Origin: an uncultured Candidatus Nitrosopumilus sp.
GTDB lineage: Archaea > Thermoproteota > Nitrososphaeria > Nitrososphaerales > Nitrosopumilaceae
Assembly (NCBI GenBank): GCA_951812645.1
Contig: CATOSM010000001.1
Span: 661,560-725,559, forward strand
Length of the DNA stretch: 64,000 nucleotides
Direction: 5' to 3'
Both the position numbers and the translations under genes were made by a program. The stretch's first letter is position 1. Every line of letters begins with the position of its first letter. Below the pieces are notes generated by a model. That model was not told the DNA's origin. It was given only the letters and a program-made list of their open reading frames with translations, and made no database searches. This document shows positions 1 to 64,000 of the stretch, in pieces.

Positions 1-718
1 TACTGCTAAAGAACTGGCTACTGCCCAAAATTGTCATGATTAACGGAGCCGTCTCACCGCCAATTCTAGAAACGGACAAAAGAATTCCTGTAATCATGCC
101 GTTTTTTGCAGCAGAGACAACAATTCTAAAAGTAACAACCCATTTTTTGAGTCCCAATGCGGTTCCTGCCTCACGGTAAGTTAGAGGCACCATCTTCAAT
201 GATTCTTCGGTAGTCCTTGCAACTATAGGGAACATAATCAAGGACAGGGCAAATGCCCCTGCCCATATTGAAAAATGACCCAAAATTAAAACAATGATCA
301 AAAATGCGAAAATACCCATTACTATGGAAGGGAATTCCATAAAGACGTCGTTGAAAAATCTAACATTCCTAGCAAGTCTGTTATCGCCATATTCTGAAAG
401 AAATATTCCAGACATGACACCTATGGGTACGCCGATAAGACTAGACAGTCCGATTATGATCAATGTTCCTTGAATGGCAGGGCCGATTCCCCCATCACCG
501 GTGCCAACGGCACCCGGGACTTGGGTTAGGAATTCGTAGCTGATGGCTGCAGCGCCATTTTTGAATACTTCTACCAGTATACTTCCAAGAGGAATGATTG
601 CGACAATCACGCATGCAAAAACAATCATTCGGACAACTCTATCAACCATTAGTCGCTTCCCAACATTTTGTTTGAATAATGCACGGTACTCTAATCGCCT
701 CTCTCTGGTGGTGCTCAA
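1..718 (-). CDS. pstA: Phosphate ABC transporter permease PstA (3' end outside window)
   Basis: Integral membrane permease that, with PstC, forms the channel of the high-affinity phosphate importer. Seen: hydrophobic segments and the binding-protein-dependent permease loop (EAGTALGLKKW), which contacts the PstB ATPase. The reading frame is open to base 1, so the C-terminus is missing. The start is uncertain: a TTG at 718 overlaps the pstC stop as TTGA, giving translational coupling, and an in-frame ATG lies at 649. I prefer 718 because of the coupling, although the extra 23 residues are polar. pstB and phoU would be expected beyond the left edge (inference). Confidence 0.93.
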   Translation of the reverse strand, partial: MSTTRERRLEYRALFKQNVGKRLMVDRVVRMIVFACVIVAIIPLGSILVEVFKNGAAAISYEFLTQVPGAVGTGDGGIGPAIQGTLIIIGLSSLIGVPIGVMSGIFLSEYGDNRLARNVRFFNDVFMEFPSIVMGIFAFLIIVLILGHFSIWAGAFALSLIMFPIVARTTEESLKMVPLTYREAGTALGLKKWVVTFRIVVSAAKNGMITGILLSVSRIGGETAPLIMTILGSSQFFSS

Positions 719-1692
719 TTATTTATGGCACCCTCCTTAACTTTTAGCATTCTAGTGACAAGAATATGCGCAACTACGTTGATTGCAATTGCAATTACCA
801 GCAATACCACGGCAACTCCGATTAATGCAGGAAGATGCAATGTTCCCAATGTTGCTTCGTTGAACTCATTTGCGATAATACTAGACATTGTTTGGCCAGG
901 ATCAAACAGAGAGGGAGCAAGTGCATTTATCCCAGTTGCATTTCCGATTAACATCGTAACGGCCATAGTTTCACCCACTGCCCTACCAAGACCAAGAATA
1001 GATGCACCAATCAAGCCGGTCTTTGAATATGGGAATACGGCCAGTTTGAACATCTCCCACTTTGTAGCTCCCAGCATGTATGCTGCTTCCTTTTGTTGTT
1101 GTGGGACAGCTCTCATGACTTCTCTAGAAACAGCAGAAACGGTAGGAATAATCATTATAGCTAAAATCACACTTGCAGTTAGAATGTCAAGACCAAACGG
1201 CGTTCCTGAAAAGAGCCAGATACTGTCCCCAAATGCATTATGGAGTGGTTTTTCTACCCAATCCACAAAATATACACGAAATACAAACAGCCCCCACAGA
1301 CCATAGATTACACTGGGTACCGCAGCTAAAAGTTCCACAAGAAAGCCCAAGGGACCACCGATTTTGGAGGGGGCATCAGAGATAAACATGGCGATTCCAA
1401 TACTCAGAGGGACGCCGATTGCCATTGCCAAAGCCGATGTGACAAGGGTGCCAAATACGTAAGGCAGCACACCAAAGTCCTGACGATCCTCAACAGCGTT
1501 CCATTCGGTTTTCACAATAAATGACAAGCCATATTCTTCCCATATCAGAGAAGACTCTGAAATTAATTGAAAAGCCAATAGAGCAATAACAACTAAAACA
1601 TAAACGCCAGCTAGCGTTGCGCCTAATTTGAAGATCTTGTCGGATAACGGCAATCGTCCCACTTTTGGCCGAGTAAGCTTGTGCCTTCCCAT
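715..1692 (-). CDS. pstC: Phosphate ABC transporter permease PstC
   Basis: Second membrane subunit of the Pst phosphate importer, 325 residues, about the usual family length. Six hydrophobic segments are visible, with the permease EAA-type loop (KEAAYMLGATKWEMF, about residues 200-215) that docks on PstB. It is transcribed with pstA, whose likely start overlaps its stop codon. pstS lies upstream on the same strand, but the 460-bp gap holds another small gene on the opposite strand, so pstCA probably has its own promoter. No Pho-type operator was recognised. Confidence 0.95.
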   Translation of the reverse strand: MGRHKLTRPKVGRLPLSDKIFKLGATLAGVYVLVVIALLAFQLISESSLIWEEYGLSFIVKTEWNAVEDRQDFGVLPYVFGTLVTSALAMAIGVPLSIGIAMFISDAPSKIGGPLGFLVELLAAVPSVIYGLWGLFVFRVYFVDWVEKPLHNAFGDSIWLFSGTPFGLDILTASVILAIMIIPTVSAVSREVMRAVPQQQKEAAYMLGATKWEMFKLAVFPYSKTGLIGASILGLGRAVGETMAVTMLIGNATGINALAPSLFDPGQTMSSIIANEFNEATLGTLHLPALIGVAVVLLVIAIAINVVAHILVTRMLKVKEGAINN

Positions 1693-1843
1693 AAATTTTT
1701 GGCGTGAAAAATTGCATATCTAGGATCCTACCATATTTTATGAGAAAATAATAGTTCTATATAGTCAGATAAAAGATCGCTGTTAAAAAAATTCAGCAAA
1801 TATTCACAGTAAAAAATAAAGCAATTACAGAGAATGAATTAAC

Positions 1844-1852
1844 TTTAAATAC
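1844..1852 (+). promoter_or_regulatory. TATA box for small membrane ORF
   Basis: TTTAAATAC is a good archaeal TATA element. It is centred about 35 nt before the ATG at 1883, which fits a transcript with a very short leader reading rightward between pstC and pstS. Confidence 0.5.
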
Positions 1853-1882
1853 GCTTTTTACCAGTGATGATCATAAAAGAAT

Positions 1883-2034
1883 ATGAAAACCGCTGCTAAA
1901 TCAATAGCAGGGTGGGCATAGCGGTTTCGTTTTCAGTATTTTTTGTTTTGTCTTTTATTATTTTTCCAGAAACAGGGGAAAGAATACCATATGGAAAACA
2001 TCCGCCAAATAAAAAATCAGAGCCGCTAGAATAG
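1883..2034 (+). pseudogene. Small single-pass membrane protein with a frameshift
   Basis: An ATG at 1883, correctly spaced from a TATA box, opens MKTAAKSIAGW and then hits TAG at 1919. The next frame, open from 1912 to 2034, reads a hydrophobic segment (IAVSFSVFFVLSFIIF) and the tail PETGERIPYGKHPPNKKSE. Adding one base near 1912-1917 joins both into a coherent protein of about 50 residues: a short N-terminus, one membrane helix and a polar tail. Either a one-base deletion inactivated it, or there is a sequencing error, or the real protein starts at GTG 1912 (40 residues). Function unknown. Confidence 0.45.
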
Positions 2035-2153
2035 TCAAATAGTCACATCAAGTAATTACAAATGTATGGAATCTGCATCATTAAGAGCAAGTGGAGATTT
2101 GCCAACATTTGTAACGGAATTCAACAAATGTAATTCATAAAAAATAAAGGAAA

Positions 2154-3407
2154 TTAGATTTTGAGAATGCCCTGCTTGATGAGGTACTCAAGTCCATTGA
2201 TGTAATCATCATCGGTTATCAAACCTTCTGACCACCATTTTGCATTGTCTCGAACCCATTGTGGAATTCCTAAATCAGTTTCTTTAACAGTCGGTTCGTA
2301 ATCCCAAAGGGATTCACCATCGTATGTCACTTGAGACAGACCATTCTTGCCCAACTCAACTACCTTGTCTGCTAATGGAACATAAAGTAGTGACGAGGAA
2401 AATTCTTGTCCATCAGTAATCATCCAATGGATCATGTGAATCAAAACTTTTGCCTGTTCCTTGTTGTCAGTGACTGATTTCAGATCATCATACAATAGCA
2501 AGTATGTGAAACTTGCAAGCGGATAAGAATCTGAACCTGGTGCGTTGACAAGAGAAACACTGTTCCAGCTATCTTCAGCTGCAGGAAGAGAATCTGCCAC
2601 ACCGCTTGAAGCCGCAGAGATTGTTTCTAATGTTGGTTCAATAAATCCACTTTTGTCGGCGTTTTGAATAAATGCGTAGCTCATTCCGGTTTGGAAAGCA
2701 TATGCAAGTTCAATGTAGCCAATTGCATATTCAGTAGATTTGACAATGCCTGCAACGCCCTCATTTCCTGCTGCCGCAAGACCAGAAGGCCATGGTACAG
2801 ATTTGCCTTTGCCAATTTGCTCATCCCAGGTAGGACTTGCAGTAGAAAGGTAATCGGTAAAGATGAAAGTTGTTCCAGAGCCATCGGATCTATGCGCCGA
2901 AACTATATCTTTGTCAGGAAGATTCAAACCGGGATTTTCATCTGCGATAGCGGGATCATTCCATTTTGTAATTTCTCCCAAAAAGATTTTAGAAATAGCA
3001 TTAGCAGTTAATTTGAGTCCTTTCTCAGGAACTTCAGGGATGTTGTATACCAGAACCACACCTCCGATAGATTCAGGAATGTGTAATGTTCCAGGAGCTA
3101 GTTCTCTCTCAGTCTCGCTCATAGGCTTGTCTGATGCTGCAAAATTAACAGTTTTTTCAATGTGCTGTTTAATTCCACCGCCACTGCCAATGGATTGGTA
3201 GTTTAGATTTACGTTGCTGTATACATTGTTGTATTCAACTCTCCACAAATCAATTAACGGGAATGGAAATGTTGCACCGGCCCCAGTTATAGTAAAATCC
3301 GCATCATCTGGAGGGGCATCAGGCATGGAATCGGCGTTTGCATTTAACGGCGGTACGATTGCAACAAGTGTTGCGATCATCAGCATAGAAGTTATCTGCT
3401 TTCTCAT
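2154..3407 (-). CDS. pstS: Phosphate-binding protein PstS with thaumarchaeal C-terminal tail
   Basis: Extracellular phosphate receptor of the Pst system, 417 residues. A signal peptide spans about residues 1-25. The PstS core (ITGAGATFPFPLIDLW, later SDGSGTTFIFTDYLS, the phosphate loop) fills most of the protein. The last about 38 residues (IPQWVRDNAKWWSEG...) form the short tryptophan-rich tail that recurs on many thaumarchaeal secreted proteins, also twice in the protein at 14840-16315. The role of the tail is unknown; surface attachment is a guess. It stands alone, separated from pstCA by about 460 bp. Confidence 0.95.
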   Translation of the reverse strand: MRKQITSMLMIATLVAIVPPLNANADSMPDAPPDDADFTITGAGATFPFPLIDLWRVEYNNVYSNVNLNYQSIGSGGGIKQHIEKTVNFAASDKPMSETERELAPGTLHIPESIGGVVLVYNIPEVPEKGLKLTANAISKIFLGEITKWNDPAIADENPGLNLPDKDIVSAHRSDGSGTTFIFTDYLSTASPTWDEQIGKGKSVPWPSGLAAAGNEGVAGIVKSTEYAIGYIELAYAFQTGMSYAFIQNADKSGFIEPTLETISAASSGVADSLPAAEDSWNSVSLVNAPGSDSYPLASFTYLLLYDDLKSVTDNKEQAKVLIHMIHWMITDGQEFSSSLLYVPLADKVVELGKNGLSQVTYDGESLWDYEPTVKETDLGIPQWVRDNAKWWSEGLITDDDYINGLEYLIKQGILKI

Positions 3408-3515
3408 TGGTAAATGATGGTTTCTAATTTATTTACAGATAGCAGTTATAGAGTATGGAGTTACAATGGGACTATACTTACTATATAGAAATTAAATCGT
3501 TGAAGGGAAACAAAC

Positions 3516-4389
3516 CAACTCATCCTAAAACCGATCATTTTGTAAATAATCCATGACAATCGGGATCCAAGAATGACCCTGCCGATGCATCTTTCATGAT
3601 TCACAAAGAAATGTCAGACATTCAATGGAACAATTCTATCACATCTGCCAAAGCCTGCAAAAACCGGAAGGCCAAGATACAATGACAGAAACACAATCAA
3701 CGGAATGTTGTTTGTCCTAACAACCGGCTGCAGGCGGGCAGACATGCCGGACAGATACGGTTCAAAATCCACCGCGCATCTGAGATTCTCAGAGCTGCAG
3801 CAAAAGGGAATATGGAAAAGGATTCTGTCAGGACTGATAAAATCCGCACACAGACAGGGAAAGATTTGCCTGCAAAAAATTTTAGTTGATTCATCATCAG
3901 TTGCCGCCAAAAAAAGGGGGACAAAACAGGATATGACGGGTTCAGGAAGATCCTGGGCACAAAAATACACGTTGCAGCAGACAGGACAGGACTGCCAATC
4001 CCAATTAGGGCCAGCCCTGCAAATGTCCATGACAGTACGAAATTCATCGATGTGTCAGAAGACATCCCAGAACCTGCAGATGACGGTTTGATACGGCAGA
4101 TCATCTCAGCGTATGCCGACAAGGGATACGATGCGGCATACATCAGAGACTATCTGGAATGCCATGGGATTGACTGTTGCATTCCATACAAAAAGAACTC
4201 AAAGGACATTGCACAAAACAGGAATCAAAGACATCATGGCAAGACATGGTTTGTCGTAGAGCGGTTCCTTGCCTGGCTCAAGTTCGGACTTTACGGGACG
4301 GCAGTCAGATACGAAGGGAACTGACAACCGTCTTGGATTTGTGCATCTGGCATGCATCATGATGCATTGGAGGGCTTTGGGATAAGTTC
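3516..4389 (+). mobile_element. IS5-family insertion sequence, copy A (type 1)
   Basis: 874-bp element with imperfect terminal inverted repeats (CAACTCATCCTAAA at the left; the complement of AACTTATCCCAAA at the right). It is flanked by an exact 3-bp duplication AAC (3513-3515 and 4390-4392). It sits between pstS and the secreted-protein gene at 4432. Sister copies lie at 21629, 46788 and 49510. Confidence 0.9.
3596..4324 (+). pseudogene. IS5-family DDE transposase, frameshifted (copy A)
   Basis: The transposase frame is broken at least twice. A 2-nt deletion near 3629 relative to the copy at 47584 separates the N-terminus (MIHKEMSDIQW) from the block starting MLFVLTTGCR. At 3909-3920 an A7G5 run leaves the frame one base short before GYDGFRK. 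A further stop cuts the protein after the catalytic glutamate block (VVERFLAWLKFGL). The DDE residues are recognisable across frames: D in VDSSSVAA, ADKGYD, and VERF. Probably inactive unless frames are joined by frameshifting. Confidence 0.85.
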
Positions 4390-4431
4390 AACGTATGAAA
4401 ATATTTAAAAAAATAAAAGGAAAAAAAGGCC

Positions 4432-6027
4432 CTACTTTAATTTGAATCCAGGACTCCAAGAATCGGTGACTCGTAAATCATTGGTACTTGGGGTATCTGC
4501 ATAGACAGGGGTTTCAAACATTGCGTCATACATCGGATTGTCTGGTGTGTACCCTTGACACTCAAAGGTGAAGGTATTTTCTAAAGCGAATTTGCCTTTG
4601 ACATAGCTTTCTTCTTTGTCCATGTCAGAACCAACATCATAATTTAACACTCTGCAATTCGAGTAATTATGTCCCCGAACGTTGCTACCGCCATACATCA
4701 AATCTATATCGACATCAAAGAGTTCAACACTACGAGTACCAGTCACAGACTGAATGGACAGATTCTCATCTGCCTTGTGATACAACATCGGATAATCCCC
4801 GACAATACCTTCCAAAGTAAATGTGGGATTAGACTTGGTCAACACATTACTTTGATCAAACATGGGAAAATGTATCATCTCGACTCCATCAGCATAGGTA
4901 AATGTAGCTAAAACAGACGGACCCAATCCGACATTGTAGGAATGTTCAGGTTGGGTATTGTACACCATTGCAGTAGACCATGTATGAGCATCCCCACGTA
5001 ACTCATCATATCCAGAGTTATCTGAAGTTAGCCCAGCACAGGAAAAACCAGTTTTTTGAAGTAAAACAAATCCTGATTTGCCGGTAAACCCTTCTTCCTT
5101 GTCTGATTCGGTGAGAATTAGTGAGCTGGAAACACGGCAGTCGGTAAAAGACAAATTTCGTAAAATCTTTTCAGAGTTTACAAAATCCACATTTACATCA
5201 AAGTCAGAATTGTATGATGTGTGTAATCCTGAAAGATCCCTTGTTCTGTCAATTTCTCGTTGCAGTAATGGGAAATAATCAAGAGTGCGCTCTACTGTAA
5301 AACTAGGACCGGCGTTTGCACCTTTAGCGTATCCAGAATCAAGATCAAATCCATGAAATTCAATTCTTTCAGAGCCAGTCCCAAAATCAAATGTGCCAAT
5401 TGTTCTAACCCCTTCTGCAAATTCGTAGTCCAAAGGGACTACAGCATAATCGGTATCGGTATTTTCATACATGGATATGTCAGCAGGGTTGTCAGAGCTT
5501 AATCCAGTACATCCAAATTCAACATCATCAGTAATGGCAAATCCAGATTTTGATGAAGCATAGCTTTCATAATCATTGGAATCCTCAGTGTTAATCTTGT
5601 AGCCTATGATTTCACACTCGGTATAGCCAAGACTGTTAAAGTTAATTTCACCTCGGAAGAAATCCACCTCCACATCAAAAAAGCGATAGTTGTAATCCGC
5701 ATTACTGCCTCCGACCAAAGTCAACATGCGATATTTGTATGAATCATCTAGTGCCTTATGGAAATGAGGTGCATCACCTACTACCCCTTGCACATTGAAA
5801 GTTGTTCCAACATTTGAGACAAAATCAGTAGTCATAGTATAAACAGGGAATTCGTGTGTTTCAACTCCATCTCTAAATGTGAATGTCATTACAGATTTTA
5901 CGTCCTCAACCATTTTGTAGCCAGTTCTTTCTTCCTCAGCAGAAGCATCAAAGTTAGGAATTGTGGATACGGATAGTATTGCAAACAAACTCAGTGTTGC
6001 CGTCAATAGAATGTTTTTTGTAGTCAT
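4432..6027 (-). CDS. Secreted thaumarchaeal protein of three repeated domains
   Basis: 531 residues with a signal peptide (about 1-30, ending near DASAEE). The mature part is three diverged copies of one domain of about 150 residues, at roughly 40-190, 200-350 and 360-510. Each has an aromatic strand like MTFTFRDGVETHEFP, a central block ending in a VGDxPxx or similar loop, a strand FDVxVDF, and two cysteines (one in a TECEI/TDCRV/SNCRV motif, one in FxCxGxTxDN) that may pair. I do not know the family. Extracellular location is supported by the signal peptide; a role in the envelope or surface binding is only inferred. The IS copy A lies just downstream. Confidence 0.85.
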   Translation of the reverse strand: MTTKNILLTATLSLFAILSVSTIPNFDASAEEERTGYKMVEDVKSVMTFTFRDGVETHEFPVYTMTTDFVSNVGTTFNVQGVVGDAPHFHKALDDSYKYRMLTLVGGSNADYNYRFFDVEVDFFRGEINFNSLGYTECEIIGYKINTEDSNDYESYASSKSGFAITDDVEFGCTGLSSDNPADISMYENTDTDYAVVPLDYEFAEGVRTIGTFDFGTGSERIEFHGFDLDSGYAKGANAGPSFTVERTLDYFPLLQREIDRTRDLSGLHTSYNSDFDVNVDFVNSEKILRNLSFTDCRVSSSLILTESDKEEGFTGKSGFVLLQKTGFSCAGLTSDNSGYDELRGDAHTWSTAMVYNTQPEHSYNVGLGPSVLATFTYADGVEMIHFPMFDQSNVLTKSNPTFTLEGIVGDYPMLYHKADENLSIQSVTGTRSVELFDVDIDLMYGGSNVRGHNYSNCRVLNYDVGSDMDKEESYVKGKFALENTFTFECQGYTPDNPMYDAMFETPVYADTPSTNDLRVTDSWSPGFKLK

Positions 6028-6166
6028 TGAAATGTCATGGTAGAATTAACAGTATAAAGTAAAGCCACATTATCTCAATATGGAATATAGTGATAATTTA
6101 GCATCATGGTTCTATATAGATAATAAAAATATGAATCATGTGTTTAGGAGATGATCATAGAATTGA

Positions 6167-7735
6167 TTATTCGCAGTTAACCAACAAATCATTTTCCGAA
6201 TCAGAATAACATCGATCAGAATTGTTTCCGCCATCAACAATATCAGCACCAGAGTTTGCGTAAATCAAATCAGAACCGAGATCTCCCCTTAACACATCAT
6301 AGCCAGAGTTCCCTCTCAGGGTATCGTCACCGGCTCCACCAGAAATAAGATCATTTCCATCACCGCCATAGATGCAGTCATTTCCTAAACCACCAGAAAT
6401 AAGATCATCCCCAGATAAACCAAAGATCAAATCACTGCCATCAGTTCCCCTAATGACATCATCGCCTTCGGTTCCTTCAATGATGTTGTAGGTAACAGTG
6501 TCTTCGCCACATGCTTGCACGTTGATGGTCTGAGTTGCACTTGCTGAATATCCAGCATAATCAAAAGCAACCCAAAGAACAGTAGAGATTCCTGGAGGAT
6601 ATGCATCAGGAGCGTTGTTTATGATATCCTTGATGCCTCCTTCGTCTGTGGCATTGGCATTTCCAATGGAAACGCTAGTGTAATAGTCAGTGGCCTCAAC
6701 CTTTAATGAAGTGGGGGCAACAATGACAGGCTTTGTATCATCATGAAACACGGGTTCCACGATTACAGGAACTGGAACGCCATCAATGAGAATAGGTTCT
6801 GTGTAAAATGGAGTTTCGTATGATTTGATATTGTGTTCGGCAGAGTCTACAACAAATAGTTCACCATTAATTCCGAGTGTGACATCGGTAATAATTTTAA
6901 AATCACTATCGTATGGACCAAGTTGATCAAATATGCTCAATCTTGAATCAGATTCCTGAGAGAGATGTAAAATTAGGTTATTTGCAGAGTTTACCACGAA
7001 CATTCCCCCTTCGGGGTCTACAGCAATTGCTTCAGGAGTAAATGCATAATTTGAATAATAAAATGGTAAAGATTTCAAGTGTTTGCCAGTACCAGAAAAC
7101 TTTTCGATTTTACCATTGCCTTTGTCGGTCACATAGATGTTTCCATCATCATCAGTAGCAATACCGACAGCAGTCAAGAATTGCCCTTCGCCTAAACCGC
7201 TTGAACCAAATGAGGATACAAAGTTCCCATCGATTGTGAATGCTTGAATTCTTTGATTTCCGGTATCAACGACATACACAATTCCGTTATTTACTACGAT
7301 GCCATTAGGGAAAGAGAATTGTCCTTCATAGATTCCTTTTTCGCCCCATTCAGAAATGAATTCCCCATTGGTTGTAAATTTTTGAACTCGGTTAAGATCA
7401 CGGTCAGCTACAAAGACATATCCGTTGTAAACTGCGATTCCGGAAGGATAATGGAATTCGCCAGAGGCTTTTCCACTTTTACCCCATTCAGTTATGTAGT
7501 CGCCTTGACTAGTAAATTTCTGTACACGTTTGTTGCCTAGATCACTGACATAGACGCTACCATCAGGACCGACTGCTACAAATTGAGGATGAGAAAAACT
7601 GCCTGCCCCTGTTATTCCAAAGGAACCCCAATCAAAAAGATAGTCATAATCTCCAAATCCAAATGAATCCTGAGAAAAAGAATTAGCTAGTAAAAGTACA
7701 GATATGCCCATAATTGCATAGTATGGTTTCAACAA
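6167..7735 (-). CDS. Secreted NHL-repeat protein with RTX-like calcium-binding repeats
   Basis: 522 residues. Signal peptide about 1-25. Residues about 30-310 hold six or so NHL repeats (for example GSVYVSDLGNKRVQKF, GIVYVVDTGNQRIQAF), which fold as a beta-propeller. Residues about 325-410 resemble a HYR/Ig-like domain (VEATDYYTSVSIGNANATDEGG, then TQTINVQACG). Residues about 420-522 contain glycine/aspartate nonapeptide repeats (IRGTDGSDLIFG, LISGGAGDDTLRG), the parallel beta-roll typical of RTX calcium binding. Known families predict extracellular binding or adhesion; no catalytic domain is seen. Confidence 0.9.
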   Translation of the reverse strand: MLKPYYAIMGISVLLLANSFSQDSFGFGDYDYLFDWGSFGITGAGSFSHPQFVAVGPDGSVYVSDLGNKRVQKFTSQGDYITEWGKSGKASGEFHYPSGIAVYNGYVFVADRDLNRVQKFTTNGEFISEWGEKGIYEGQFSFPNGIVVNNGIVYVVDTGNQRIQAFTIDGNFVSSFGSSGLGEGQFLTAVGIATDDDGNIYVTDKGNGKIEKFSGTGKHLKSLPFYYSNYAFTPEAIAVDPEGGMFVVNSANNLILHLSQESDSRLSIFDQLGPYDSDFKIITDVTLGINGELFVVDSAEHNIKSYETPFYTEPILIDGVPVPVIVEPVFHDDTKPVIVAPTSLKVEATDYYTSVSIGNANATDEGGIKDIINNAPDAYPPGISTVLWVAFDYAGYSASATQTINVQACGEDTVTYNIIEGTEGDDVIRGTDGSDLIFGLSGDDLISGGLGNDCIYGGDGNDLISGGAGDDTLRGNSGYDVLRGDLGSDLIYANSGADIVDGGNNSDRCYSDSENDLLVNCE

Positions 7736-7803
7736 TCAATCATGACAAAATTTGAGAAACATAGCAAAGGTTAGCTAATGTTGCAATTATTGTCAATTTT
7801 CTG

Positions 7804-8586
7804 TTAGAATGGTTTGTTGACTTCGCGCGTAAACACATAGCTTGCCAGTGCAACCATGGCCAAAACAAAAGCGACTAAAATTCCCAGGCTCAAAAGAATC
7901 GGAATGCCGCCTTCGGATACCCCAGTCATCAATTCTCTAACCAATAAGACAGTGTAAGTAACAGGATTGAGTTTTGCAATTACTGCAAGCCAGTCTGGAA
8001 GTAGTTCTAATGGGAATAGTGCAGGACTGAGCATGAACAAAGGCATCCCAAGAAAATTAATCATACCCCAAAAAGTTTCTTGAGACTTTGCAGTTGCCGC
8101 AACAATAACGGAAATTCCAGAAAATCCTAACGAAAATAAAATTACGATTGCCATAACAGGTGCAATCATGATGGGATCAGGGAAATTAACACCGATTGCC
8201 AAAGCAATTCCCAGAATCAAGCTAGCTTGCAAAGCGGCAATCAAAGAGATTGCAGACATTTTTCCCAATGCAATTGCAGAACGGGATATTGGGGACGACA
8301 AAGCTTTGTTCATAAATCCATATCGCCTATCCCACAAAGTATTGACTCCGCCAAAAATACTAGTAAAGATTGCAGTAAGAATAATCACGCCAGGTGCCAT
8401 AAACTCAATGTACTCACCTTCAAATCCAACTGACTGAATTAATGGCCGAGTTCCAGAAAAAGTATGTCCAATGACGATAATCCAGATTGCAGGTTGGATT
8501 AATCTGATTAAAACACCGCTGCGAGATTTTTTGTATCTCTTTATTTCCCTCCAAAAAATGGTATATGCGTCACATAGGACAGTCAT
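7804..8586 (-). CDS. ABC-2 type exporter permease
   Basis: Membrane half of a DrrAB-like ABC exporter, 260 residues with six hydrophobic segments and the ABC-2 family layout (short N-terminal amphipathic helix, conserved NPVTYTVLLVRELMTG near residue 205). Its ATG overlaps the stop of the upstream ATPase gene by 4 nt (ATGA), so the two are one operon and translationally coupled. Substrate unknown; relatives export lipids, drugs or polymers. Confidence 0.92.
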   Translation of the reverse strand: MTVLCDAYTIFWREIKRYKKSRSGVLIRLIQPAIWIIVIGHTFSGTRPLIQSVGFEGEYIEFMAPGVIILTAIFTSIFGGVNTLWDRRYGFMNKALSSPISRSAIALGKMSAISLIAALQASLILGIALAIGVNFPDPIMIAPVMAIVILFSLGFSGISVIVAATAKSQETFWGMINFLGMPLFMLSPALFPLELLPDWLAVIAKLNPVTYTVLLVRELMTGVSEGGIPILLSLGILVAFVLAMVALASYVFTREVNKPF

Positions 8587-9602
8587 GCACGCAACCTCTT
8601 CATCTTTGCGTGTTCTCTTTTTCGATTAAACCCAGAATCATCATTTTTAATTTCATGCCCAGTGTATGAAATGAAAACATCATCCAAAGTCGGTTGGGTT
8701 AGGGAGATGGATTTTATTTTGATTCCAAGGGTAGAGGATATTTGAAAGATTTGAGGAATTACTTCAGTGCCATTAGATGCAAAGAGAGTCAGTTTGGAAC
8801 CATCTTCATTAATTTTTTTGACAAGTTCAGTTTTTTTAATTTCAGATACAAAATAACTGTCACCTTCATCGTCATCAGTTACAACAGATATTACTTCGTT
8901 TCCCATAGCATTTTTCATATTTTCAGGGGAATCAATTACTTGGATTTTTCCACCATCAATGATTCCAACTCTATCACACAGTTGATCAGCCTCTTCCATG
9001 TAGTGGGTTGAGACAAAGACAGTCATGTCAAATTCAGTGTGAATTTTCTCAACATACCCCCAGATTTTTCTACGAGTTTGAATATCCAATCCAACTGTGG
9101 GCTCATCAAGGAACAAAACTTTGGGCCTGTGTAACAATCCGCCTGCAATATCCAATCTCTTCCTCATGCCACCAGAATATGCGACAACGGCTTGATCTTG
9201 CTTGTCTACCAATTCAATTAATTCCAAGACATCATCGATTCTTTTGCTGATTTCGTTTTTTGGAATATGATTTAATTTTGCCTGCAGTAAGAGATTTTCC
9301 CGACCAGTAAGATACTCGTCAACGGTAGATTCTTGTTGGACATATCCAATACTTTCTCTAACTTTTTTGGGATTTTCAGATACATCAAATCCAGAAATCA
9401 GAGCTTGTCCAGAAGTCGGTTTTAGCAAAGTGGTCAAGATCATCATCGTAGTGCTTTTACCGGCACCGTTAGGTCCCAAAAATCCAAAGATTTCGCCAGT
9501 CTTTACAGAAAAAGAAACATCATTGACGGCGATTACATCTCCAAAAGATTTTGTCAGGGACTTGGTTTCGATTGAATACAATACATTGATCGCAGTTGTC
9601 AA
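8583..9602 (-). CDS. ABC exporter ATP-binding protein (DrrA-like)
   Basis: 339-residue ATPase that powers the permease encoded next to it. Walker A GPNGAGKST (about 43-51), the Q-loop in IGYVQQEST, signature YSGGMRKR, Walker B LFLDEPTVGLD and the switch histidine in VSTHYMEEAD are all present. The C-terminal about 100 residues are the extension common in DrrA-type subunits. The long frame starts at TTG 9602, but an AT-rich TATA-like stretch lies only a few bases before it. A downstream TTG at 9581 (YSIETKSLTKSFG) may be the true start. Confidence 0.92.
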   Translation of the reverse strand: MTTAINVLYSIETKSLTKSFGDVIAVNDVSFSVKTGEIFGFLGPNGAGKSTTMMILTTLLKPTSGQALISGFDVSENPKKVRESIGYVQQESTVDEYLTGRENLLLQAKLNHIPKNEISKRIDDVLELIELVDKQDQAVVAYSGGMRKRLDIAGGLLHRPKVLFLDEPTVGLDIQTRRKIWGYVEKIHTEFDMTVFVSTHYMEEADQLCDRVGIIDGGKIQVIDSPENMKNAMGNEVISVVTDDDEGDSYFVSEIKKTELVKKINEDGSKLTLFASNGTEVIPQIFQISSTLGIKIKSISLTQPTLDDVFISYTGHEIKNDDSGFNRKREHAKMKRLRA

Positions 9603-9671
9603 TTATAAATTGCTAAGTATTCTTAGTTGATCCTCATAAAAAATTTAAAGGCCGAAGAAAGAATTCAAAAT

Positions 9672-9770
9672 ATGAAAGGATTGTGCCAAAAATGCCACTC
9701 ATCAAATGTAAAGGTAGCAGTTCAAGAAGGGATTCCCGTATGTGATGCCTGCACTAAGAAGGCAGATTAA
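9672..9770 (+). CDS. Zinc-ribbon microprotein (32 residues)
   Basis: Short ORF MKGLCQKCHSSNVKVAVQEG... ending CDACTKKAD. Two CxxC knuckles (CQKC and CDAC) 19 residues apart are the layout of a rubredoxin-like zinc ribbon. A TATA-like TTTAAA about 25 nt before the ATG supports near-leaderless transcription. It lies between divergent neighbours. The partner or target is unknown; such microproteins often bind RNA, DNA or a larger protein (inference). Confidence 0.7.
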   Translation: MKGLCQKCHSSNVKVAVQEGIPVCDACTKKAD

Positions 9771-9807
9771 ACAAAAGTGCCAAGTGCAAGAAGAAAACTA
9801 AATAGAA

Positions 9808-10260
9808 TCATTCAAGATTCTTGAATTCTTCTTTAGTCACTCTCAAAATGACTTTTTCTCCCACTCCCCAAATTTCAGATTTGGAAAGTGTTTTAGAATG
9901 CATTAAACCAGAGGCGACTTCAATTGTTTCCAATTCACTAGTCTCAGAATTTTTGTGCAATCTCTTCACCTTGCCAATTTTTTGGCCATCAATGTCGGTG
10001 ACGGGAATTCCAGTTCTAACAGGAGGTCTGCCAAGAAGCAAAGTTTTCTCAGTAAACTTGTCAATATAGTCCTCCGATAGAAAATAATCTCTACGAAATC
10101 CCTGATGAACAGTTACACCATTTACAACAAGCGTATCTTGATTGATGTGAATGTGTTTGACTTTGCCATACTGGATTCCTTCTCTATCAACGACTCTTTT
10201 TCCAGTAAAGGTATCAGCAGTGGCCAGATTGGCAGGCATTCCTTCAAGTTTTACGGACAT
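9808..10260 (-). CDS. PRC-barrel domain protein
   Basis: 150 residues made of two beta-rich halves, each opening with a PRC-barrel signature: TGKRVVDREGIQYGKVKHIHI (about 17-37) and TGIPVTDIDGQKIGKVKRLH (about 84-103). PRC-barrel proteins are small cytoplasmic adaptors (RimM C-terminus and photosynthetic reaction-centre H subunit are examples). Archaeal versions often accompany RNA processing or cell division, but nothing here fixes the role. Divergent from the nitroreductase-like gene at 10314. Confidence 0.75.
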   Translation of the reverse strand: MSVKLEGMPANLATADTFTGKRVVDREGIQYGKVKHIHINQDTLVVNGVTVHQGFRRDYFLSEDYIDKFTEKTLLLGRPPVRTGIPVTDIDGQKIGKVKRLHKNSETSELETIEVASGLMHSKTLSKSEIWGVGEKVILRVTKEEFKNLE

Positions 10261-10313
10261 GTAGCAGAATCAACAGATTTGCTTATCACACCGAATATCA
10301 GAAATTTCTATCA

Positions 10314-10673
10314 ATGGGGTTAAATTACTTGACAGAAGAAGATCTACGCATGAAGATAGACGAAGAACTGTTCAGACCAGTCTTAACCACCATAGGAAGA
10401 AAAACAGGAAAGGAGCATTCGGTGATGCTCAGAGCAGTGAATCATAATGGAAAAATCTATTTTTCAAGACACAGGCCAGACGGAGACTGGTTTAAAAATG
10501 CAGTAAATAATTCAGATGTAAAAATACAATACAAAAATCAAATATTTTCAGGCAAAGCAAAGCTAGTCGAAGATGAAGAGATGGATAAAAAAATATCAAT
10601 GCTAAAGTATCCAGGAGAAGAAAGAGCTAAAGAAAAAAGAGTCACAATAGAAGTAACGCTAGATGAGAGTTAA
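10314..10673 (+). CDS. Deazaflavin-dependent nitroreductase-like protein (split barrel)
   Basis: 119 residues, the length of single-domain F420-binding split-barrel proteins. The motif TTIGRKTGKEHSVMLRAV (about 25-42) followed by GKIYFSRHRPDGDWFKNAVNN matches the DUF385/nitroreductase family (TxGRxSGxxR...W..N). These bind deazaflavin F420 or flavin and reduce quinones or nitro compounds. Thaumarchaea make F420, so a redox role is plausible. The substrate is not predictable from sequence. Confidence 0.7.
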   Translation: MGLNYLTEEDLRMKIDEELFRPVLTTIGRKTGKEHSVMLRAVNHNGKIYFSRHRPDGDWFKNAVNNSDVKIQYKNQIFSGKAKLVEDEEMDKKISMLKYPGEERAKEKRVTIEVTLDES

Positions 10674-10686
10674 TCATCAAGATTTT

Positions 10687-10930
10687 TTAAAATATTTGCA
10701 TGCATAAAACAGTCAATCCGCCCAAAACCAGAGTAAGAATCACAAGAGGAATAAACAGATTGGTACTTGTAATTAATTCATCAGATGAAATCACAGCAGA
10801 TACAGGTTGCAAGAACTTTGATATTTTCAGTTAATTCATTGCTTGGTGATTCATCAGAAGGCGATAGAGTGCAAGTGTTAATTCCAGCACATGTAAACTC
10901 TTCGGTAAAACTTGAATTTCACTAAACCTT
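10687..10930 (-). pseudogene. Possible remnant of a small secreted, C-terminally anchored protein
   Basis: No intact ORF. On the minus strand one frame reads FTEEFTCAGINTCTLSPSDE and then stops; another frame, open to the TAA at 10687-10689, reads SAVISSDELITSTNLFIPLV followed by more hydrophobic residues and a short C-terminus. Together they look like a serine/threonine-rich extracellular stretch followed by one membrane helix, split by a frameshift. No start codon was identified. Weak call; the stretch may simply be non-coding. Confidence 0.25.
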
Positions 10931-11003
10931 TTATCCCAAACTACGAAATAACAGTAATCGCTAAATGACAGTTCTCAAAAAAATTGCCAGGTGAGGATAA
11001 AAA

Positions 11004-13220
11004 ATGAATTCAAAAATAACAATACCAATCACAATAGCCATTTCGGTAATGGTTACCATAGGAATAATGTCCTCAGTGGCATTTGATAACCAGCCACAAA
11101 TCACTCAAACCCCAACGACTGAAATTGTCCATGTGGATAAAACAATCTCGGAATTCTTTGGGGGAACAAACGATATCAAAAAAATATCATCACAAGAGGA
11201 GCTAAAAGACATTATAGAAACCTCAGCGTTGTTTGGAGGAAATTTTTACGATAACCGGATGTTCCGAGCAAGCATGGCAGTTGAAGAGAGCGTAATGATG
11301 TTTGATGGTGATGGAGGGGATGCAATGGTGGCAGCACCTACAGCGTCGATGGGGAAAGTACGGTCAGGAGGATCAGAGTATTCTACAACAAATGTCCAAG
11401 TTGAAGACGTTGATGAGCCAGATTATCTTAAGAATGATTCAAAATACGTATACATTGTATCACAAAATACGTTGTCAATCATTGATGCATATCCTGCAGA
11501 GTCTGCAAGATTAGTTTTAAAAATTGCGTTAGATATTGAATCGCAATACATCCAAAACATGTTCTTAAACGAAGACAGACTAGTGATATTTTACAATGGA
11601 CATAGTGATGAAGAGATTATTCCACAGTACGATTTCATTCCCCGACGATCATATAGTTCAGTCACACATGCATTAATTGCAGATGTCTCAGATAAAGAAA
11701 ACCCCACAATAGTAAAGGACTATTCCATTGATGGTCATTTTATGGACGCACGAATGGTTGGAAACTATGCATACTTTGTGACAAATAGCAATGTGGATCA
11801 TCAGTACCCAAGACTTCCAGTAATAATGGAAGATTCAGTCAGGATAATGACACCGGATGCATTTTATTTTGATAGCATTGAACAATTTTCAAATTTTAAC
11901 ACGTTAACTGCCATCGATATTTTTGGAGACAAGATAAATTCCGAATCATTCCTAATGGGATATTCTGGGACATTTTATGTATCAAAAGACAATTTCTATC
12001 TAACATATCAACAAGATATGCCACTTGGATTTTATGAAAATTCATCACGAGATAGATTCTTTGGCGTGGTAGTACCGTTGTTACCAAATGGCATTCAAGA
12101 GCAAATCAGAGAAATTCAAGGAGATTCGACAATCAATGTTACAACCCAGTGGATAAAGATTTCCGAACTAATGCAAAAATCATATGATCAAATGGACAAA
12201 GATGATAAAGGAAAGTTATTTGAGATGATCAGAGAGGCATTAAACGAATATGACTTTAAAGTTCAAGAGGATTCTAGAAAAACAATAATCCACAAGATTT
12301 CAATCGATGAGGACAAAATCGAATATGTTGCCAAAGGCTCAGTTCCAGGCAGGCTGCTAAATCAGTTTTCCATGGATGAAAGCGGAGATAGATTTAGAAT
12401 CGCAACGACTGCAGAGTACTATATTCAACATGAAGGAACGATTCGGGCAAATGGAGTATACGTATTAGATGAGCAACTAAACGTTGTTGGGGAATTAGGC
12501 GAAATTGCACCAGATGAAAGTATTTTCTCAGCAAGATTCATTGGAGACAGATTATACTTGGTCACGTTCCAACAGATTGATCCGTTCTTTGTAATTGATC
12601 TATCTTCAGACACGCCTAAAATTCTAGGGGAATTAAAAATCCCAGGATTTTCAAATTATCTACATCCGTATGATGAAAATCACATCATAGGATTTGGCAG
12701 AGATACAAAGGCAACGGACAATGGAAGAGTCCAGCAATTAGGCATCAAAATAGCACTGTTTAACGTAGAAGACGTGAATAATCCCAAAGTTTCAGATGAT
12801 GTTGTAATTGGAGACAGTTCAACGCATTCAGAGGCATTGCACAATCACAAAGCATTCTTCTTTGATAAAAAAAGCGGAATTTTATCGATTCCAATTAGTG
12901 GGGATGCAGGCAGTCTGCAAGCAGTTTCAAGTGCAAAGATGTTTGCACCAGAATACAACAGATGGAGCGGATTCTATACATTTGATGTGAGCGATGAAAA
13001 GGGATTCGACATCAAAGGCACTGTAACGCATTCAGATGATGATTCACGTTATTATGGAATGAATAATGCAAGAACATTCCATATTGATGAAATATTGTAT
13101 ACTGCATCTGAAGGATACCTGAAGATGAATTCAATAGAAAGTTTAGACGGGGTTAACTCAATAAAATTAGGAAATACTGGAAAATTCATCGAGTATATTG
13201 ATGAGGAAATCATGCGATAG
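11004..13220 (+). CDS. Secreted beta-propeller domain protein (Beta_propel family)
   Basis: 738 residues. An N-terminal signal/anchor helix (about 5-28) is followed by a linker and then a long propeller region starting at TTNVQVEDVDEPDYLKND, the hallmark opening of the secreted beta-propeller family distantly related to WD40. Blade-like repeats such as YVYIVSQNTLSIIDAYPAES, RLVIFYNGHS and RLYLVTFQQIDPFFVIDL run to the C-terminus. Expected outside the cell, held by the N-terminal helix. Ligand unknown. The ATG at 11004 is preceded by a purine-rich GGTGAGGATAAAA. Confidence 0.85.
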   Translation: MNSKITIPITIAISVMVTIGIMSSVAFDNQPQITQTPTTEIVHVDKTISEFFGGTNDIKKISSQEELKDIIETSALFGGNFYDNRMFRASMAVEESVMMFDGDGGDAMVAAPTASMGKVRSGGSEYSTTNVQVEDVDEPDYLKNDSKYVYIVSQNTLSIIDAYPAESARLVLKIALDIESQYIQNMFLNEDRLVIFYNGHSDEEIIPQYDFIPRRSYSSVTHALIADVSDKENPTIVKDYSIDGHFMDARMVGNYAYFVTNSNVDHQYPRLPVIMEDSVRIMTPDAFYFDSIEQFSNFNTLTAIDIFGDKINSESFLMGYSGTFYVSKDNFYLTYQQDMPLGFYENSSRDRFFGVVVPLLPNGIQEQIREIQGDSTINVTTQWIKISELMQKSYDQMDKDDKGKLFEMIREALNEYDFKVQEDSRKTIIHKISIDEDKIEYVAKGSVPGRLLNQFSMDESGDRFRIATTAEYYIQHEGTIRANGVYVLDEQLNVVGELGEIAPDESIFSARFIGDRLYLVTFQQIDPFFVIDLSSDTPKILGELKIPGFSNYLHPYDENHIIGFGRDTKATDNGRVQQLGIKIALFNVEDVNNPKVSDDVVIGDSSTHSEALHNHKAFFFDKKSGILSIPISGDAGSLQAVSSAKMFAPEYNRWSGFYTFDVSDEKGFDIKGTVTHSDDDSRYYGMNNARTFHIDEILYTASEGYLKMNSIESLDGVNSIKLGNTGKFIEYIDEEIMR

Positions 13221-13221
13221 T

Positions 13222-13866
13222 CTATACCAGATGGACGATGGTTGAGACGCCGCGTCTGTCAAGTTCAACATCGTTTTCAGTTTCGCTAAGGGTTACAGTA
13301 AAGGAGATAACATCACGGGGTTTTGCATTCTCGGCATGAAGTTTTAGATGGATGTCAAGGTTTTCAGACTCTTCGGTAGGCAAGTTTTCTTCATCCAAAG
13401 AAGCACCGCATGTGGATTCAATTCTAAATCTATCACCTTTAAAATGAAATCCAAGTTTCATTTTTCTCCCCTCCCTTCCCACACCCTTTACATTTACATC
13501 AATTATGCCGGGCTTTGTTTCAGCGTAACCGGATTTCCGGTTTACGAATACGCCAATTTCAAGGGGCTTTCCCGCAGTAGACTCGGCCATTTTTTGAATT
13601 CCGTCATTCATAACAACATCAACAGCTTTGATAGATTGTGCTACTTTTGCTATCCAATCATTTGTTCTTGTGATGGTAGCACGTATGCCTGCACGTCTTC
13701 GTTTATCCTCATCCTCAGGCAATTTGTAATAATCAACCCAAGCCTCATAATCATGTGAAATGTCTTCGATAAAATCAATGCATGTTCGTTTATAGTCATC
13801 CACATTGTCGGTTCGTAGTGAGGCATCATCTGTGCGCATTCCATCAAAATCCATAGGCATTGCCAT
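13222..13866 (-). CDS. Conserved-type hypothetical protein, 214 residues
   Basis: Not recognised. Soluble protein with a charged N-terminal half (helical, includes DEDKRRRAGIRATITRTNDW around residues 52-71) and a beta-rich C-terminal half (EIGVFVNRKSGYAE, KLGFHFKGDRFRIEST). It runs convergently with the propeller gene, with only a base between the stop codons. Codon use looks like the neighbours. No catalytic motif seen. Confidence 0.7.
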   Translation of the reverse strand: MAMPMDFDGMRTDDASLRTDNVDDYKRTCIDFIEDISHDYEAWVDYYKLPEDEDKRRRAGIRATITRTNDWIAKVAQSIKAVDVVMNDGIQKMAESTAGKPLEIGVFVNRKSGYAETKPGIIDVNVKGVGREGRKMKLGFHFKGDRFRIESTCGASLDEENLPTEESENLDIHLKLHAENAKPRDVISFTVTLSETENDVELDRRGVSTIVHLV

Positions 13867-13912
13867 ATTCTAAGCCAGAACAGGTTCTAAAAAAACCAAT
13901 CTTGAGAGGTTA

Positions 13913-14422
13913 ATGATTATAATGGGAATTTTTCATGAGACAATCATGATATTTTCCGAGTTGGTCGAAGATTTACAGATTCGATTAAAAAAGGATCTTG
14001 CACAGATTCGATTTTTGCTAAAAAAAAATCCAGCAATGGCATATGCAAGAATTGTCGAGATAGGTAAGGAAGTAGGAAAAACATACGACATCAGACTAAT
14101 TGTCAATTTTCCAAAACAAGGTAAAATTGAGGATTTTGAAAAATACGGTAAGAGAGACTTGAGTTTAATAGTAGATTATGACAGGAAGCGGTTTCCCATA
14201 GATAGAGAAATAATCAAACAAAAGGCAGTTGAAATGCTAGGCGAAGTCAAAACAGAGGACGCATACATGTACGAAAATAAAGAGGGGGTAAGGGTATTTG
14301 CCGAAGATTGGAAGATAGACATCTTGCCCCATTCAGTTCACATTTGGACAGATTTTGACGATAAAGTAACGGCATTTTGTAATTGGTTGATGGAAAATGC
14401 TTATGAAATGAAAAAGAAGTAG
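13913..14422 (+). CDS. Hypothetical soluble protein, 169 residues
   Basis: Not recognised. Begins with an amphipathic helix region (SELVEDLQIRLKKDLAQIRF) and continues as an alpha/beta protein with the aromatic stretch DWKIDILPHSVHIWTDFDD near residue 135. Two starts are possible: ATG 13913 (about 25 nt after a TATA-like run) or ATG 13946/13949. Divergent from the gene at 13866. Confidence 0.65.
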   Translation: MIIMGIFHETIMIFSELVEDLQIRLKKDLAQIRFLLKKNPAMAYARIVEIGKEVGKTYDIRLIVNFPKQGKIEDFEKYGKRDLSLIVDYDRKRFPIDREIIKQKAVEMLGEVKTEDAYMYENKEGVRVFAEDWKIDILPHSVHIWTDFDDKVTAFCNWLMENAYEMKKK

Positions 14423-14430
14423 ATTTCAAA

Positions 14431-14820
14431 TTAAAGACCTTCTAGTTTTTCAAGCAAGTCTTGAGCTTCTGAATTTTTAGGATCCAATTTTGTAATATAT
14501 CTACAGCATGAAAGGGCATTGTCTTTTTGATCCAAGGCCAGATGAACGTTAGTTTTAAGCATCAAAGTTTCCACGTCTTCATTGTCTAATTGAAATGCTT
14601 TTTCAAAATAGGGCAATGCTTTTTTTGCATCATCCACAATGAAAAATGCACTGCCCATAATAAACATGAAATCATGATCGTCAGAATATTGAGATTCCAA
14701 ACCTTTTCCAAATGCAATAGCCTCATCATAGTTCCCGTCCTTTAGCAATTTTTTGATACGACGTTTAGGATGCTTAAAAAGACCGACCAAAGTAACTCGT
14801 AATTTCAAATTAATGTTCAC
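14431..14820 (-). CDS. Small TPR-repeat protein
   Basis: 129 residues carrying three tetratricopeptide repeats. The clearest is FMIMGSAFFIVDDAKKALPYF (about 73-93), followed by TLMLKTNVHLALDQKDNALS. TPRs form a protein-binding superhelix. GTG start. It could share a transcript with the secreted protein upstream (20-bp gap), but their locations differ: this one has no signal peptide. Confidence 0.8.
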   Translation of the reverse strand: MNINLKLRVTLVGLFKHPKRRIKKLLKDGNYDEAIAFGKGLESQYSDDHDFMFIMGSAFFIVDDAKKALPYFEKAFQLDNEDVETLMLKTNVHLALDQKDNALSCCRYITKLDPKNSEAQDLLEKLEGL

Positions 14821-14839
14821 AATTTGAATGTAGATAAAA

Positions 14840-16315
14840 TCATGAAGAGATACTCAAAATGCCTTCTTCAATTAAGAACTGGATTCCCTGAATGAAAGAG
14901 TCGTCATCTATGGCGCCGTCAGCCCACCATCCAGCATTGTTCTTAATCCAAGATGGAATTTCGTTATTTCCGCCAAAAGTTCCTTGAGAAGTAGGAGGAA
15001 TTTTCATCACCCCTTCTTCAATTAAGAACTGGATTCCCCGAATGAAAGAGTCGTCATCTATGGCGCCGTCAGCCCACCATCCAGCATTGTTCTTAATCCA
15101 AGATGGAATTTCTTGAGACGGAACAGGAATAGAAATTACAGGCTGTGAGCCATCTGAGGCAAATATTTCAACAGGAATCTGCAGATAGTCTGCAACAGTA
15201 GGCGGAACAAAACCTTCGGGAGCTAAACCATGAACCCAAACTACGTAATTTGCAGTTCCAGGTTCTTCTTTTACAATAATATCAACCAGAGCTTGACCTG
15301 ATGGAGAATAAAGGAAGTTTCTGCCCTCTTCTTGAGCAATTGATCTTAAAGGTTTCAAATCGTCATCCACAACCAAGAGATCATATTGGACTTGATTCAA
15401 AAATTCAGTATCGTCAAATTTGCTAATAAATTTGATGAGCCATTGCATTTCGCACCCTTTTACAGGATCTTCAGGACCATAGAAGGCATGTATTTGATAG
15501 CCAAAGTTAGCAGTCGGTTTTTTCACACTTGCCTCTTTTTCAATATTGGTTTCACATCCAGCTTCTGCAAACTCGTCAGCAGTAGATACAATACCAGTGA
15601 ACGGAGAAGTTGTGACGTTTTCTTTATACTCCAATAGCGTGAATTCGTATTCAGTGGGAGGAATTCCTTCCGAAACATGTGTGAAGGTTTTAGCTTTTAC
15701 AGGGAAAGGGAAACCATCTACAATCCAGACTTTGCTTGTTGCACCTCCAGTTTTCCAACCAACCTGAACTGTATCCCAAGTTCCTGAAGAAATAGTGATT
15801 GTTTCAAGTGCCATTGGAACTATTTGTTCCCCACCAATGTTAGCAATTTTACCCCAAGACTTGGCAGCAAACTCTTTGGGTCCTTTTCCACCAGAGCTTC
15901 CATCAGAAGTTGCAAAAGCAGATAGCCACACCACGGAGGATTTGAATGCGCCACGATATAGTCCAAGTTCTTTGCTACCGCCAGTTGGTTCTGGAGCAAT
16001 TTTTCCCAACTCCATTTCACCAACAACTCTTTTGCTTCCATCATAAACAACGGTTTCTGCCAACCATTTAGTTTCATTTCCAACTTGAATATCACCCTTG
16101 ATCCACATGTCTAAATCAAATCCAGCACATTCTTTGTAATAAACATGACACATAGAATACGAGAAAAAGTCACCTGCTTTGAGGCCTTCTCCAGCATACC
16201 AGGCACCCTCTTTGTCAACGCCGCCAGATTGGAATTGTGCAAAAGCAGTAGGCGTTACTAATGATCCAAAAAGCAATGCCGTAATTGCTGAAATTAACAA
16301 TAATGAACCTTTCAA
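14840..16315 (-). CDS. Secreted protein with duplicated thaumarchaeal C-terminal tail
   Basis: 491 residues with a signal peptide (about 1-26, ending TAFAQ). The body (about 27-390) is beta-rich with a few cysteines and is not a family I recognise. The C-terminus carries two nearly identical 37-residue tails starting IPSWIKNNAGWWADGAIDDD, separated by a 13-residue linker. The same type of tail ends PstS in this window. Extracellular location is supported by the signal peptide. The tail may anchor or assemble proteins at the cell surface (inference). Confidence 0.85.
   Translation of the reverse strand: MKGSLLLISAITALLFGSLVTPTAFAQFQSGGVDKEGAWYAGEGLKAGDFFSYSMCHVYYKECAGFDLDMWIKGDIQVGNETKWLAETVVYDGSKRVVGEMELGKIAPEPTGGSKELGLYRGAFKSSVVWLSAFATSDGSSGGKGPKEFAAKSWGKIANIGGEQIVPMALETITISSGTWDTVQVGWKTGGATSKVWIVDGFPFPVKAKTFTHVSEGIPPTEYEFTLLEYKENVTTSPFTGIVSTADEFAEAGCETNIEKEASVKKPTANFGYQIHAFYGPEDPVKGCEMQWLIKFISKFDDTEFLNQVQYDLLVVDDDLKPLRSIAQEEGRNFLYSPSGQALVDIIVKEEPGTANYVVWVHGLAPEGFVPPTVADYLQIPVEIFASDGSQPVISIPVPSQEIPSWIKNNAGWWADGAIDDDSFIRGIQFLIEEGVMKIPPTSQGTFGGNNEIPSWIKNNAGWWADGAIDDDSFIQGIQFLIEEGILSISS
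14862..15112 (-). repeat. Near-identical 101-bp tandem repeat inside a coding sequence
   Basis: 14862-14962 and 15012-15112 match at 100 of 101 bases, a 150-bp period. They encode the two tails of the secreted protein. The near identity at the DNA level points to a recent duplication or ongoing gene conversion. Confidence 0.95.
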
Positions 16316-16416
16316 ATCTGAAAAAAATTGTCAAAACGTATAGTTAAACGTTTTTCAATTATCTAAAAGATGGGAAAAGAGGGGAAAAGATTATTCAAAT
16401 AAGCAAATATAGAGGA

Positions 16417-16605
16417 ATGAGTACAGAAATTCCAGAAATGTGCGAATGTTCCAAAGTCCACTTGTATGAGGTTGAATTCAAACTGGACGGTATGACAGTA
16501 GTTCCCACTCACAAAAATTGCGGATTTGGACTAGATGAAAAACAGGCCGATAAGTTCCAAAAAGAACTAGTCAAATCATGGGGCCTTGAGGAAGAGGAAG
16601 AATAA
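16417..16605 (+). CDS. Small conserved-type hypothetical protein, 62 residues
   Basis: Acidic small protein MSTEIPEMCECSKVHLYEVE... with two cysteines in CEC near the N-terminus and another in KNCGFG (about residue 35), a possible metal site. The C-terminus is all acidic (LEEEEE). An AT-rich TATA-like region with ATATAGAGG lies just before the ATG. Function unknown. Confidence 0.65.
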   Translation: MSTEIPEMCECSKVHLYEVEFKLDGMTVVPTHKNCGFGLDEKQADKFQKELVKSWGLEEEEE

Positions 16606-16634
16606 ATAAAAAATAAAAGAAAAATTAATTTTCT

Positions 16635-16772
16635 TTAATGTTCAGCTTCTTTGCAAATTTGAGTTGTACATTTGCAATCGGAGCCACATAGGCAATGACC
16701 TTGCATTGCACAGTCACATGAGTAATCTGGATCGCCGCTGTCAGCTTCGCATCCACATGCTTGATCTACCAT
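16635..16772 (-). CDS. Metallothionein-like cysteine-rich protein (45 residues)
   Basis: The 45-residue product has nine cysteines (positions 6, 8, 19, 21, 27, 29, 33, 35, 40) arranged as four CxC pairs plus one, with two histidines and many acidic residues. CxC clusters in a protein this small are the hallmark of metallothioneins, which sequester Cu, Zn or Cd. A TATA-like TTTTAAAATAAG about 24 nt before the ATG suggests a leaderless transcript. Copper handling is a major need in ammonia oxidisers, so copper binding is a reasonable guess, not shown. Confidence 0.75.
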   Translation of the reverse strand: MVDQACGCEADSGDPDYSCDCAMQGHCLCGSDCKCTTQICKEAEH

Positions 16773-16825
16773 GTTAGAGTAGTCATTTTACTTATTTTAA
16801 AAGGTTAGTACATCTGAAGAGAACG

Positions 16826-17710
16826 CTACGCACCTGAAAGAATTGCAAGAATTTCATTACAAGACCCTTGCACAAGTTTTGATTGTTGCTCGAGAGAATT
16901 GGAGCCAATTTCAGCATCAAAAGCGATTTTTAAAATATGAAAAAGATCCTGTTCGTGATTTATGGTATCCTTAATTTTGATGAAATTTTCTTGATTAGTG
17001 TATCCTAGATAAAAATAGCAGTCAGAAAGCATGGAATTGCCGATAAAGAAATCATGTTTTTTCTGAATAATCTGAGAATGATTGTTTTTTTCTACCAAAT
17101 CAGAAAAACCTATTGTGGATTTCAGCATCCGCTCAAGAAGAGTGGACGTGGCACGTTCAATACCAATAGTTTGAGTTACAACAGAAATATGCTCATTGAC
17201 GGAATTTTTTTCCAGCTTTCGAAGAGATTCAAGTGAGTGTGAAGGACTAGAACGTATGTGGTTGATGGATGATACTGCCTTAGACAAATAATAGGCAGCA
17301 CATTTTTGCCAACAAGAAGCAAAGACGTCAGAATTTTGAATAGAATCCAAAGTTTTTTGACAGCAAAATTGAGATTCAATTAAACAGTTTTTTGCAAAAT
17401 CAGAAAACAATGAAGACTGTTTTTCTTTAATCTTAGAAACCATCATTCGTAGATCCCAAGATTCGTCATGAATGATTTTCAATTGACTGTATTGGAGAAG
17501 CTTTTCAGAATTTGTTTCAGATAAAGATGCATGATGGACAACCACAAATTCATCATCATAGCGAATAATTTTTTCAGATTCAGGTTTTCCATCAAAAACA
17601 AAAAGGTCATAATCACAAGAATCAAAGGAATTGACAGAAGTTCTACAGCCTCCCAATCCAACTGGAAAGTCAGTAAAATTATTTTCTGTGATAAATTTTT
17701 TCACGTCCAT
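16826..17710 (-). CDS. Nucleotidyltransferase-like protein, 294 residues
   Basis: The N-terminus reads FPVGLGGCRTSVNSFDSCDY followed by DLFVFD, resembling the G-G/S...DxD active-site strand of the nucleotidyltransferase fold; the DYD pair at about 33-35 would hold the metals. The rest is helical with several cysteines (NCLIESQFCCQK). It could be a minimal nucleotidyltransferase or an unrelated thaumarchaeal protein. It ends about 110 bp before tRNA-Glu and is probably the last core gene before the accessory region. Confidence 0.5.
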   Translation of the reverse strand: MDVKKFITENNFTDFPVGLGGCRTSVNSFDSCDYDLFVFDGKPESEKIIRYDDEFVVVHHASLSETNSEKLLQYSQLKIIHDESWDLRMMVSKIKEKQSSLFSDFAKNCLIESQFCCQKTLDSIQNSDVFASCWQKCAAYYLSKAVSSINHIRSSPSHSLESLRKLEKNSVNEHISVVTQTIGIERATSTLLERMLKSTIGFSDLVEKNNHSQIIQKKHDFFIGNSMLSDCYFYLGYTNQENFIKIKDTINHEQDLFHILKIAFDAEIGSNSLEQQSKLVQGSCNEILAILSGA

Positions 17711-17821
17711 GAATTTGCTAGTTGGGATTTTTCTATAAAGGAATTAACTCACAAAATTTTACAAATTCATGCAAAGTCAAAACATTTCCTTTAAATTGAG
17801 ATTGGATTTGTTTTTTATCAA

Positions 17822-17896
17822 GCTCCTATAGTGTAGTCCGGTTAAGCATTTTGGCTTCTCAAGCCAAAGACTCGGGTTCAAATCCCGATGGGAGCA
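17822..17896 (+). tRNA. tRNA-Glu (anticodon CTC)
   Basis: Cloverleaf can be drawn: acceptor GCTCCTA paired with TGGGAGC (one G-U), anticodon stem TTGGC/GCCAA with loop TTCTCAA (anticodon CTC), T stem TCGGG/CCCGA with loop TTCAAAT, discriminator A. No intron and no encoded CCA. An integrase fragment lies 135 bp downstream, so the 3' end is a likely attachment site. Confidence 0.95.
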
Positions 17897-18031
17897 TTCC
17901 AACACTTGCGCCCATGCCATGTCAAAATCAGGGGCACTTAAATCAAAATCGTGGTTGCGAGATCAGACCATGACCTCATCAAACTCAGTCCCGGATGAAG
18001 AAGGGATACACAACTATTCAAGGCAAGTAGC

Positions 18032-18268
18032 ATGCTGCAAAAAAGGCTGCAAAAAATGAAGCAGGGAAATACAGGGATCAGTTTTCTTGAAAAACTGCAC
18101 CCCCATGGACTGGAGGATGGACGAATCATAGTATATGCTGCACGTCTGTCCCTCATACCAAAACTGTTTAACAGCATGGAAATCAAAATTGCGGATGCAA
18201 CAAAGTCTGATTGTGAAAAGATTCTTTTTGCAATACTAAACACAAAGACAAACAAAGGAAGGCACTAC
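18032..18268 (+). pseudogene. Tyrosine recombinase N-terminal fragment, cut by IS copy E
   Basis: The frame reads FLEKLHPHGLEDGRIIVYAA..., matching the SAM-like core-binding domain of archaeal tyrosine integrases (pattern GLSxGRIxKYxxxL...ATKxDIExIxxxI). A TGA lies upstream in frame near 17979. The C-terminal catalytic domain (R..HxxR..Y) is absent because the insertion sequence begins at 18269 and the sequence beyond it shows no continuation. Its place beside tRNA-Glu fits a former integrative element. The function is inferred from pattern only. Confidence 0.5.
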
Positions 18269-19137
18269 CAACTTATCTTAAAACTAACCCTTTAGACAAT
18301 ATTTTATGATCATTTGGATCTATGGACCGTTAGTTTCCAAACTGCACATGAAATTCACCGAGATAACAGACAGACAACGGGACATGATGGAACCGTTGTT
18401 GCCAAAACCTGCCGCCACAGGACGTCCAAGAAGCAACGACCGAATGGTTTTAAACGGAATCATCTGCGTGCTGGTTTCCGGATGCAGGTGGAGTGAGATG
18501 CCAAAAACATACGGCGATGACTCAACTGCCAACCTAAGGCTAAGAAGATGGCAGGAGTTTGGCATATGGAAAAAGATTTCGGGACGTGCAATCAAATCCG
18601 CACACAGACAGGGAAAAATCAACCTGCAAAAAATTTCGGTTGATTCATCACCGATTCCCCAAAAAGGGGGCGGTGTGATCGGATTTGACGGGTTCAAGAG
18701 AGTCACAGACACAAAATTACATGTTGCAGTGGATGGTACCGGCTTGCCAGTATCGATTGCAATGAGCCCTGCAGACATTCACGGCAGTACGAAATTTGCA
18801 GACGTGATGGAATCAATTTCGGATTTTGCAGATGATTCCATGATGGAACAAATGGTTTCAGTTTATGCAGACAAGGGATACGATTCGAAATCAATCCGTA
18901 GTTATGTAAGATCAAGAAACGTCATTCCGTGCATTCCTTTTAGAAAAAACAGCAGGACAGCAAGTGATGATGCGGGCAAAGACAGTTACGACAGGACAGG
19001 ATTCATAGCGGAACGGTTCTTTGCCTGGCTGAAAAACGGGTTTCACAGGACAAAACATAGAAGAAACGCGGGAAATTATCTCGGGCTGGTTAGCATTGCG
19101 TCATTTTTGATGTATTGCAGGGTTTTAAGATGAGTTG
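18269..19137 (+). mobile_element. IS5-family insertion sequence, copy E (type 2, intact)
   Basis: 869 bp with terminal repeats CAACTTATCTTAAAAC and its near-complement GTTTTAAGATGAGTTG. Flanks are TAC and TAA, so no exact target duplication. A sister type 2 copy lies at 50485-51354, and the right third of the mosaic copy at 21629 comes from this type. Confidence 0.9.
18348..19133 (+). CDS. IS5-family DDE transposase, intact
   Basis: 261 residues from MKFTEITDRQRDMMEPLLPK; the frame is open 14 codons further up to 18306. N-terminal DUF4096-type DNA-binding region (GRPRSNDRMVLNGI...GCRWSEMP), then the RNase H-like fold with all three catalytic acids: D in ISVDSSPI, D in VYADKGYD and E in IAERFFAWLK. 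It cuts and joins its own terminal repeats. It is the only intact transposase of six copies in the window, so it might also act on the broken ones in trans (inference). Confidence 0.92.
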   Translation: MKFTEITDRQRDMMEPLLPKPAATGRPRSNDRMVLNGIICVLVSGCRWSEMPKTYGDDSTANLRLRRWQEFGIWKKISGRAIKSAHRQGKINLQKISVDSSPIPQKGGGVIGFDGFKRVTDTKLHVAVDGTGLPVSIAMSPADIHGSTKFADVMESISDFADDSMMEQMVSVYADKGYDSKSIRSYVRSRNVIPCIPFRKNSRTASDDAGKDSYDRTGFIAERFFAWLKNGFHRTKHRRNAGNYLGLVSIASFLMYCRVLR

Positions 19138-19181
19138 TAAATACAGAGTTAAAGGAAAAAAGATTACAAAACAATTAATTT

Positions 19182-19571
19182 TTGAGAAATATGCCGCAGT
19201 TTAATCTCAAAACACTTGACGAGGTGATGTCATGGTCTATTTTTACAGGACTAATGGTATCAGTTTTAATTTCAACTCAAGTTGACATCTCAGAAACTGC
19301 AATACTTCTAACTGCTCTGGAAGGCATTGCAAGTGCATTTGGTTATGACACTACTTTGATTTCTATTGTTGCAATTGTAATTACTATTCTAGAAATAATA
19401 ATTTTATACAGAACATTACGAAATATTCGGGAATCTCATGGGTTGATCTGAGTAGCAGTTACAGTTCTAGGATTTTCTGGAATAATGCTCCTCACACTAG
19501 GAACATTGGAGATTGGAGTTGTAGGAGCATTTTTGATAATGGGAGGATATGGAATAATTAGAGTCATATAA
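19182..19571 (+). pseudogene. Small multi-pass membrane protein with in-frame TGA
   Basis: Reads 89 residues from MPQFNLKTLDEVMSWSIFTG with two or three membrane helices, then TGA (19449-19451). The same frame continues without a gap for 39 more residues (VAVTVLGFSGIMLL... to GIIRVI and TAA), also hydrophobic. The continuous hydrophobic pattern suggests one protein of about 129 residues with a nonsense change, or two small membrane proteins if the second starts at a rare codon. Family not recognised. Confidence 0.5.
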
Positions 19572-19586
19572 TGATTCCATCAAATC

Positions 19587-20111
19587 TCACTCAAAATATT
19601 CCTTGACTACTCGCCCAAGATTAATTGCATAGGCCTCATCATTTCCGGCATATCCCATCTGGCCAGCCCTTTTCTCAATATCTTCTCGTGACAACTTGAA
19701 CTTTTTGATGCATGCCTCAATGTCTTCAATATCTCGCTCTTTCAGCCTTCCAACCTTTGTGACTACAATATCAACTGGATGCAGCGCCCTAAGCGTGATA
19801 TATTTCAGGCTTGTCTTGATTTTGCTGCTTCTCTCCAGATAATCATCAGGCAAAATATTCAGAAATACCTCACCATCCCTCCATGACTGGACCTCAAATC
19901 CATGCGGAACCAACTCCATGGCAGCCTGAAATATATCAAAAAATGGGCTTGGAATGGTAAAATCAACGTCTCGAGTTGAGGGTTTTCTGTTTAGAAGAGT
20001 CATCGCAGTACCACCCACGGCAACTAGAACTATCTCAGTATCCAGTTCCTTGTCAATCTCACCTAGAAAATCCAGTAATTTGGTGTTGTCAAGTTCCATA
20101 TCATTTGACAT
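19587..20111 (-). CDS. Nucleotidyltransferase, toxin-antitoxin-like (AbiEii/DUF6036-type)
   Basis: 174 residues. Nucleotidyltransferase core: GGTAMTLLNRKPSTRDVDFT (about 34-53), with the R-D-V-D acidic pair on the second strand. The C-terminal half (LHPVDIVVTKVGRLKERDIED) matches the DUF6036/AbiEii-like group, where the family transfers nucleotides to RNA or protein and acts as a toxin in type IV systems. Its start overlaps the upstream gene by 11 nt, so both come from one transcript. Which gene is toxin cannot be told from sequence. Confidence 0.7.
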   Translation of the reverse strand: MSNDMELDNTKLLDFLGEIDKELDTEIVLVAVGGTAMTLLNRKPSTRDVDFTIPSPFFDIFQAAMELVPHGFEVQSWRDGEVFLNILPDDYLERSSKIKTSLKYITLRALHPVDIVVTKVGRLKERDIEDIEACIKKFKLSREDIEKRAGQMGYAGNDEAYAINLGRVVKEYFE

Positions 20112-21153
20112 TGTAGAGCCTCATCTTCTTCATCATCTCTTTTGTGTTGATTCTTTCCTCTGTTATATTCAGGTCTTTTAGCGTCCTGATTGTTCTTCTA
20201 AGATCATCACTGGGTTTTACATCATAGACCACTTTCAATACAGGAAATATTTTTTCAACAACACCATACTTTTGACACAAAAATACCAACAATCCAAAGT
20301 TTGTATTTTCGGAATTTTTTGCAAGAATTATTGGTATTGCCTCACGTCTTCTGGCATCGCCTTTGATCAGAAGAGATGTAACAATATACTCTGTTCCAAT
20401 GTTATTGCCTCCAACTATCTTTGTTCCAAACTCTGAATATCCAAATCGGTTCAAATTATACCCAATGTCTTGTTCTGAAATCTTTGCAGGATGAATTTTT
20501 TCTTGTACATGAATCTGTATTCCCTCATCAGACATATTTTTTATGATGAACCAAAACGTTTGTGGATAAAATATTACAATCTTGTCTGACAATATCTCCT
20601 TTATTGGATTTGCATCTCCCCTTAACAGATTACTAAAATTAGATTCTGTAATCAACAAGTAGTCTAATCTAATATTTTGAACCCGTTGCAACAATCCCAT
20701 GATTTTGTGAATGTTCTTTTGTTCTTCAATTTGTTCGTCATTGCGCAAGATAACAAACAACTCCATTCGATTCAGCTTTGCATTCTTTTCTGGCTGATGA
20801 ATTATGATTGATTTTATTGTGGAATATTCTCGAAAATGTCCATTAATCAGTAAAACAAGTGTCTGCCAATCCTTTCTTTTCTCCAAGAAATGCACTTTGC
20901 TTATCAGTTCTACCTGTGCAAGACTATCAATCAACAATGAGTTTTCAAAGTTAAGTGATGCAATTGATGACTTGCCATACTTATCCAGAGTGAGAAGTTT
21001 TCTTTCTGCCATGTCCTGTATTGCAGAATGTATCATAGGATAGTGTGCATGGCCGTAAATCTCATTGATTTTGTCCCGTATCTTTCGAATCGAGATGGGA
21101 TTTCCAATTTGCCTAGACAGTATATCAAATATCTTGGATTCAATGTCTTTCAT
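20101..21153 (-). CDS. Winged-helix protein, probable partner of the nucleotidyltransferase
   Basis: 350 residues. The first about 70 (SKIFDILSRQIGNPISIRKI, then AIQDMAERKLLTLDKYG) look like a winged helix. The middle (LDYLLITESNFSNLLRGDA) and C-terminus (DDLRRTIRTLKDLNITEERI) resemble archaeal toxin-antitoxin antitoxins that carry an N-terminal DNA-binding domain and a nucleotidyltransferase-like remnant. First gene of a two-gene operon with the gene at 20111. A 12-bp palindrome just upstream fits autoregulation (inference). Confidence 0.6.
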   Translation of the reverse strand: MKDIESKIFDILSRQIGNPISIRKIRDKINEIYGHAHYPMIHSAIQDMAERKLLTLDKYGKSSIASLNFENSLLIDSLAQVELISKVHFLEKRKDWQTLVLLINGHFREYSTIKSIIIHQPEKNAKLNRMELFVILRNDEQIEEQKNIHKIMGLLQRVQNIRLDYLLITESNFSNLLRGDANPIKEILSDKIVIFYPQTFWFIIKNMSDEGIQIHVQEKIHPAKISEQDIGYNLNRFGYSEFGTKIVGGNNIGTEYIVTSLLIKGDARRREAIPIILAKNSENTNFGLLVFLCQKYGVVEKIFPVLKVVYDVKPSDDLRRTIRTLKDLNITEERINTKEMMKKMRLYNVK

Positions 21154-21167
21154 AAACTCACCATTTC

Positions 21168-21211
21168 TATTATACTATATAACTATAATATTATATTTTT
21201 ATAGTATAATA
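21168..21211. promoter_or_regulatory. Inverted repeat, probable operator of the toxin-antitoxin-like pair
   Basis: Arms TATTATACTATA (21168-21179) and TATAGTATAATA (21200-21211) are perfect 12-bp complements 20 nt apart, 15 bp before the start of the winged-helix gene. The arms are AT-rich, so overlap with the TATA box is likely. Typical position for autorepression. Confidence 0.6.
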
Positions 21212-21333
21212 AAACATACACATGTATATACATAATAGAATGAACTATTTCATAACTAGGATCAAATAATTAGTACGGTAATGGTACTTTAGCTTACCAT
21301 ATATTTTATTAATAACACTGGTTATTATAAAAC

Positions 21334-21603
21334 ATGACATTTGACGATAAAACAATCGACGATGTCTGGGACAAGGCAAGGGAGACTTCAGGCAAAGACC
21401 CGGACAACATCAGACATGATGCATGCGGAGCAGCAATCAAGAAAGATGACTACGGAAACAGAAAGTCGGATCAAGGATGGGAAATTGATCACAAGGATCC
21501 CAATGGTGGCGATGATCTTTCTAATCTACAGGCATTGCAATGGAAAAATAACGTCGACAAAAGTGACGGCAAGTTGCAGTGCAGTTGTAACAAAGAAGAC
21601 TAA
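21334..21603 (+). CDS. Small HNH endonuclease-like protein
   Basis: 89 residues. The core HDACGAAIKKDDYG..GWEIDHKDPNGGDDLSNLQAL followed by N..K.D matches the beta-beta-alpha metal HNH fold: the DH pair and the downstream asparagine are present. Likely zinc-stabilised or degenerate at the cysteines (HDACG, CSCNKE). Such small HNH proteins are common in thaumarchaea; a DNA nicking role is predicted from the family. The IS copy B begins 26 bp after its stop. Confidence 0.75.
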   Translation: MTFDDKTIDDVWDKARETSGKDPDNIRHDACGAAIKKDDYGNRKSDQGWEIDHKDPNGGDDLSNLQALQWKNNVDKSDGKLQCSCNKED

Positions 21604-21628
21604 CCCTGTCTTTTATTTTTTTATTACA

Positions 21629-22498
21629 CAACTCATCCTAAAATCGATCATTTTGTAAATAATTCATTATAATCTGGATCTGACAATGACTCTGCTGATG
21701 TATCCTTCATGATTCACAAGGAAATGTCATACATTCAATGGAACGGTTCTATCACATCTGCCAAAACCTGCAAAAACTGGCAGGCCAGGATGCAATGACA
21801 GAAACACAATCAACGGAATTTTGTTTGTCCTAACAACCGGATGCAGGTGGGCAGACATGCCCGACAGATACGGTTCAAAATCCGCCGCGCATCTGAGATT
21901 CTCAGGACTGCAGCAAAAGGGAATATGCAAAAGGATTCTATCCAGTTCAATCAAATCTGCACACAGACAGGGAAAAATCAGCCTGCAAAAAATATCGATT
22001 GATTCATCATCAGTTGCCGCCAAAAAAGGGGGGACAAAACAGGATATGACGGGTTCAAGAGGATCCCGGGCACAAAAATACACATTGCAGCAGACAGGAC
22101 AGGACTGCCAACCCCAATTGTGGCCAGCCCTGCAAATGTCCATGACAGTACGAAATTCATCGATGTGTCAGAAGACATCTCAGAACCTGCAGAGGATGGT
22201 TTGACACGGCAGATCATCTCAGCGTATGCCGACAGGGGATACGATGCGGCATACATCAGAAGCTATCTGGGATGCTATGGGATTGACTGTTGCATTCCAT
22301 ACAAAAAGAACTCAAAGAACGTTGCACAGAACAGGAATCAAAGACATCATGGCAAGACAGGGTTTGTCGTAGAGCGGTTCTTTGCCTGGCTGAAAAATGG
22401 GTTTCACAGAACAAGATATGAAAGAAACGCGGGAAATTATCCCGGGCTGGTTAACATTGCGTCATTTTTGACGTATTGCAGGGTTTTAAGATGAGTTG
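21629..22498 (+). mobile_element. Mosaic IS5-family copy B (type 1 left, type 2 right)
   Basis: The left end and first about 740 bp match type 1 copies (CAACTCATCCTAAAA..., MPDRYGSKSAAHLRF). From about 22375 on, the sequence switches to type 2 (FFAWLKNGFHRTRYERNAGN, then GTTTTAAGATGAGTTG). Flanks are ACA and TAA with no target duplication, as expected if two separate insertions recombined. Confidence 0.88.
21709..22494 (+). pseudogene. Chimeric IS transposase, frameshifted (copy B)
   Basis: N-terminus from ATG 21709 (MIHKEMSYIQW) loses frame at the same 2-nt deletion seen in copies A and D. The middle block runs 21821-22204 and hits an A6G6 run at 22021-22032 where the frame is one base short. 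The C-terminal block 22120-22494 (124 residues) is intact and holds ADRGYD and VVERFFAWLK. The C-terminus is of the other IS type. Confidence 0.85.
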
Positions 22499-22922
22499 TA
22501 AGACTAAAGTTTAACTAGAAAAATAGAATTATAGATTAACAGAATCATAAAAAAAGATTTGTAGGAGTTTGAAGGCACTCCTGTAACCTTCTGCGTTACT
22601 GAAAAATCATGGTTTCTGATTAGAAATGTTAGGTGACATGGTCAGGTCCGAACTACTAAATCTGATGTGATTTTGTTAAAAAAATAAAGAGAAGAATATT
22701 GTAAGCGTTCCAATTGCTTTCTGCCGTCATGTAGTTATACAGATCATCAAAAAGGTATCCGCACCCACTGTTGGCTCAGACTCCATCCGGTCTATGATGG
22801 TCTGGATCCACATGTGTCCAAACCGTTTTTAATAAAATAGAACATTAAACTGAAAGTATATTTTATTTTTATTGTTATCTATTCTAGCCTATGCTCTCAG
22901 ATTTTAAGGACAATTTGGCGGA
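22499..22922. other. 424 bp without a supported gene
   Basis: Between IS copy B and the Fic gene. Short hydrophilic frames on the minus strand (for example GCGYLFDDLYNYMTAESNWN near 22690-22780) contain stops on either side and could be debris of an old gene. No start, TATA or repeat was found that supports a feature. Confidence 0.4.
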
Positions 22923-23804
22923 TTAAAGATAGTTTTTGTAACTCTTGAAATATCGTTTCATGAACCACTTCAAAAATGGCAAATCATCATCTTTGATTTG
23001 TGATTTTTCAAGAGCGTTATAGTATGAGCGTCTGTCCCCATAATCAATGTCAAGCAATGGATAACCAAACTTGTTTAGGACATGGTTCATCATCAATCTG
23101 GTAGTTCTGCCGTTTCCATCTCCGAATGGATGTATTGTCACAAATTTCAAGTGTACCAAAGCTGCAAGTTCTACAGGATTTAGCTTCTTTTTGTCCGCAT
23201 TATACCATTTGAAGAATCCAGTTACCAAAAGTTTTACAGCAGTGTGAGAAGGGGGAACAAATTGACTTTGCCCTATGGCCACGTCGTAATCCCTAAACAA
23301 TCCTGCCATGTCAGGTTTTGTTTGTGCAAATAGTTTTTTGTGCCATTTTTTAACCACATTCAAAGACAGATCTTCTTTTTGCTTTATCACATCTAAAAAT
23401 AATTTTTGATGTATCTCGGTTTCTTTAACGTCTCTACTAGGTCTGTTTGATGGAGTTAAACCGTATTCTAAAAGAAAAGACGTATCCTTCAGAGTCAAAG
23501 TGGAACCCTCAATTCTTTGTGTATTGTATGTAAACTTAACAGAAAAAGAATTCAGATTCTTTTCTTGTATTGATGGTGGAATCTTGTTTTGTTCTTTTTT
23601 GTAATTTTTGTAAATTCTTTCTAGACTTGGAATCCATTCCTCCCTCTCTATTCCCAATGCAAAATTCTTTTTCCTGTCCTCAACATCTGCAGGGATTGCT
23701 TTTCCCAGGTATTCTTCTCGTTGTTTTCGTTTTCCTTTCTTTGAATCATGATACACATAATAATAATCCTGATTCCCTTTGCGTCTGTTCACTACGGTTA
23801 CCAC
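22923..23804 (-). CDS. Fic/Fido-domain protein, class II
   Basis: 293 residues. The Fic active-site motif HPFGDGNGRTTR (225-236) is complete, so AMP (or UMP) transfer from nucleotide to a protein hydroxyl is predicted. An inhibitory helix with TQRIEG (T95, E99, G100) lies N-terminal to the Fic fold, which defines self-inhibited class II enzymes. The first about 60 residues are basic (NRRKGNQDYYYVYHD, KKGKRKQREE) and may bind nucleic acid. GTG start. Monocistronic in an accessory region; a regulatory or toxin-like role is inferred. Confidence 0.92.
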   Translation of the reverse strand: MVTVVNRRKGNQDYYYVYHDSKKGKRKQREEYLGKAIPADVEDRKKNFALGIEREEWIPSLERIYKNYKKEQNKIPPSIQEKNLNSFSVKFTYNTQRIEGSTLTLKDTSFLLEYGLTPSNRPSRDVKETEIHQKLFLDVIKQKEDLSLNVVKKWHKKLFAQTKPDMAGLFRDYDVAIGQSQFVPPSHTAVKLLVTGFFKWYNADKKKLNPVELAALVHLKFVTIHPFGDGNGRTTRLMMNHVLNKFGYPLLDIDYGDRRSYYNALEKSQIKDDDLPFLKWFMKRYFKSYKNYL

Positions 23805-23955
23805 AGATTATATTACCCAGGAAATCATATAAGATTTACTAATATTATAAATTATTCCTTGGGAAGATACAATACCAGATAATATGCATAAATACACAGG
23901 AAATATTCTGAGTTTCATGAATTTATTGAAATTTTCCTGTATAACAAATCTGTAA

Positions 23956-24006
23956 GTTCCAGAAATTATCAAAAAACTAGATCGTAACAACTGATTTTTC
24001 TGGAAC
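23956..24006. repeat. Inverted repeat upstream of the Fic gene
   Basis: GTTCCAGAAA (23956-23965) and TTTCTGGAAC (23997-24006) are perfect 10-bp complements 31 nt apart, in the 300 bp between the Fic start and the next ORF. It could be an operator or a hairpin. The rest of 23805-24102 shows no gene. Confidence 0.45.
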
Positions 24007-24102
24007 ACATCGCATCTCAAATACATTTCATCATGCAGCCTCCAGATATGAGAGAAAACATCTGAAGAATTTATGGAATGGTATGAACCCTGCTAAGGGG
24101 AA

Positions 24103-24456
24103 TTGTGTATTGAATTCGAAGAAAAACAAATCCCAAACACATTGTCTTCTCTAAAACAATTCATATCAGGAATTTCAATTAACAACATCAGATGTAAGGA
24201 ATCATCATCTTTGATTTCAAAACATGGCAACCCTCCTGCGTGTATACAGTCCAAAATCAAGACTAAATTAATTGAGATGTGGCGGATGTCAAATCTTTTA
24301 TCAAATGCACAACAAATTATTAAACATCTAAAACACGGTCCACAATCAATAGATGAGATTGATGCAAAGTATATTGAAACACCAGTATTGATGGATAAGA
24401 CAGTTGCAAATTCGATAATTGGTACGGAGAAGTCTCATTGTGAAATTCACTTTTAA
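24103..24456 (+). pseudogene. Remnant of a thaumarchaeal exported-protein C-terminal domain
   Basis: The frame has no good start (TAA at 24094, then TTG). It reads LKQFISGISINNIRCKESSS, then SKHGNPPACIQSKIKTKLIE. This resembles the tail L..F..GI...I.CK..L.LI.K...G.PACVKPET..KLIERGW found on many thaumarchaeal secreted proteins, but with the end diverged and no signal peptide or body. Probably a broken-off fragment; the following 45 residues are not recognisable. Confidence 0.35.
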
Positions 24457-24561
24457 TTTATCACTAAATTATTAAGTAATTTTAAGTTCCTCGTTTTAAT
24501 TCAATTTTACAGACGATCGCATTTTGAGCAATAAAATGGACATCAGTGTTAGAATTAGATC

Positions 24562-26274
24562 TTAAAACAAGTTGTAAAGTCGAGACATAGAAACTTTATC
24601 TGCAGGATCTACAGTTGCAAGTTTTCCATCAACTCTTACCTCATATGTTTCAGGATTGACCTCGATGTTTGGAGTAAGATCATTATACAACATGTCTTTC
24701 TTTCCAATAAAACGACAATTTTTTACAGGAACCAGTTTCTTTTTTGAGTTGATTTCAGATTCAAGGCCTTTATCCAATGCTAGTTGTGATGTGAAAGTTA
24801 CAGAAGTAGATTGTGTTGTCTTACCAAATGCCCCAAACATAGGACGATATAGTACTGGTTCAGTGGTAGGAATCGAGGCATTTGGATCACCCATTATGGA
24901 ATATGCGATAAATCCACCCTTTATGATCATCTTTGGTTTGACTCCAAAGAATTGAGGTGACCAAATTACAATATCGGCCAATCTTCCAGGCTGTATAGAG
25001 CCAACATAATCAGAAATTCCATGAGTTATGGCAGGATTTATTGTGATTTTGGCCAGGTATCTCTTTACTCTAAAATTATCATTTTGGACATTGTCTTCAG
25101 GAAGTCTACCAGTCATCTTTTTCATCTTATCGGCTGTCTGCCAGTTTCTGGTCGTGACTTCTCCTACTCTGCCCATAGCCTGGCTGTCTGAAGACATCAT
25201 ACTTAGTACCCCAATATCATGTAGTACATCCTCTGCTGCAATCGTCTCACCACGAATTCTGGACTCGGCAAAGGATACATCTTCAGGTACTGACGGGTTT
25301 AGGTGATGGCAGACCATCATCATGTCAAGATGTTCAGCTAGGGTATTCACTGTAAAAGGCCTGGTAGGATTTGTCGATGAGGGAAGTATGTTTTCCTCAC
25401 CTGCGATTTTCATAATATCTGGAGCATGACCACCTCCAGCTCCTTCAGTGTGATAAGTATGAATTGTTCTTCCAGCAATGGCTTCAATGGTGTCATCAAC
25501 AAATCCACACTCATTTAGTGTATCAGTATGAATTGCAACTTGAGTATCAGTTTTATCTGCAACATTCAGAGATGAATTGATTGCAGCAGGAGTTGAACCC
25601 CAGTCTTCATGTAATTTCAACCCACAAGCTCCTGCCTCTATTTGTTCAAGTAATGCAGTTTCAAGAGAGTCATTTCCCTTTGCAAGAAATCCAAAATTCA
25701 AAGGCAATTCATCAACTGATTCAATCATTCTGTGAATATTCCATTTACCCGGAGTGCATGTTGTTGCATTTGTCCCATCAGCAGGGCCAGTTCCCCCACC
25801 AATCATCGTAGTGGTACCATTACAGATTGCATGTATTGCTTGTTGAGGAGAAATAAAATGAATGTGTGAATCAATTGTTCCGGGAGTACAAATTGTATGC
25901 TCACCTGCAATTATCTCGGTGTTTGAAGAAATTATCATATCAACATCATCCATGATGTTAGGATTTCCAGCATTTCCTACACCAACAATTTTTCCATCTT
26001 TAATTCCAATATCGGCTTTGATGATTCCCAAAATAGGATCCATTACAATTGCATTAGTGATTACAAGATCAACGGATTGTGCCCTAGATACTCCACTTGC
26101 TTGTCCCAATCCATCTCGTACACTTTTTCCTCCACCAAATACGGCCTCATCACCATACTTGATCATATCTTTTTCAATTTCAATAATCAAATCAGTATCA
26201 GCAAGACGAATCCGGTCACCTACAGTAGGACCAAACAAATCAACATAATTTTTTCTTGGAATGCTCAGGGTCAT
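24562..26274 (-). CDS. ureC: Urease subunit alpha UreC
   Basis: Catalytic subunit; hydrolyses urea to ammonia and carbamate at a dinickel centre. 570 residues from [20 protein letters not shown], the family length; an upstream in-frame ATG at 26304 would overlap ureB and is rejected. The metal ligands and carbamylated lysine sit in [22 protein letters not shown] and the THTDT-like [10 protein letters not shown]; the flap carries [20 protein letters not shown]. The ATG is 4 nt after the ureB stop. Supplies ammonia for energy and assimilation in this organism (inference from lineage). Confidence 0.98.
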
Positions 26275-26278
26275 TACA

Positions 26279-26650
26279 TCATACCCCCTTGAATCCTCTT
26301 TCATTAGCTTTCTTAAACGCCTCTTCTTGTTTTTCTTCTAGACTTCCATTTACCAAACCGCTTAAACCGTAAACAATTTTTTTTCCGCCAAATTCCGTTA
26401 GCTCAATTTCTTTTGTTTCCCCTGGTTCAAATCTTACTGATGTTCCAGCAGGAATGTTTAGATGATATCCGTAGGAATGTTTCCTTGAAAATTCAAGTGC
26501 CTTATTCACTTCAAAAAAGTGCGTGTATGAACCTACCTGTATCGGTCTATCGCCAGTATTTCTAACACTAACGAGTGTTGTGGATTTACCCACATGTGCA
26601 ATAATTTGCTCATCAGATGTAAAGTATTCACCAGGAATCATATTTCTCAC
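26279..26650 (-). CDS. ureB: Urease subunit beta UreB
   Basis: 123 residues, normal length. Motifs MIPGEYF (start), [20 protein letters not shown] and [17 protein letters not shown] match the beta subunit, which packs around the UreC active site. Its ATG overlaps the ureA stop by 4 nt. Middle gene of the ureABC operon. Confidence 0.98.
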
Positions 26651-26949
26651 ACAATAGGGTCATGAACTGTCACCAGTTTGGTTCCATCCTCAAAAGTTGC
26701 TTCTACTTGAATGGAATGAATTAGATCTGCAACACCAGGCAATACATCGTCTTTTGATAGAACATTTTTTCCAGAGCTCATAAGTTCTGGAACAGTTCTT
26801 CCATCTCTTGCTCCTTCCAAAATATGATCAGCAAGAATGGAGACGGCTTCAGGATGATTGAGTTTCAATCCTCTGCTTTTTCTTCTACGGGCAAGTTCTG
26901 AGGTAACAAAGACATTTAGCTTTTCTAATTCTCTAGGAGTAAGCATCAT
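26647..26949 (-). CDS. ureA: Urease subunit gamma UreA
   Basis: 100 residues. Typical [20 protein letters not shown] start and [20 protein letters not shown] then [11 protein letters not shown] end. Small structural subunit of the urease trimer. First gene of the operon; a TATA-like TTATTAAATAC lies about 25-30 nt upstream of the start. A second, diverged UreA-like gene lies at 40472. Confidence 0.98.
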
Positions 26950-27029
26950 TGAATGGAATGGTGTGTTGGTGTATTTAATAATTAAAAATATCTGAAAAAG
27001 TATAATTTTGTCAAAAGAAAGGATTACTT
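26950..27029. promoter_or_regulatory. Divergent promoter between ureABC and ureEFGD
   Basis: 80-bp AT-rich gap separating the start of ureA (minus) and ureE (plus). A minus-strand TATA-like TTATTAAATAC precedes ureA, and plus-strand TATAATT (about 27001-27007) precedes ureE. Shared short promoter space suggests the structural and accessory genes are switched together. Confidence 0.6.
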
Positions 27030-27515
27030 GTGTTAGAAGTTAATGTACCCGTAGGAAATATTTTTCTAGACGAAGGATTAAACGAACTAAAAAGTGGGAA
27101 TTTTGAAAAAATCAAGCTTTCACGAATGGAGTTAGAAAAAAGAATTTTGAGAAGAAAGACTGATCGTGGGACCGATGTTGGTTTGAAATTAGATCCAGGA
27201 ATAAAACTTCGTCATGGAGATGTCATTAATAATGGAAACATGAAAATTATTGTAGAACAACTACCAGAAAAAGTGATTTCAATTAGACTGAAAACTAAAG
27301 ACATGGTTGATGTAATGGTGATTTTAGGACATACAATTGGAAACAGACACAGACCCATATCAATTCAAAGAGAGGTAATTTCATTTCCAATTCAGGCAGA
27401 TTCAGAAAAGGAGATATTTGCAAAATTATTTCAGGGTCTTATCGATCATATAGTGATAACAATAGAAGAGCAAATATTTTTGCCTCATTCAGGTGTTGAT
27501 ATACATGGACATTGA
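27030..27515 (+). CDS. ureE: Urease accessory protein UreE
   Basis: Nickel-delivery chaperone for urease, 161 residues. The N-terminal domain ([18 protein letters not shown], about 49-66) and the central nickel-binding domain ([19 protein letters not shown], with the conserved GHxxGNxH) are present. The C-terminal histidine tail is short (HSGVDIHGH). GTG start. The downstream ureF start overlaps its last codons. Confidence 0.95.
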
Positions 27516-28206
27516 TGGGATGGAACAAGATCTAGGAGTAATGCAGTTATCAGACTCATTTTTTCCTACGGGTATTTATGCTACTTCAAACGGATTAGAA
27601 TTTCTTTTTGCAGAAAAAAAGATTCATGGAATGGCAGACTTGATCAAGTTAATTAGAACTAATATAATTCAGCAATTAGGACCATCAGATTGTGTTGCAC
27701 TTGCAAATGTATTTGATAGTATAAACAAATGTGATTTTGACAAAGTGATTGAAGTAGACAATATTGTTTTTGCCACGAAATCAATAAAAGAAATTCGGGA
27801 TGCATCGACAAGATCAGGTGTTCAGTTGATCAAGTGTGTGGTAGAATTTGTGAGAGATGATAAAGTTTTGAATCAGTACAAAGACAGCATAATAAAAGAC
27901 AAAGTACATGGAGTTTTTCCTGTGGCATTTGCAATTTGTTGTAATGCCTTAAAAATTAAAAAAGAGAAAAGTATGATGATGATGCTGTATGGTTTCACTG
28001 TAGGCATCGTAGGTGCGGCACTGCGATTAGGATTAATTCAGCATTTTGAAGGACAAAAAATCATTCACAATGTCAAACCAATTATCAGTCAGACGATCAA
28101 AGAATATTCAAATAAATCACTTTCAGAAATATGGCAGTTTGCTCCTCAAATGGACATTGTTCAAATGTCACATGAGAAGATGGATTCTAAAATGTTTATT
28201 ACATAA
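27502..28206 (+). CDS. ureF: Urease accessory protein UreF
   Basis: All-helical activation factor that, with UreD and UreG, forms the complex loading nickel on apo-urease. [20 protein letters not shown] near the N-terminus is the UreF signature. The frame is open from TTG 27493; I place the start at ATG 27502, with ATG 27517 (just after the ureE stop) also possible. About 230 residues, family size. Confidence 0.93.
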
Positions 28207-28223
28207 AAATTGGATTTTTTATC

Positions 28224-28880
28224 ATGACTCATATTCCTAGAATTGGAATTGGAGGACCTGTCGGTTCAGGAAAAAGCATGCTTATCGAAAGATTGGTGCC
28301 AATGATAGCAGAAAATGGATACAGTGTAAGCATAATCTCAAACGATGTGATTTCAAAAGAAGATGCTAATAGAATGAGAACAAATTTGGCTACCAACAGA
28401 GGGCTACTTCCTGAAAATTTAGTCATAGGTCTTGCAACAGGCGGATGCCCTCATACTGCAATTAGAGAAGATCCTTCCATGAATCTTTCAGTCATAGAGG
28501 AGATGGAATCAAAACACCCTGATCTTGATCTGATAATCATTGAAAGTGGAGGGGATAATATAACAACTACATTTAGTCCCATTCTTGCAGATTATTTTAT
28601 TTACATAATTGATGTTGCTGGAGGAGACAAGTATCCAAGAAAGGGAGGATTGGGAATTGAGAGTTGTGATCTTTTAGTGATTAACAAAATTGATCTAGCC
28701 ATGATGGTAGGTGCAGATCTTGAGATTATGAAAAAAGATGCAGAGAAAATTAGAAAAGAAAAACCATTTGAATTTATCAATTGTAAAACTGATGAAGGGA
28801 TTATGAAAGTAACTGAACACATCATTCATGATGTTTTATTTGACAGTTCACCAAAATCCACAATTACACAAAAGGCATGA
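28224..28880 (+). CDS. ureG: Urease accessory GTPase UreG
   Basis: GTP-driven nickel-insertion protein, 218 residues. P-loop GGPVGSGKS (about 8-16), nickel/zinc site in [15 protein letters not shown] (CPH motif), Walker [12 protein letters not shown], and guanine-specificity NKID are all present. Second-to-last gene of ureEFGD, 17 bp after ureF. Confidence 0.98.
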
Positions 28881-28883
28881 TTC

Positions 28884-29807
28884 TTGAATAAACCAAGACA
28901 TCATGCATCATATGACATGCCAAAGGAATTTGAAGATTATGGAGATAATGTAAAACAAATGGGGGTTGGAAAATCTGGAAAAGTAGGCATTCTTGACTTG
29001 GAACTTCAAACAAATAATGAAGGCAAGACAGTTATTACAAGGCAATTTTCTCAAGTCCCATTGCAAATTCAACGAGCATTGTATCCTGAAGTCTCACTTC
29101 CAGACATGGCATATCTTTATGTCGTTTCACCATCGGGAGGAATTCTACAAGGAGATAGATACACGACAGATGTCTTGTTAAAAAATAAGGCCAATGTTCA
29201 TATGACCACTCAAGGAGCAACCAGAATCTACGGCATGAACTCAAATTTTGCTTCACAGATTGTAAATATTACAGTAGATGAGGATTGCTATCTGGAATAC
29301 ATCCCTGAGCAAATAATCCCATACAAGAATTCCAGGTATTATCAAAAAGTGAATCTAAACGTTCACGAAAATTCTACTTTGATTTATTCAGAGATTTTAA
29401 CCCCTGGAAGGGTTGCCATGAGCGAATCTTTTGATTACGACATCTGTTACCTTAGAACACATTGTAAGAACCAAGACAAGAAAATTCGCTTTTTAGAAAA
29501 TACAAAGGTTAAACCAAAGAAACAAAGATTGAATGATTTTGGAATATTTGGAGAGTATGAAATAGTGGGAACAGTGTACATCCTGACTAGAAAGAAGGAC
29601 GTGGTAGAATTAGAAGGTATGATTAATAAAAACATCAGAATTTCAGATGGATATGTGGGAACGTCGATTCTACCCGACGAGTCTGGAATAGTTATCAGAA
29701 TTTTAGCAAACAAGACAGACAGTATTTCTGATGTGATTTTCAAGACGCTTGAAATAAGTAGAAAGAAAATTCTTGATGCGTCATTTAGCAAAATAAGGAA
29801 AAATTAG
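28884..29807 (+). CDS. ureD: Urease accessory protein UreD (UreH)
   Basis: Scaffold of the urease activation complex, 307 residues. The block YLYVVSPSGGILQGDRYTTD (about 72-91), GATRIYGM and LEYIPEQIIPYKNSRYYQ is characteristic. TTG start 3 nt after ureG; an ATG at 28917 is an alternative. Last gene of the accessory operon. Confidence 0.95.
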   Translation: MNKPRHHASYDMPKEFEDYGDNVKQMGVGKSGKVGILDLELQTNNEGKTVITRQFSQVPLQIQRALYPEVSLPDMAYLYVVSPSGGILQGDRYTTDVLLKNKANVHMTTQGATRIYGMNSNFASQIVNITVDEDCYLEYIPEQIIPYKNSRYYQKVNLNVHENSTLIYSEILTPGRVAMSESFDYDICYLRTHCKNQDKKIRFLENTKVKPKKQRLNDFGIFGEYEIVGTVYILTRKKDVVELEGMINKNIRISDGYVGTSILPDESGIVIRILANKTDSISDVIFKTLEISRKKILDASFSKIRKN

Positions 29808-29938
29808 TGCATATCGTAATTCACTTCATATTTCATTCAGATGTGGAATAGGGCGAGGATAATACGATTATAGTTGTTTTATATTAAAAAAATTGATGAA
29901 TAAGATATAGCTAATGTTGATATTTGGCATCAAAACAA

Positions 29939-30268
29939 TTATCTTGGAAAATAAAATATCACAGCAACACCAATTAGAACCATGATTGAACCAAGTATCT
30001 CAAATTTGTCAGGTTTTTTTCTGTCAATCCAATATCCCCAAATTATGGATGATACAACAAAAATTCCCCCATACGTTGCATACACTTTACCAAAGTCTGC
30101 AGGCTGCAAGGTAATGACAATTCCATAAGAAAATAGAATCAATGCTCCGGCCAATCCGAAAATTTTTGTTTTATGATCTTTCAACCATTTCCATACTAGG
30201 TATCCTCCACTGATTTCTAGCAGTGCTGCAAAAAAGAATATGCCAATAGTTGTTGCTACTTCGAGCAA
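29939..30268 (-). CDS. UPF0060 (YnfA-like) membrane protein 1
   Basis: 109 residues, four membrane helices with the family signature FFAALLEISGGYLVWKWL and KVYATYGGIFVVSSIIWGYW. YnfA proteins are four-helix members of the drug/metabolite transporter superfamily, like small multidrug resistance pumps. Second gene of a tandem pair; its start overlaps the end of the paralogue upstream by 13 nt. Confidence 0.9.
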   Translation of the reverse strand: MLEVATTIGIFFFAALLEISGGYLVWKWLKDHKTKIFGLAGALILFSYGIVITLQPADFGKVYATYGGIFVVSSIIWGYWIDRKKPDKFEILGSIMVLIGVAVIFYFPR

Positions 30269-30621
30269 ATCCTCTCTCCCTTTCTTGGATAGTAGAAAAT
30301 TACCATGACCCCAATTACTGCAATCATTGTTCCAAGAATATCATAGTCGTCAGGAACTACTCCATCTATCAACCAACCCCAAAATATAGACATGACAATG
30401 AAGACCCCTCCATATGCTGCATAGATTCTGTGAAAGTGATCTTTCTGAAATGTAGGAACTATTCCATACAAGAATAATACAAAACCACCAACTGCACCTA
30501 ACATCCAGCTAAAGTCTTCACGTAACCAGATCCACACTAGGTACCCCCCACCAATTTCACAAAAACCAGCTAGAATAAACAGCATGATGGAATACAAAAT
30601 CGGATTAAGTTTTTCTGTCAA
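30256..30621 (-). CDS. UPF0060 (YnfA-like) membrane protein 2
   Basis: 121 residues, four helices: LAGFCEIGGGYLVWIWLRED and IYAAYGGVFIVMSIFWGWLI. Paralogue of the protein encoded right after it. SMR-type proteins often work as dimers, so two co-translated paralogues suggest a heterodimeric small transporter (inference). Substrate unknown. Confidence 0.9.
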   Translation of the reverse strand: MTEKLNPILYSIMLFILAGFCEIGGGYLVWIWLREDFSWMLGAVGGFVLFLYGIVPTFQKDHFHRIYAAYGGVFIVMSIFWGWLIDGVVPDDYDILGTMIAVIGVMVIFYYPRKGERICSK

Positions 30622-30827
30622 CTAATATTTTAAATCCAGTTATGCGTATAATAATAAATTCAGATCCTAAATTGGTGTTTGGGATAAATTACACCTGTAA
30701 CAAAAATATCCCGAATAATGTAAGATGAGTAATTTTCTACAATGTTATTGAAACAATAATTGAAAGCAATATTTTATGTAAATAATTTGGCAGCAGAAAA
30801 CATCAAGAGATTTTTGTTTGATTTGCA

Positions 30828-31778
30828 CTATTTTTGTAATCTTGAAATCAATGCAGCATATATGAATGGCAAAATTGCTGTTACTTCTGCATGCAGTGTT
30901 GCCTGCTTTGCATTTTGTGTCACCTTGCCCCAGGATATTGCCTCTTTGACCAGTGCACCACTTAGACTTCCGTCAAATTCTTGCGCCGTTGTAATGTAAA
31001 ATGCATAATCTAGTCCTTCCCTGTACTGGTTCCACCATAGTGTGTGATGCTTGGATATTCCCCCTCCAATCATAAATGCACCTGATTTTTCGGCTTTGAA
31101 GATCAATCCTGAAATAAGATTTGCATCTCCAATCATGTTTAGCTTGAAATCACTGTGTTTTTGCGTGAACATCCAAATTTGGCTTCCTACTGCACCATCC
31201 ATGATACCTGGAACTATAACTTTGATGTCGTTTTTGTATGCCCAATATAGATAAGAGTCCTCTCCTAGGTTCTTTCCAATCATCTTGGTTATGTCCGCAG
31301 TAGTCATCTCTTTTATTCCGTTTTGATATTCTTCTTCTAAAAATAATTGGATTTTTTCTTCAATGATTGGTCCATAACTATCCATTGGTACAAGTACGTT
31401 TCCTAGTCTGTGTATGTCCTGATTTGCCAATTCTGCATCATCCATTGTAAAGGATCCTTCTTTGTAATGTGAAAAATGCCTTGCAATGTCATGATCCAAT
31501 GATCCACATGTAACCATAGCTACATCAAACCATTTGTTTTTGATCATGTCTTTGATGATTCCCCTGGTGCCTGTTGAAACTATGGCTGCAACAAATGAGA
31601 CAAATTTCAGGCATTGTTTGTCTGAAATCATATCTGTCAGGATATCTAGCCCGTCTGTCAGATTCACCGATTCAAATCCCCCTGATTGAGACATCTCTGC
31701 AAAAATTTTCTCTATTGAGGTGTTTGAGTCAATCTGGATATCCTTTACTGGACGGCCTGGTTCTATCATATCTGCCAT
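30828..31778 (-). CDS. dys: Deoxyhypusine synthase
   Basis: Transfers the aminobutyl group of spermidine to a lysine of translation factor aIF5A. 316 residues. NAD-binding pieces (VSFVAAIVSTGTRGIIKDMI, VTCGSLDHDIAR), and the active-site block SLSGALVKEAISWGKV with catalytic K285 are present. Monocistronic. Its polyamine link is of interest because an agmatinase-type ureohydrolase is encoded 8 kb away, but no operon joins them. Confidence 0.95.
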   Translation of the reverse strand: MADMIEPGRPVKDIQIDSNTSIEKIFAEMSQSGGFESVNLTDGLDILTDMISDKQCLKFVSFVAAIVSTGTRGIIKDMIKNKWFDVAMVTCGSLDHDIARHFSHYKEGSFTMDDAELANQDIHRLGNVLVPMDSYGPIIEEKIQLFLEEEYQNGIKEMTTADITKMIGKNLGEDSYLYWAYKNDIKVIVPGIMDGAVGSQIWMFTQKHSDFKLNMIGDANLISGLIFKAEKSGAFMIGGGISKHHTLWWNQYREGLDYAFYITTAQEFDGSLSGALVKEAISWGKVTQNAKQATLHAEVTAILPFIYAALISRLQK

Positions 31779-31870
31779 GGTAATACCTAGTATAAAATTA
31801 TGCCTAGTGAAAAATCAAAGACTTGGACTCCAATTTTCTCCTTAAATTATTAAACTCTGAATTTCAATTG

Positions 31871-32017
31871 TTAGAGTTTCTCAATTCCAATAATGATACC
31901 ATAATAATCTGTAAATGAAACATCGGTGATTCTAAGACTAAATCTCTGCAAAATTTTTTCTACAATGGTGAACCTAACTTCACTTTGATTCGTTTTGATC
32001 TTGACGTTGCCTTCCAT
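31871..32017 (-). CDS. Small hypothetical protein, 48 residues
   Basis: The 48-residue product opens MEGNVKIKTNQSEVRFTIVE and ends YYGIIIGIEKL. Compact beta-alpha-beta pattern, no cysteine. It ends 90 bp before the deoxyhypusine synthase start on the same strand. Not recognised; supported by length, start and regular hydrophobic pattern only. Confidence 0.5.
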   Translation of the reverse strand: MEGNVKIKTNQSEVRFTIVEKILQRFSLRITDVSFTDYYGIIIGIEKL

Positions 32018-32182
32018 TAGTAATTTTTCCTAACCGGGGTGGTGAATATCTATAAAATTAAAAATTTCATCATACCATTCCACATTTTTATTCAATTCTG
32101 TTTAGACGCATCAAGTGTAATTTTAAGTGTTGTGAGTTGTAGTTTTCGATATAGATAAGAATGGGTATTAAAAATATGAATC

Positions 32183-32401
32183 GTGCCACCACACAAGTCT
32201 GACACTAAAAGAAACTTGTCTATCAAATCAAAATTGATACTTCTTGCAGTAATGTTTGTGGTGATTAATTTGATTTTCTACGTAGGGTTTGACTCTTCAG
32301 ATGAATCAGAAAAATCTGCAGAGTTTAATGACAAAATTGAATTCGATGCTGAAAAAATTCAAGGATCAGAACAAGAAGTAACAAGTTCAATCACACCCTA
32401 G
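32183..32401 (+). CDS. Small single-pass membrane protein, 72 residues
   Basis: GTG start. A basic N-terminus (PPHKSDTKRNLSIKSK) precedes one membrane helix (LILLAVMFVVINLIFYVGF) and an acidic tail (SSDESEKSAEFNDKIEFDAE). Positive-inside orientation puts the tail outside. Function unknown. Confidence 0.6.
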   Translation: MPPHKSDTKRNLSIKSKLILLAVMFVVINLIFYVGFDSSDESEKSAEFNDKIEFDAEKIQGSEQEVTSSITP

Positions 32402-32641
32402 TTTACACAACATGTGAAACATTTCATCTAGATGATTTTTTATCCGTTATATTTTTTTGATATACCAGTACGGTTTTCATTCTGGCACGTACAGGTAATT
32501 ATTTTTTATAAGTGGATTTGATTTTTTACTAATTACACTACTGAAAATTCATTGAACTGTTTGGATATTTTACATTATAGAATCGGTTAAATTTGGTGAA
32601 ATACATACCGTGAGTCCAACTTTAAATAGAATTTTTTCTTT

Positions 32642-33088
32642 ATGATGACAGAAAAATTGTTTAGCAATATCCTAATCTGCTCATTTGTATCAAAAAATAA
32701 CACCACATCTTTGAATACTGTTTTCACCATAGCCAAAAAATTTGATTCTAATGTTATCATGCTAAAATGCTTTTACAGGGAACTTCCAACCTTTACATTG
32801 TTTCATACGAAATCTGAAAAAAGAAAACAAGATAACCTGATTCAAGAAACGCGTTTGGAACTGGAAAAAGTTGAAGAAATGGCAAAATATTTCAATGTCA
32901 GTGTAAAAACAGAGTGTGTGTTTGTTGAATCCTCAATAGAACATATCACAGCTTATGTCCAAAAGAACAACATTGATCTTTTGGTTGCAGACTCTATTCC
33001 TCCCTCAGATATAGACATCCAAGATCACAAGGATACTGTAAACCGCATTTACAAAAATATCGAATGCCCCATTCTCACTTTAAAATAA
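32642..33088 (+). CDS. Universal stress protein family (UspA-like)
   Basis: 148 residues with the Usp alpha/beta fold: ILICSFVSKNNTTSLNTVFT at the start and DLLVADSIPPSD, later ILTLK at the end. The usual ATP-binding G-x2-G-x9-G(S/T) motif is not visible, so this may be a non-nucleotide-binding member. Role in stress response is by family only. Confidence 0.75.
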   Translation: MMTEKLFSNILICSFVSKNNTTSLNTVFTIAKKFDSNVIMLKCFYRELPTFTLFHTKSEKRKQDNLIQETRLELEKVEEMAKYFNVSVKTECVFVESSIEHITAYVQKNNIDLLVADSIPPSDIDIQDHKDTVNRIYKNIECPILTLK

Positions 33089-33186
33089 TCCCAATCAGTG
33101 TAAATTTTATATTTTTTCGTATTTTTTGATATGGTTTTTGAATTTTATGTATTGTAAAACTTTTTTTAATACATTATTTTAACTCA

Positions 33187-34872
33187 CTAGAAATAGTGAT
33201 GCATCTGTCGCTGTTCTAATCCTTCTTGTTCAAAGTGATTGTGGGCTTTCCCTCCATCCCGATGGGCATGGACATGTCCATCAATATGACAATGTGTGTT
33301 GTCGATTAAATTTTTCATGAATACATCGTCTATGTTCAGTAACATGTTAGTTGTCTCTACGGCAGTTTTGAAAACCTGCTGTTTCACGATCTCTGTTTCT
33401 ATCACTTCAGATGATGACATGTCAGAAATCTTTCGAGTAACAGAATTTACCCCATACCATTTGGTTTTGCCATTGGATTTGTTTCGCAACTGTGTTGATG
33501 CATCTAATACATCCATTCCTATGTTACGTGCCAATGTCAACGGTATTTGCTCCAGGGCGCTTGCAAATCGCTCCATTCCAATTTGCTCCTTGCCTTCAAC
33601 AAAAACTGCCTGCTCTTTGATTTTTTGTGCTATTACCCATTCAACAGAACCTGCACCATGTACAATGAACGGGTTTTCGATAAAATTCCTTAACACATAA
33701 AATGCGTTCAGAATATTTCTGTGAAATTCATCAAGATATCGTTTTGAGTTTGCTCTCAACAGTATGGTCACCGATTTTGGGTTGTTGCCACCTTCTACAA
33801 AAACCATTTTTTCCTCACCTATAGTTTTCTCGTAAACATTTTTTGCAAACCCCAACTCTGCGTTAGATATGTTTTCTATATTCTCACACGTCTTGGCACC
33901 GGTTGCCTTTTCTATCCACCATAAATCATTGTATTTTACTCTGCGCATTGAGATGATCCCTTTTTTTGCAAGAGCTTCTTGAACTAATTCGTTGACTCCT
34001 TTTCTGGATATTACGACATTAGCTCCCGAGTCTACGATCTTTTTTACAAGTGCAAGCAAATCTATATTTTCTTGATTAAGAAATTGACTCATTTGAGATG
34101 GAGTTGTTATTTCTATTTCCGCTTCGGTTTTATTTCTCATTGGTTCCAACGGTTCATTCAGTAACAAAATCTTGGCATCTTTGATAGTTCTTGGCATTGC
34201 TGAACTGTCTATTGTTTTATCGATCACTGTGCCATTAATCAGTTGTATCTCTGTCATGTTTCCCGGCTTTTCCTCAATCTTTAGGTCGTCAATGTCAACC
34301 TGAAACTTTTTCAAGTCTGCAACATTGCATATTGCATCAATCAGAGTATCCACAAATTTTGTATTGTCTTCATGCAAGTCAAAAATCGCTTTTCCATCTA
34401 AACATGTAGTTAGCAATTGTCTCATTATGTTCCTGTCTGCATTGTCTGACTTTTTCTTTAAGCTCTTTAATGCAGTTAAAGCACAATCTAAACTTCTTTC
34501 GTAAGATCTCGTGATTACTGCAACTGGAATTCCGAGTTTTAATAATTCTTCAGCGTTTTGAAGTAGACTTCCAATCAATATAGCTGCTGATGTCGTACCG
34601 TCTCCAACATGTGTATCAACGGTATTCACAGCCTCTATGACTGATTTAGCTGCAGGATGAATGACATCCACTTTCCTCAGAAATGCGCCACCGTGACTTG
34701 TAACCGTCTCTTCCCCTAGTATGTCAATGTACATTTTTTCCATGCCACGCGGTCCCAGAGATGTTTTGACAATGTCTGTAACTAGCTTACCTGAGATCAA
34801 ATTGTATTTTTGTGATTCTTGCAACCCAACACGAGAGATATCTTCATCAAGTAAACCAGGATATTTCATCAC
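33187..34872 (-). CDS. Group II chaperonin (thermosome) subunit with His-rich tail
   Basis: 561 residues. The chaperonin fold is clear: TSLGPRGMEKM (37-47), ATPase motif GDGTT (90-94), HGAGSVEWVIAQKIKEQAV late. Two features are unusual. The conserved TNDGAT loop near the ATP site reads TSHGGA (58-63), replacing the aspartate with histidine. The C-terminus lacks the usual GGM tail and instead has about nine histidines in the last 36 residues (CHIDGHVHAHRDGGKAHNH, then QMHHYF). Likely a specialised paralogue; nickel or metal binding is inferred from the tail and the urease context. Confidence 0.92.
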   Translation of the reverse strand: MMKYPGLLDEDISRVGLQESQKYNLISGKLVTDIVKTSLGPRGMEKMYIDILGEETVTSHGGAFLRKVDVIHPAAKSVIEAVNTVDTHVGDGTTSAAILIGSLLQNAEELLKLGIPVAVITRSYERSLDCALTALKSLKKKSDNADRNIMRQLLTTCLDGKAIFDLHEDNTKFVDTLIDAICNVADLKKFQVDIDDLKIEEKPGNMTEIQLINGTVIDKTIDSSAMPRTIKDAKILLLNEPLEPMRNKTEAEIEITTPSQMSQFLNQENIDLLALVKKIVDSGANVVISRKGVNELVQEALAKKGIISMRRVKYNDLWWIEKATGAKTCENIENISNAELGFAKNVYEKTIGEEKMVFVEGGNNPKSVTILLRANSKRYLDEFHRNILNAFYVLRNFIENPFIVHGAGSVEWVIAQKIKEQAVFVEGKEQIGMERFASALEQIPLTLARNIGMDVLDASTQLRNKSNGKTKWYGVNSVTRKISDMSSSEVIETEIVKQQVFKTAVETTNMLLNIDDVFMKNLIDNTHCHIDGHVHAHRDGGKAHNHFEQEGLEQRQMHHYF

Positions 34873-34957
34873 TTTTATCCTACTATGAAATATTAAAGCA
34901 TGTTGTAAATTCCACTTTGTTGAAATTCAAAAAAATCAGATCATCAAAATATAATTT

Positions 34958-36547
34958 TCACAATGCATTCTTACTTGCAAGGTCTTCATCAGGTCCAGAT
35001 GGATTTGATCTGTCCATCTCACATGGCATAGCTTCACTACCATCCTTGAAATGTTTCAGATCTTCCCCTGCAATGACATCCTCCTCTGGAGGTACATAGT
35101 CTCTTACATCATGTCTTGCCTTTCCAGGATACTTGCTTTGGGTTGCAAGTGCCACTACAAAGAACACAATGAATGCTATGATAGGCGGAATCATCGTATC
35201 CAATCCTGCCCATTCTTCCGGCATAGTAAAGAAGAATATCAACCTAAATGCCGAACCAATGATGAGTGATGCAATGGCTGCAGGCATGTTTGCCTTTTTC
35301 CAGAACAGCCCAAATGTGAGCGGTGCAAATGCTCCGGCAAATACGATGTCAAATGCCAGGATTAGATAAATTCCAGGTGCAGGTACAAAGTATCCAATAA
35401 TAGTTCCGACTATCATCATGGGAATGATTGCAATACGTGTAACCACTAGCAACTTACTATCACTCCAATTTTCTTTTCCCATCCATCGTCTTCGTATAAT
35501 TCTCTGCATCAGGTTTCTAGAGATTACACTTGATATCGCTAGCAGTCCCCCACTGGCCGTAGACATGGATGCTCCAACCACGCCCATCAGTATGGCGGCA
35601 CCTATTGCAAATGGCATAAACTCAGTTGACAGTATAGGTAATGTCAACGCTGGGTCTGTATCTACCGGCAAATAATAAAATGCTACAATGCCTAACATGC
35701 TTGTTGGAACCACCGTAAAAAGTGTAAGTGCCCCTCCCATTAACGCTCCCCTCTGTGCGGTTTTTGGGCCTCTGGCAGAAAATACTCTTTCCATAAAGTC
35801 TAGTGCGACAATGTCTCCCAATCCAAGTGCAAGGATGGCACCCCAATTGATTAATGCGCCATTTGCAATGTCGTACAATCCAGAAAGGTCCATAAATTCT
35901 GGAGGGGCATTGTTGTAAATAACATCCCATGGTACATCGGCATAATTCCCGTAAAAGAAAAGGAATCCTGCCCAGAAAGAGCCTATGGCAAGATAAACCT
36001 GAAACAAGTTTGTGTAAGCTGATGCAAATAACCCACCAGCAATTGTATATGCCACAATCACCAGGGCAGAAATTGATATGCCCCAGAAATAGTCAATGCC
36101 AAAGACAACTTCCAAAATAAATCCACTTGCGGCCAAATTACCTGCGACGAGAATTAGAAAACTGATGATCATGAGAATGCCTGAAAGTCCTTCTGCCCCA
36201 TTTCCATATCGTCTAAAATAGAAGTCAGGCAATGTAATCATGGACATTTTGTTTAATGGTTTAGCATAGAATGCAGCTGTGACGAACAGACATAAACCAA
36301 GACCGATTGGGATTGCCGCACCAGCCCAAAATCCAAATTCAAATACAAGTGAAACATTACCTAATGAGGAATTTCCGTCAACTGCTTGGGCAGCAAGCAT
36401 TGTTCCAACCATTGCCAATGGCAAGCTTTTTCCTGCAACAATCATTCTCTTTCCGCTGTTCTTGACTAGCTTGCCTGCAAATACTCCAACAGCAAGTGTA
36501 ATAATTATGAATGCTGCAACTGCGATGCCAAAACCATCCATTTCCAC
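34958..36547 (-). CDS. Sodium:solute symporter, probable urea permease (Dur3-like)
   Basis: SSS-family transporter, 529 residues with about 13 membrane helices. Family signatures: KLVKNSGKRMIVAGKSLPLA, GLFASAYTNLFQVYLAIGSF (sodium-site region), ALGLGDIVALDFMERVFSAR. The sequence and the nearby urease genes point to urea uptake, as in Dur3-type symporters used by ammonia-oxidising archaea. GTG start at 36547, about 27 nt from a TATATAA box, fits a leaderless transcript; ATG 36541 is the alternative. Confidence 0.88.
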   Translation of the reverse strand: MEMDGFGIAVAAFIIITLAVGVFAGKLVKNSGKRMIVAGKSLPLAMVGTMLAAQAVDGNSSLGNVSLVFEFGFWAGAAIPIGLGLCLFVTAAFYAKPLNKMSMITLPDFYFRRYGNGAEGLSGILMIISFLILVAGNLAASGFILEVVFGIDYFWGISISALVIVAYTIAGGLFASAYTNLFQVYLAIGSFWAGFLFFYGNYADVPWDVIYNNAPPEFMDLSGLYDIANGALINWGAILALGLGDIVALDFMERVFSARGPKTAQRGALMGGALTLFTVVPTSMLGIVAFYYLPVDTDPALTLPILSTEFMPFAIGAAILMGVVGASMSTASGGLLAISSVISRNLMQRIIRRRWMGKENWSDSKLLVVTRIAIIPMMIVGTIIGYFVPAPGIYLILAFDIVFAGAFAPLTFGLFWKKANMPAAIASLIIGSAFRLIFFFTMPEEWAGLDTMIPPIIAFIVFFVVALATQSKYPGKARHDVRDYVPPEEDVIAGEDLKHFKDGSEAMPCEMDRSNPSGPDEDLASKNAL

Positions 36548-36873
36548 GGCAATAATCTAGGGCAAAAAAATTATATAAATATTCAATTTTTAAGGTAAAA
36601 TACGTTTTTTAAAATGAAAATTACACGTATAATACATTAAAAATTAATAAATTATGTAAATTTTACGCAGATAAAAAATCTATTAGTAAATTATTTCAGC
36701 ATTATAAATGCCATAATTCATTAGTATATTTCAAAAATTTTGATGTGAACAAATAATTTTAGGGCTAAATAATTTTTATGATAAAATTGAAAACAAACAC
36801 AAATTATTTTATTTCTGAAATATTTAATCCAAAATTCAAAATTTTATAACATTGCTTTTTTTGAATACGATAT
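36548..36873. promoter_or_regulatory. AT-rich divergent promoter region, 326 bp
   Basis: Lies between the urea permease (minus) and a small membrane protein (plus). A minus-strand TATA-like TATATAA sits about 27 nt before the permease start. The remainder is very AT-rich with no ORF or clear repeat; the length suggests room for regulator binding. Confidence 0.45.
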
Positions 36874-37038
36874 ATGGACAAACAATACGCTTTTGCAGTT
36901 ATTTTAATTATTCTTGGAGTCGGTTTGAGTCAGTCAGGTTCATCAGATACTTTTTCCACAGGTCTGGGTATTGGGATCATAGTGATGGGATCATTTTGGG
37001 TATTGATTAGGCTGATAAAAGAAATAAAGAGAAAATGA
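36874..37038 (+). CDS. Small two-helix membrane protein, 54 residues
   Basis: The product reads MDKQYAFAVILIILGVGLSQ, then SGSSDTFSTGLGIGIIVMGS and a basic end (RLIKEIKRK). Two hydrophobic helices joined by a serine-rich turn, both ends inside by charge. Function unknown. Encoded divergently from the urea permease. Confidence 0.6.
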   Translation: MDKQYAFAVILIILGVGLSQSGSSDTFSTGLGIGIIVMGSFWVLIRLIKEIKRK

Positions 37039-37089
37039 TTAAAAAACAGCTTATTAAAATAATATAAACATCAAATCAATTCATTATAT

Positions 37090-37611
37090 ATGCCGGGTAA
37101 AGGATATGCAACTGTTGGTTTGAAACCAGCAATTTTAGCCAGATTGCAAGAAGCAACGGATAGAAATTATCCAGGAATGTTTCTTCCCAGCACATTGATC
37201 ATTATGATGAATGAAATCAAGCGAGGGTATTATACAGTAAAAACTCACAACATCAGATTGGATCTATCCGGTCACTACAGCACCATTACCATTAGAGCAG
37301 ACATTCAACAATGGTTTGAAGCAAATCATGAAGAACTAGCTGAAGAATATGAAGAAAAATACAGAGTAAAATGCTTTACAAAATTTGTGAGTTATTTCAT
37401 AATCAATATGCTTGAATCAAAATTCGAGGGTCAAACCCATGCTATCAATCTAAAAGAATCCGATTTTGAATGGCTTAAAAAAGAATATCAAAAAAATGCT
37501 GCGAATCAAGGAAATTTTGATGAGAAATTGAGTTTTGAGCAATTTGCAGACATATACATCAATAATTTATTCGAAAAGATCAAAACAGCAAGAAAAATAT
37601 TAACAATATGA
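37090..37611 (+). CDS. Hypothetical protein, possible ribbon-helix-helix type
   Basis: 173 residues. The N-terminal GKGYATVGLKPAILARLQEA (about 3-22) followed by a helix (LPSTLIIMMNEIKRGYY) has the strand-helix-helix layout of MetJ/CopG-like DNA-binding proteins. A second similar unit may start at STITIRADIQQWFEANHEEL (about 68). A DNA-binding regulator is therefore possible; the family is not identified with certainty. TATA-like sequence upstream supports the ATG. Confidence 0.55.
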   Translation: MPGKGYATVGLKPAILARLQEATDRNYPGMFLPSTLIIMMNEIKRGYYTVKTHNIRLDLSGHYSTITIRADIQQWFEANHEELAEEYEEKYRVKCFTKFVSYFIINMLESKFEGQTHAINLKESDFEWLKKEYQKNAANQGNFDEKLSFEQFADIYINNLFEKIKTARKILTI

Positions 37612-37643
37612 ATTGATATGTAGAAAAATCAATTTTAAAAAAA

Positions 37644-37898
37644 TTACAGCGGGATCATGGTATCAATTAATCGTGCATTGGTAACTTGCCCGTCTTTTTC
37701 CTGCATTTCTAGGTCTACCGTGTATTTCAAGGTATCAAGCATAAAATTAACTTGAATATCCCATGCTTCTCGAGGCCCTTTCTCAGGAATTGGAAATGTC
37801 TCATTGACTCTAAAATCATTTACATTTCCATATAATGCATTGATTACTCTTTTAGATTCTCTTTCTATTTCCTCTGTTGTGCTAACTTTTTGCATCAT
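37644..37898 (-). CDS. Hypothetical protein, 84 residues
   Basis: Small soluble protein: a helical start (STTEEIERESKRVINALYG) and a beta-rich C-terminal part (WDIQVNFMLDTLKYTVDLEM, then GQVTNARLIDTMIPL). The pattern could be a small sensor or adaptor domain. Not recognised. Confidence 0.6.
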   Translation of the reverse strand: MMQKVSTTEEIERESKRVINALYGNVNDFRVNETFPIPEKGPREAWDIQVNFMLDTLKYTVDLEMQEKDGQVTNARLIDTMIPL

Positions 37899-37964
37899 GT
37901 TTCTACATACATGACAAATATAAAAATATTGTAAATCTTATTTTTGTATTAAAAATATGCAACA

Positions 37965-39203
37965 TCACAGTTTTGAAAGTTTTTTTAGAATAGACTCCTT
38001 TTTCATATTTACAATTTCAACCTCTGCTTTATTTTTGTGATAAATTGCAGTTTGGTTGTCAGGATCAATTTCAATTGCCTTGTCATACCATTTAACGGAT
38101 TCCTCATATTCTTTTAGCGACAACAAAATTTTTCCCTTGTAACTAAGGGCATAGACATAACGTGGGTTTACTGCTAATGCCCTGTCACAGTACACGAGTG
38201 CCTCGCCATATTTTTTTGAGTGCTCTAAAAACCACACCATGCTACATAACGCATTAACATTTTTTGGATCAATCTCTAATGCACTCTCACAGTAAAATCT
38301 TGCCGCAGCAAATTTTTTCAATGAAAATAAGGAGATGCCTTTACTGTAGAGTGCTCGAATATTGTTCGAATCGTATTCTAAAATCTTATCAAAACATGCT
38401 ATGGCCATTTTGTATAAACCAGTCCTATCAAATAACAAGCCCTTGTTCATCAGAGCATCAGTACATTTTGGATCAACATCTAAGGCCTTGTCGTAGAATA
38501 CACAGATATCCTTGTTTGAAAATCCCGCAAAATCTAACGTCCAACCTTTAGCTACTAGTGCTCGTGTATTTTTTTTATCTATCTCTATGGCACGAGTATA
38601 GTATTTTATCGCACTCTCATGCTTGCCTTGTCCTGTGAGATCTTGTCCCTTCTCATAAAGGGCATTTGACTGTTCAGAATCTTCATCAATTGCCTTTTTT
38701 AGGAATGATATTGATTCGGATCTCCTTCCCAGTCTTCCCAAAATCAAACTCATGTTATAAAGAGCAGATATATTTTTTGGACTAACCAGCAAAATTTGCT
38801 CAGTTATTTTCAGAGCTTCTTTATTACAGCCTAATTTGCTCAAACATAACCCCATAGTTGCCAATGAATCATGATATGATGAATCAATTTCAAGAGATTG
38901 TTTAAAACATGATATTGCTTTTTCGTATTCTCCTAACTTTTCAAATGTCAAACCTTTGTTATACAATGCATCAAGATTTTTTGGGTCTGTACACAAAACA
39001 TTGTCAAAATAATCAATAGCATTTTGAAAATTTTCCATTTTGTATAATGTGGTACCTTTATGAAGTTGTGCCGTTAGATTATTTGGATCCAAAGAAATAG
39101 CTTTGTTAAATCTCGAGACTGCTTTTTTAAAATTATTATAGTAAACTGCCGTCAATCCCTGATTTAAAAAATACCAAGCATTTTTGGAATTATTTAACAC
39201 CAT
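37965..39203 (-). CDS. TPR-repeat protein, 412 residues
   Basis: Almost entirely tetratricopeptide repeats, about eleven in tandem, with the consensus A..Y.KG..L...G....AI..YDKAL.IDP.. (for example LYNKGLTFEKLGEYEKAISC, and MNKGLLFDRTGLYKMAIACF). It should form a long right-handed superhelix for protein binding. No signal peptide. Partner unknown. Confidence 0.9.
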   Translation of the reverse strand: MVLNNSKNAWYFLNQGLTAVYYNNFKKAVSRFNKAISLDPNNLTAQLHKGTTLYKMENFQNAIDYFDNVLCTDPKNLDALYNKGLTFEKLGEYEKAISCFKQSLEIDSSYHDSLATMGLCLSKLGCNKEALKITEQILLVSPKNISALYNMSLILGRLGRRSESISFLKKAIDEDSEQSNALYEKGQDLTGQGKHESAIKYYTRAIEIDKKNTRALVAKGWTLDFAGFSNKDICVFYDKALDVDPKCTDALMNKGLLFDRTGLYKMAIACFDKILEYDSNNIRALYSKGISLFSLKKFAAARFYCESALEIDPKNVNALCSMVWFLEHSKKYGEALVYCDRALAVNPRYVYALSYKGKILLSLKEYEESVKWYDKAIEIDPDNQTAIYHKNKAEVEIVNMKKESILKKLSKL

Positions 39204-39300
39204 AAATTGTGCATGTAAATATTATTTTTATGTTTGAATCGTACATTACATATCATTTAGTTTTTTTTAATTTCTAGCTGTCAGAATTTTAAAAATAATA

Positions 39301-39325
39301 AACGTACTTTACTTAAAATATTTAA
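39301..39325 (+). promoter_or_regulatory. Shared operator-like motif plus TATA before the ureohydrolase
   Basis: AACGTACTTTAC directly followed by TTAAAATATTTAAT. The same arrangement, almost letter for letter, precedes the Usp gene at 42100 (42141-42152, opposite strand). A full palindromic version is at 42556-42570. Positioned just upstream of or over the TATA box, where a repressor or activator would act. Confidence 0.55.
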
Positions 39326-39356
39326 TTACTAATATCGTTTACAGAATTAGATTAAA

Positions 39357-40472
39357 ATGGGAGCGGAATTTTATGGTGATGATTTTCAGGGTCCTGATGT
39401 CGCCCCATTTGTAGGAATTAATACATTTTTGCATCTTCCATGGGTAAAGAATCACAAAGAGCTACTTGAAGCTAAACCTGATGTGGCAATCATTGGTGAG
39501 CCATTTGATTTTGGCACTACAATTCGTCCGGGTGCAAGGTATGGTCCTAGAGCTATTAGAGCAGCATCTACAATACCATCCCCCCCATTTGAGCGATTCA
39601 ATATTGAAACAGGTGCAGACCCGTTTGGAACTTTTAGAACAGTGGATTATGGCGATGTTGTAGTTTCACCCGGAGACGTGATTGAATCACACAAAAAAAT
39701 GACGTTAAAGGTCAAAGAGGTGTTGGAAGCCGATGGCATTCCGGTAATGCTTGGCGGAGATCATTCCATTACATATGCAAATGTCAGGGCTTTTCAGAAA
39801 AAATTCAAAAACATAGGCATGATACATTTTGATACGCATGCGGATTGTGCTCCACAAGGACTAACTGGTTTCAAATATGATCATGGTGCACACATTAGAA
39901 GAATAATGGAGATGGGTTGCCTAAAAGGAAAAAACTACTCCCTAGTAGGCCCTAGAGGATATTGGCCAGGACGTGATCTATACAAATGGATGGCAGATCA
40001 AGATTTCCAATGGTTTACAATGCTTGATGTGGAAGAATTAGGAATTGACCTTATTGCCAAAGAAATAGCTGACAGAGCAAATGATGGAACAGACGCCGTT
40101 TATCTCAGCTGGGACATTGATTCCTTTGATCCTTCTTATGCACCAGGTACTGGAGAACCAGAACCAAATGGGCTTACTTCAAGAGAAGGCATCAGAATGA
40201 TACGTCAATTATCAAAATCCTTTGATCCTGATCGATTTGCGATGGATCTAGTGGAAATAGCTCCGGCATATGATGTCAGCGATAATAGTTCCTACAACGG
40301 AGGCATTACGTCAGGATTGGGACAAAGATTAGTCATAGAACTCTTGGCAGGATTGTCATTAACAAAGAGAGGTTTAGAGGGAGGAGATCCTGTGAGGCCA
40401 AATGATTACAAAGGAACTGGAAATACATATAATTTTGGCAGCCCTAAAGCGGAAATTCCAAAGAGGGATTAA
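39357..40472 (+). CDS. Ureohydrolase (agmatinase/guanidinase family)
   Basis: 371 residues, arginase-superfamily enzyme that hydrolyses a guanidino compound to urea plus an amine. Metal-binding residues are intact: GGDHS (H136), DTHAD (D159, H161, D163) and DIDSFDP. The N-terminal extension (FYGDDFQGPDVAPFVGINTF) and C-terminus are longer than in typical agmatinase. Substrate is open: agmatine, guanidinobutyrate or free guanidine (nickel-dependent guanidinases belong to this superfamily). It starts an operon with a UreA-like gene and a nickel transporter, suggesting a nickel enzyme feeding urease (inference). Confidence 0.9.
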   Translation: MGAEFYGDDFQGPDVAPFVGINTFLHLPWVKNHKELLEAKPDVAIIGEPFDFGTTIRPGARYGPRAIRAASTIPSPPFERFNIETGADPFGTFRTVDYGDVVVSPGDVIESHKKMTLKVKEVLEADGIPVMLGGDHSITYANVRAFQKKFKNIGMIHFDTHADCAPQGLTGFKYDHGAHIRRIMEMGCLKGKNYSLVGPRGYWPGRDLYKWMADQDFQWFTMLDVEELGIDLIAKEIADRANDGTDAVYLSWDIDSFDPSYAPGTGEPEPNGLTSREGIRMIRQLSKSFDPDRFAMDLVEIAPAYDVSDNSSYNGGITSGLGQRLVIELLAGLSLTKRGLEGGDPVRPNDYKGTGNTYNFGSPKAEIPKRD

Positions 40473-40867
40473 TGAAAATTGAAGTATTGGCACAGGGAGA
40501 TCCTGATGTCCAACCACTAACCAAAACATTTCATTATGAAAAAACGGACGAAGAGATTTTTGTTGAATCGGCACAATTAATTAAAAAACGTCTTTTAAAC
40601 AACATGCGATTAAACATAGACGAAACACTTGAATTGTTTGTTACATGTATTGTGACTTCCTTAAATGAACATCAAACATTAAGTAAAATAGAAAAAAATA
40701 TTTCACAGCTCCTATCGCCTAATCAAGTTATGATTGGGGTTCCAGAAACCTTGAGAAAATTAACTTTTACAATAAAAACAGAGCATGTTAACAGCGAGTC
40801 GATATCGGTTTCAACACCCATTACGATTAATCCATACTTTCTTCATGAACCGAAACAGTCAGCATAG
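40472..40867 (+). CDS. Urease gamma subunit (UreA)-like protein
   Basis: 131 residues. From about 25 on it aligns by eye along the whole of UreA: SAQLIKKRLLNNMRLNIDET against the Ure[20 protein letters not shown] region, and SPNQVMIGVPETLRKLTF then SVSTPI against [19 protein letters not shown] then VHDPI. An about 20-residue N-terminal extension is extra. It starts on the last base of the ureohydrolase stop (overlap of 1 nt), so it is tightly co-translated with that enzyme, not with urease. It may be a subunit or assembly partner of the ureohydrolase (inference). Confidence 0.7.
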   Translation: MKIEVLAQGDPDVQPLTKTFHYEKTDEEIFVESAQLIKKRLLNNMRLNIDETLELFVTCIVTSLNEHQTLSKIEKNISQLLSPNQVMIGVPETLRKLTFTIKTEHVNSESISVSTPITINPYFLHEPKQSA

Positions 40868-40879
40868 GGAGAATGAAAA

Positions 40880-41632
40880 TTGATTGACATGCTAATTGAA
40901 ATGTTACAAGTTAATAATCCATTTTTAATTATACTTGCAGGTTTGGCCATTGGACTGCTGCATGCATTTGAACCTGATCATCTTAGTGCAGTTTCCACCC
41001 AGGTATCAAATAATAATCACAATACAAGTGGTTCAAAAAAATCAGGTTTGATGAATTTGACTATTAATTCTTCTTTGATAGGGGCACTGTGGGGGATTGG
41101 ACATACATCCAGCATACTTGTAATTGGTTTATTGATTGCAGGTCTGTCGATAAACATCTCTGATAGTTTCTTTATTGGTGCAGAAGCAATTGTCGGTTTT
41201 ATGCTTATTGTCTTAGCAATTTTAACAGTTTCAAACAAGAGTGTATTTAAACGGAAGCATGTACATCCTCACAAACATTCAAACGAAGTTTTTCATACTC
41301 ATTCACATACACACAGCATTGATCATAAACACGGTCACAAATCATATCTGATTGGTTGCGTTCATGGCATTGCGGGTAGTAGCAGTCTTGTAGCACTAAT
41401 TGCATCCACCATGAATGGTATTGATACCATGATTTATTTTTTAATCTTATTTGGTATAGGCAGTGTGATTGGAATGGCTGTTGCTAGTGGAATTCTAGGT
41501 TTGCCATTTATTTTGCTATCAAAAATAAACATAGTCACAAAATATCTAAAATATGCAATAGCAAGTGTAACTTTCATTGTGGGTTTTAATATCGTTTTTG
41601 TAATTGTATTCAATGGTAGATTATTGTCTTAA
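40880..41632 (+). CDS. NicO-type nickel/cobalt transporter
   Basis: 250 residues, six or so membrane helices. LLHAFEPDHLSAVSTQVSNN near residue 25 is the metal-binding HxxxxDH-type motif, followed by WGIGHTSSILVIG. A cytoplasmic or periplasmic loop (KHVHPHKHSNEVFHTHSHTH, then SIDHKHGHK) has eleven histidines, a nickel-buffering feature. The TTG start at 40880 follows a GGGAG Shine-Dalgarno-like sequence. Last gene of the ureohydrolase operon; it would supply Ni to that enzyme and to urease. Confidence 0.85.
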   Translation: MIDMLIEMLQVNNPFLIILAGLAIGLLHAFEPDHLSAVSTQVSNNNHNTSGSKKSGLMNLTINSSLIGALWGIGHTSSILVIGLLIAGLSINISDSFFIGAEAIVGFMLIVLAILTVSNKSVFKRKHVHPHKHSNEVFHTHSHTHSIDHKHGHKSYLIGCVHGIAGSSSLVALIASTMNGIDTMIYFLILFGIGSVIGMAVASGILGLPFILLSKINIVTKYLKYAIASVTFIVGFNIVFVIVFNGRLLS

Positions 41633-41677
41633 AAGTGAATATGTTTATGTAAAGAACAAATGTTTTATCTAAACATA

Positions 41678-42100
41678 CTATTTAACGACCAAAACTGAAA
41701 TTTTGGATTTTTGTACAATTGAATTTGATATGCTTCCAAGAATTGTTCCTTTGAAGCCACCAATTCCTTTTGAACCAGTAACAATAAGATCAACTTTTTC
41801 TTTGCTAGCAAATTCTGCAATTTGAGATGACGGTTTGCCGTATAGAATTTTAATCGTAAAAGAAACCTTTTGTTTTTCACAATCATTTTTTATCGAATTT
41901 AGCATCTTTTCAGATTTTTCTGTTAAAAATTTCTTATAGTTTATGACTGTCCCGGCAAGTGTTGGATGGACAACTACCACAGAGACTCCTGTAATCTTTG
42001 CCCCAGAAAGTTTGGCAATGTAAATTGCCTTGTCCAGTCCTTTTTTTGATGCATCAGAACCGTCCAAAGCAACTAAGATGTGTTTTATTTCACCCTTCAA
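41678..42100 (-). CDS. Universal stress protein family (UspA-like)
   Basis: 140 residues with a complete Usp fold: ILVALDGSDASKKGLDKAIY at the N-terminus and the ATP-binding motif GSKGIGGFKGTILGSISNS (G-x2-G-x9-GS) near 113-131. Its promoter shares the AACGTACTTTAC element and TATA with the ureohydrolase gene, so the two may respond to one regulator. Confidence 0.92.
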   Translation of the reverse strand: MKGEIKHILVALDGSDASKKGLDKAIYIAKLSGAKITGVSVVVVHPTLAGTVINYKKFLTEKSEKMLNSIKNDCEKQKVSFTIKILYGKPSSQIAEFASKEKVDLIVTGSKGIGGFKGTILGSISNSIVQKSKISVLVVK

Positions 42101-42140
42101 TCCATCACTAATCAGATTTGTGGATTATTAAATATTCCAA

Positions 42141-42152
42141 GTAAAGTACGTT
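42141..42152 (-). promoter_or_regulatory. Shared operator-like motif before the Usp gene
   Basis: AACGTACTTTAC on the minus strand followed by TTGGAATATTTAAT, the likely TATA region of the Usp gene. Same element and spacing as at 39301. Confidence 0.5.
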
Positions 42153-42266
42153 CATTGATCTATACGTTTATCCTGCGAAATAACATGATTATTTTTTATA
42201 AATAGAACACATGTAAAAATTTTTCAAACGCGTGAAAAGGATTGCCTGATCTGCTCTCACATGGAT

Positions 42267-42503
42267 TTAATGTAAATCATTCATTGATCTAAAAACCCAT
42301 TTAAATTTTGAAGGCTCAGAAAACGCTAATAAAAATAGACATAAGACAGATAGTGAAAATGCAGCTAATGCAAAAATTAGTGTCTGCACTAAATATAATT
42401 CGTGGATAATAGATAATAGAACAAATACAAATCCGAGGACATTACATGACACCAATCCTGCTGTGAATGTTTTTCTGTATTTGATCAGTTTTTTGTAAAC
42501 CAA
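42267..42503 (-). CDS. Small two-helix membrane protein, 78 residues
   Basis: Basic N-terminus (VYKKLIKYRKTF), then two membrane helices (AGLVSCNVLGFVFVLLSII and VQTLIFALAAFSLSVLCLFL) and a short tail. Not recognised. A palindromic form of the shared motif lies about 55 bp upstream. Confidence 0.6.
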   Translation of the reverse strand: MVYKKLIKYRKTFTAGLVSCNVLGFVFVLLSIIHELYLVQTLIFALAAFSLSVLCLFLLAFSEPSKFKWVFRSMNDLH

Positions 42504-42555
42504 TTAATTTCAAAGACTGTCTATGGCAACATCTTATTTATCAATTTTTTAAATG

Positions 42556-42570
42556 AACGTACTTTACGTT
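42556..42570. promoter_or_regulatory. Palindromic form of the shared motif
   Basis: AACGTA-CTT-TACGTT, a perfect 6-bp inverted repeat with a 3-bp spacer, upstream of the small membrane protein at 42503. Probably the full site of which 39301 and 42141 are one-and-a-half-site versions. Confidence 0.5.
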
Positions 42571-43466
42571 TTAATTCGATAGACAAAATTACAAACAGCA
42601 AAACTAGAATTAATCATCATATTGTTATAAAAAAAGTCTGTAGGAAAAACATTCGCAAGAGGATTCAAACACTGGAGAAATACCATATGCTGTTTCATAC
42701 GTAAATATGTCACAGCTAAACTATCTTGAAAAACATATGATCTCCCAGGCTTGTAAAGTATTAAGGTTTAAACTAAATTTACAAATTATTGATTTGGGAT
42801 CTAGTATTGTAAAACGGTGGTTTTGCATCTTTCCGATAGTTTTGGAAAAAACAATCGAATGATAAACGAAGGAGATATTTACTATAAGACTGCCTAACAA
42901 TCTTTTTGAGGTGTTGGAATTTTATTGGAATAGTATCTGAACAAATACAAAATCGTACCGAAAAATTATTTTTGTTTCATGGAAAGAACGATATTAATCC
43001 AGATACATTGGAAGATAGTACAGGAAAGATATCTAAAAGATGACAATATCTTCCAAATTGATAATGTGTTTTTCTGAAACATATTGAATTTATAATTTGA
43101 ATTAACGAATTGACAATGAAAAATAGTCAATAATGTCAAATAAATCATGATGTAGACTATAAAATAATCTAAACAGGATCTTGAAGATCTTTGAAAAAAG
43201 TTTCTACATGCAGGAATATGGTTCTAAACAGTGTCCTGGTGCGGCGTTCTGACTATCAAAACTCAAGACTACGCTCTTCCATTTTCTTAATCATAAAATG
43301 AATTGCGACTATTTTAAAAGAACTAGAAATATTGTGATCATTGTTCTAGCCCTAATCCGCATCATGTTCTAATTTAAACAATTTTGATTATCAGTGGCGA
43401 TATTGTATTATGTGCATCCTAGTGTGATTTCTATAGGTTCATAACATTCTGATCTTGAGTTAAAAT
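42571..43466. other. About 900 bp with no supported gene
   Basis: AT-rich sequence with stops in all frames. No tRNA, repeat or convincing hairpin found. It may hold an untranslated RNA or decayed DNA; nothing in the sequence supports a specific call. It marks the left border of the second accessory region. Confidence 0.5.
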
Positions 43467-43685
43467 GTGGCCTGCAAGGGAAGATGTGTCAGATACAAAG
43501 CTGGTAAACCCTCGGGCATAAACAGTAGATATGAGAATGGACAAAAAAGATGTTCTGTTTGTGAGATTTTCATAAACTGGGATGGCAAGCATTGTCCATG
43601 TTGTAGTTTCGTTCTTAGGACAAAACCAAAAGGTACACGAACAAGACACAGATTAATGATTTTACAACAAGTGAAAAGAATCTAA
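43467..43685 (+). CDS. Zinc-finger protein, 72 residues
   Basis: MACKGRCVRYKAGKPSGINS, then YENGQKRCSVCEIFINWDGK and CPCCSFVLRTKPKG. Cysteine pairs CKGRC, CSVC and CPCC suggest one or two zinc sites. The pattern is that of a small thaumarchaeal zinc-ribbon family, often with a basic C-terminus as here (GTRTRHRL). GTG start; no better upstream ATG. DNA or RNA binding is plausible. Confidence 0.7.
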   Translation: MACKGRCVRYKAGKPSGINSRYENGQKRCSVCEIFINWDGKHCPCCSFVLRTKPKGTRTRHRLMILQQVKRI

Positions 43686-43739
43686 ATATATCCACATGGG
43701 TGCGCGCTAATTACCTCCCTAACTATAACCCCTTGCAAG

Positions 43740-43763
43740 TTGTGCTCCCGTTCAAATTTGAAC
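43740..43763 (+). repeat. 24-bp direct repeat, left copy
   Basis: TTGTGCTCCCGT then TCAAATTTGAAC. Matches 58534-58557 in 23 of 24 bases, same orientation. Both are preceded by ACCCC at the same 7-nt spacing. Contains the 14-bp palindrome GTTCAAATTTGAAC. The two copies frame the second accessory region. Confidence 0.7.
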
Positions 43764-44022
43764 GAAATAATTTATTTTAGAAAACTTTTTCAAGATGTAA
43801 TACAGTTACAAAACGTAGAAAAAATTATGATTTCTAATCAAGAAAATACCATGTTTGGACAAAAAACTGAACGGTCCGTCCCTTGCAAGTCACAGACACC
43901 ATCCAATTTGGACAGTTTTTAGGATATTGAACTAATTCTAAAAATCCCTTTGATGGAATCAAACTAGAGCCTAAAAATTGCATCTAAATCAACTTAGAGA
44001 ATAAAAAAGAAAATGCTACTGG

Positions 44023-44409
44023 TTATTTCATTTGATCTTTAACTTTGGCTAGGATTCTCTCAGCACATCGTACTGCATTTTGTGCATCTTTTTGGCTCAT
44101 CAGATCTGGTTGATATTCTGCTTCATTCTTTTTCCCAATTAATGATGTAAATTGCTTTTTTACGTCGTTGTATTCCTTAGGTGGAAATATGGTTTTGATT
44201 AGGCCAAGTACATCTGTGTGAGAACCAGATGCACGTTTGTTTAGATAAGACGTTGTAAGGGCATCAAGTGCATTTATTGCACTATGAATCGCACTCATCA
44301 TGGCATTATCATATGCTTGCTGGTCTATCCCAATTTTTGCCATACGGAGAGAATTTTCTGCTTTTGTCAGGTATCCTGCTGCCTTTCCAGGACTTACTGC
44401 TTTTACCAT
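44023..44409 (-). CDS. HEPN-domain protein (toxin-like)
   Basis: 128-residue helical protein: AAGYLTKAENSLRMAKIGID at the start and KKNEAEYQPDLMSQKDAQNA toward the end match the HEPN superfamily, RNases found with MNT nucleotidyltransferases in type VII toxin-antitoxin pairs. The canonical RX4-6H catalytic motif is not evident, so nuclease activity is uncertain. It starts on the stop codon of the MNT gene (1-nt overlap). Confidence 0.75.
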   Translation of the reverse strand: MVKAVSPGKAAGYLTKAENSLRMAKIGIDQQAYDNAMMSAIHSAINALDALTTSYLNKRASGSHTDVLGLIKTIFPPKEYNDVKKQFTSLIGKKNEAEYQPDLMSQKDAQNAVRCAERILAKVKDQMK

Positions 44410-45011
44410 TACATCATCCCCTCCAGGTTTTTGCCTGCAATCATGATATGGTTATCCAGTATAGAGCGCACAAGGTTTGCATTTTTCTTGGATTTTAATT
44501 CTTTGCTAGAAAATATGAGGGTGGAGATATGGCTGTAAAATATTGAATTGATTTGTTCTTGTGCGTCTGCAACTATTGCATTTGCCTTTTCAGCATCATC
44601 TGTAATAACTAAAAGATCGACATCACTGTCTTCTTTTTCCATTTCTTTAGCAGCACTTCCAAAGATTGCTGCTGCAGCAATTCCTTTTGTGTCAAAATAT
44701 TTTTTTAGCATTAAAATGATTTCGTCAAGGGTTTGCGCTTCTGCCTTGATAGCTGGTTCGATGATTTCAGTAAGCACATAGCTTTTCTTGTTTAGTGATA
44801 ATTGATATGCATTTCCTACTGGCTGAACTTTAACAATGCCGAATTTTTCAAGCCGTTCAATTATTTTTGAGGTTTCCGGATGCGATGCGTCTGCATCATT
44901 GGCCAATTTTCTAACAGTGTAGATCTTGCCTTTGTGTCTGACTAGGGCACGAAGGACTCTAATGGATATCTTATTTCCCATCACATGTTCCAAATAATGA
45001 TGCAGTTTCAT
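44409..45011 (-). CDS. Winged helix-MNT nucleotidyltransferase (antitoxin-like)
   Basis: About 200 residues. Winged helix (VMGNKISIRVLRALVRHKGK...KLANDADASHPETSKIIERL) followed by an MNT domain with the catalytic IFGSAAKEMEKEDSDVDLLV (G-S-x9-D-x-D). In MNT-HEPN pairs the MNT protein adds AMP to the HEPN toxin. I place the start at ATG 45011 because a TATA-like ATATAT lies about 30 nt before it; the frame is open to TTG 45053. First gene of the pair. Confidence 0.82.
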   Translation of the reverse strand: MKLHHYLEHVMGNKISIRVLRALVRHKGKIYTVRKLANDADASHPETSKIIERLEKFGIVKVQPVGNAYQLSLNKKSYVLTEIIEPAIKAEAQTLDEIILMLKKYFDTKGIAAAAIFGSAAKEMEKEDSDVDLLVITDDAEKANAIVADAQEQINSIFYSHISTLIFSSKELKSKKNANLVRSILDNHIMIAGKNLEGMM

Positions 45012-45046
45012 GATTGGCAGGGTTTCCTTCCATTTGGCAAATATAT

Positions 45047-45060
45047 CTACCAAGTGGTAG
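45047..45060. promoter_or_regulatory. Palindromic operator of the MNT/HEPN pair
   Basis: CTACCAAGTGGTAG, a perfect 14-bp palindrome, touches the TATA-like ATATAT (45041-45046), at the position of the archaeal BRE/TATA. The winged helix of the MNT protein is the likely ligand (autorepression). Confidence 0.6.
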
Positions 45061-45150
45061 GTTTTTCCATCATATAACCATTTTCAGATTGGGACATCAG
45101 CTGTGGTTCTAATCATCAAAGAGGTTTTCAAGATGAGTCTAACACCAGCC

Positions 45151-45170
45151 CATGCCAAGGTTTTGGCATG
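45151..45170. terminator. Hairpin between the restriction-like operon and the MNT gene
   Basis: CATGCCAA-GGTT-TTGGCATG: perfect 8-bp stem and 4-nt loop, 58 bp after the stop of the nuclease gene on the minus strand. No clear T-tract follows, so termination is only one reading. Confidence 0.35.
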
Positions 45171-45227
45171 TCTCTATAGATTTTGCAAAGATTCTTTGAA
45201 TATTGCAAGATGTTAGTAATTTACAGC

Positions 45228-45893
45228 CTATTTGTGAACACAGATTTCGTCAGGTATTTTATCCAAATTCATCATATATTTTGGATTTCTAGGACTTCCG
45301 TCAGGCTGACGCCCTTGTTTGAATATGGTTATCCATTCATCTTTTAGGCCTGATTTTAAAACACTTTCATCTTTGATGAAAATAGCTTTCAGACCTTTTA
45401 CCTTACCGCGATTCTTCATTAATCGCGTATTTTTTGCATGGGGTTTTGTTCTTCCTTCTAATTTATCTCTCCATTTTAGTAACTTCCCATCTATGTCAAA
45501 ATCAAAATTCACATCTGCAATAATGAAACCAATTCCGTATTCTTGATTTATTATTCTATCCATTGCTGTTTTATCATTAAGTATAATTCTTGATTGATAT
45601 TTTCCCTTGACATCTTTCAGTGAATGCACTTTTAGATCCCAATTATAATATCGTTGGTAGTCGATACGACTTCCTTTTGTTATTCTCACTCCATTCCACC
45701 CTCCTAAAAAATTTGTTAAAAGAGGTCTACAATATTCTTCAAAAAATATTGCAGCCCATTCTATTTGCTTACTTTGAGAAGTGTGTTTATGTAACCATTG
45801 TATGGATTCTTGACCTTCAAAAATTTTAGGAAAATATTTGTCAATCACTTCAATGATCTTAGATGCTTCATCTTCCGGCTTATTTGAAACCAT
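45228..45893 (-). CDS. Probable restriction-type nuclease
   Basis: About 221 residues. No exact family recognised. The block RIDYQRYYNWDLKVHSLKD (about 76-94) could supply the D/E-x-K strand of a PD-(D/E)xK nuclease, and it is followed by FIIADVNFDFDIDGK. It overlaps a DNA methyltransferase-like gene by 14-20 nt, the arrangement of a restriction-modification pair. Its C-terminus is basic. Because the partner lacks methyltransferase motifs, protection of the host may work differently (see the neighbour). Confidence 0.5.
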   Translation of the reverse strand: MVSNKPEDEASKIIEVIDKYFPKIFEGQESIQWLHKHTSQSKQIEWAAIFFEEYCRPLLTNFLGGWNGVRITKGSRIDYQRYYNWDLKVHSLKDVKGKYQSRIILNDKTAMDRIINQEYGIGFIIADVNFDFDIDGKLLKWRDKLEGRTKPHAKNTRLMKNRGKVKGLKAIFIKDESVLKSGLKDEWITIFKQGRQPDGSPRNPKYMMNLDKIPDEICVHK

Positions 45894-46668
45894 TATCAAT
45901 TCCTTCTTTGTTTATTCTTTTTTTAATCATATCAAGATCATCTTGGTTTTGAATTAAACATATGAAATTCCTCTTCAAGGATTTACATATTAATCCGGTA
46001 AGACAGTGACCTGCAAAAGGATCTAAAATTAACTCATTCTCATTTGAAAAAATCATTATCAATCTTGCTATCAATTCCTTTGGCAGATGATCTTTATACC
46101 TATTTTCAGATTTTGGTACAACATACCAAAAAGAATCTAACATTTCTTCTTTTTTTGCTCGAGAAATTTTTAAATTATGAATACGGTCAGAAATTGAAAT
46201 ATCTTCAAAATCTTCATTTGGATGATTTTTCACTAAAACATGTATCGTTGAAAAAGGGGTTTGATCGAAACTGATCATTGTTATTTCATTTGTTGGATTC
46301 AAAGATTTTACTGAATCCTTAGAACTTTTACTCCATAAGATTTTGTCATTAAAAACCCAATTTTGTTTAATTTCAAGGGCGTTTTGAATTTCTAATAATG
46401 CCTGCATCTCAGAGAAATCTATTGATTTGGAATTATTGGGTATATCAGAACCTGTTACAATACAACAAATTCCACCTGTTTTAGTTACTTTTGCAATTTC
46501 TTTTAACGTATTTCTAAAAAATTTCCGCACATTTGTTCTCAGATCTAATCTGTTTGATGGTAAAACAATGATGCTCAGACTAACCGAATTGGGTTGAAGT
46601 TGGACATCTAAATTTTGTATTTCATTACAAATTATTTGATTAATCATGTCTCTATCCGAATCAATCAA
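45880..46668 (-). CDS. DNA methyltransferase-like protein with lost catalytic motif
   Basis: 262 residues from TTG 46668. Overall it follows beta-class N4/N6 methyltransferases: an N-terminal region like the intact enzyme at 48445, the helix FRNTLKEIAKVTKTGGICCI and a C-terminal ILDPFAGHCLTGLICKSLKR. But motif IV, TSPPY in the intact enzyme, reads VLPSN here, and the SAM loop FxGxG reads FAGHC. It is therefore probably not an active methylase. First gene of an operon with the nuclease; upstream 46690-46742 holds four TGCTGG repeats. Confidence 0.65.
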   Translation of the reverse strand: MIDSDRDMINQIICNEIQNLDVQLQPNSVSLSIIVLPSNRLDLRTNVRKFFRNTLKEIAKVTKTGGICCIVTGSDIPNNSKSIDFSEMQALLEIQNALEIKQNWVFNDKILWSKSSKDSVKSLNPTNEITMISFDQTPFSTIHVLVKNHPNEDFEDISISDRIHNLKISRAKKEEMLDSFWYVVPKSENRYKDHLPKELIARLIMIFSNENELILDPFAGHCLTGLICKSLKRNFICLIQNQDDLDMIKKRINKEGIDNGFK

Positions 46669-46787
46669 TTCTAATCTCTATCTGTTGGAACTTATGCTGG
46701 AAAATAACCTTTGCTGGCAATTACTTTATGCTGGAATGCTGGCACAGCAATAGATAAATACTCAACGAATTACAAAATAATCATAAT

Positions 46788-47664
46788 CAACTTATCCTAA
46801 AGCCCTCCAATACATCATGACGCATGCCAGATACACAAACCCGAGACAGTTGTCACAGTTCCCTTCGTATCTGACTGCCGTCCCGTGAAGCCCGCACCTG
46901 GGCCAGGCAAGGAACCGCTCTACGACAAACCCTGTCTTGCCATAATTTTTTTGGTTCCTGTTTTGTGCAACGTTCTTTGGGTTCCTTTTGTATGGAATGC
47001 AACGGTCAATCCCATGGGATCCCAGATAGTCTCTGATGCATGCCGCATCGTATCCCCTGTCGGCATACGCTGAGATGATCTCCCGTATCAAACCATCACC
47101 TGCAGGTTCTGAGATGTTCTCTAGCACATCAATGAATTTCGTACTGTCATGGACATTTGCAGGGCTGGCCCTGATTGGGATTGGCAGTCCTGTCCCGTCT
47201 ACTGCAGCGTGAATCTTTGTGCCCAGGATCTTCCTGAACCCGTCATATCCTGTTTTGTCCCCCCTTTTTTGGCGGCAATTGACGATGAATCAATCGATAT
47301 TTTTCCAGGCTGGTTTTTCCCTGCCTGTGTGCGGATTTTATCAGTCCTGACAGAATCCTTTTCCATATTCCCTTTTGCCGCAGCTCTGAGAATCTCAGAT
47401 GCGCGGTGGATTTTGAACCGTATCTGTCCGGCATGTCTGCCCACCTGCAGCCGGTTGTTAGGACAAACAATATTCCGTTGATTGTGTTTCTGTCATTGCA
47501 TCTTGGCCTTCCGGTTTTTGCAGGCTTTGGGAGATGTGATGCAACCGTCTTCCATTGAGTGTCTGACATTTCTTTGTGAATCATGAAAGATACATCGGCA
47601 GGGTCATTCTTGGATCCCGATTGTCATGAATTATTTACAAAATGATCGGTTTTAGGATGAGTTG
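46788..47664 (-). mobile_element. IS5-family insertion sequence, copy C (type 1)
   Basis: 877 bp with terminal repeats CAACTTATCCTAAA and the complement of CAACTCATCCTAAA. Exact 3-bp duplication AAT (46785-46787 and 47665-47667). The right-hand duplication supplies the AT of the ATG of the gene at 47666. Confidence 0.92.
46792..47584 (-). pseudogene. IS5-family transposase, frameshifted (copy C)
   Basis: The only type 1 copy with an undamaged N-terminus (MIHKEMSDTQWKTVASHLPK, GRPRCNDRNTINGILFVL). The frame is lost where GAAAAAATATCG has one A fewer and again at an A6G6 run (about 47260-47275). The C-terminal block 46792-47127 keeps ADRGYD and VVERFLAW. Confidence 0.85.
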
Positions 47665-47665
47665 A

Positions 47666-48313
47666 ATGACGTTATCAATTGATGCACGCAATGGAAGCAC
47701 AATGGCAGTGCCCAAAGATGATATCGAGATTTCAAATTTTAGGAATTATGTTGTAAAAATTGAAGGAGAGGAAATCATTTCAAAAAATAGTCAGGATAAA
47801 AAACTAGTTCTAAAAATTGGAAGAGACGGAATACTCTATCTTGATTTAATTGGATCGGGTACAAAACCTGTTGAAGATTTTTCTTTGATTGACGCATCGG
47901 TCCCAAGTGGATTCAAACATTACAAAACCACTTCTGCTGCAAAGGCAATCAGAGGAGTCAAAGGAAAATATAGAACATACAAAAATACTGAAGGCGACTT
48001 TCTTACTTTTGCAATAGGTCCCAGTGGAAAAGCTTACAGAATCAATTTAGGAAATTTATCTGATGGTGATTCAAAAATAAGGATAGTTTTAGATGCAATA
48101 CCAAGCAGTTCATTTCACAAAGCGTACTTTAATGACAAATTGCCGCAAATAATTATTGAAAACAGACAGCCAATCAAAGCTGCACTTGACGTATTGGAAG
48201 AAGAAGGGTACGTAACAAAAACAGGACATCATGTTGGAATTTCTGAAGAATATATCAAAACAAACAAGAAAAAACCATCAATCACATATCATAGTTCGGA
48301 GGATAATCAGTAA
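47666..48313 (+). CDS. Hypothetical protein separated from its promoter by an IS
   Basis: 215 residues, not recognised. Beta-rich N-terminal half (MAVPKDDIEISNFRNYVVKI, KLVLKIGRDGILYLDLIG) and a C-terminal part that may be a small winged helix (IKAALDVLEEEGYVTKTGHH). The IS copy C ends one base before its ATG. Removing the IS and one copy of the duplication places a TATA-like GATAAATA (46753-46760) about 30 nt before the ATG. It faces the intact methyltransferase convergently and could be its nuclease partner; not shown. Confidence 0.65.
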   Translation: MTLSIDARNGSTMAVPKDDIEISNFRNYVVKIEGEEIISKNSQDKKLVLKIGRDGILYLDLIGSGTKPVEDFSLIDASVPSGFKHYKTTSAAKAIRGVKGKYRTYKNTEGDFLTFAIGPSGKAYRINLGNLSDGDSKIRIVLDAIPSSSFHKAYFNDKLPQIIIENRQPIKAALDVLEEEGYVTKTGHHVGISEEYIKTNKKKPSITYHSSEDNQ

Positions 48314-48444
48314 CTAGATTGGAATGTGCAAGGGGCTTTTGAACCATCGGGGTAAGATGTTACTCGGGCCTCTTACTAACTCCCCAGACTTTACTGATTG
48401 TTCTTATTTTTTCTAGTTTATTTACCTTCTTGTACGTCCTTTCT

Positions 48445-49359
48445 TCACTTGTAATCTTCAAGTGATGAAATCTTTCTGGTTGGAATTTTTTTCCATTTGG
48501 GAATAGACCCACCTTCACGTTCAAATTCAAGTGTAAGCGATTCATCCCTTATGTGTGGAGCTTCCTTCAATCTGGACTTTGCATAGTCCACGTATGTTTT
48601 CTGTATGTCAATCCCAAAATATTTTCTTTTAAGATATTTGGCAACTTTAGTAGTCTGTCCTGCACCGTTAAATGGATCTAAAACCATATCGCCTTCATTT
48701 GAATAAAGATTCAGCAGTCTATAAGGAATTTCTTCAGGGTAAGGACAAGGGTGTTCCAAGAACCCTGGAGGAACGGGTGCAATATGCCACACAGAATTTA
48801 CAATTTCTTTCCAAGTTACATCTTGGTTAATGTTGGTAAAAGCATACTCAAATCTTCTTAACTGATTTTTTCCTTTTCTCATAACTAGAATCATTTCATG
48901 CATAATGTTTGCTCTAAAATATGATGGGTATGGATGCTGAACAAAACTTCCCGCTCTGTTTGCACCCCCAGTTACTTTATGCCATATTATCTCTTCGTGC
49001 AAATTCCATCCCTGTTCATTTAATTTTGAAACAAGTAATGCTGGCAATGGTTCCAAAGTTCCTTTATTGATTTCATTGCCTATCACCATACAACAATATC
49101 CACCTTCTTTGGTAACTCTGTAGACTCCCTTGAATATTCGTGCCATATCCTCTATGTAGTCTGAAACTGTAATTGTTAATTTGCCACGATAATTCTTTTT
49201 TGGGTTATTTCCATGTTCTGCATGCATAGCATAATCAATAGCATTTCTGTAAGGGGGAGAAGTTATAGTAATATCTACAAGATTCTCATCCAACTTTGAA
49301 AGAACGTCAATATTATCTCCACATACAATTTTATTTATTTGAGTCATACTCGTCATCAT
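48445..49359 (-). CDS. DNA methyltransferase, N4-cytosine/N6-adenine type
   Basis: 304 residues. Beta-class order: catalytic motif IV TSPPYRNAIDY (about 33-43), then target-recognition region, then SAM motif I LDPFNGAGQTT (about 234-244). All key residues present, so active DNA methylation is expected. It may methylate for a restriction system or stand alone. Flanked by IS copies C and D in the same orientation. Confidence 0.93.
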   Translation of the reverse strand: MMTSMTQINKIVCGDNIDVLSKLDENLVDITITSPPYRNAIDYAMHAEHGNNPKKNYRGKLTITVSDYIEDMARIFKGVYRVTKEGGYCCMVIGNEINKGTLEPLPALLVSKLNEQGWNLHEEIIWHKVTGGANRAGSFVQHPYPSYFRANIMHEMILVMRKGKNQLRRFEYAFTNINQDVTWKEIVNSVWHIAPVPPGFLEHPCPYPEEIPYRLLNLYSNEGDMVLDPFNGAGQTTKVAKYLKRKYFGIDIQKTYVDYAKSRLKEAPHIRDESLTLEFEREGGSIPKWKKIPTRKISSLEDYK

Positions 49360-49509
49360 AATTCCTCTTCCTTAAAGCTTTTTTGCACGTGGGATCATAA
49401 ACAAGTGATAAAAAGATAACTTTTGAAATATTTCGTGTCTGAAAATAAAGACATGTGGTATGGGAATCTATTTTCAATGGATTTTTATACTTTTAAGCAT
49501 TAATTATTC

Positions 49510-50386
49510 GAACTTATCCTAAAACCCTCCAATACATCATGACGCATGCCAGATACACAAATCCAAGATAGTTGTCACGGTTCCTTTCGTATCTGACTGC
49601 CGTCCTGTGAAGCCCGCACTTGAGCCAGGCAAGGAACCGCTCTACGACAAACCTTGTCTTGCCATAATTTTTTTGGTTCCTGTTTTGTGCAACGTTCCTT
49701 GGGTTCTTTTTGTATGGAATGCAACAGTCAATCCCATGGGATCTCAGATAGTTTCTGATGTATGCCGCATCGTATCCCCTGTCGGCATACGCTGAGATGA
49801 TCTCCCGTATCAGATCATCATCTGCAGGTTCTGGGATGTTCTCTAACACATCAATGAATTTCGTACTGTCATGGACATTTGCAGGGCTGGCCCTGATTGG
49901 GATTGGCAGTCCTGTCCCGTCTACTGCAACGTGAATCTTTGTGCCCAGGATCTTCCTGAACCCGTCATATCCTGTTTTGTTCCCCCCCTTTTTGGCGGCA
50001 ATTGACGATGAATCAATCGATATTTTTTCCAGGTTGATTTTTCCCTGTCTGTGTGCGGATTTGATCAGTCCTGACAGAATCCTTTTCCACATTCCCTTTT
50101 GCTGCAGCTCTGAGAATCTCAGATGCGCAGTGGATTTTGAACCGTATCTGTCCGGCATGTCTGCCCACCTGCAGCCGGTTGTTAGGACAAACAATGTTCC
50201 GCTGATTGTGTTTCTGCCATTGCATCCTGGCCTTCAGGTTTTTGCAGGCTTTGGCAGATGTGATAGAACCGTTCCATTGGATGTCTGACATTTCTTTGTG
50301 AACCATGAAGGATGCATCGGCAGGGTCATTCTTAGATCCCGATTGTCATGAATTATTTACAAAATGATCGGTTTTAGGATGAGTTG
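49510..50386 (-). mobile_element. IS5-family insertion sequence, copy D (type 1)
   Basis: 877 bp with the type 1 ends and an exact 3-bp duplication TTC (49507-49509 and 50387-50389). Same orientation as copy C, opposite to copy F, which begins 98 bp to the right. Confidence 0.92.
49514..50306 (-). pseudogene. IS5-family transposase, N-terminal frameshift (copy D)
   Basis: A 226-residue frame (49514-50194, MFVLTTGCRWADMPDRYG...) contains all DDE residues: D in ISIDSSSIAA, ADRGYD, VVERFLAWLK. Here the A/G run is A5G7 and in frame. The N-terminus (MVHKEMSDIQW) is in another frame due to the shared 2-nt deletion. If MFVLTT can serve as a start, a shortened enzyme could be made, but it lacks part of the DNA-binding region. 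Confidence 0.85.
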
Positions 50387-50484
50387 TTCATATGATCTTT
50401 GAAGGAATTTTATTTAGTAGGCGGAATGTCCTCAGCACTAACAACCTTTGCGTTGCAACAATACAAAAAAAATTTCTAAATGTA

Positions 50485-51354
50485 CAACTCGTCTTAAAAC
50501 TAACCCCTTGGACAATATTTTATGATCATTTGGATCTATGAACCATTAGTTTCCAAACTGTACATGAAATTCACTGAAATAACAGACAGACAATGGGATA
50601 TGATAGAGCCGTTGCTGCCAAAACCTGCCGCCACAGGACGTCCAAGAAGCAATGACCGAACGGTTTTAAATGGAATCGTCTGCGTGCTGGTTTCCGAATG
50701 GAGTGAGATGCCAAAAACATACGGCGATGGTTCAACTGCCAATCCAAGGCCAAGAAGATGGCAGGGGTTTGGAATATGGAAAAGGATTCTGGGACGTGCA
50801 GTCAAATCCGCACACAGACAGGGAAAAATCAACCTGGAAAAATATCGATTGATTCATCGTCAATTCCCTCCAAAAAAGGGGCGACGTGATCGGATTTGAC
50901 GGGTTCAAGAGAGTCACAGGCACGAAATTGCATGTTGCAGTGGATGGTACCGGCCTGCCAGTATCAATCGTAATGAGCCCTGCAAATGAGCATGACAGTA
51001 CGAAATTCGTAGACGTGATGGAATCAGTTTCGGATTTTGCAGATGATTCCATGATGGAACAGATGGTTTCAGTCTATGCAGACAGGGGATACGATTCAAA
51101 GCCAATCCGCAGTCATGCAAGGTCAAGAAACGTCATTCCGTGCATTCCCTTTAGAAAAAACAGCAGGACGGCAGATGATGATGCGGGCAAGGACAGTTAC
51201 AACAGGACAAGGTTTGTAGTGGAGAGGTTCTTTGCCTGGCTGAAAAACGGGTTTTATAGAACAGGAATAAGATGTGAAAGAAACGCAGGAAATTATCTTG
51301 GGCTGGTTAACATTGCGCCATTTTTGATGTATTGCAGTGTTTTAAGATGAGTTG
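50485..51354 (+). mobile_element. IS5-family insertion sequence, copy F (type 2)
   Basis: 870 bp, ends CAACTCGTCTTAAAAC and GTTTTAAGATGAGTTG. Flanks GTA and AAA show no duplication. The right end abuts the truncated DNA polymerase gene in mid-domain, suggesting deletion next to the element. Confidence 0.9.
50564..51350 (+). pseudogene. IS5-family transposase, frameshifted (copy F)
   Basis: N-terminal 112 residues (MKFTEITDRQWDMIEPLLPK...) then a frame change where GAAAAATATCG has one A too few (about 50838). A 4-codon stretch (GCR W region) is also missing near 50693 compared with copy E. The C-terminal half, 50886-51350, retains ADRGYD and VVERFFAWLK. Confidence 0.85.
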
Positions 51355-53610
51355 AAAGAACAAAAGAGATTCAGAGGAAACTTTCTTGACTTGAGAATGA
51401 CAGTACATGCATTAACAGACAAAAAACGTTCTCTAGCAAAAGCATGTAAAGACTTTGAAACGAAATATAAAAAACAGAAAGTAAAGGAACACGGTAAGAT
51501 TTACGGTGTGGAATATATCGAATACTGTATTGCTGATGTAAAGGCAACTTATTCTCTCTACCAAAAAACAAAAGAGGAATTTGATGAATACAAACTAGAT
51601 ATTCCAATTACAAAGGCATACACCCCTGCATCTATAGGAAAGGAACTTTTGAGAAAAATCAAAGTTAAGTCATTTGCAGAGAAGAATTCTGATTTTCCAC
51701 AGAGATTACAGGCCACATAATGAACGCATACTTTGGAGGAAGAACCGAGTGCAAGATTAGAAAAACTCCGATTGAAGCGGATCTGATTGATTTTCTAAGC
51801 ATGTATCCTACAGTATGCACACTTCAGGGATTGTGGAATTTTGTAATTGCCGACAAAATTGAATATTTTGATGCTACTGATGAGATACGGAATTTTATTG
51901 ATTCTTGAGTTAGAAGACATTCAGAACAAGGAGAACTGGAAAAAACTCCAAGGAATAGTGCAGATTAGGCCCAATGATGATGTTCATCCTGTCAGGGCAA
52001 AATATGATGAAAAGATTGTCTGGAATATAGGCGTAAACAGGCTCACTTCAAAGGCTCCGTTATGGTATAGCATTGCTGATGTTGTAGCCTCAAAACTCTA
52101 CACGGGAAGGACTCCAGAAATTACTCAAGGCATGAAATTTGTGCCTAAGAATGTAGAGAAGAACCTAGAGCAGACAGAGATTCACGGAGCCAAGATAGAC
52201 CCCTACAAAGAAGACCTCTTCAAGAGACTAATAGAGCACAGGCAGAAAATAAAAGACAAGAGAGATACGTTTGGTGAGGACACTCCAGAATATGACAACT
52301 ATGAAAGAAATCAGAACGTCATAAAGATAATTACCAACTCGATTAGTTATGGAATCTTTGTCCAGATTTATGTTGAAGAATCCTCAAAGCCCTCGACTGT
52401 TAACGTGTATGGCTTGGAGAGATTTAAAAATGAAAAACCCAAACGAGAGAAACCAGGATTCATGTTCAACCTAATAATTGCTGTCTCAATTACTTCTGCT
52501 GCAAGACTATTGCTTGCAGCAACCGAAGTATTTCTTTCAAGAAGAAATGCAACACATGCATATTGTGACACTGATTCCATGGTAGTTCCTACACAGTACA
52601 GAAAACAGGTACAAGAGTTTTTCCAAAAACTAAACCCGTATGATTTCAAAAGCAAGGAAAATATTGACGTATTCAAGATGGAGAAAGGAAATGTCTTGTT
52701 TTACGGAATCTGCAAAGAGATACTGCCTTTACACCATAGATGATAAAATAGGCGAAATCAAGATTGACAAAAAGAAATACTCATCACACGGATTGGGATA
52801 TCTGCTTGATCCGTTTGCAAAAACAGAAGAAGACCTTGAAAAGGACTGGTCACCCAAAGTCTGGAAAGACATTCTTGATTTTCACTACAAGTTACACGCA
52901 AACAACTTCAAGAAAAATATGAAGGCAAGTATGCAATATCTCAAATTTCCGTATCCAAGCCAAGGATAAGAAACAGACTGAAAAAACTAGACAAAGACAA
53001 AGATTACTATAAACAGATAAAGCCGTTCAACTTTTGCCTTGTCGGATTTCCTACAACAGACAACGAAAAGACAAAAGAGCCGATAAAACCTCTTGCTCCT
53101 TTCAGAAGGCCTGTGCGGGATGTTGTGTTTGATGAGTTTGTTGACCTAAACAGCAAAAGTGGTGATGTTTTGAGAGGACAGCACTACTGGAAAAACATGT
53201 GGAATACAATACGCAATTACATAAACAATCCAGAGTCCAAATTTGACGGAAAAGACGGTGTTTTGGAAAGAAAGCACCTCAACGTGATTTCAATAAAACA
53301 CATAGGAAAAGAGGCAGACGACATTGATTTGGTTCCGGTTCTAGGCGCAAATTTGGATACTTTTGTAATTTATGAAGATGAAAATGCGATAAATACAGAT
53401 TTTGAGGCTAACGCAGAAGAGATTCTGAAACTGGAACCAAAAGAAGTGATAAAGTACAATTTGTCAAGGCCCTCGTTGAAATACATTAAAGAGAAAATTG
53501 AAAGAAAGGAATTTGACCGAATATTGAAGACAACAAAGAATAGATTGTTGGCAGCATTAAGAGAAAAACAGAATCAGCAAGAATCTATCCAACCCACTAT
53601 CAAAACGTAA
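51355..53610 (+). pseudogene. Family B DNA polymerase, decayed and 5'-truncated
   Basis: Five reading-frame pieces in order make one polymerase. Piece 1 (51355-51720): exonuclease end with YIEYCIADVKATYSLY (Exo III). Piece 2: DLIDFLSMYPT (motif A). Piece 3: VIKIITNSISYGIF (motif B) and YCDTDSM (motif C). Pieces 4 and 5: thumb region to 53610. At least four frameshifts or stops separate them. The 5' part is removed by IS copy F. Self-replicating mobile elements often carry such polymerases (inference: remnant of one). Not functional as it stands. Confidence 0.85.
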
Positions 53611-53643
53611 GTTCAATTGGTTTTAGTTTATTTCACATAGTAA

Positions 53644-54174
53644 CTAATTTGCCATAGCCCATTTTTCACAAAAATAATTCTGAATGGTAGTTTTTGCACA
53701 AAATGGGCAATCCGGATTCTTGATTCTCTTCACGATATGACTCCTGTCTGGCAAAAACAAGTTAAATCTAAGAAAATCTAGATGGTTGTTCATTGGGAAA
53801 TTAATTAATGATGTCGAAAAATGTTTTATGATTTCAGAAATCAAAACTAATCCAGACAGGAACGAAACAAAAGAGACCGTTGCAGCCTTCGTACCCTTAT
53901 CTGTTTTAATCTTTAATTGACCACAAACATTCTGAGTATATACGTCTCTAAAAGGTTCACCGATAAAATTTCTAAATAATTCTATTCTTTTACCATGTTT
54001 TTTCTGCATGTGTTCAAAATGAGACCGTGAGAAATTCCCATTGGTTAAAAGTGTATTTTTTACATCGTCCAAAGGTATTCCTGTTTCTTTGGATATCAGT
54101 TCTTCCTGAGTTAGGTTATTAATCTGATACATACAACATAGACAGGCATTATTTTGGAATTTTATTTGACACAT
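53644..54174 (-). CDS. E1-like enzyme, C-terminal part (separated by a frameshift)
   Basis: 176 residues in the frame after the one holding the adenylation domain. It begins QNNACLCCMYQINNLTQEEL, gives the first CxxC, and ends with DCPFCAKTTIQNYF, the second CxxC. E1/ThiF proteins have just such a pair of CxxC zinc ligands after the adenylation site. Removing one A in the run 54160-54163 joins this frame to the preceding one as SNKFQNNACLCC. It is therefore the missing C-terminus of the E1, not a separate gene. Whether slippage restores it in the cell is unknown. Confidence 0.7.
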   Translation of the reverse strand: MCQIKFQNNACLCCMYQINNLTQEELISKETGIPLDDVKNTLLTNGNFSRSHFEHMQKKHGKRIELFRNFIGEPFRDVYTQNVCGQLKIKTDKGTKAATVSFVSFLSGLVLISEIIKHFSTSLINFPMNNHLDFLRFNLFLPDRSHIVKRIKNPDCPFCAKTTIQNYFCEKWAMAN

Positions 54175-55192
54175 TAGACACGCTATTTCCTGTTGCTCCG
54201 TGAAAAATTATTTTTGGCAATTCATACTGGATTTGATAACGAGTATCATTGTTATCCACAGTAGATACAATTATTGGAAATGAATTTTTGTTATCAAAGT
54301 TTTCAAATTTTACAGGCTGTGAAACTATTTCTAAATCATCAATGGAATATCCCTCGGCGACTTTTGCTTTATTTTTTCCTATTTTATCAGGAAAATAAGT
54401 TAAACATCTTGTACTAGTTTCATCAAATTCATCATCGTCAATTACTGTTATTTTTGCATGAATATTTGGAATTTGGGATAATCCAAAAATAAAGGCGCTG
54501 CCGACTGCACCTGCACCAATCAAAAGAATATCATCATTAATTTTCAGATTGGCTGGGAAATCAAAATTATCCTCATTGAACAAGTATGTTAAAAACGAAA
54601 ATACAAAATCATTTGGATGCTTGGATATTTTCTTTTCATCATGTTCCCTTAATCGAAATATGCTTTTGAAAACTTCTGATGAAGCAAAACATGCTGCACC
54701 CATAGCCCCTATTGGATTTTGATTAGGCTTGTTAAATGATTTCACCACCTTATTACAAGCCAAATGCGATACCCAGCCATCAGAATTGATATTGATCCGT
54801 AAATTTCCCATTGCTGAAGAATTTCCAATTGATACGACTACATCTATCTTTGATGGAAATTCATTAGAAACTTCGACCCCTATTTCTTTTGCAAATTTTT
54901 CAAGTTCTTGTTGCAGGTTAATCCTAGAATTAGGTAAAACAATGTGGATTTTATCGATGAATCTGCACGTCAGATTAACTAGTGTTTTAGCCATAACAAG
55001 ACCATTATCTGTAGAAAGAAGTTTGTCATCTCCAGTTATCACTACCGTTTTTTCACGCAGTTTGTCAATTGCTGAAACTTTGTATTGATTCAGCAACAAA
55101 TTACTGCGATTATGTCTATCGTTCATTAAAATCCCCTTTGATTTGAAATCTATTGCTAATTTGTAATGTGTCCAGTTCATTTCATTTTGCAT
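54149..55192 (-). CDS. E1-like activating enzyme (ThiF/BilC/Cap2-type), N-terminal part
   Basis: 347 residues from ATG 55192, chosen because it overlaps the JAB stop (ATGCAAAATGA); the frame is open further upstream but would run over JAB. Residues about 30-200 form a Rossmann-like domain without a P-loop, as the inactive adenylation domain of Cap2/BilC. Residues 222-347 are the active one: ILLIGAGAVGSA (GAGAVG 226-231), DDDEFDETSTR (ATP/Mg aspartate, arginine 262) and IGKNKAK. It would adenylate the Ubl C-terminus. The frame ends at NKIPK owing to an extra base; the rest is encoded at 53644-54174. Confidence 0.85.
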   Translation of the reverse strand: MQNEMNWTHYKLAIDFKSKGILMNDRHNRSNLLLNQYKVSAIDKLREKTVVITGDDKLLSTDNGLVMAKTLVNLTCRFIDKIHIVLPNSRINLQQELEKFAKEIGVEVSNEFPSKIDVVVSIGNSSAMGNLRININSDGWVSHLACNKVVKSFNKPNQNPIGAMGAACFASSEVFKSIFRLREHDEKKISKHPNDFVFSFLTYLFNEDNFDFPANLKINDDILLIGAGAVGSAFIFGLSQIPNIHAKITVIDDDEFDETSTRCLTYFPDKIGKNKAKVAEGYSIDDLEIVSQPVKFENFDNKNSFPIIVSTVDNNDTRYQIQYELPKIIFHGATGNSVSNVSNKIPK

Positions 55193-55637
55193 TGCCTTCA
55201 TATTCGTAAACTTTACAGTCAGTAAGACAAGATACATTTTTACCAAAAAAGGGAACAATGATGGAAAGAAATCCGAGTTTGTGAGAAATTGGATAATTAT
55301 CATCTGTGAAGGAATGAAAGGCTTCAAAAGGATGAGAATGAATCTGTGCGAACAAAACTTCATTTCTCTCATGAATTAATTTTCCAATCTGAAATGTCGT
55401 TTGTAATGGAACGCGTGCAAACAGTTTCTCATTTTCAAATTCATTGTAACTGTCGGCAAATATTACATTTCTAATTTCACCTTTTTCTTGATTTAATGTT
55501 CCAGTCCAATATGCTATTGCCTCTTTTTGCTGTTCTCCTATTTCTTGAAATTTTGAAATGGTAGACCGAAAGATTGATCCGGGTATTGCTAATTGTTTTA
55601 TTTTTTGTGGAAGTCTATGCATTTTTCTTCCATCCAT
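55182..55637 (-). CDS. JAB/JAMM metalloprotease of the Ubl operon
   Basis: 151 residues from MDGRKMHRLPQKIKQLAIPG (the frame extends upstream over the E2 gene and is rejected). The JAMM zinc site is complete: E39 in KEAIAYW, and HSHPFEAFHSFTDD giving H100, H102, S109 and D112. JAMM proteases of this class process Ubl precursors or remove Ubl from targets. It overlaps the E2-like gene by 23 nt and the E1 gene by about 11 nt. Confidence 0.88.
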   Translation of the reverse strand: MDGRKMHRLPQKIKQLAIPGSIFRSTISKFQEIGEQQKEAIAYWTGTLNQEKGEIRNVIFADSYNEFENEKLFARVPLQTTFQIGKLIHERNEVLFAQIHSHPFEAFHSFTDDNYPISHKLGFLSIIVPFFGKNVSCLTDCKVYEYEGNAK

Positions 55638-56043
55638 TAATTTGTCTAAAAATATGAAACACAGTTTGAGCAAGTGTGTGAAAAGTGGGAGAAAACTGAT
55701 GGTCAGAATGTCTTTTTTTATATTCACGAGTTCCTGCAATGCATATCCATCTTGGATTTTCATTCATTTTGAAGGCCTCTTGTCCATCATCAGGCCAATA
55801 TTCCTTACTATCATCTATTTTTGTTTCAGGATTGACAAAAACATAATCAGCAGGTTGTATTGGAAATTCACCATCACATATGCATTTTAAGAAAAACTCT
55901 TTCTTGTCAGACTTTCTTAAAAGATTGATGTAGATGGTTTTTTCTTCTACTGTTATGCTCTCTTCGTCAATCCAGCCACTCATTACTTTTTTGAGTTTTT
56001 TGGCTTCCTCAAAAAAAGAAATTTCTGCAAGCCTAGCATCCAA
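55615..56043 (-). CDS. E2-like conjugating enzyme of the Ubl operon
   Basis: 142 residues. The C-terminal half fits prokaryotic E2-like proteins: DYVFVNPETKIDDSKEYWPD, then NPRWICIAGTREYKKRH, in which C101 is the candidate thioester cysteine and H112 lies close by. The N-terminal half has a beta meander (YINLLRKSDKKEFFLKCICD). It would receive Ubl from E1 and pass it to a target. A strong Shine-Dalgarno GGAGGT sits about 12 nt before the ATG, rare among the near-leaderless genes here and expected for an internal operon gene. Confidence 0.75.
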   Translation of the reverse strand: MDARLAEISFFEEAKKLKKVMSGWIDEESITVEEKTIYINLLRKSDKKEFFLKCICDGEFPIQPADYVFVNPETKIDDSKEYWPDDGQEAFKMNENPRWICIAGTREYKKRHSDHQFSPTFHTLAQTVFHIFRQINGWKKNA

Positions 56044-56065
56044 ATCCTAGAAACCTCCAATTAGT

Positions 56066-56129
56066 AAAAAAAATATACTACGGTCACCTACTAACGTATG
56101 TTCGAAGTACACTTTTGGGACCGTAGTAT
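56066..56129 (-). terminator. Hairpin with T-tract between Ubl and E2-like genes
   Basis: On the minus strand ATACTACGGTC (56129-56119) can pair perfectly with GACCGTAGTAT (56085-56075), 11 bp with a 33-nt loop. T8 follows (56073-56066). It is 16 nt after the Ubl stop and 23 nt before the E2 start. It can act as a partial terminator or attenuator that makes more Ubl mRNA than enzyme mRNA. Confidence 0.65.
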
Positions 56130-56144
56130 TATTAGATTTCATAG

Positions 56145-56435
56145 TCACCCTACCTGTTGCTCTGTTCCTAACCAGATTGTGTCTTTGTTTTCAACCCCTT
56201 CATCAACAAGGGTTTTGTTGTCGTCAAACGGCCTAAAGGAATCATTTTTCATTTCAGCCAACCTGTATGTAACCCCAGGTGGAGGACAGATTCCGAACCG
56301 TTCTAGTGCTTCTTTCTTTGCGTCTCCGAGAATAGTCTGTTTGAACTTGAATCTATCCTCGTCACCTTCTATGGTTTTGATGGTGACATGTATTGTCTTT
56401 GGTATTTGTTCTGCTTTAGACTGCATTATCTCCAA
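56145..56435 (-). CDS. Ubiquitin-like protein (Ubl) of the conjugation operon
   Basis: 96 residues with the beta-grasp pattern: strand IPKTIHVTIKTIEGDEDRFKF, helix DAKKEALERFG, then PPPGVTYRLAEMKND..RPFDDNKTLVDEGVENKD and TIWLGTEQQVG. It ends in a single glycine directly before the stop, so it needs no or little processing; classical ubiquitin ends GG. First gene of the minus-strand operon Ubl-E2-JAB-E1. It may be attached to proteins by the neighbours. Confidence 0.8.
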   Translation of the reverse strand: MEIMQSKAEQIPKTIHVTIKTIEGDEDRFKFKQTILGDAKKEALERFGICPPPGVTYRLAEMKNDSFRPFDDNKTLVDEGVENKDTIWLGTEQQVG

Positions 56436-56505
56436 TTTCTCATACTTCGTTATAAGTGTATAATAAAAAACAAAGTTGTATTATTTACAAAGTACTATAA
56501 ATAAT
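56436..56505. promoter_or_regulatory. Divergent promoter of the Ubl operon and its neighbour genes
   Basis: 70 bp AT-rich spacer between the Ubl start (minus) and the winged-helix start (plus). Plus-strand TATA-like TTGTATTATTT lies about 30 nt before ATG 56506. On the minus strand TTATTATACACTTATAACG precedes the Ubl. The short shared spacer suggests co-regulation. Confidence 0.55.
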
Positions 56506-56961
56506 ATGAGTAATCATAGTATTTTGACCACTTTGGAAAAGAAAGGAAATAATAGTAAACAAAACCCACTTTATTGTAGAAAGCGTATGAGTCAATTATT
56601 TGATAATAAAATGTTTGAAGAATCACCATTCAATGATATTTTTAAAAAATCAAATTTTTCTGATTTACCTGCTCAGATATTTCATCCATACAAATTAATG
56701 ATTATGGTGGCATTGAGAAGATTTGGAGCATTAGATTTTCCAGCACTTCGAAATGGAATCAGGATTAACAGTGACGGTAATTTGGCCAATCATCTAAGAG
56801 TTCTAGAAGACTTGGAAATCATACAATATAGAAAAGAATTCGAAGGAAGAAAGCCAAAGACGTTTTACGAACTCACCGACAAAGGCAAAAATGAGTTACA
56901 AAGACTTGTGTTTTACTTCACAGATTTCATAAAAGACGTAGGGTCGTATGAAAGTACGTGA
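56506..56961 (+). CDS. Winged-helix regulator divergent from the Ubl operon
   Basis: 151 residues from ATG 56506 (open to 56476). Winged helix at about 60-140: MIMVALRRFGALDFPALRNG, DGNLANHLRVLEDLEIIQYR, FYELTDKGKNELQRLV, like the HTH_34/MarR-type domains of archaeal regulators. Its location makes it the likely regulator of the Ubl operon. It overlaps the next gene by 14 nt. Confidence 0.78.
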   Translation: MSNHSILTTLEKKGNNSKQNPLYCRKRMSQLFDNKMFEESPFNDIFKKSNFSDLPAQIFHPYKLMIMVALRRFGALDFPALRNGIRINSDGNLANHLRVLEDLEIIQYRKEFEGRKPKTFYELTDKGKNELQRLVFYFTDFIKDVGSYEST

Positions 56962-57412
56962 TAAATTAATCCAACTATATGGAGGTCTTGGAGTAACTCC
57001 TAGTTTGGAGAATTTTTCTAGTCGCAAACAATTACAGAAGTTAACTTATCTGGTAGAAGCATTTGGGATTTTCTTAGGATTTCGTTTTAGTTGGTACCTG
57101 CACGGGCCTTATGATAGAAAACTAACCGCCGTCCTTTATGATGATAATAGAGACGAATCAGATAGAGATGTATTGGATACTTTTCCTAATGAGAAAAAAA
57201 TTCTAAAAAAACTAAAAGAATTTCTTGGAAGGGACATTCATTCAAGTAGAACTTTGGAGTTAATCGTGTCTTTACATTATTTAGATTACATTGGACAGAA
57301 ACAGGAAATGTCTGATGAACAAATCATTAATAGATTGATAGAACTAAAACCACAATACACCAAGGATGAATCAAAATATTATCTAAAAAGAATTCGAGAA
57401 TACCTTCAATGA
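56948..57412 (+). CDS. YwgA/Panacea-like protein
   Basis: 154 residues. SSRKQLQKLTYLVEAFGIFL followed by FRFSWYLHGPYDRKLTAVLY is the characteristic core of YwgA-type proteins (K-LQK-YL..G......F..Y..GPY...L). These relate to the Panacea antitoxin/adaptor domain in defence loci. Operon with the winged-helix gene, facing away from the Ubl genes. Function unproved. Confidence 0.6.
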   Translation: MKVRDKLIQLYGGLGVTPSLENFSSRKQLQKLTYLVEAFGIFLGFRFSWYLHGPYDRKLTAVLYDDNRDESDRDVLDTFPNEKKILKKLKEFLGRDIHSSRTLELIVSLHYLDYIGQKQEMSDEQIINRLIELKPQYTKDESKYYLKRIREYLQ

Positions 57413-57476
57413 TTTACCAGAATGAGAAGATCCAGAAAAACTTTCTAAAAATTTATCAAACAAGAATAAAATGAAT

Positions 57477-57868
57477 CTAATCGATATAACAAATTAAGAA
57501 ATCATCAAAATAACGTATTGATTTTAAATGTATTGTATAATCTCGTCTTAGGAATAATACTGGTGGATTCTCTTTTCTAGCAGTTTCATTAAATGAAGTG
57601 GGATTATGCAAAAATATTATAAATTTAATTTCATTTGAAATCATTTTAGTAATATTTTCTGGACATTTTTTTAATTCGTCGTATAATTCGGTGTAAAAAT
57701 TAAAAATAAAATCCAAGATAACAACTCCACCTCTATCAAAATTAGAGAAGTCAGAATCTTCTTTTTCTACTATGTGTCTTAGCGTTTTTCTTATTTTTTC
57801 ATTATTTTCTTTTCAGAAAATTTAACCAATCCTGATTCATCAGTATTTAGACTGGTAACTTCTATCAG
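57477..57868 (-). pseudogene. Frameshifted remnant gene
   Basis: C-terminal frame 57477-57830 reads ENNEKIRKTLRHIVEKEDSD, then NFYTELYDELKKCPENITKM and a tail ending FDDFLICYID. The frame upstream (LIEVTSLNTDESGLVKFSEK) leads into it only if one base is added near 57810. It also directly follows, in frame, the TAA of the ORF at 57872. Probably one decayed gene or a fused pair; family unknown. Confidence 0.45.
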
Positions 57869-57871
57869 TAA

Positions 57872-58162
57872 TTACTTATCTTTAACAACAAAATCAGAAG
57901 TTTTTTCTTCATCTGTCTCATTAATTTTTTGAATATCACCCAGGGGCTCAAATAATCTCTCAATAAATTTTTCATTATCTGGGGAGGTAATCTCAGTGCG
58001 TATTTGGTCATGATAAGATTGAAGTTTTTTTGTATCTACGTTTAACCCGTCTTTATTTTCACCATAGAACATTTTCTCTAGTTCATCCATACTTTTAGGC
58101 CCATTGTATTCAGTCATGTTAGAATAGACAATATTTTTATCTTGAGTATAAAAAAATTTCAT
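57872..58162 (-). CDS. Hypothetical protein, 96 residues
   Basis: Acidic soluble protein (MKFFYTQDKNIVYSNMTEYN, then PKSMDELEKMFYGENKDGLN), mostly helical. No recognised motif. Its stop TAA separates it from a continuing frame that belongs to the remnant next door, so it may itself be truncated. Confidence 0.45.
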   Translation of the reverse strand: MKFFYTQDKNIVYSNMTEYNGPKSMDELEKMFYGENKDGLNVDTKKLQSYHDQIRTEITSPDNEKFIERLFEPLGDIQKINETDEEKTSDFVVKDK

Positions 58163-58227
58163 CCTAAACTAAGAAATTCTTTCAAGTAAACAGAAAATAA
58201 TATCAAACTGGTCATAATCTTACTGGC

Positions 58228-58416
58228 ATGGGTGGAACTTTAGGACAATGTCCAATTTGCAAGAAAAGAACTGAACTTACACAGCATCATATCAAAGAAT
58301 TAGGTAGAGATGAGAAGGGAGTTTTCAGAAAAATTGGATTGTGTAATGAGTGTCATGTTTGGCATGAAAAATACATCAATGCGCTAAAGACTTTTGGATA
58401 CGACCCTGAAAAATAG
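58228..58416 (+). CDS. HNH-like zinc-finger protein, 62 residues
   Basis: CPICKKRTELTQHHIKELGR then IGLCNECHVWHEKYINALKT. Two CxxC zinc knuckles and the central HH with a later H fit a minimal HNH nuclease core. As small as it is, it may be a nicking enzyme or an accessory DNA-binding protein. Alone in its operon. Confidence 0.7.
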   Translation: MGGTLGQCPICKKRTELTQHHIKELGRDEKGVFRKIGLCNECHVWHEKYINALKTFGYDPEK

Positions 58417-58533
58417 AGCCATACATTTTTTGAAAATCATTGATGCTCTTCTTCAGGGTTACTGATCAGGATACTTTTTGGTATACCATCCAGGGGGCGT
58501 TAAATGGAGTGCTGTTATAGTACCCCACACACA

Positions 58534-58557
58534 TTGTGCTCCCGATCAAATTTGAAC
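58534..58557 (+). repeat. 24-bp direct repeat, right copy
   Basis: TTGTGCTCCCGA then TCAAATTTGAAC; see the left copy at 43740-43763. Lies 118 bp after the HNH-like gene. Confidence 0.7.
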
Positions 58558-58630
58558 CATAAAAGATGATAGATGATTTTTGGCACAATCCAATAATTGC
58601 TAAATAATATCATCATTCATTATTAGCATC

Positions 58631-58783
58631 ATGACTCTGCAAAAAGGAAGTCATCGGTACAAGGTTAGTGAGAATGTTCTGCCGGGCATGGGCGCAAATA
58701 GTCCAATGCCCGACGGGAGCGTCAAAGTTTTAAAAATTGTTTGTTTAAATAATAAAATCCTCAATGAAGTCTGTTGGGCCTAA
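58631..58783 (+). CDS. Possible small protein, 50 residues
   Basis: MTLQKGSHRYKVSENVLPGM, then GANSPMPDGSVKVLKIVCLN and a short tail. A hairpin CGGGCAT...ATGCCCG (58683-58689 and 58706-58712) lies within. TATA-like sequence precedes the ATG. Weak evidence; it could instead be a leader of the next gene, whose frame overlaps its end. Confidence 0.3.
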   Translation: MTLQKGSHRYKVSENVLPGMGANSPMPDGSVKVLKIVCLNNKILNEVCWA

Positions 58784-59430
58784 GAGAGATCGAACTAAAA
58801 GAGGAATATCGTTCTGACAGAGACGACATTGTAGCAGAATTTTTTCTCCCATGTCTGAGCAACTGTATCGAGTATGACAGATGCGTTGACTTTCTATCAA
58901 TTCAAACACTGTCTACATTTTCAGTGTCATTTGAAAGATTTGTAGAGGGAAAGGCAAAATTAAGAGTGATTACAGGTCATAGGTTCAGAACTGCGGACCT
59001 GAATTTATTTACAAAGCTCTTTTCTGAAAAATATACAAAATCATTGGAAGGCAAATTAATCAAAGACGCCAAAATTGAAAAACTTCGAAAGATTGTAAAT
59101 AATGGGCAAGTGGAATTGAAAATTGCCATTCCAAATTCAGAGAGAATAGCAGACACGTTTTCAGAACGAATCGGGATATTCAGAGACGAGGAAGATCAGA
59201 CAGTGGCATTTACCGGAACGTCCAAAGAATCATTTTCATCCCAGACTAGAGACTTTGAATCAGTCGACGTATTTACATCATGGAACGACAAATCCAGAGT
59301 TGAAAGAAAAGTAAAAGATTTTGAAGAACTGTGGGAAAATAAAACAAGGCACGTTGATGTGCATGATTTTATGCATGCAGAAGAGAACAGTCTTTTAAAA
59401 TATTCGTCAGAATGGATAATGAGGGATTAA
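58774..59430 (+). CDS. PLD-like nuclease domain protein, possibly truncated
   Basis: 218 residues. CVDFLSIQTLSTFSVSFERF...LRVITGHRFRTADL and FRDEEDQTVAFTGTSKESFS followed by FESVDVFTSW resemble the N-terminal phospholipase D-like domain found ahead of SNF2/helicase domains in restriction and defence proteins. The helicase part is absent and the gene ends at the convergent endA, so it is probably a leftover or a stand-alone domain. Start is weak: TTG 58774, stop TGA just upstream. Confidence 0.5.
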   Translation: MGLREIELKEEYRSDRDDIVAEFFLPCLSNCIEYDRCVDFLSIQTLSTFSVSFERFVEGKAKLRVITGHRFRTADLNLFTKLFSEKYTKSLEGKLIKDAKIEKLRKIVNNGQVELKIAIPNSERIADTFSERIGIFRDEEDQTVAFTGTSKESFSSQTRDFESVDVFTSWNDKSRVERKVKDFEELWENKTRHVDVHDFMHAEENSLLKYSSEWIMRD

Positions 59431-60026
59431 GGCTCAAAAGAATTTTCTAGCCTAGATTTATTCTCAAAAAAACTCATTCTGTTAATCTTGTAATAGATTA
59501 CTTCTCCACGTCTTTCAATCACTGCGATGATTGGTTCCTTTCCCATTTGAGTGATTTCTTCAATCTTTTTTTGCAAATGTCCCATTTTTTCTTGCCGGCC
59601 TTCATTTAGGCCGAAAATCAAAAATTTTGCCCCTCTTTCACCATAATGTCCTCGTTCATACACTCTAAAATCAGAACCAAACCCAAATCCATCCTTCACA
59701 ACATAGCCCCTATTTCTCAAATCACGGTATATCAAAAACTTGGTTAAAATTTCGGAATCAGATTTTTGACAGGCATTCATGTAATAATCAAAATCAATTT
59801 GCCTCCTGCCACTCTTGAGAATCAATCTTTTTGTGTATAGCAAATAAAGAGTTTCGAATGATTTTAGAAATAATTTTTCTTTTTCAATTTCTCCAAATCC
59901 TTTCAAATCTAATTCGTGAACCATGTTTTTTTGAGAGATACGAGTTTGATCTGAAACCAGTTCCCCGTTGACCAAAGGAGTCTCTTCCATAATGAAGACA
60001 GAATCAATGGATTTCCATATAAGCAT
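59427..60026 (-). CDS. endA: tRNA-splicing endonuclease EndA-type subunit
   Basis: 199 residues. YRDLRNRGYVVKDGFGFGSD and FRVYERG match the catalytic-domain fold of archaeal splicing endonuclease, with the tyrosine of RGYVV region and the C-terminal lysine-bearing KEPIIAVIERRGEVIYYKIN. The usual catalytic histidine block (HSKYLV-like) reads RGAKFLI, so histidine is missing. It may therefore be the structural partner of a second, catalytic subunit encoded elsewhere. Divergent from rpl10e. Confidence 0.82.
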   Translation of the reverse strand: MLIWKSIDSVFIMEETPLVNGELVSDQTRISQKNMVHELDLKGFGEIEKEKLFLKSFETLYLLYTKRLILKSGRRQIDFDYYMNACQKSDSEILTKFLIYRDLRNRGYVVKDGFGFGSDFRVYERGHYGERGAKFLIFGLNEGRQEKMGHLQKKIEEITQMGKEPIIAVIERRGEVIYYKINRMSFFENKSRLENSFEP

Positions 60027-60088
60027 TGGACAGTACGAGGTGGAAGTGGCTAACCGTTAAAATATGGGCGTTCTGGCTTGAGATTATC

Positions 60089-60598
60089 ATGCACGGTGCC
60101 AATTACAGAGACGGGAAGGGACAGGTCTTTACAAGAAAGGAATACATCAAGGGCAAGCCGCAAATAAAAATTGCAAAATTCCAAGGCGGCAAGAGAGGAA
60201 CTTACGAATATTGTGTTCAATTGTTGCTAAATGAGAAAATCCAGATTAGGCACATGGCCATTGAATCTACAAGACTAGCAGCAAACAAAACACTGGAAAA
60301 AACAACTGGTGAGTCAGGATATTATTCAAGATTAAGAATATACCCGCATAATCTACTAAGAGAAAACAAACAGATTGCAACGGCAGGTGCAGACAGAGTT
60401 TCGGAAGGAATGAGGAGATCTTGGGGAAAAGCAGTTAGCTTGGGAGCAAGAGTAAGACAAGGGCAGTGCATCATGGAGTTATATGTCAGCGGGGAAGCAC
60501 ATTTGGAAGCTGCAAAGAAGGCACTCCACGGTTCATGTGTAAAATTACCAGGAACGCCACTAATCAAGGTGGTAGAATGGAACAAGCTGTCACCATAG
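60089..60598 (+). CDS. rpl10e: Large-subunit ribosomal protein L10e (uL16 family)
   Basis: 169 residues from MHGANYRDGKGQVFTRKEYI; an in-frame ATG at 60026 is rejected for length and because it overlaps endA's start. L10e hallmarks are QIRHMAIESTRLAANKTLEK, YYSRLRIYPHNLLRENK and GMRRSWGKAVSLGARVR. It sits near the peptidyl-transferase centre and tRNA acceptor end. Core gene; monocistronic. Confidence 0.97.
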   Translation: MHGANYRDGKGQVFTRKEYIKGKPQIKIAKFQGGKRGTYEYCVQLLLNEKIQIRHMAIESTRLAANKTLEKTTGESGYYSRLRIYPHNLLRENKQIATAGADRVSEGMRRSWGKAVSLGARVRQGQCIMELYVSGEAHLEAAKKALHGSCVKLPGTPLIKVVEWNKLSP

Positions 60599-60853
60599 GT
60601 GATTCAGATCGGATTCCTTACTTTTAATAAATTCTAAAAATTCATCAAATTCTTGTTTTGTTGGCTCTCGGTTAAGAATTCTTTTGGACTGGTAATAAAA
60701 CGTGTTGTAGATTCGTCCAACAACTACACCCAATACGAATGATTTTGAATTGTCTACATTAGAAAGAGATTCAACGAGTTGTTTAATCTCGTCTTTGTTT
60801 GAAATAGAATCTTGAATTTTTTGCTCTATTTTCTTGAAAAGTTTTTCATCCAT
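60590..60853 (-). CDS. Hypothetical helical protein, 87 residues
   Basis: MDEKLFKKIEQKIQDSISNK followed by SKSFVLGVVVGRIYNTFYYQ and TKQEFDEFLEFIKSKESDLN. Mostly helical, no motif. It overlaps the end of rpl10e by 9 nt convergently. Conserved function unknown. Confidence 0.65.
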   Translation of the reverse strand: MDEKLFKKIEQKIQDSISNKDEIKQLVESLSNVDNSKSFVLGVVVGRIYNTFYYQSKRILNREPTKQEFDEFLEFIKSKESDLNHLW

Positions 60854-60916
60854 AATACATCTTATTTGAAATAGTTAAAAACAGTTTAATATCCAAATTC
60901 AGCCTTGAGGGTTGTT

Positions 60917-60990
60917 GCAGTTATAGTACAGTCTGGTTAGTACTCGTGCTTGCCAAGTACGTGACCCGGGTTCAAATCCCGGTAACTGCA
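60917..60990 (+). tRNA. tRNA-Gly (anticodon GCC)
   Basis: Acceptor GCAGTTA/TAACTGC, D stem GTAC/GTAC, anticodon stem CGTGC/GTACG with loop TTGCCAA (anticodon GCC), T stem CCGGG/CCCGG with loop TTCAAAT, discriminator A followed by CC. No intron. Confidence 0.95.
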
Positions 60991-60994
60991 CCGT

Positions 60995-61423
60995 TTATTG
61001 ATTTTTAGGAATTAATGCGTCATTGATGATTTCCAATGCATCGTGTGCTTTTTCGGGACGCGGTAGTTGAATTGCAATTACACTGTCTTTCCCACATTCA
61101 GATTCAGGAGAATGAAGTACGAACATGGAAGTATTTGCAAGAGTTTCAAAAAAATTCAAATCAGTTTTTGCGTTGATAAGAAATTTTTCAACGAGATTTC
61201 CAGTTGAGAAAGTTAAAACCATTTCAACAAAAGCATTCCCTAAGCCATCTTGAAGTATATTTAGATCGGTGTTTACAGAAAACGGCTGTCCTTCAACTTT
61301 GGCTCTTATAGCGCCGTATTTTTTTACGTCAATCACAATACAGGGAGCGGCCCTACCTTCAAAATCAAACGTGGTGATACCGTCATGGGCCTGTTCGGAC
61401 ATTCGCTTTAATTCATCAGACAT
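60995..61423 (-). CDS. Hypothetical protein, 142 residues, operon with antiporter
   Basis: Soluble alpha/beta protein (APCIVIDVKKYGAIRAKVEG, MFVLHSPESECGKDSVIAIQ). Not recognised. Its start overlaps the end of the Kef-type antiporter gene by 8 nt, so it is translationally coupled and may be a regulatory subunit, as seen for Kef-type systems (inference). Confidence 0.7.
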   Translation of the reverse strand: MSDELKRMSEQAHDGITTFDFEGRAAPCIVIDVKKYGAIRAKVEGQPFSVNTDLNILQDGLGNAFVEMVLTFSTGNLVEKFLINAKTDLNFFETLANTSMFVLHSPESECGKDSVIAIQLPRPEKAHDALEIINDALIPKNQ

Positions 61424-62756
61424 TGTCTTTTTCTATTGCAGGCATTATTTTATCCCCAGCTTTTACCAAGAAAGGAGAGATAAATGCAGTAATGATGGAG
61501 ATTATGCCCACCAACGGGAACAGGAAAGCGCTGACAGCGCCAATATCCACACCAGCCTTTACGATTACAATTGAAAACTCCCCCCGCGGAGCAGCCAAAG
61601 TAAATGCAGAACGGAATGCCTTGCCACGCCTTTGCCTAAACAAAAGGTTTCCTAGCAGATTTCCCCCAAACTTCATTCCCGTTGCAACTGCGATTAATGC
61701 GACTGCGACCCAAATGTAATTTTCAAGTTGTGAAACATCCATCAACGCTCCAACGGATATGAAGAAGATGGCAACGAACATGTCTTTAATCGGGCTGGAA
61801 AGCAGTTTTGCCACTTCGGCAGACTTTGATTCGGCCACCAGAACGCCCGCCAAGAATGCACCGATTGCGACTGATAGGCCCACAATATTTGCAAGCAGAG
61901 CATAGCCAAAGCATACCCCTAAAACACTCAGTAGCAAAATTTCACGATGTTCTGCTGCTGCCACTCTATCAATAAGTGGGGGAATTACACGGGTTCCAAC
62001 AGTGAAGGTTCCCACAATTAATCCAGTTGCAACAAGGACAACCACAATAATAGATTCTACAGATACAGAACCGACCAATGCAATCGATTGTAAGGAGGAA
62101 ATCAAGATAACCGCGATTACATCCTCTACAATCAAGATACCCAAAACGAGAATGGAGGATTCTTTCTTTATTCTTCCCATCTCCTCTAAAATTTTCACGA
62201 TGATTGCAGTACTGGAAATGGATAGTGCAGCTGCGATAAATAGCGCATCCATAAATTCCAGACCAAGAGCAGTTGCAGTGTAAAATAGGGCACCCAATGT
62301 AGAAAACAATCCAATAGTTCCAACTCCAATGGCTACACGCCCTATACTTCTAATTTTGGCATATGGAAACTCAATTCCAATCACAAACAAAAGTAAGATC
62401 ACGCCGATTTCAGCAAAAAGATTCAATGCAGAAATATCAGACAAGATTCCGACGCCCTCCAAAACATCAGCAGTAGGACCGCCTTCAGGCAATATCCAAG
62501 ACCATATATGAGAAAATGGACCAATTAGCATTCCTGCAAAAAGATATCCAATGATCAAGGGCTGCTTAATTTTAAAAAATGCAAGAGTGACAACTGCACC
62601 AATAATCATGATGAATGCTAGATCAGTGACAAAGCTTGTGTGTGGAAGCTCGGGAGTAATTTGCTCGATTAAACTAGAGACAGTGTTATTCAGAGAGCTC
62701 TGAATCCCATTGGAGTCTATCTGAAGCGGAACGCTTTGCATGCTATCATTAAACAA
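61416..62756 (-). CDS. Kef-type monovalent cation/proton antiporter (CPA2)
   Basis: 446 residues, about 12 membrane helices. CPA2 signatures: FIMIIGAVVTLAFFKIKQPL, GVILLLFVIGIEFPYAKIRS (the acidic helix), ALSISSTAIIVKILEEMGRI and LAAPRGEFSIVIVKAGVD. Exchanges K+ or Na+ for H+ at the membrane. No NAD-binding TrkA domain, so shorter than KefB/KefC; TTG 62756 or ATG 62741 as start. First gene of the two-gene operon. Confidence 0.92.
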   Translation of the reverse strand: MFNDSMQSVPLQIDSNGIQSSLNNTVSSLIEQITPELPHTSFVTDLAFIMIIGAVVTLAFFKIKQPLIIGYLFAGMLIGPFSHIWSWILPEGGPTADVLEGVGILSDISALNLFAEIGVILLLFVIGIEFPYAKIRSIGRVAIGVGTIGLFSTLGALFYTATALGLEFMDALFIAAALSISSTAIIVKILEEMGRIKKESSILVLGILIVEDVIAVILISSLQSIALVGSVSVESIIVVVLVATGLIVGTFTVGTRVIPPLIDRVAAAEHREILLLSVLGVCFGYALLANIVGLSVAIGAFLAGVLVAESKSAEVAKLLSSPIKDMFVAIFFISVGALMDVSQLENYIWVAVALIAVATGMKFGGNLLGNLLFRQRRGKAFRSAFTLAAPRGEFSIVIVKAGVDIGAVSAFLFPLVGIISIITAFISPFLVKAGDKIMPAIEKDNV

Positions 62757-62963
62757 ATTTGTTTAAAAATGATTGCGGATTAAGAATTTGCAAAAGACTT
62801 AATTTTTCTCAGGCTCGGTAGTTTTGAAAATCTTTAACCGTTTTATGCCCAAACGTCATAATTGATGTGCAGGATGATGATTGGGTCGTCTGAAATTTAT
62901 GTGGAGATATGACCTGGGGTATCTGACTGCAACATTGGTTACTTTGTTATCACCTGAATATTA
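62757..62963. other. Intergenic, about 200 bp
   Basis: Upstream of the antiporter on one side and of the palindromic promoter on the other. Minus-strand TATA-like TTAATTTTTC-region is not distinctive. No gene supported. Confidence 0.3.
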
Positions 62964-62988
62964 ATAGTACGGTACCATACCGTACTAT
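62964..62988. promoter_or_regulatory. Perfect inverted repeat abutting a microprotein ATG
   Basis: ATAGTACGGTA-CCA-TACCGTACTAT: 11-bp perfect arms, 3-bp spacer, ending right before ATG 62989. On a near-leaderless gene this covers the transcription start, so bound protein would block initiation. Half-site TAGTACGGTA recurs at 21271-21280 upstream of the HNH gene. Confidence 0.65.
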
Positions 62989-63096
62989 ATGATCCAATGC
63001 GAATATTGTCCAAGAGGGTTCATTGAAACAGCAAATGGTTTGGCTGAAAAGACATTTCATGAATTACTTCACGAACCAGAAGTTGTAAACAAGTAA
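62989..63096 (+). CDS. Zinc-binding microprotein, 35 residues
   Basis: MIQCEYCPRGFIETANGLAE followed by KTFHELLHEPEVV. CxxC (CEYC) followed by two histidines (HELLH) at spacing near 20 residues resembles a C2H2-type finger. Directly behind a perfect palindrome. Function unknown; possibly an autoregulated DNA-binding peptide. Confidence 0.6.
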   Translation: MIQCEYCPRGFIETANGLAEKTFHELLHEPEVVNK

Positions 63097-63157
63097 CTCT
63101 TTACATTTTTTATTTTATACCCAACTTTTTTATTTCCAAATTTTCAACCAGACATAC

Positions 63158-64000
63158 ATGACTGTCAAAACCATGAAGAAAAAAACTGCGACAAAGACAA
63201 AAAGGGAGCCATCACCATCAGCATTATTAAAAAAAGTGGCGTCGGTCTCAGATTCCAACAAGGCTTTACAAAAAGAGATCAAAGTCATGTCGAAAATATT
63301 CGGGGAAAACCAAAAGGTACTGGTCTCAATGAAAGGGATGATCGATACACTAACATCAACACTAGAGCACATACAAAAACAATCAAAGCAAATCAGCATC
63401 ATTGAAGATGACACCCAAAAATTATACGCTGGGCTAAACCAGGTTAGGGCACAGTCAAATCTAGTAACAAAAATCAATGATCAAACAGCAAAGTTAGAAA
63501 AAGAAATGGGCAGGATATCAGAATTGCAAAAGGCATCAAAATCAGAGGAACTGTCTCAACAGGTAGAAGACAGTATGAATTCAATTAAAAACAATTCTCA
63601 GATGATTATCAAAATTGCACAAAGAATTGATGAAGTCAGAGATGACCTGCGAAAAGTATCTGGAAAAACAGATTCATTTGCAGAGATAGGTTCAGAAATG
63701 AACGATCTTAAAAACAAAATAGATGAAATTTCTGGAAAAACAGACAAGCTAGACACAGGCTCTCAAATTATAGAGAGTCTCAAACAGGAATTGGGAAGAA
63801 TATCCGAAGGGGCATCATCAGGTTCAAATCTTAATGCAGAATTGGATGCAATTAAAATTACAATCGATGCCATATCGTCAAAAGCATCAAAAATCGATTC
63901 TCTTGGCGGGGTTATCGACGGACTAAAACAGCAATTTGACACCATATCGTCAAAAGCAGGTTCTATGGACAGTTTGAGCCTGGAATCCATCAAAGACTTG
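63158..64000 (+). CDS. Coiled-coil protein (3' end outside window)
   Basis: 281 codons open to the last base. A basic N-terminus (KTMKKKTATKTKREPSPSAL) is followed by long heptad-rich coiled coil: KNNSQMIIKIAQRIDEVRDD and repeats of DEISGKTDKL and AISSKASKID. No membrane helix so far. Structural or scaffolding role likely; the family cannot be named from this part. Confidence 0.8.
   Translation, partial: MTVKTMKKKTATKTKREPSPSALLKKVASVSDSNKALQKEIKVMSKIFGENQKVLVSMKGMIDTLTSTLEHIQKQSKQISIIEDDTQKLYAGLNQVRAQSNLVTKINDQTAKLEKEMGRISELQKASKSEELSQQVEDSMNSIKNNSQMIIKIAQRIDEVRDDLRKVSGKTDSFAEIGSEMNDLKNKIDEISGKTDKLDTGSQIIESLKQELGRISEGASSGSNLNAELDAIKITIDAISSKASKIDSLGGVIDGLKQQFDTISSKAGSMDSLSLESIKDL

Follow-up and report, generated by a model that had tools for sequence, protein, structure and literature searches.

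Layout of the locus

The window, i.e., the entire 64,000-nucleotide stretch of DNA analyzed here, belongs to a 2.2 Mb genome made up of 7 contigs (completeness 99.64%, estimated contamination 8.79%), whose host is, in agreement with the original prediction, an archaeon of the Nitrososphaeria kind. The operon under study is transcribed on the minus strand in the order Ubl, E2, JAB and E1, and the genes for a winged-helix protein and a DarG-C-like protein are transcribed divergently from it:

56145..56435, minus strand: Ubl, BilA-like, single-domain, 96 aa with a C-terminal Gly; ORF intact
55615..56043, minus strand: E2, BilB-like, 142 aa, Cys101; ORF intact
55182..55637, minus strand: JAB/JAMM protease, BilC-like; in-frame stop ahead of the C-terminal tail of its relatives
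54149..55126, minus strand: E1 part 1, BilD-like, with inactive and active adenylation domains, up to the zinc CxxC
53644..54174, minus strand: E1 part 2, in another frame, with zinc CxxC, catalytic-Cys (xCG) region and second zinc CxxC
56476..56961, plus strand: winged-helix regulator (HTH_34/PadR-like; Pfam HTH_34 6.2e-14), gene 1 of the divergent pair; intact
56948..57412, plus strand: DarG-C-terminal-domain-like protein, 154 aa, gene 2 of the divergent pair; ORF intact
51370..53388, plus strand: DNA polymerase gene relic in the operon flank; 11 in-frame stops in 673 codons

The start of E1 part 1 was set by alignment with relatives, and the two ORFs of the divergent pair overlap by 14 nt. 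The operon is adjoined by the relic polymerase gene and by transposase-like fragments, which accords with the accessory setting proposed earlier. The relic matches a phrog DNA polymerase at 5.4e-12 over 51847-52743, and we take it from its motifs to be of family B; the same genome has, at another place, a homologue whose frame stays open for 960 codons.

Relationship of the four proteins to Bil

In the Bil system BilA is the Ubl, BilB the E2, BilC the JAB and BilD the E1 (gene naming in PMC11354881). Bil proteins are the nearest solved relatives of all four window genes, the relationship being strong for the E1 and the JAB and weak by sequence for the Ubl and the E2 taken alone. Part 1 of the E1, which has the predicted combination of an inactive and an active adenylation domain of the ThiF type, retrieves BilD (8tyz_A) from the solved structures with an E of 9.6e-10, the sole other match standing at 0.89; against PADLOC, the E1 matches BilD at 5e-17, as opposed to 3.6e-4 for the best of the E1-E2 models. 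In type II CBASS (Cap2/Cap3) the E2 and E1 are fused in one protein, whereas the window E2 is a separate gene. The JAB carries a complete JAMM set (E39, H100, H102, S109 and D112, numbered from 55637) and matches BilC both in PADLOC (6.6e-16) and in the PDB (8tyx_B, 7.7e-15), the latter being its only match at E up to 1.

The E2 profile reaches BilB among the solved structures at a weak 0.03, with the Cys motif covered. The AlphaFold model of the E2 (pLDDT 84.9) has BilB (8tz0_C; E 1.9e-3, TM 0.65) as the first Foldseek match in the PDB, and among the best 50 of 562 rows those after BilB are nearly all eukaryotic UBC E2s or complexes with them. Cys101 is invariant in all 17 aligned rows and the downstream His (H112) is present in at least 90% of them. 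The CEHH motif is partial: the Cys is kept, the Glu is found in 13/17 rows, and the His two positions after the Glu is replaced by Lys in 16/17. A full CEHH motif is described for one BilB in PMC11354881, and in the divergent relative L002 the C, E and H are all present, with a Metal_CEHH match of 3.7e-13. The window Ubl on its own matches BilA (8u38_A) weakly, at E 0.038, while a profile of seven archaeal Ubls reaches two BilA chains at 2.9e-10 and 9.1e-7; the same profile reaches polyubiquitin at 4.7e-38 summed over nine repeats, with single ubiquitins at around 1e-4. The PDB contains BilA chains (98-100 aa) that are short like the window Ubl. Searches of PADLOC returned no match for the window E2 and Ubl; L002 matched BilA (8.5e-6), BilB (7.2e-5) and BilC (4.3e-18). 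All four predicted parts are thereby linked to Bil by sequence and by fold, the 142-residue protein keeping the E2 fold and the 96-residue protein the beta-grasp, and the terminal Gly of the Ubl, C101 of the E2 and the full E/H/H/S/D set of the JAB are found where they had been placed.

The arrangement Ubl-E2-JAB-E1 is likewise the Bil order. The earlier assertion that it differs from BilABCD is contradicted by the gene naming in PMC11354881 and by a plasmid operon of NGR234 (type 6c of Iyer et al. 2006), which runs in the same order through a Ubl, a putative metal-binding protein (the E2), a Mov34/MPN protein and an E1; its divergent neighbors, by annotation a stability protein and a toxin of the VapC family, are unlike the archaeal pair. 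The listing of 2006 gives operon type 6c for alphaproteobacteria only (PMC1779556). The archaeal E1 P0020 retrieves the NGR234 operon with 25.7% identity over 98% of the query, and an assignment to Iyer type 6d was rejected on this ground. The Caldiarchaeum ubiquitin operon is a further archaeal set of Ubl, E1, E2 and JAMM enzyme, but its cluster has a RING E3 as described in PMC11354881, whereas the window E1, E2 and JAB are closest to Bil proteins.

The operon is a decayed member of the Bil kind, its membership being attested by its gene order, BilD-type E1 domains, BilC-type JAB with JAMM residues, BilB fold and BilA-type Ubl with its Gly. It shares gene order and nearest solved relatives with bacterial Bil, and differs in its archaeal host, the partial CEHH motif of the E2, the divergent pair present at some loci and the broken state of the window copy; what is new is an archaeal Bil cassette with a divergent gene pair, a variant form. 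The original prediction had seen here the best candidate for an undescribed archaeal defense system. The missing PADLOC matches of the window E2 and Ubl would fit a system other than Bil, but the BilABCD order and the Bil identity of all four nearest solved relatives contradict it, so that an undescribed type of system is not what the locus represents and the non-Bil reading is highly improbable. A metabolic sulfur-carrier or cofactor operon with ThiS/MoaD-like chemistry could account for the ThiF-type adenylation domain and for the C-terminal Gly of the Ubl; however, the thiamine and molybdenum-cofactor operons described in PMC1779556 are without E2 and JAB genes, and the patchy distribution speaks against such a role as well, leaving this reading next to negligible.

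Distribution and E1 lineages

A sample of 400 genomes from the class yielded 11, the window's own included, with a Bil-type E1 and an adjoining JAB. Their E1 matches stand at E up to 5.1e-27; the next matches, at about 3e-20, were assumed to be MoeB/ThiF-type background. None of the refuting outcomes named with the original prediction was seen, both folds being upheld (above) and the neighborhood being kept elsewhere: in all ten other loci the JAB lies directly before the E1, and nine of them show the same order further upstream, with ORFs of Ubl and E2 size ahead of the JAB, while a contig end truncates the tenth. One of these loci, L034, is identical to L003 (RHCX01000053.1), the only locus recovered by the E2 search of genome contigs. 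Across the genus the E2 profile found 1/95 genomes, namely the window's own. A search of the phylum gave matches at E up to 1e-25 in 3/398 genomes, all from the window's own family. Another genome of the same genus, G114, has a Bil locus of a different E1 branch. The plasmid search yielded 17 records, 13 of them from rhizobia, three from haloarchaea and one from Deinococcus, and no relatives came to light among viral contigs searched with profiles of the E2 and the E1. A tree of 29 E1 rows divides the archaeal ones into several groups. Two of these groups also contain a plasmid row, that of NGR234 or that of Natrinema, and the placement of several rows is unsure because of long branches.

Lesions of the window copy

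The operon had been predicted to be complete, which holds for the four gene identities but not for their state: the E1 is split in two frames and the JAB is stopped early, lesions that the prediction did not mention. The two E1 ORFs lie in different frames and match consecutive parts of single-ORF relatives; part 1 terminates immediately ahead of the first zinc CxxC, and the Cys region and the zinc motifs are not lost but lie in the second ORF. By comparison, the CxxC block lies within the same ORF in 44/46 E1 database matches (all but P0061 and the product of the window itself), and the catalytic Cys is also present in 42/46, with P0052 and P0055 ending earlier. The window E1 is furthermore short of one residue at the L-N-R site, which is invariant in 20/20 rows of the E1 alignment A2; this loss is weaker evidence of decay because other archaeal Bil E1s vary at the site, with QR in several and no R in L042. 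For the JAB, similarity to relatives continues in frame beyond the stop, the L003 JAB aligning in frame across it with 62.6% identity over 155 columns. The residue at the stop position is Trp in eight and Phe in two of the ten other loci, and all ten keep a further C-terminal tail. All JAMM residues precede the stop codon. Elsewhere, archaeal relatives have the operon in unbroken form.

The divergent winged-helix/DarG-C-like pair

The divergent pair heads 5/11 Bil-type operons, which occupy at least three supported E1 branches, and the same pair is present at L034 and L042. It is absent from the operon front at the remaining six loci, and small ORFs lie between pair and operon at three of the five that bear it. 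With respect to the polymerase gene, the six-gene block as a whole has opposite orientations in the window and in L034. The inverted repeats ahead of the operon are AT-rich and not conserved in sequence.

The second protein of the pair has the fold of the DarG C-terminal domain, the fold match spanning model residues 1-152 (a DarG structure is cited in PMC12170906), and the NCBIfam DarG model is matched only in the C-terminal part of DarG (183-228 of 338). It differs from the DarG antitoxin in that its 154 aa are without the N-terminal macrodomain and are not acidic. The Pfam Panacea model, which stands for the DUF4065 antitoxins (PMC8832971), found no match among 26 members of the DarG-C-like family at E up to 1. 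In DarG, the C-terminal domain is described as blocking DarT by mimicry of single-stranded DNA (PMC11481870). The archaeal DarG-C-like proteins have pI values of 7.0 to 9.7 and are thus not acidic; DNA mimicry is therefore not favored on grounds of charge, and neutralization by protein-protein contact would be the preferred mode.

A parallel can be drawn with bacteria, wherein, according to PMC13373217, CapK+CapS adjoin Bil, Bub and CBASS operons among others, while CapW and CapH+CapP adjoin Bub and CBASS operons among others. These too are regulatory genes that sit at immune-operon promoters; they rely on kinase, WYL-domain or protease components, whereas the archaeal partner resembles the DarG C-terminal domain. 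By its position and by analogy with these controllers, the divergent pair probably controls the Bil operons that it heads.

Weighing the alternatives

The intactness of the Ubl, E2, HTH and DarG-C-like ORFs, the location of all JAMM residues ahead of the JAB stop, and the observation of the lesions in one assembly with the stated contamination could all be read as signs that the operon still works, with the E1 halves being joined by frameshifting or the lesions being errors of assembly, and the shorter JAB being active. However, an in-frame stop in the JAB and 11 in-frame stops in the polymerase relic are not explicable by indel error. The relatives cross the E1 junction in a single ORF, on which ground a programmed frameshift is not favored, and the E1 additionally lacks its residue at the L-N-R site; a working operon is thus improbable in our estimate. 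The alternative of a pair that is foreign to Bil, i.e., a separate hitchhiker of toxin-antitoxin-like or regulatory nature within the island, draws on the wide spread of DarG-C-like proteins (76/400 genomes), on three of their loci that look like ParE-type toxin sets (with the ParE match checked at one of these), on the six Bil loci with no pair at the front and on the intervening small ORFs. Against it stand the repetition of the divergent position at five loci from no fewer than three supported E1 branches and the inversion of the six-gene block as a whole between the window and L034. Moreover, 11 of the 45 DarG-C-like database matches other than the window's own share a longest-contig size with an E1 or E2 match, as against 0.15 expected from jittered sizes, and a similar winged-helix partner occurs at only 2/35 other DarG-C-like loci examined, in one case with a different E1-like gene close by. 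A hitchhiking pair accordingly appears rather unlikely.

We therefore consider it likely that the window holds an archaeal Bil copy that is decayed and hence predicted to be inactive, bordered by a divergent pair that is likely to act as controller of such operons where they are unbroken; the loss of conjugation activity in the window copy is itself a prediction from the lesions.

A proposed mechanism and its implications

By analogy with the bacterial system, the E1 of an unbroken relative would adenylate the single-domain Ubl at its C-terminal Gly, take the Ubl onto the Cys of its xCG motif and pass it to the Cys of the E2 (Cys101 in the window), whereupon the E2 would attach it to a target, probably a structural protein of a virus, from which the JAB enzyme would remove it. 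Bacterial Bil is described as tagging the central tail fiber of phages (PMC12948488), and it is on this model that a viral target and an antiviral role may be ascribed to archaeal Bil. Both divergent arms would be repressed by the winged-helix protein, bound to the DNA that separates them, and its partner, the DarG-C-like protein, might upon infection hold back or release either the winged-helix protein or a Bil component. More tentatively, and with less than even confidence, the pair can be seen as a further, unreported class of immune-operon controllers in archaeal Ubl systems, wherein an antitoxin-type fold would have been recruited several times to silence Bil until a virus disturbs it, making of Bil a guarded, toxin-antitoxin-like switch.

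Bil is known from its description in bacteria; here, Bil-type operons are found in Nitrososphaeria. No paper on Bil in this class was found by title or abstract start within the open-licence literature, and neither "Bil" nor "ubiquitin" occurs in the main text of a 2026 survey of 7747 archaeal genomes (PMC12988326). As the Nitrososphaeria operons are spread over several E1 lineages in which plasmid copies from haloarchaea and rhizobia occur as well, the pattern suggests that Bil moves between domains. The recurrence of the divergent pair renders the restraint of Ubl conjugation systems directly testable, and the decayed copy in the window shows a Bil system in the process of loss.

Surroundings and components of the operons

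The window operon lies in an accessory region whose left side carries a DNA methyltransferase gene, and it is surrounded by three broken transposase-like frames, which were named by eye only.

46792–47584, broken transposase-like reading frame
48445–49359, DNA methyltransferase gene (phrog_67, 2.4e-42)
49514–50306, broken transposase-like reading frame
50522–51350, broken transposase-like reading frame

At three Bil-type loci of other Nitrososphaeria, Ubl and the divergent pair (winged-helix regulator and DarG-C-like protein) have a single small ORF or two between them, and at each of the three loci these include a hydrophobic segment that could form a membrane helix by its length.

L037, 11825–12028, small ORFs
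L042, 2490–3184, small ORFs
L043, 11858–12370, small ORFs

These ORFs, of which there are none between Ubl and the divergent pair in the window or L034, possibly represent a predicted membrane component of their operons. The E1 of L034 (identical to L003) has a C-terminus unlike its relatives, the last part being unrelated sequence (8100–8277), so this copy, as judged from its sequence, may be damaged, as the window's is; a 93% identical relative, P0019, is normal.

The divergent genes at two plasmid operons encode other proteins: a DUF6293 family protein in Natrinema, and an XRE regulator with a HipA-family kinase in Deinococcus.

L093, 2756–6389, Bil-type operon, Natrinema plasmid
L095, 1241–6503, Bil-type operon, Deinococcus plasmid

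DarG-C-like proteins apart from Bil operons

At L075, the winged-helix and DarG-C-like parts are fused in one protein, encoded close to genes for DUF6791-ThiF and DUF6527 proteins; this is an E1-like locus of a second kind with the same control-like module as the Bil loci. At three further loci a DarG-C-like protein is encoded together with one of about 115 aa (no Pfam match for the L080 copy, the one searched) and a ParE-type toxin, called by test in L080 and by eye in L081 and L084.

L075 (genome G343), 82–924 and 2150–3749, fusion protein, DUF6791-ThiF and DUF6527 genes
L080, 377–1613, three-gene set
L081, 8099–9245, three-gene set (same genome as the window, C1 about 967 kb)
L084, 8648–9782, three-gene set

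These sets possibly constitute an archaeal toxin-antitoxin family.
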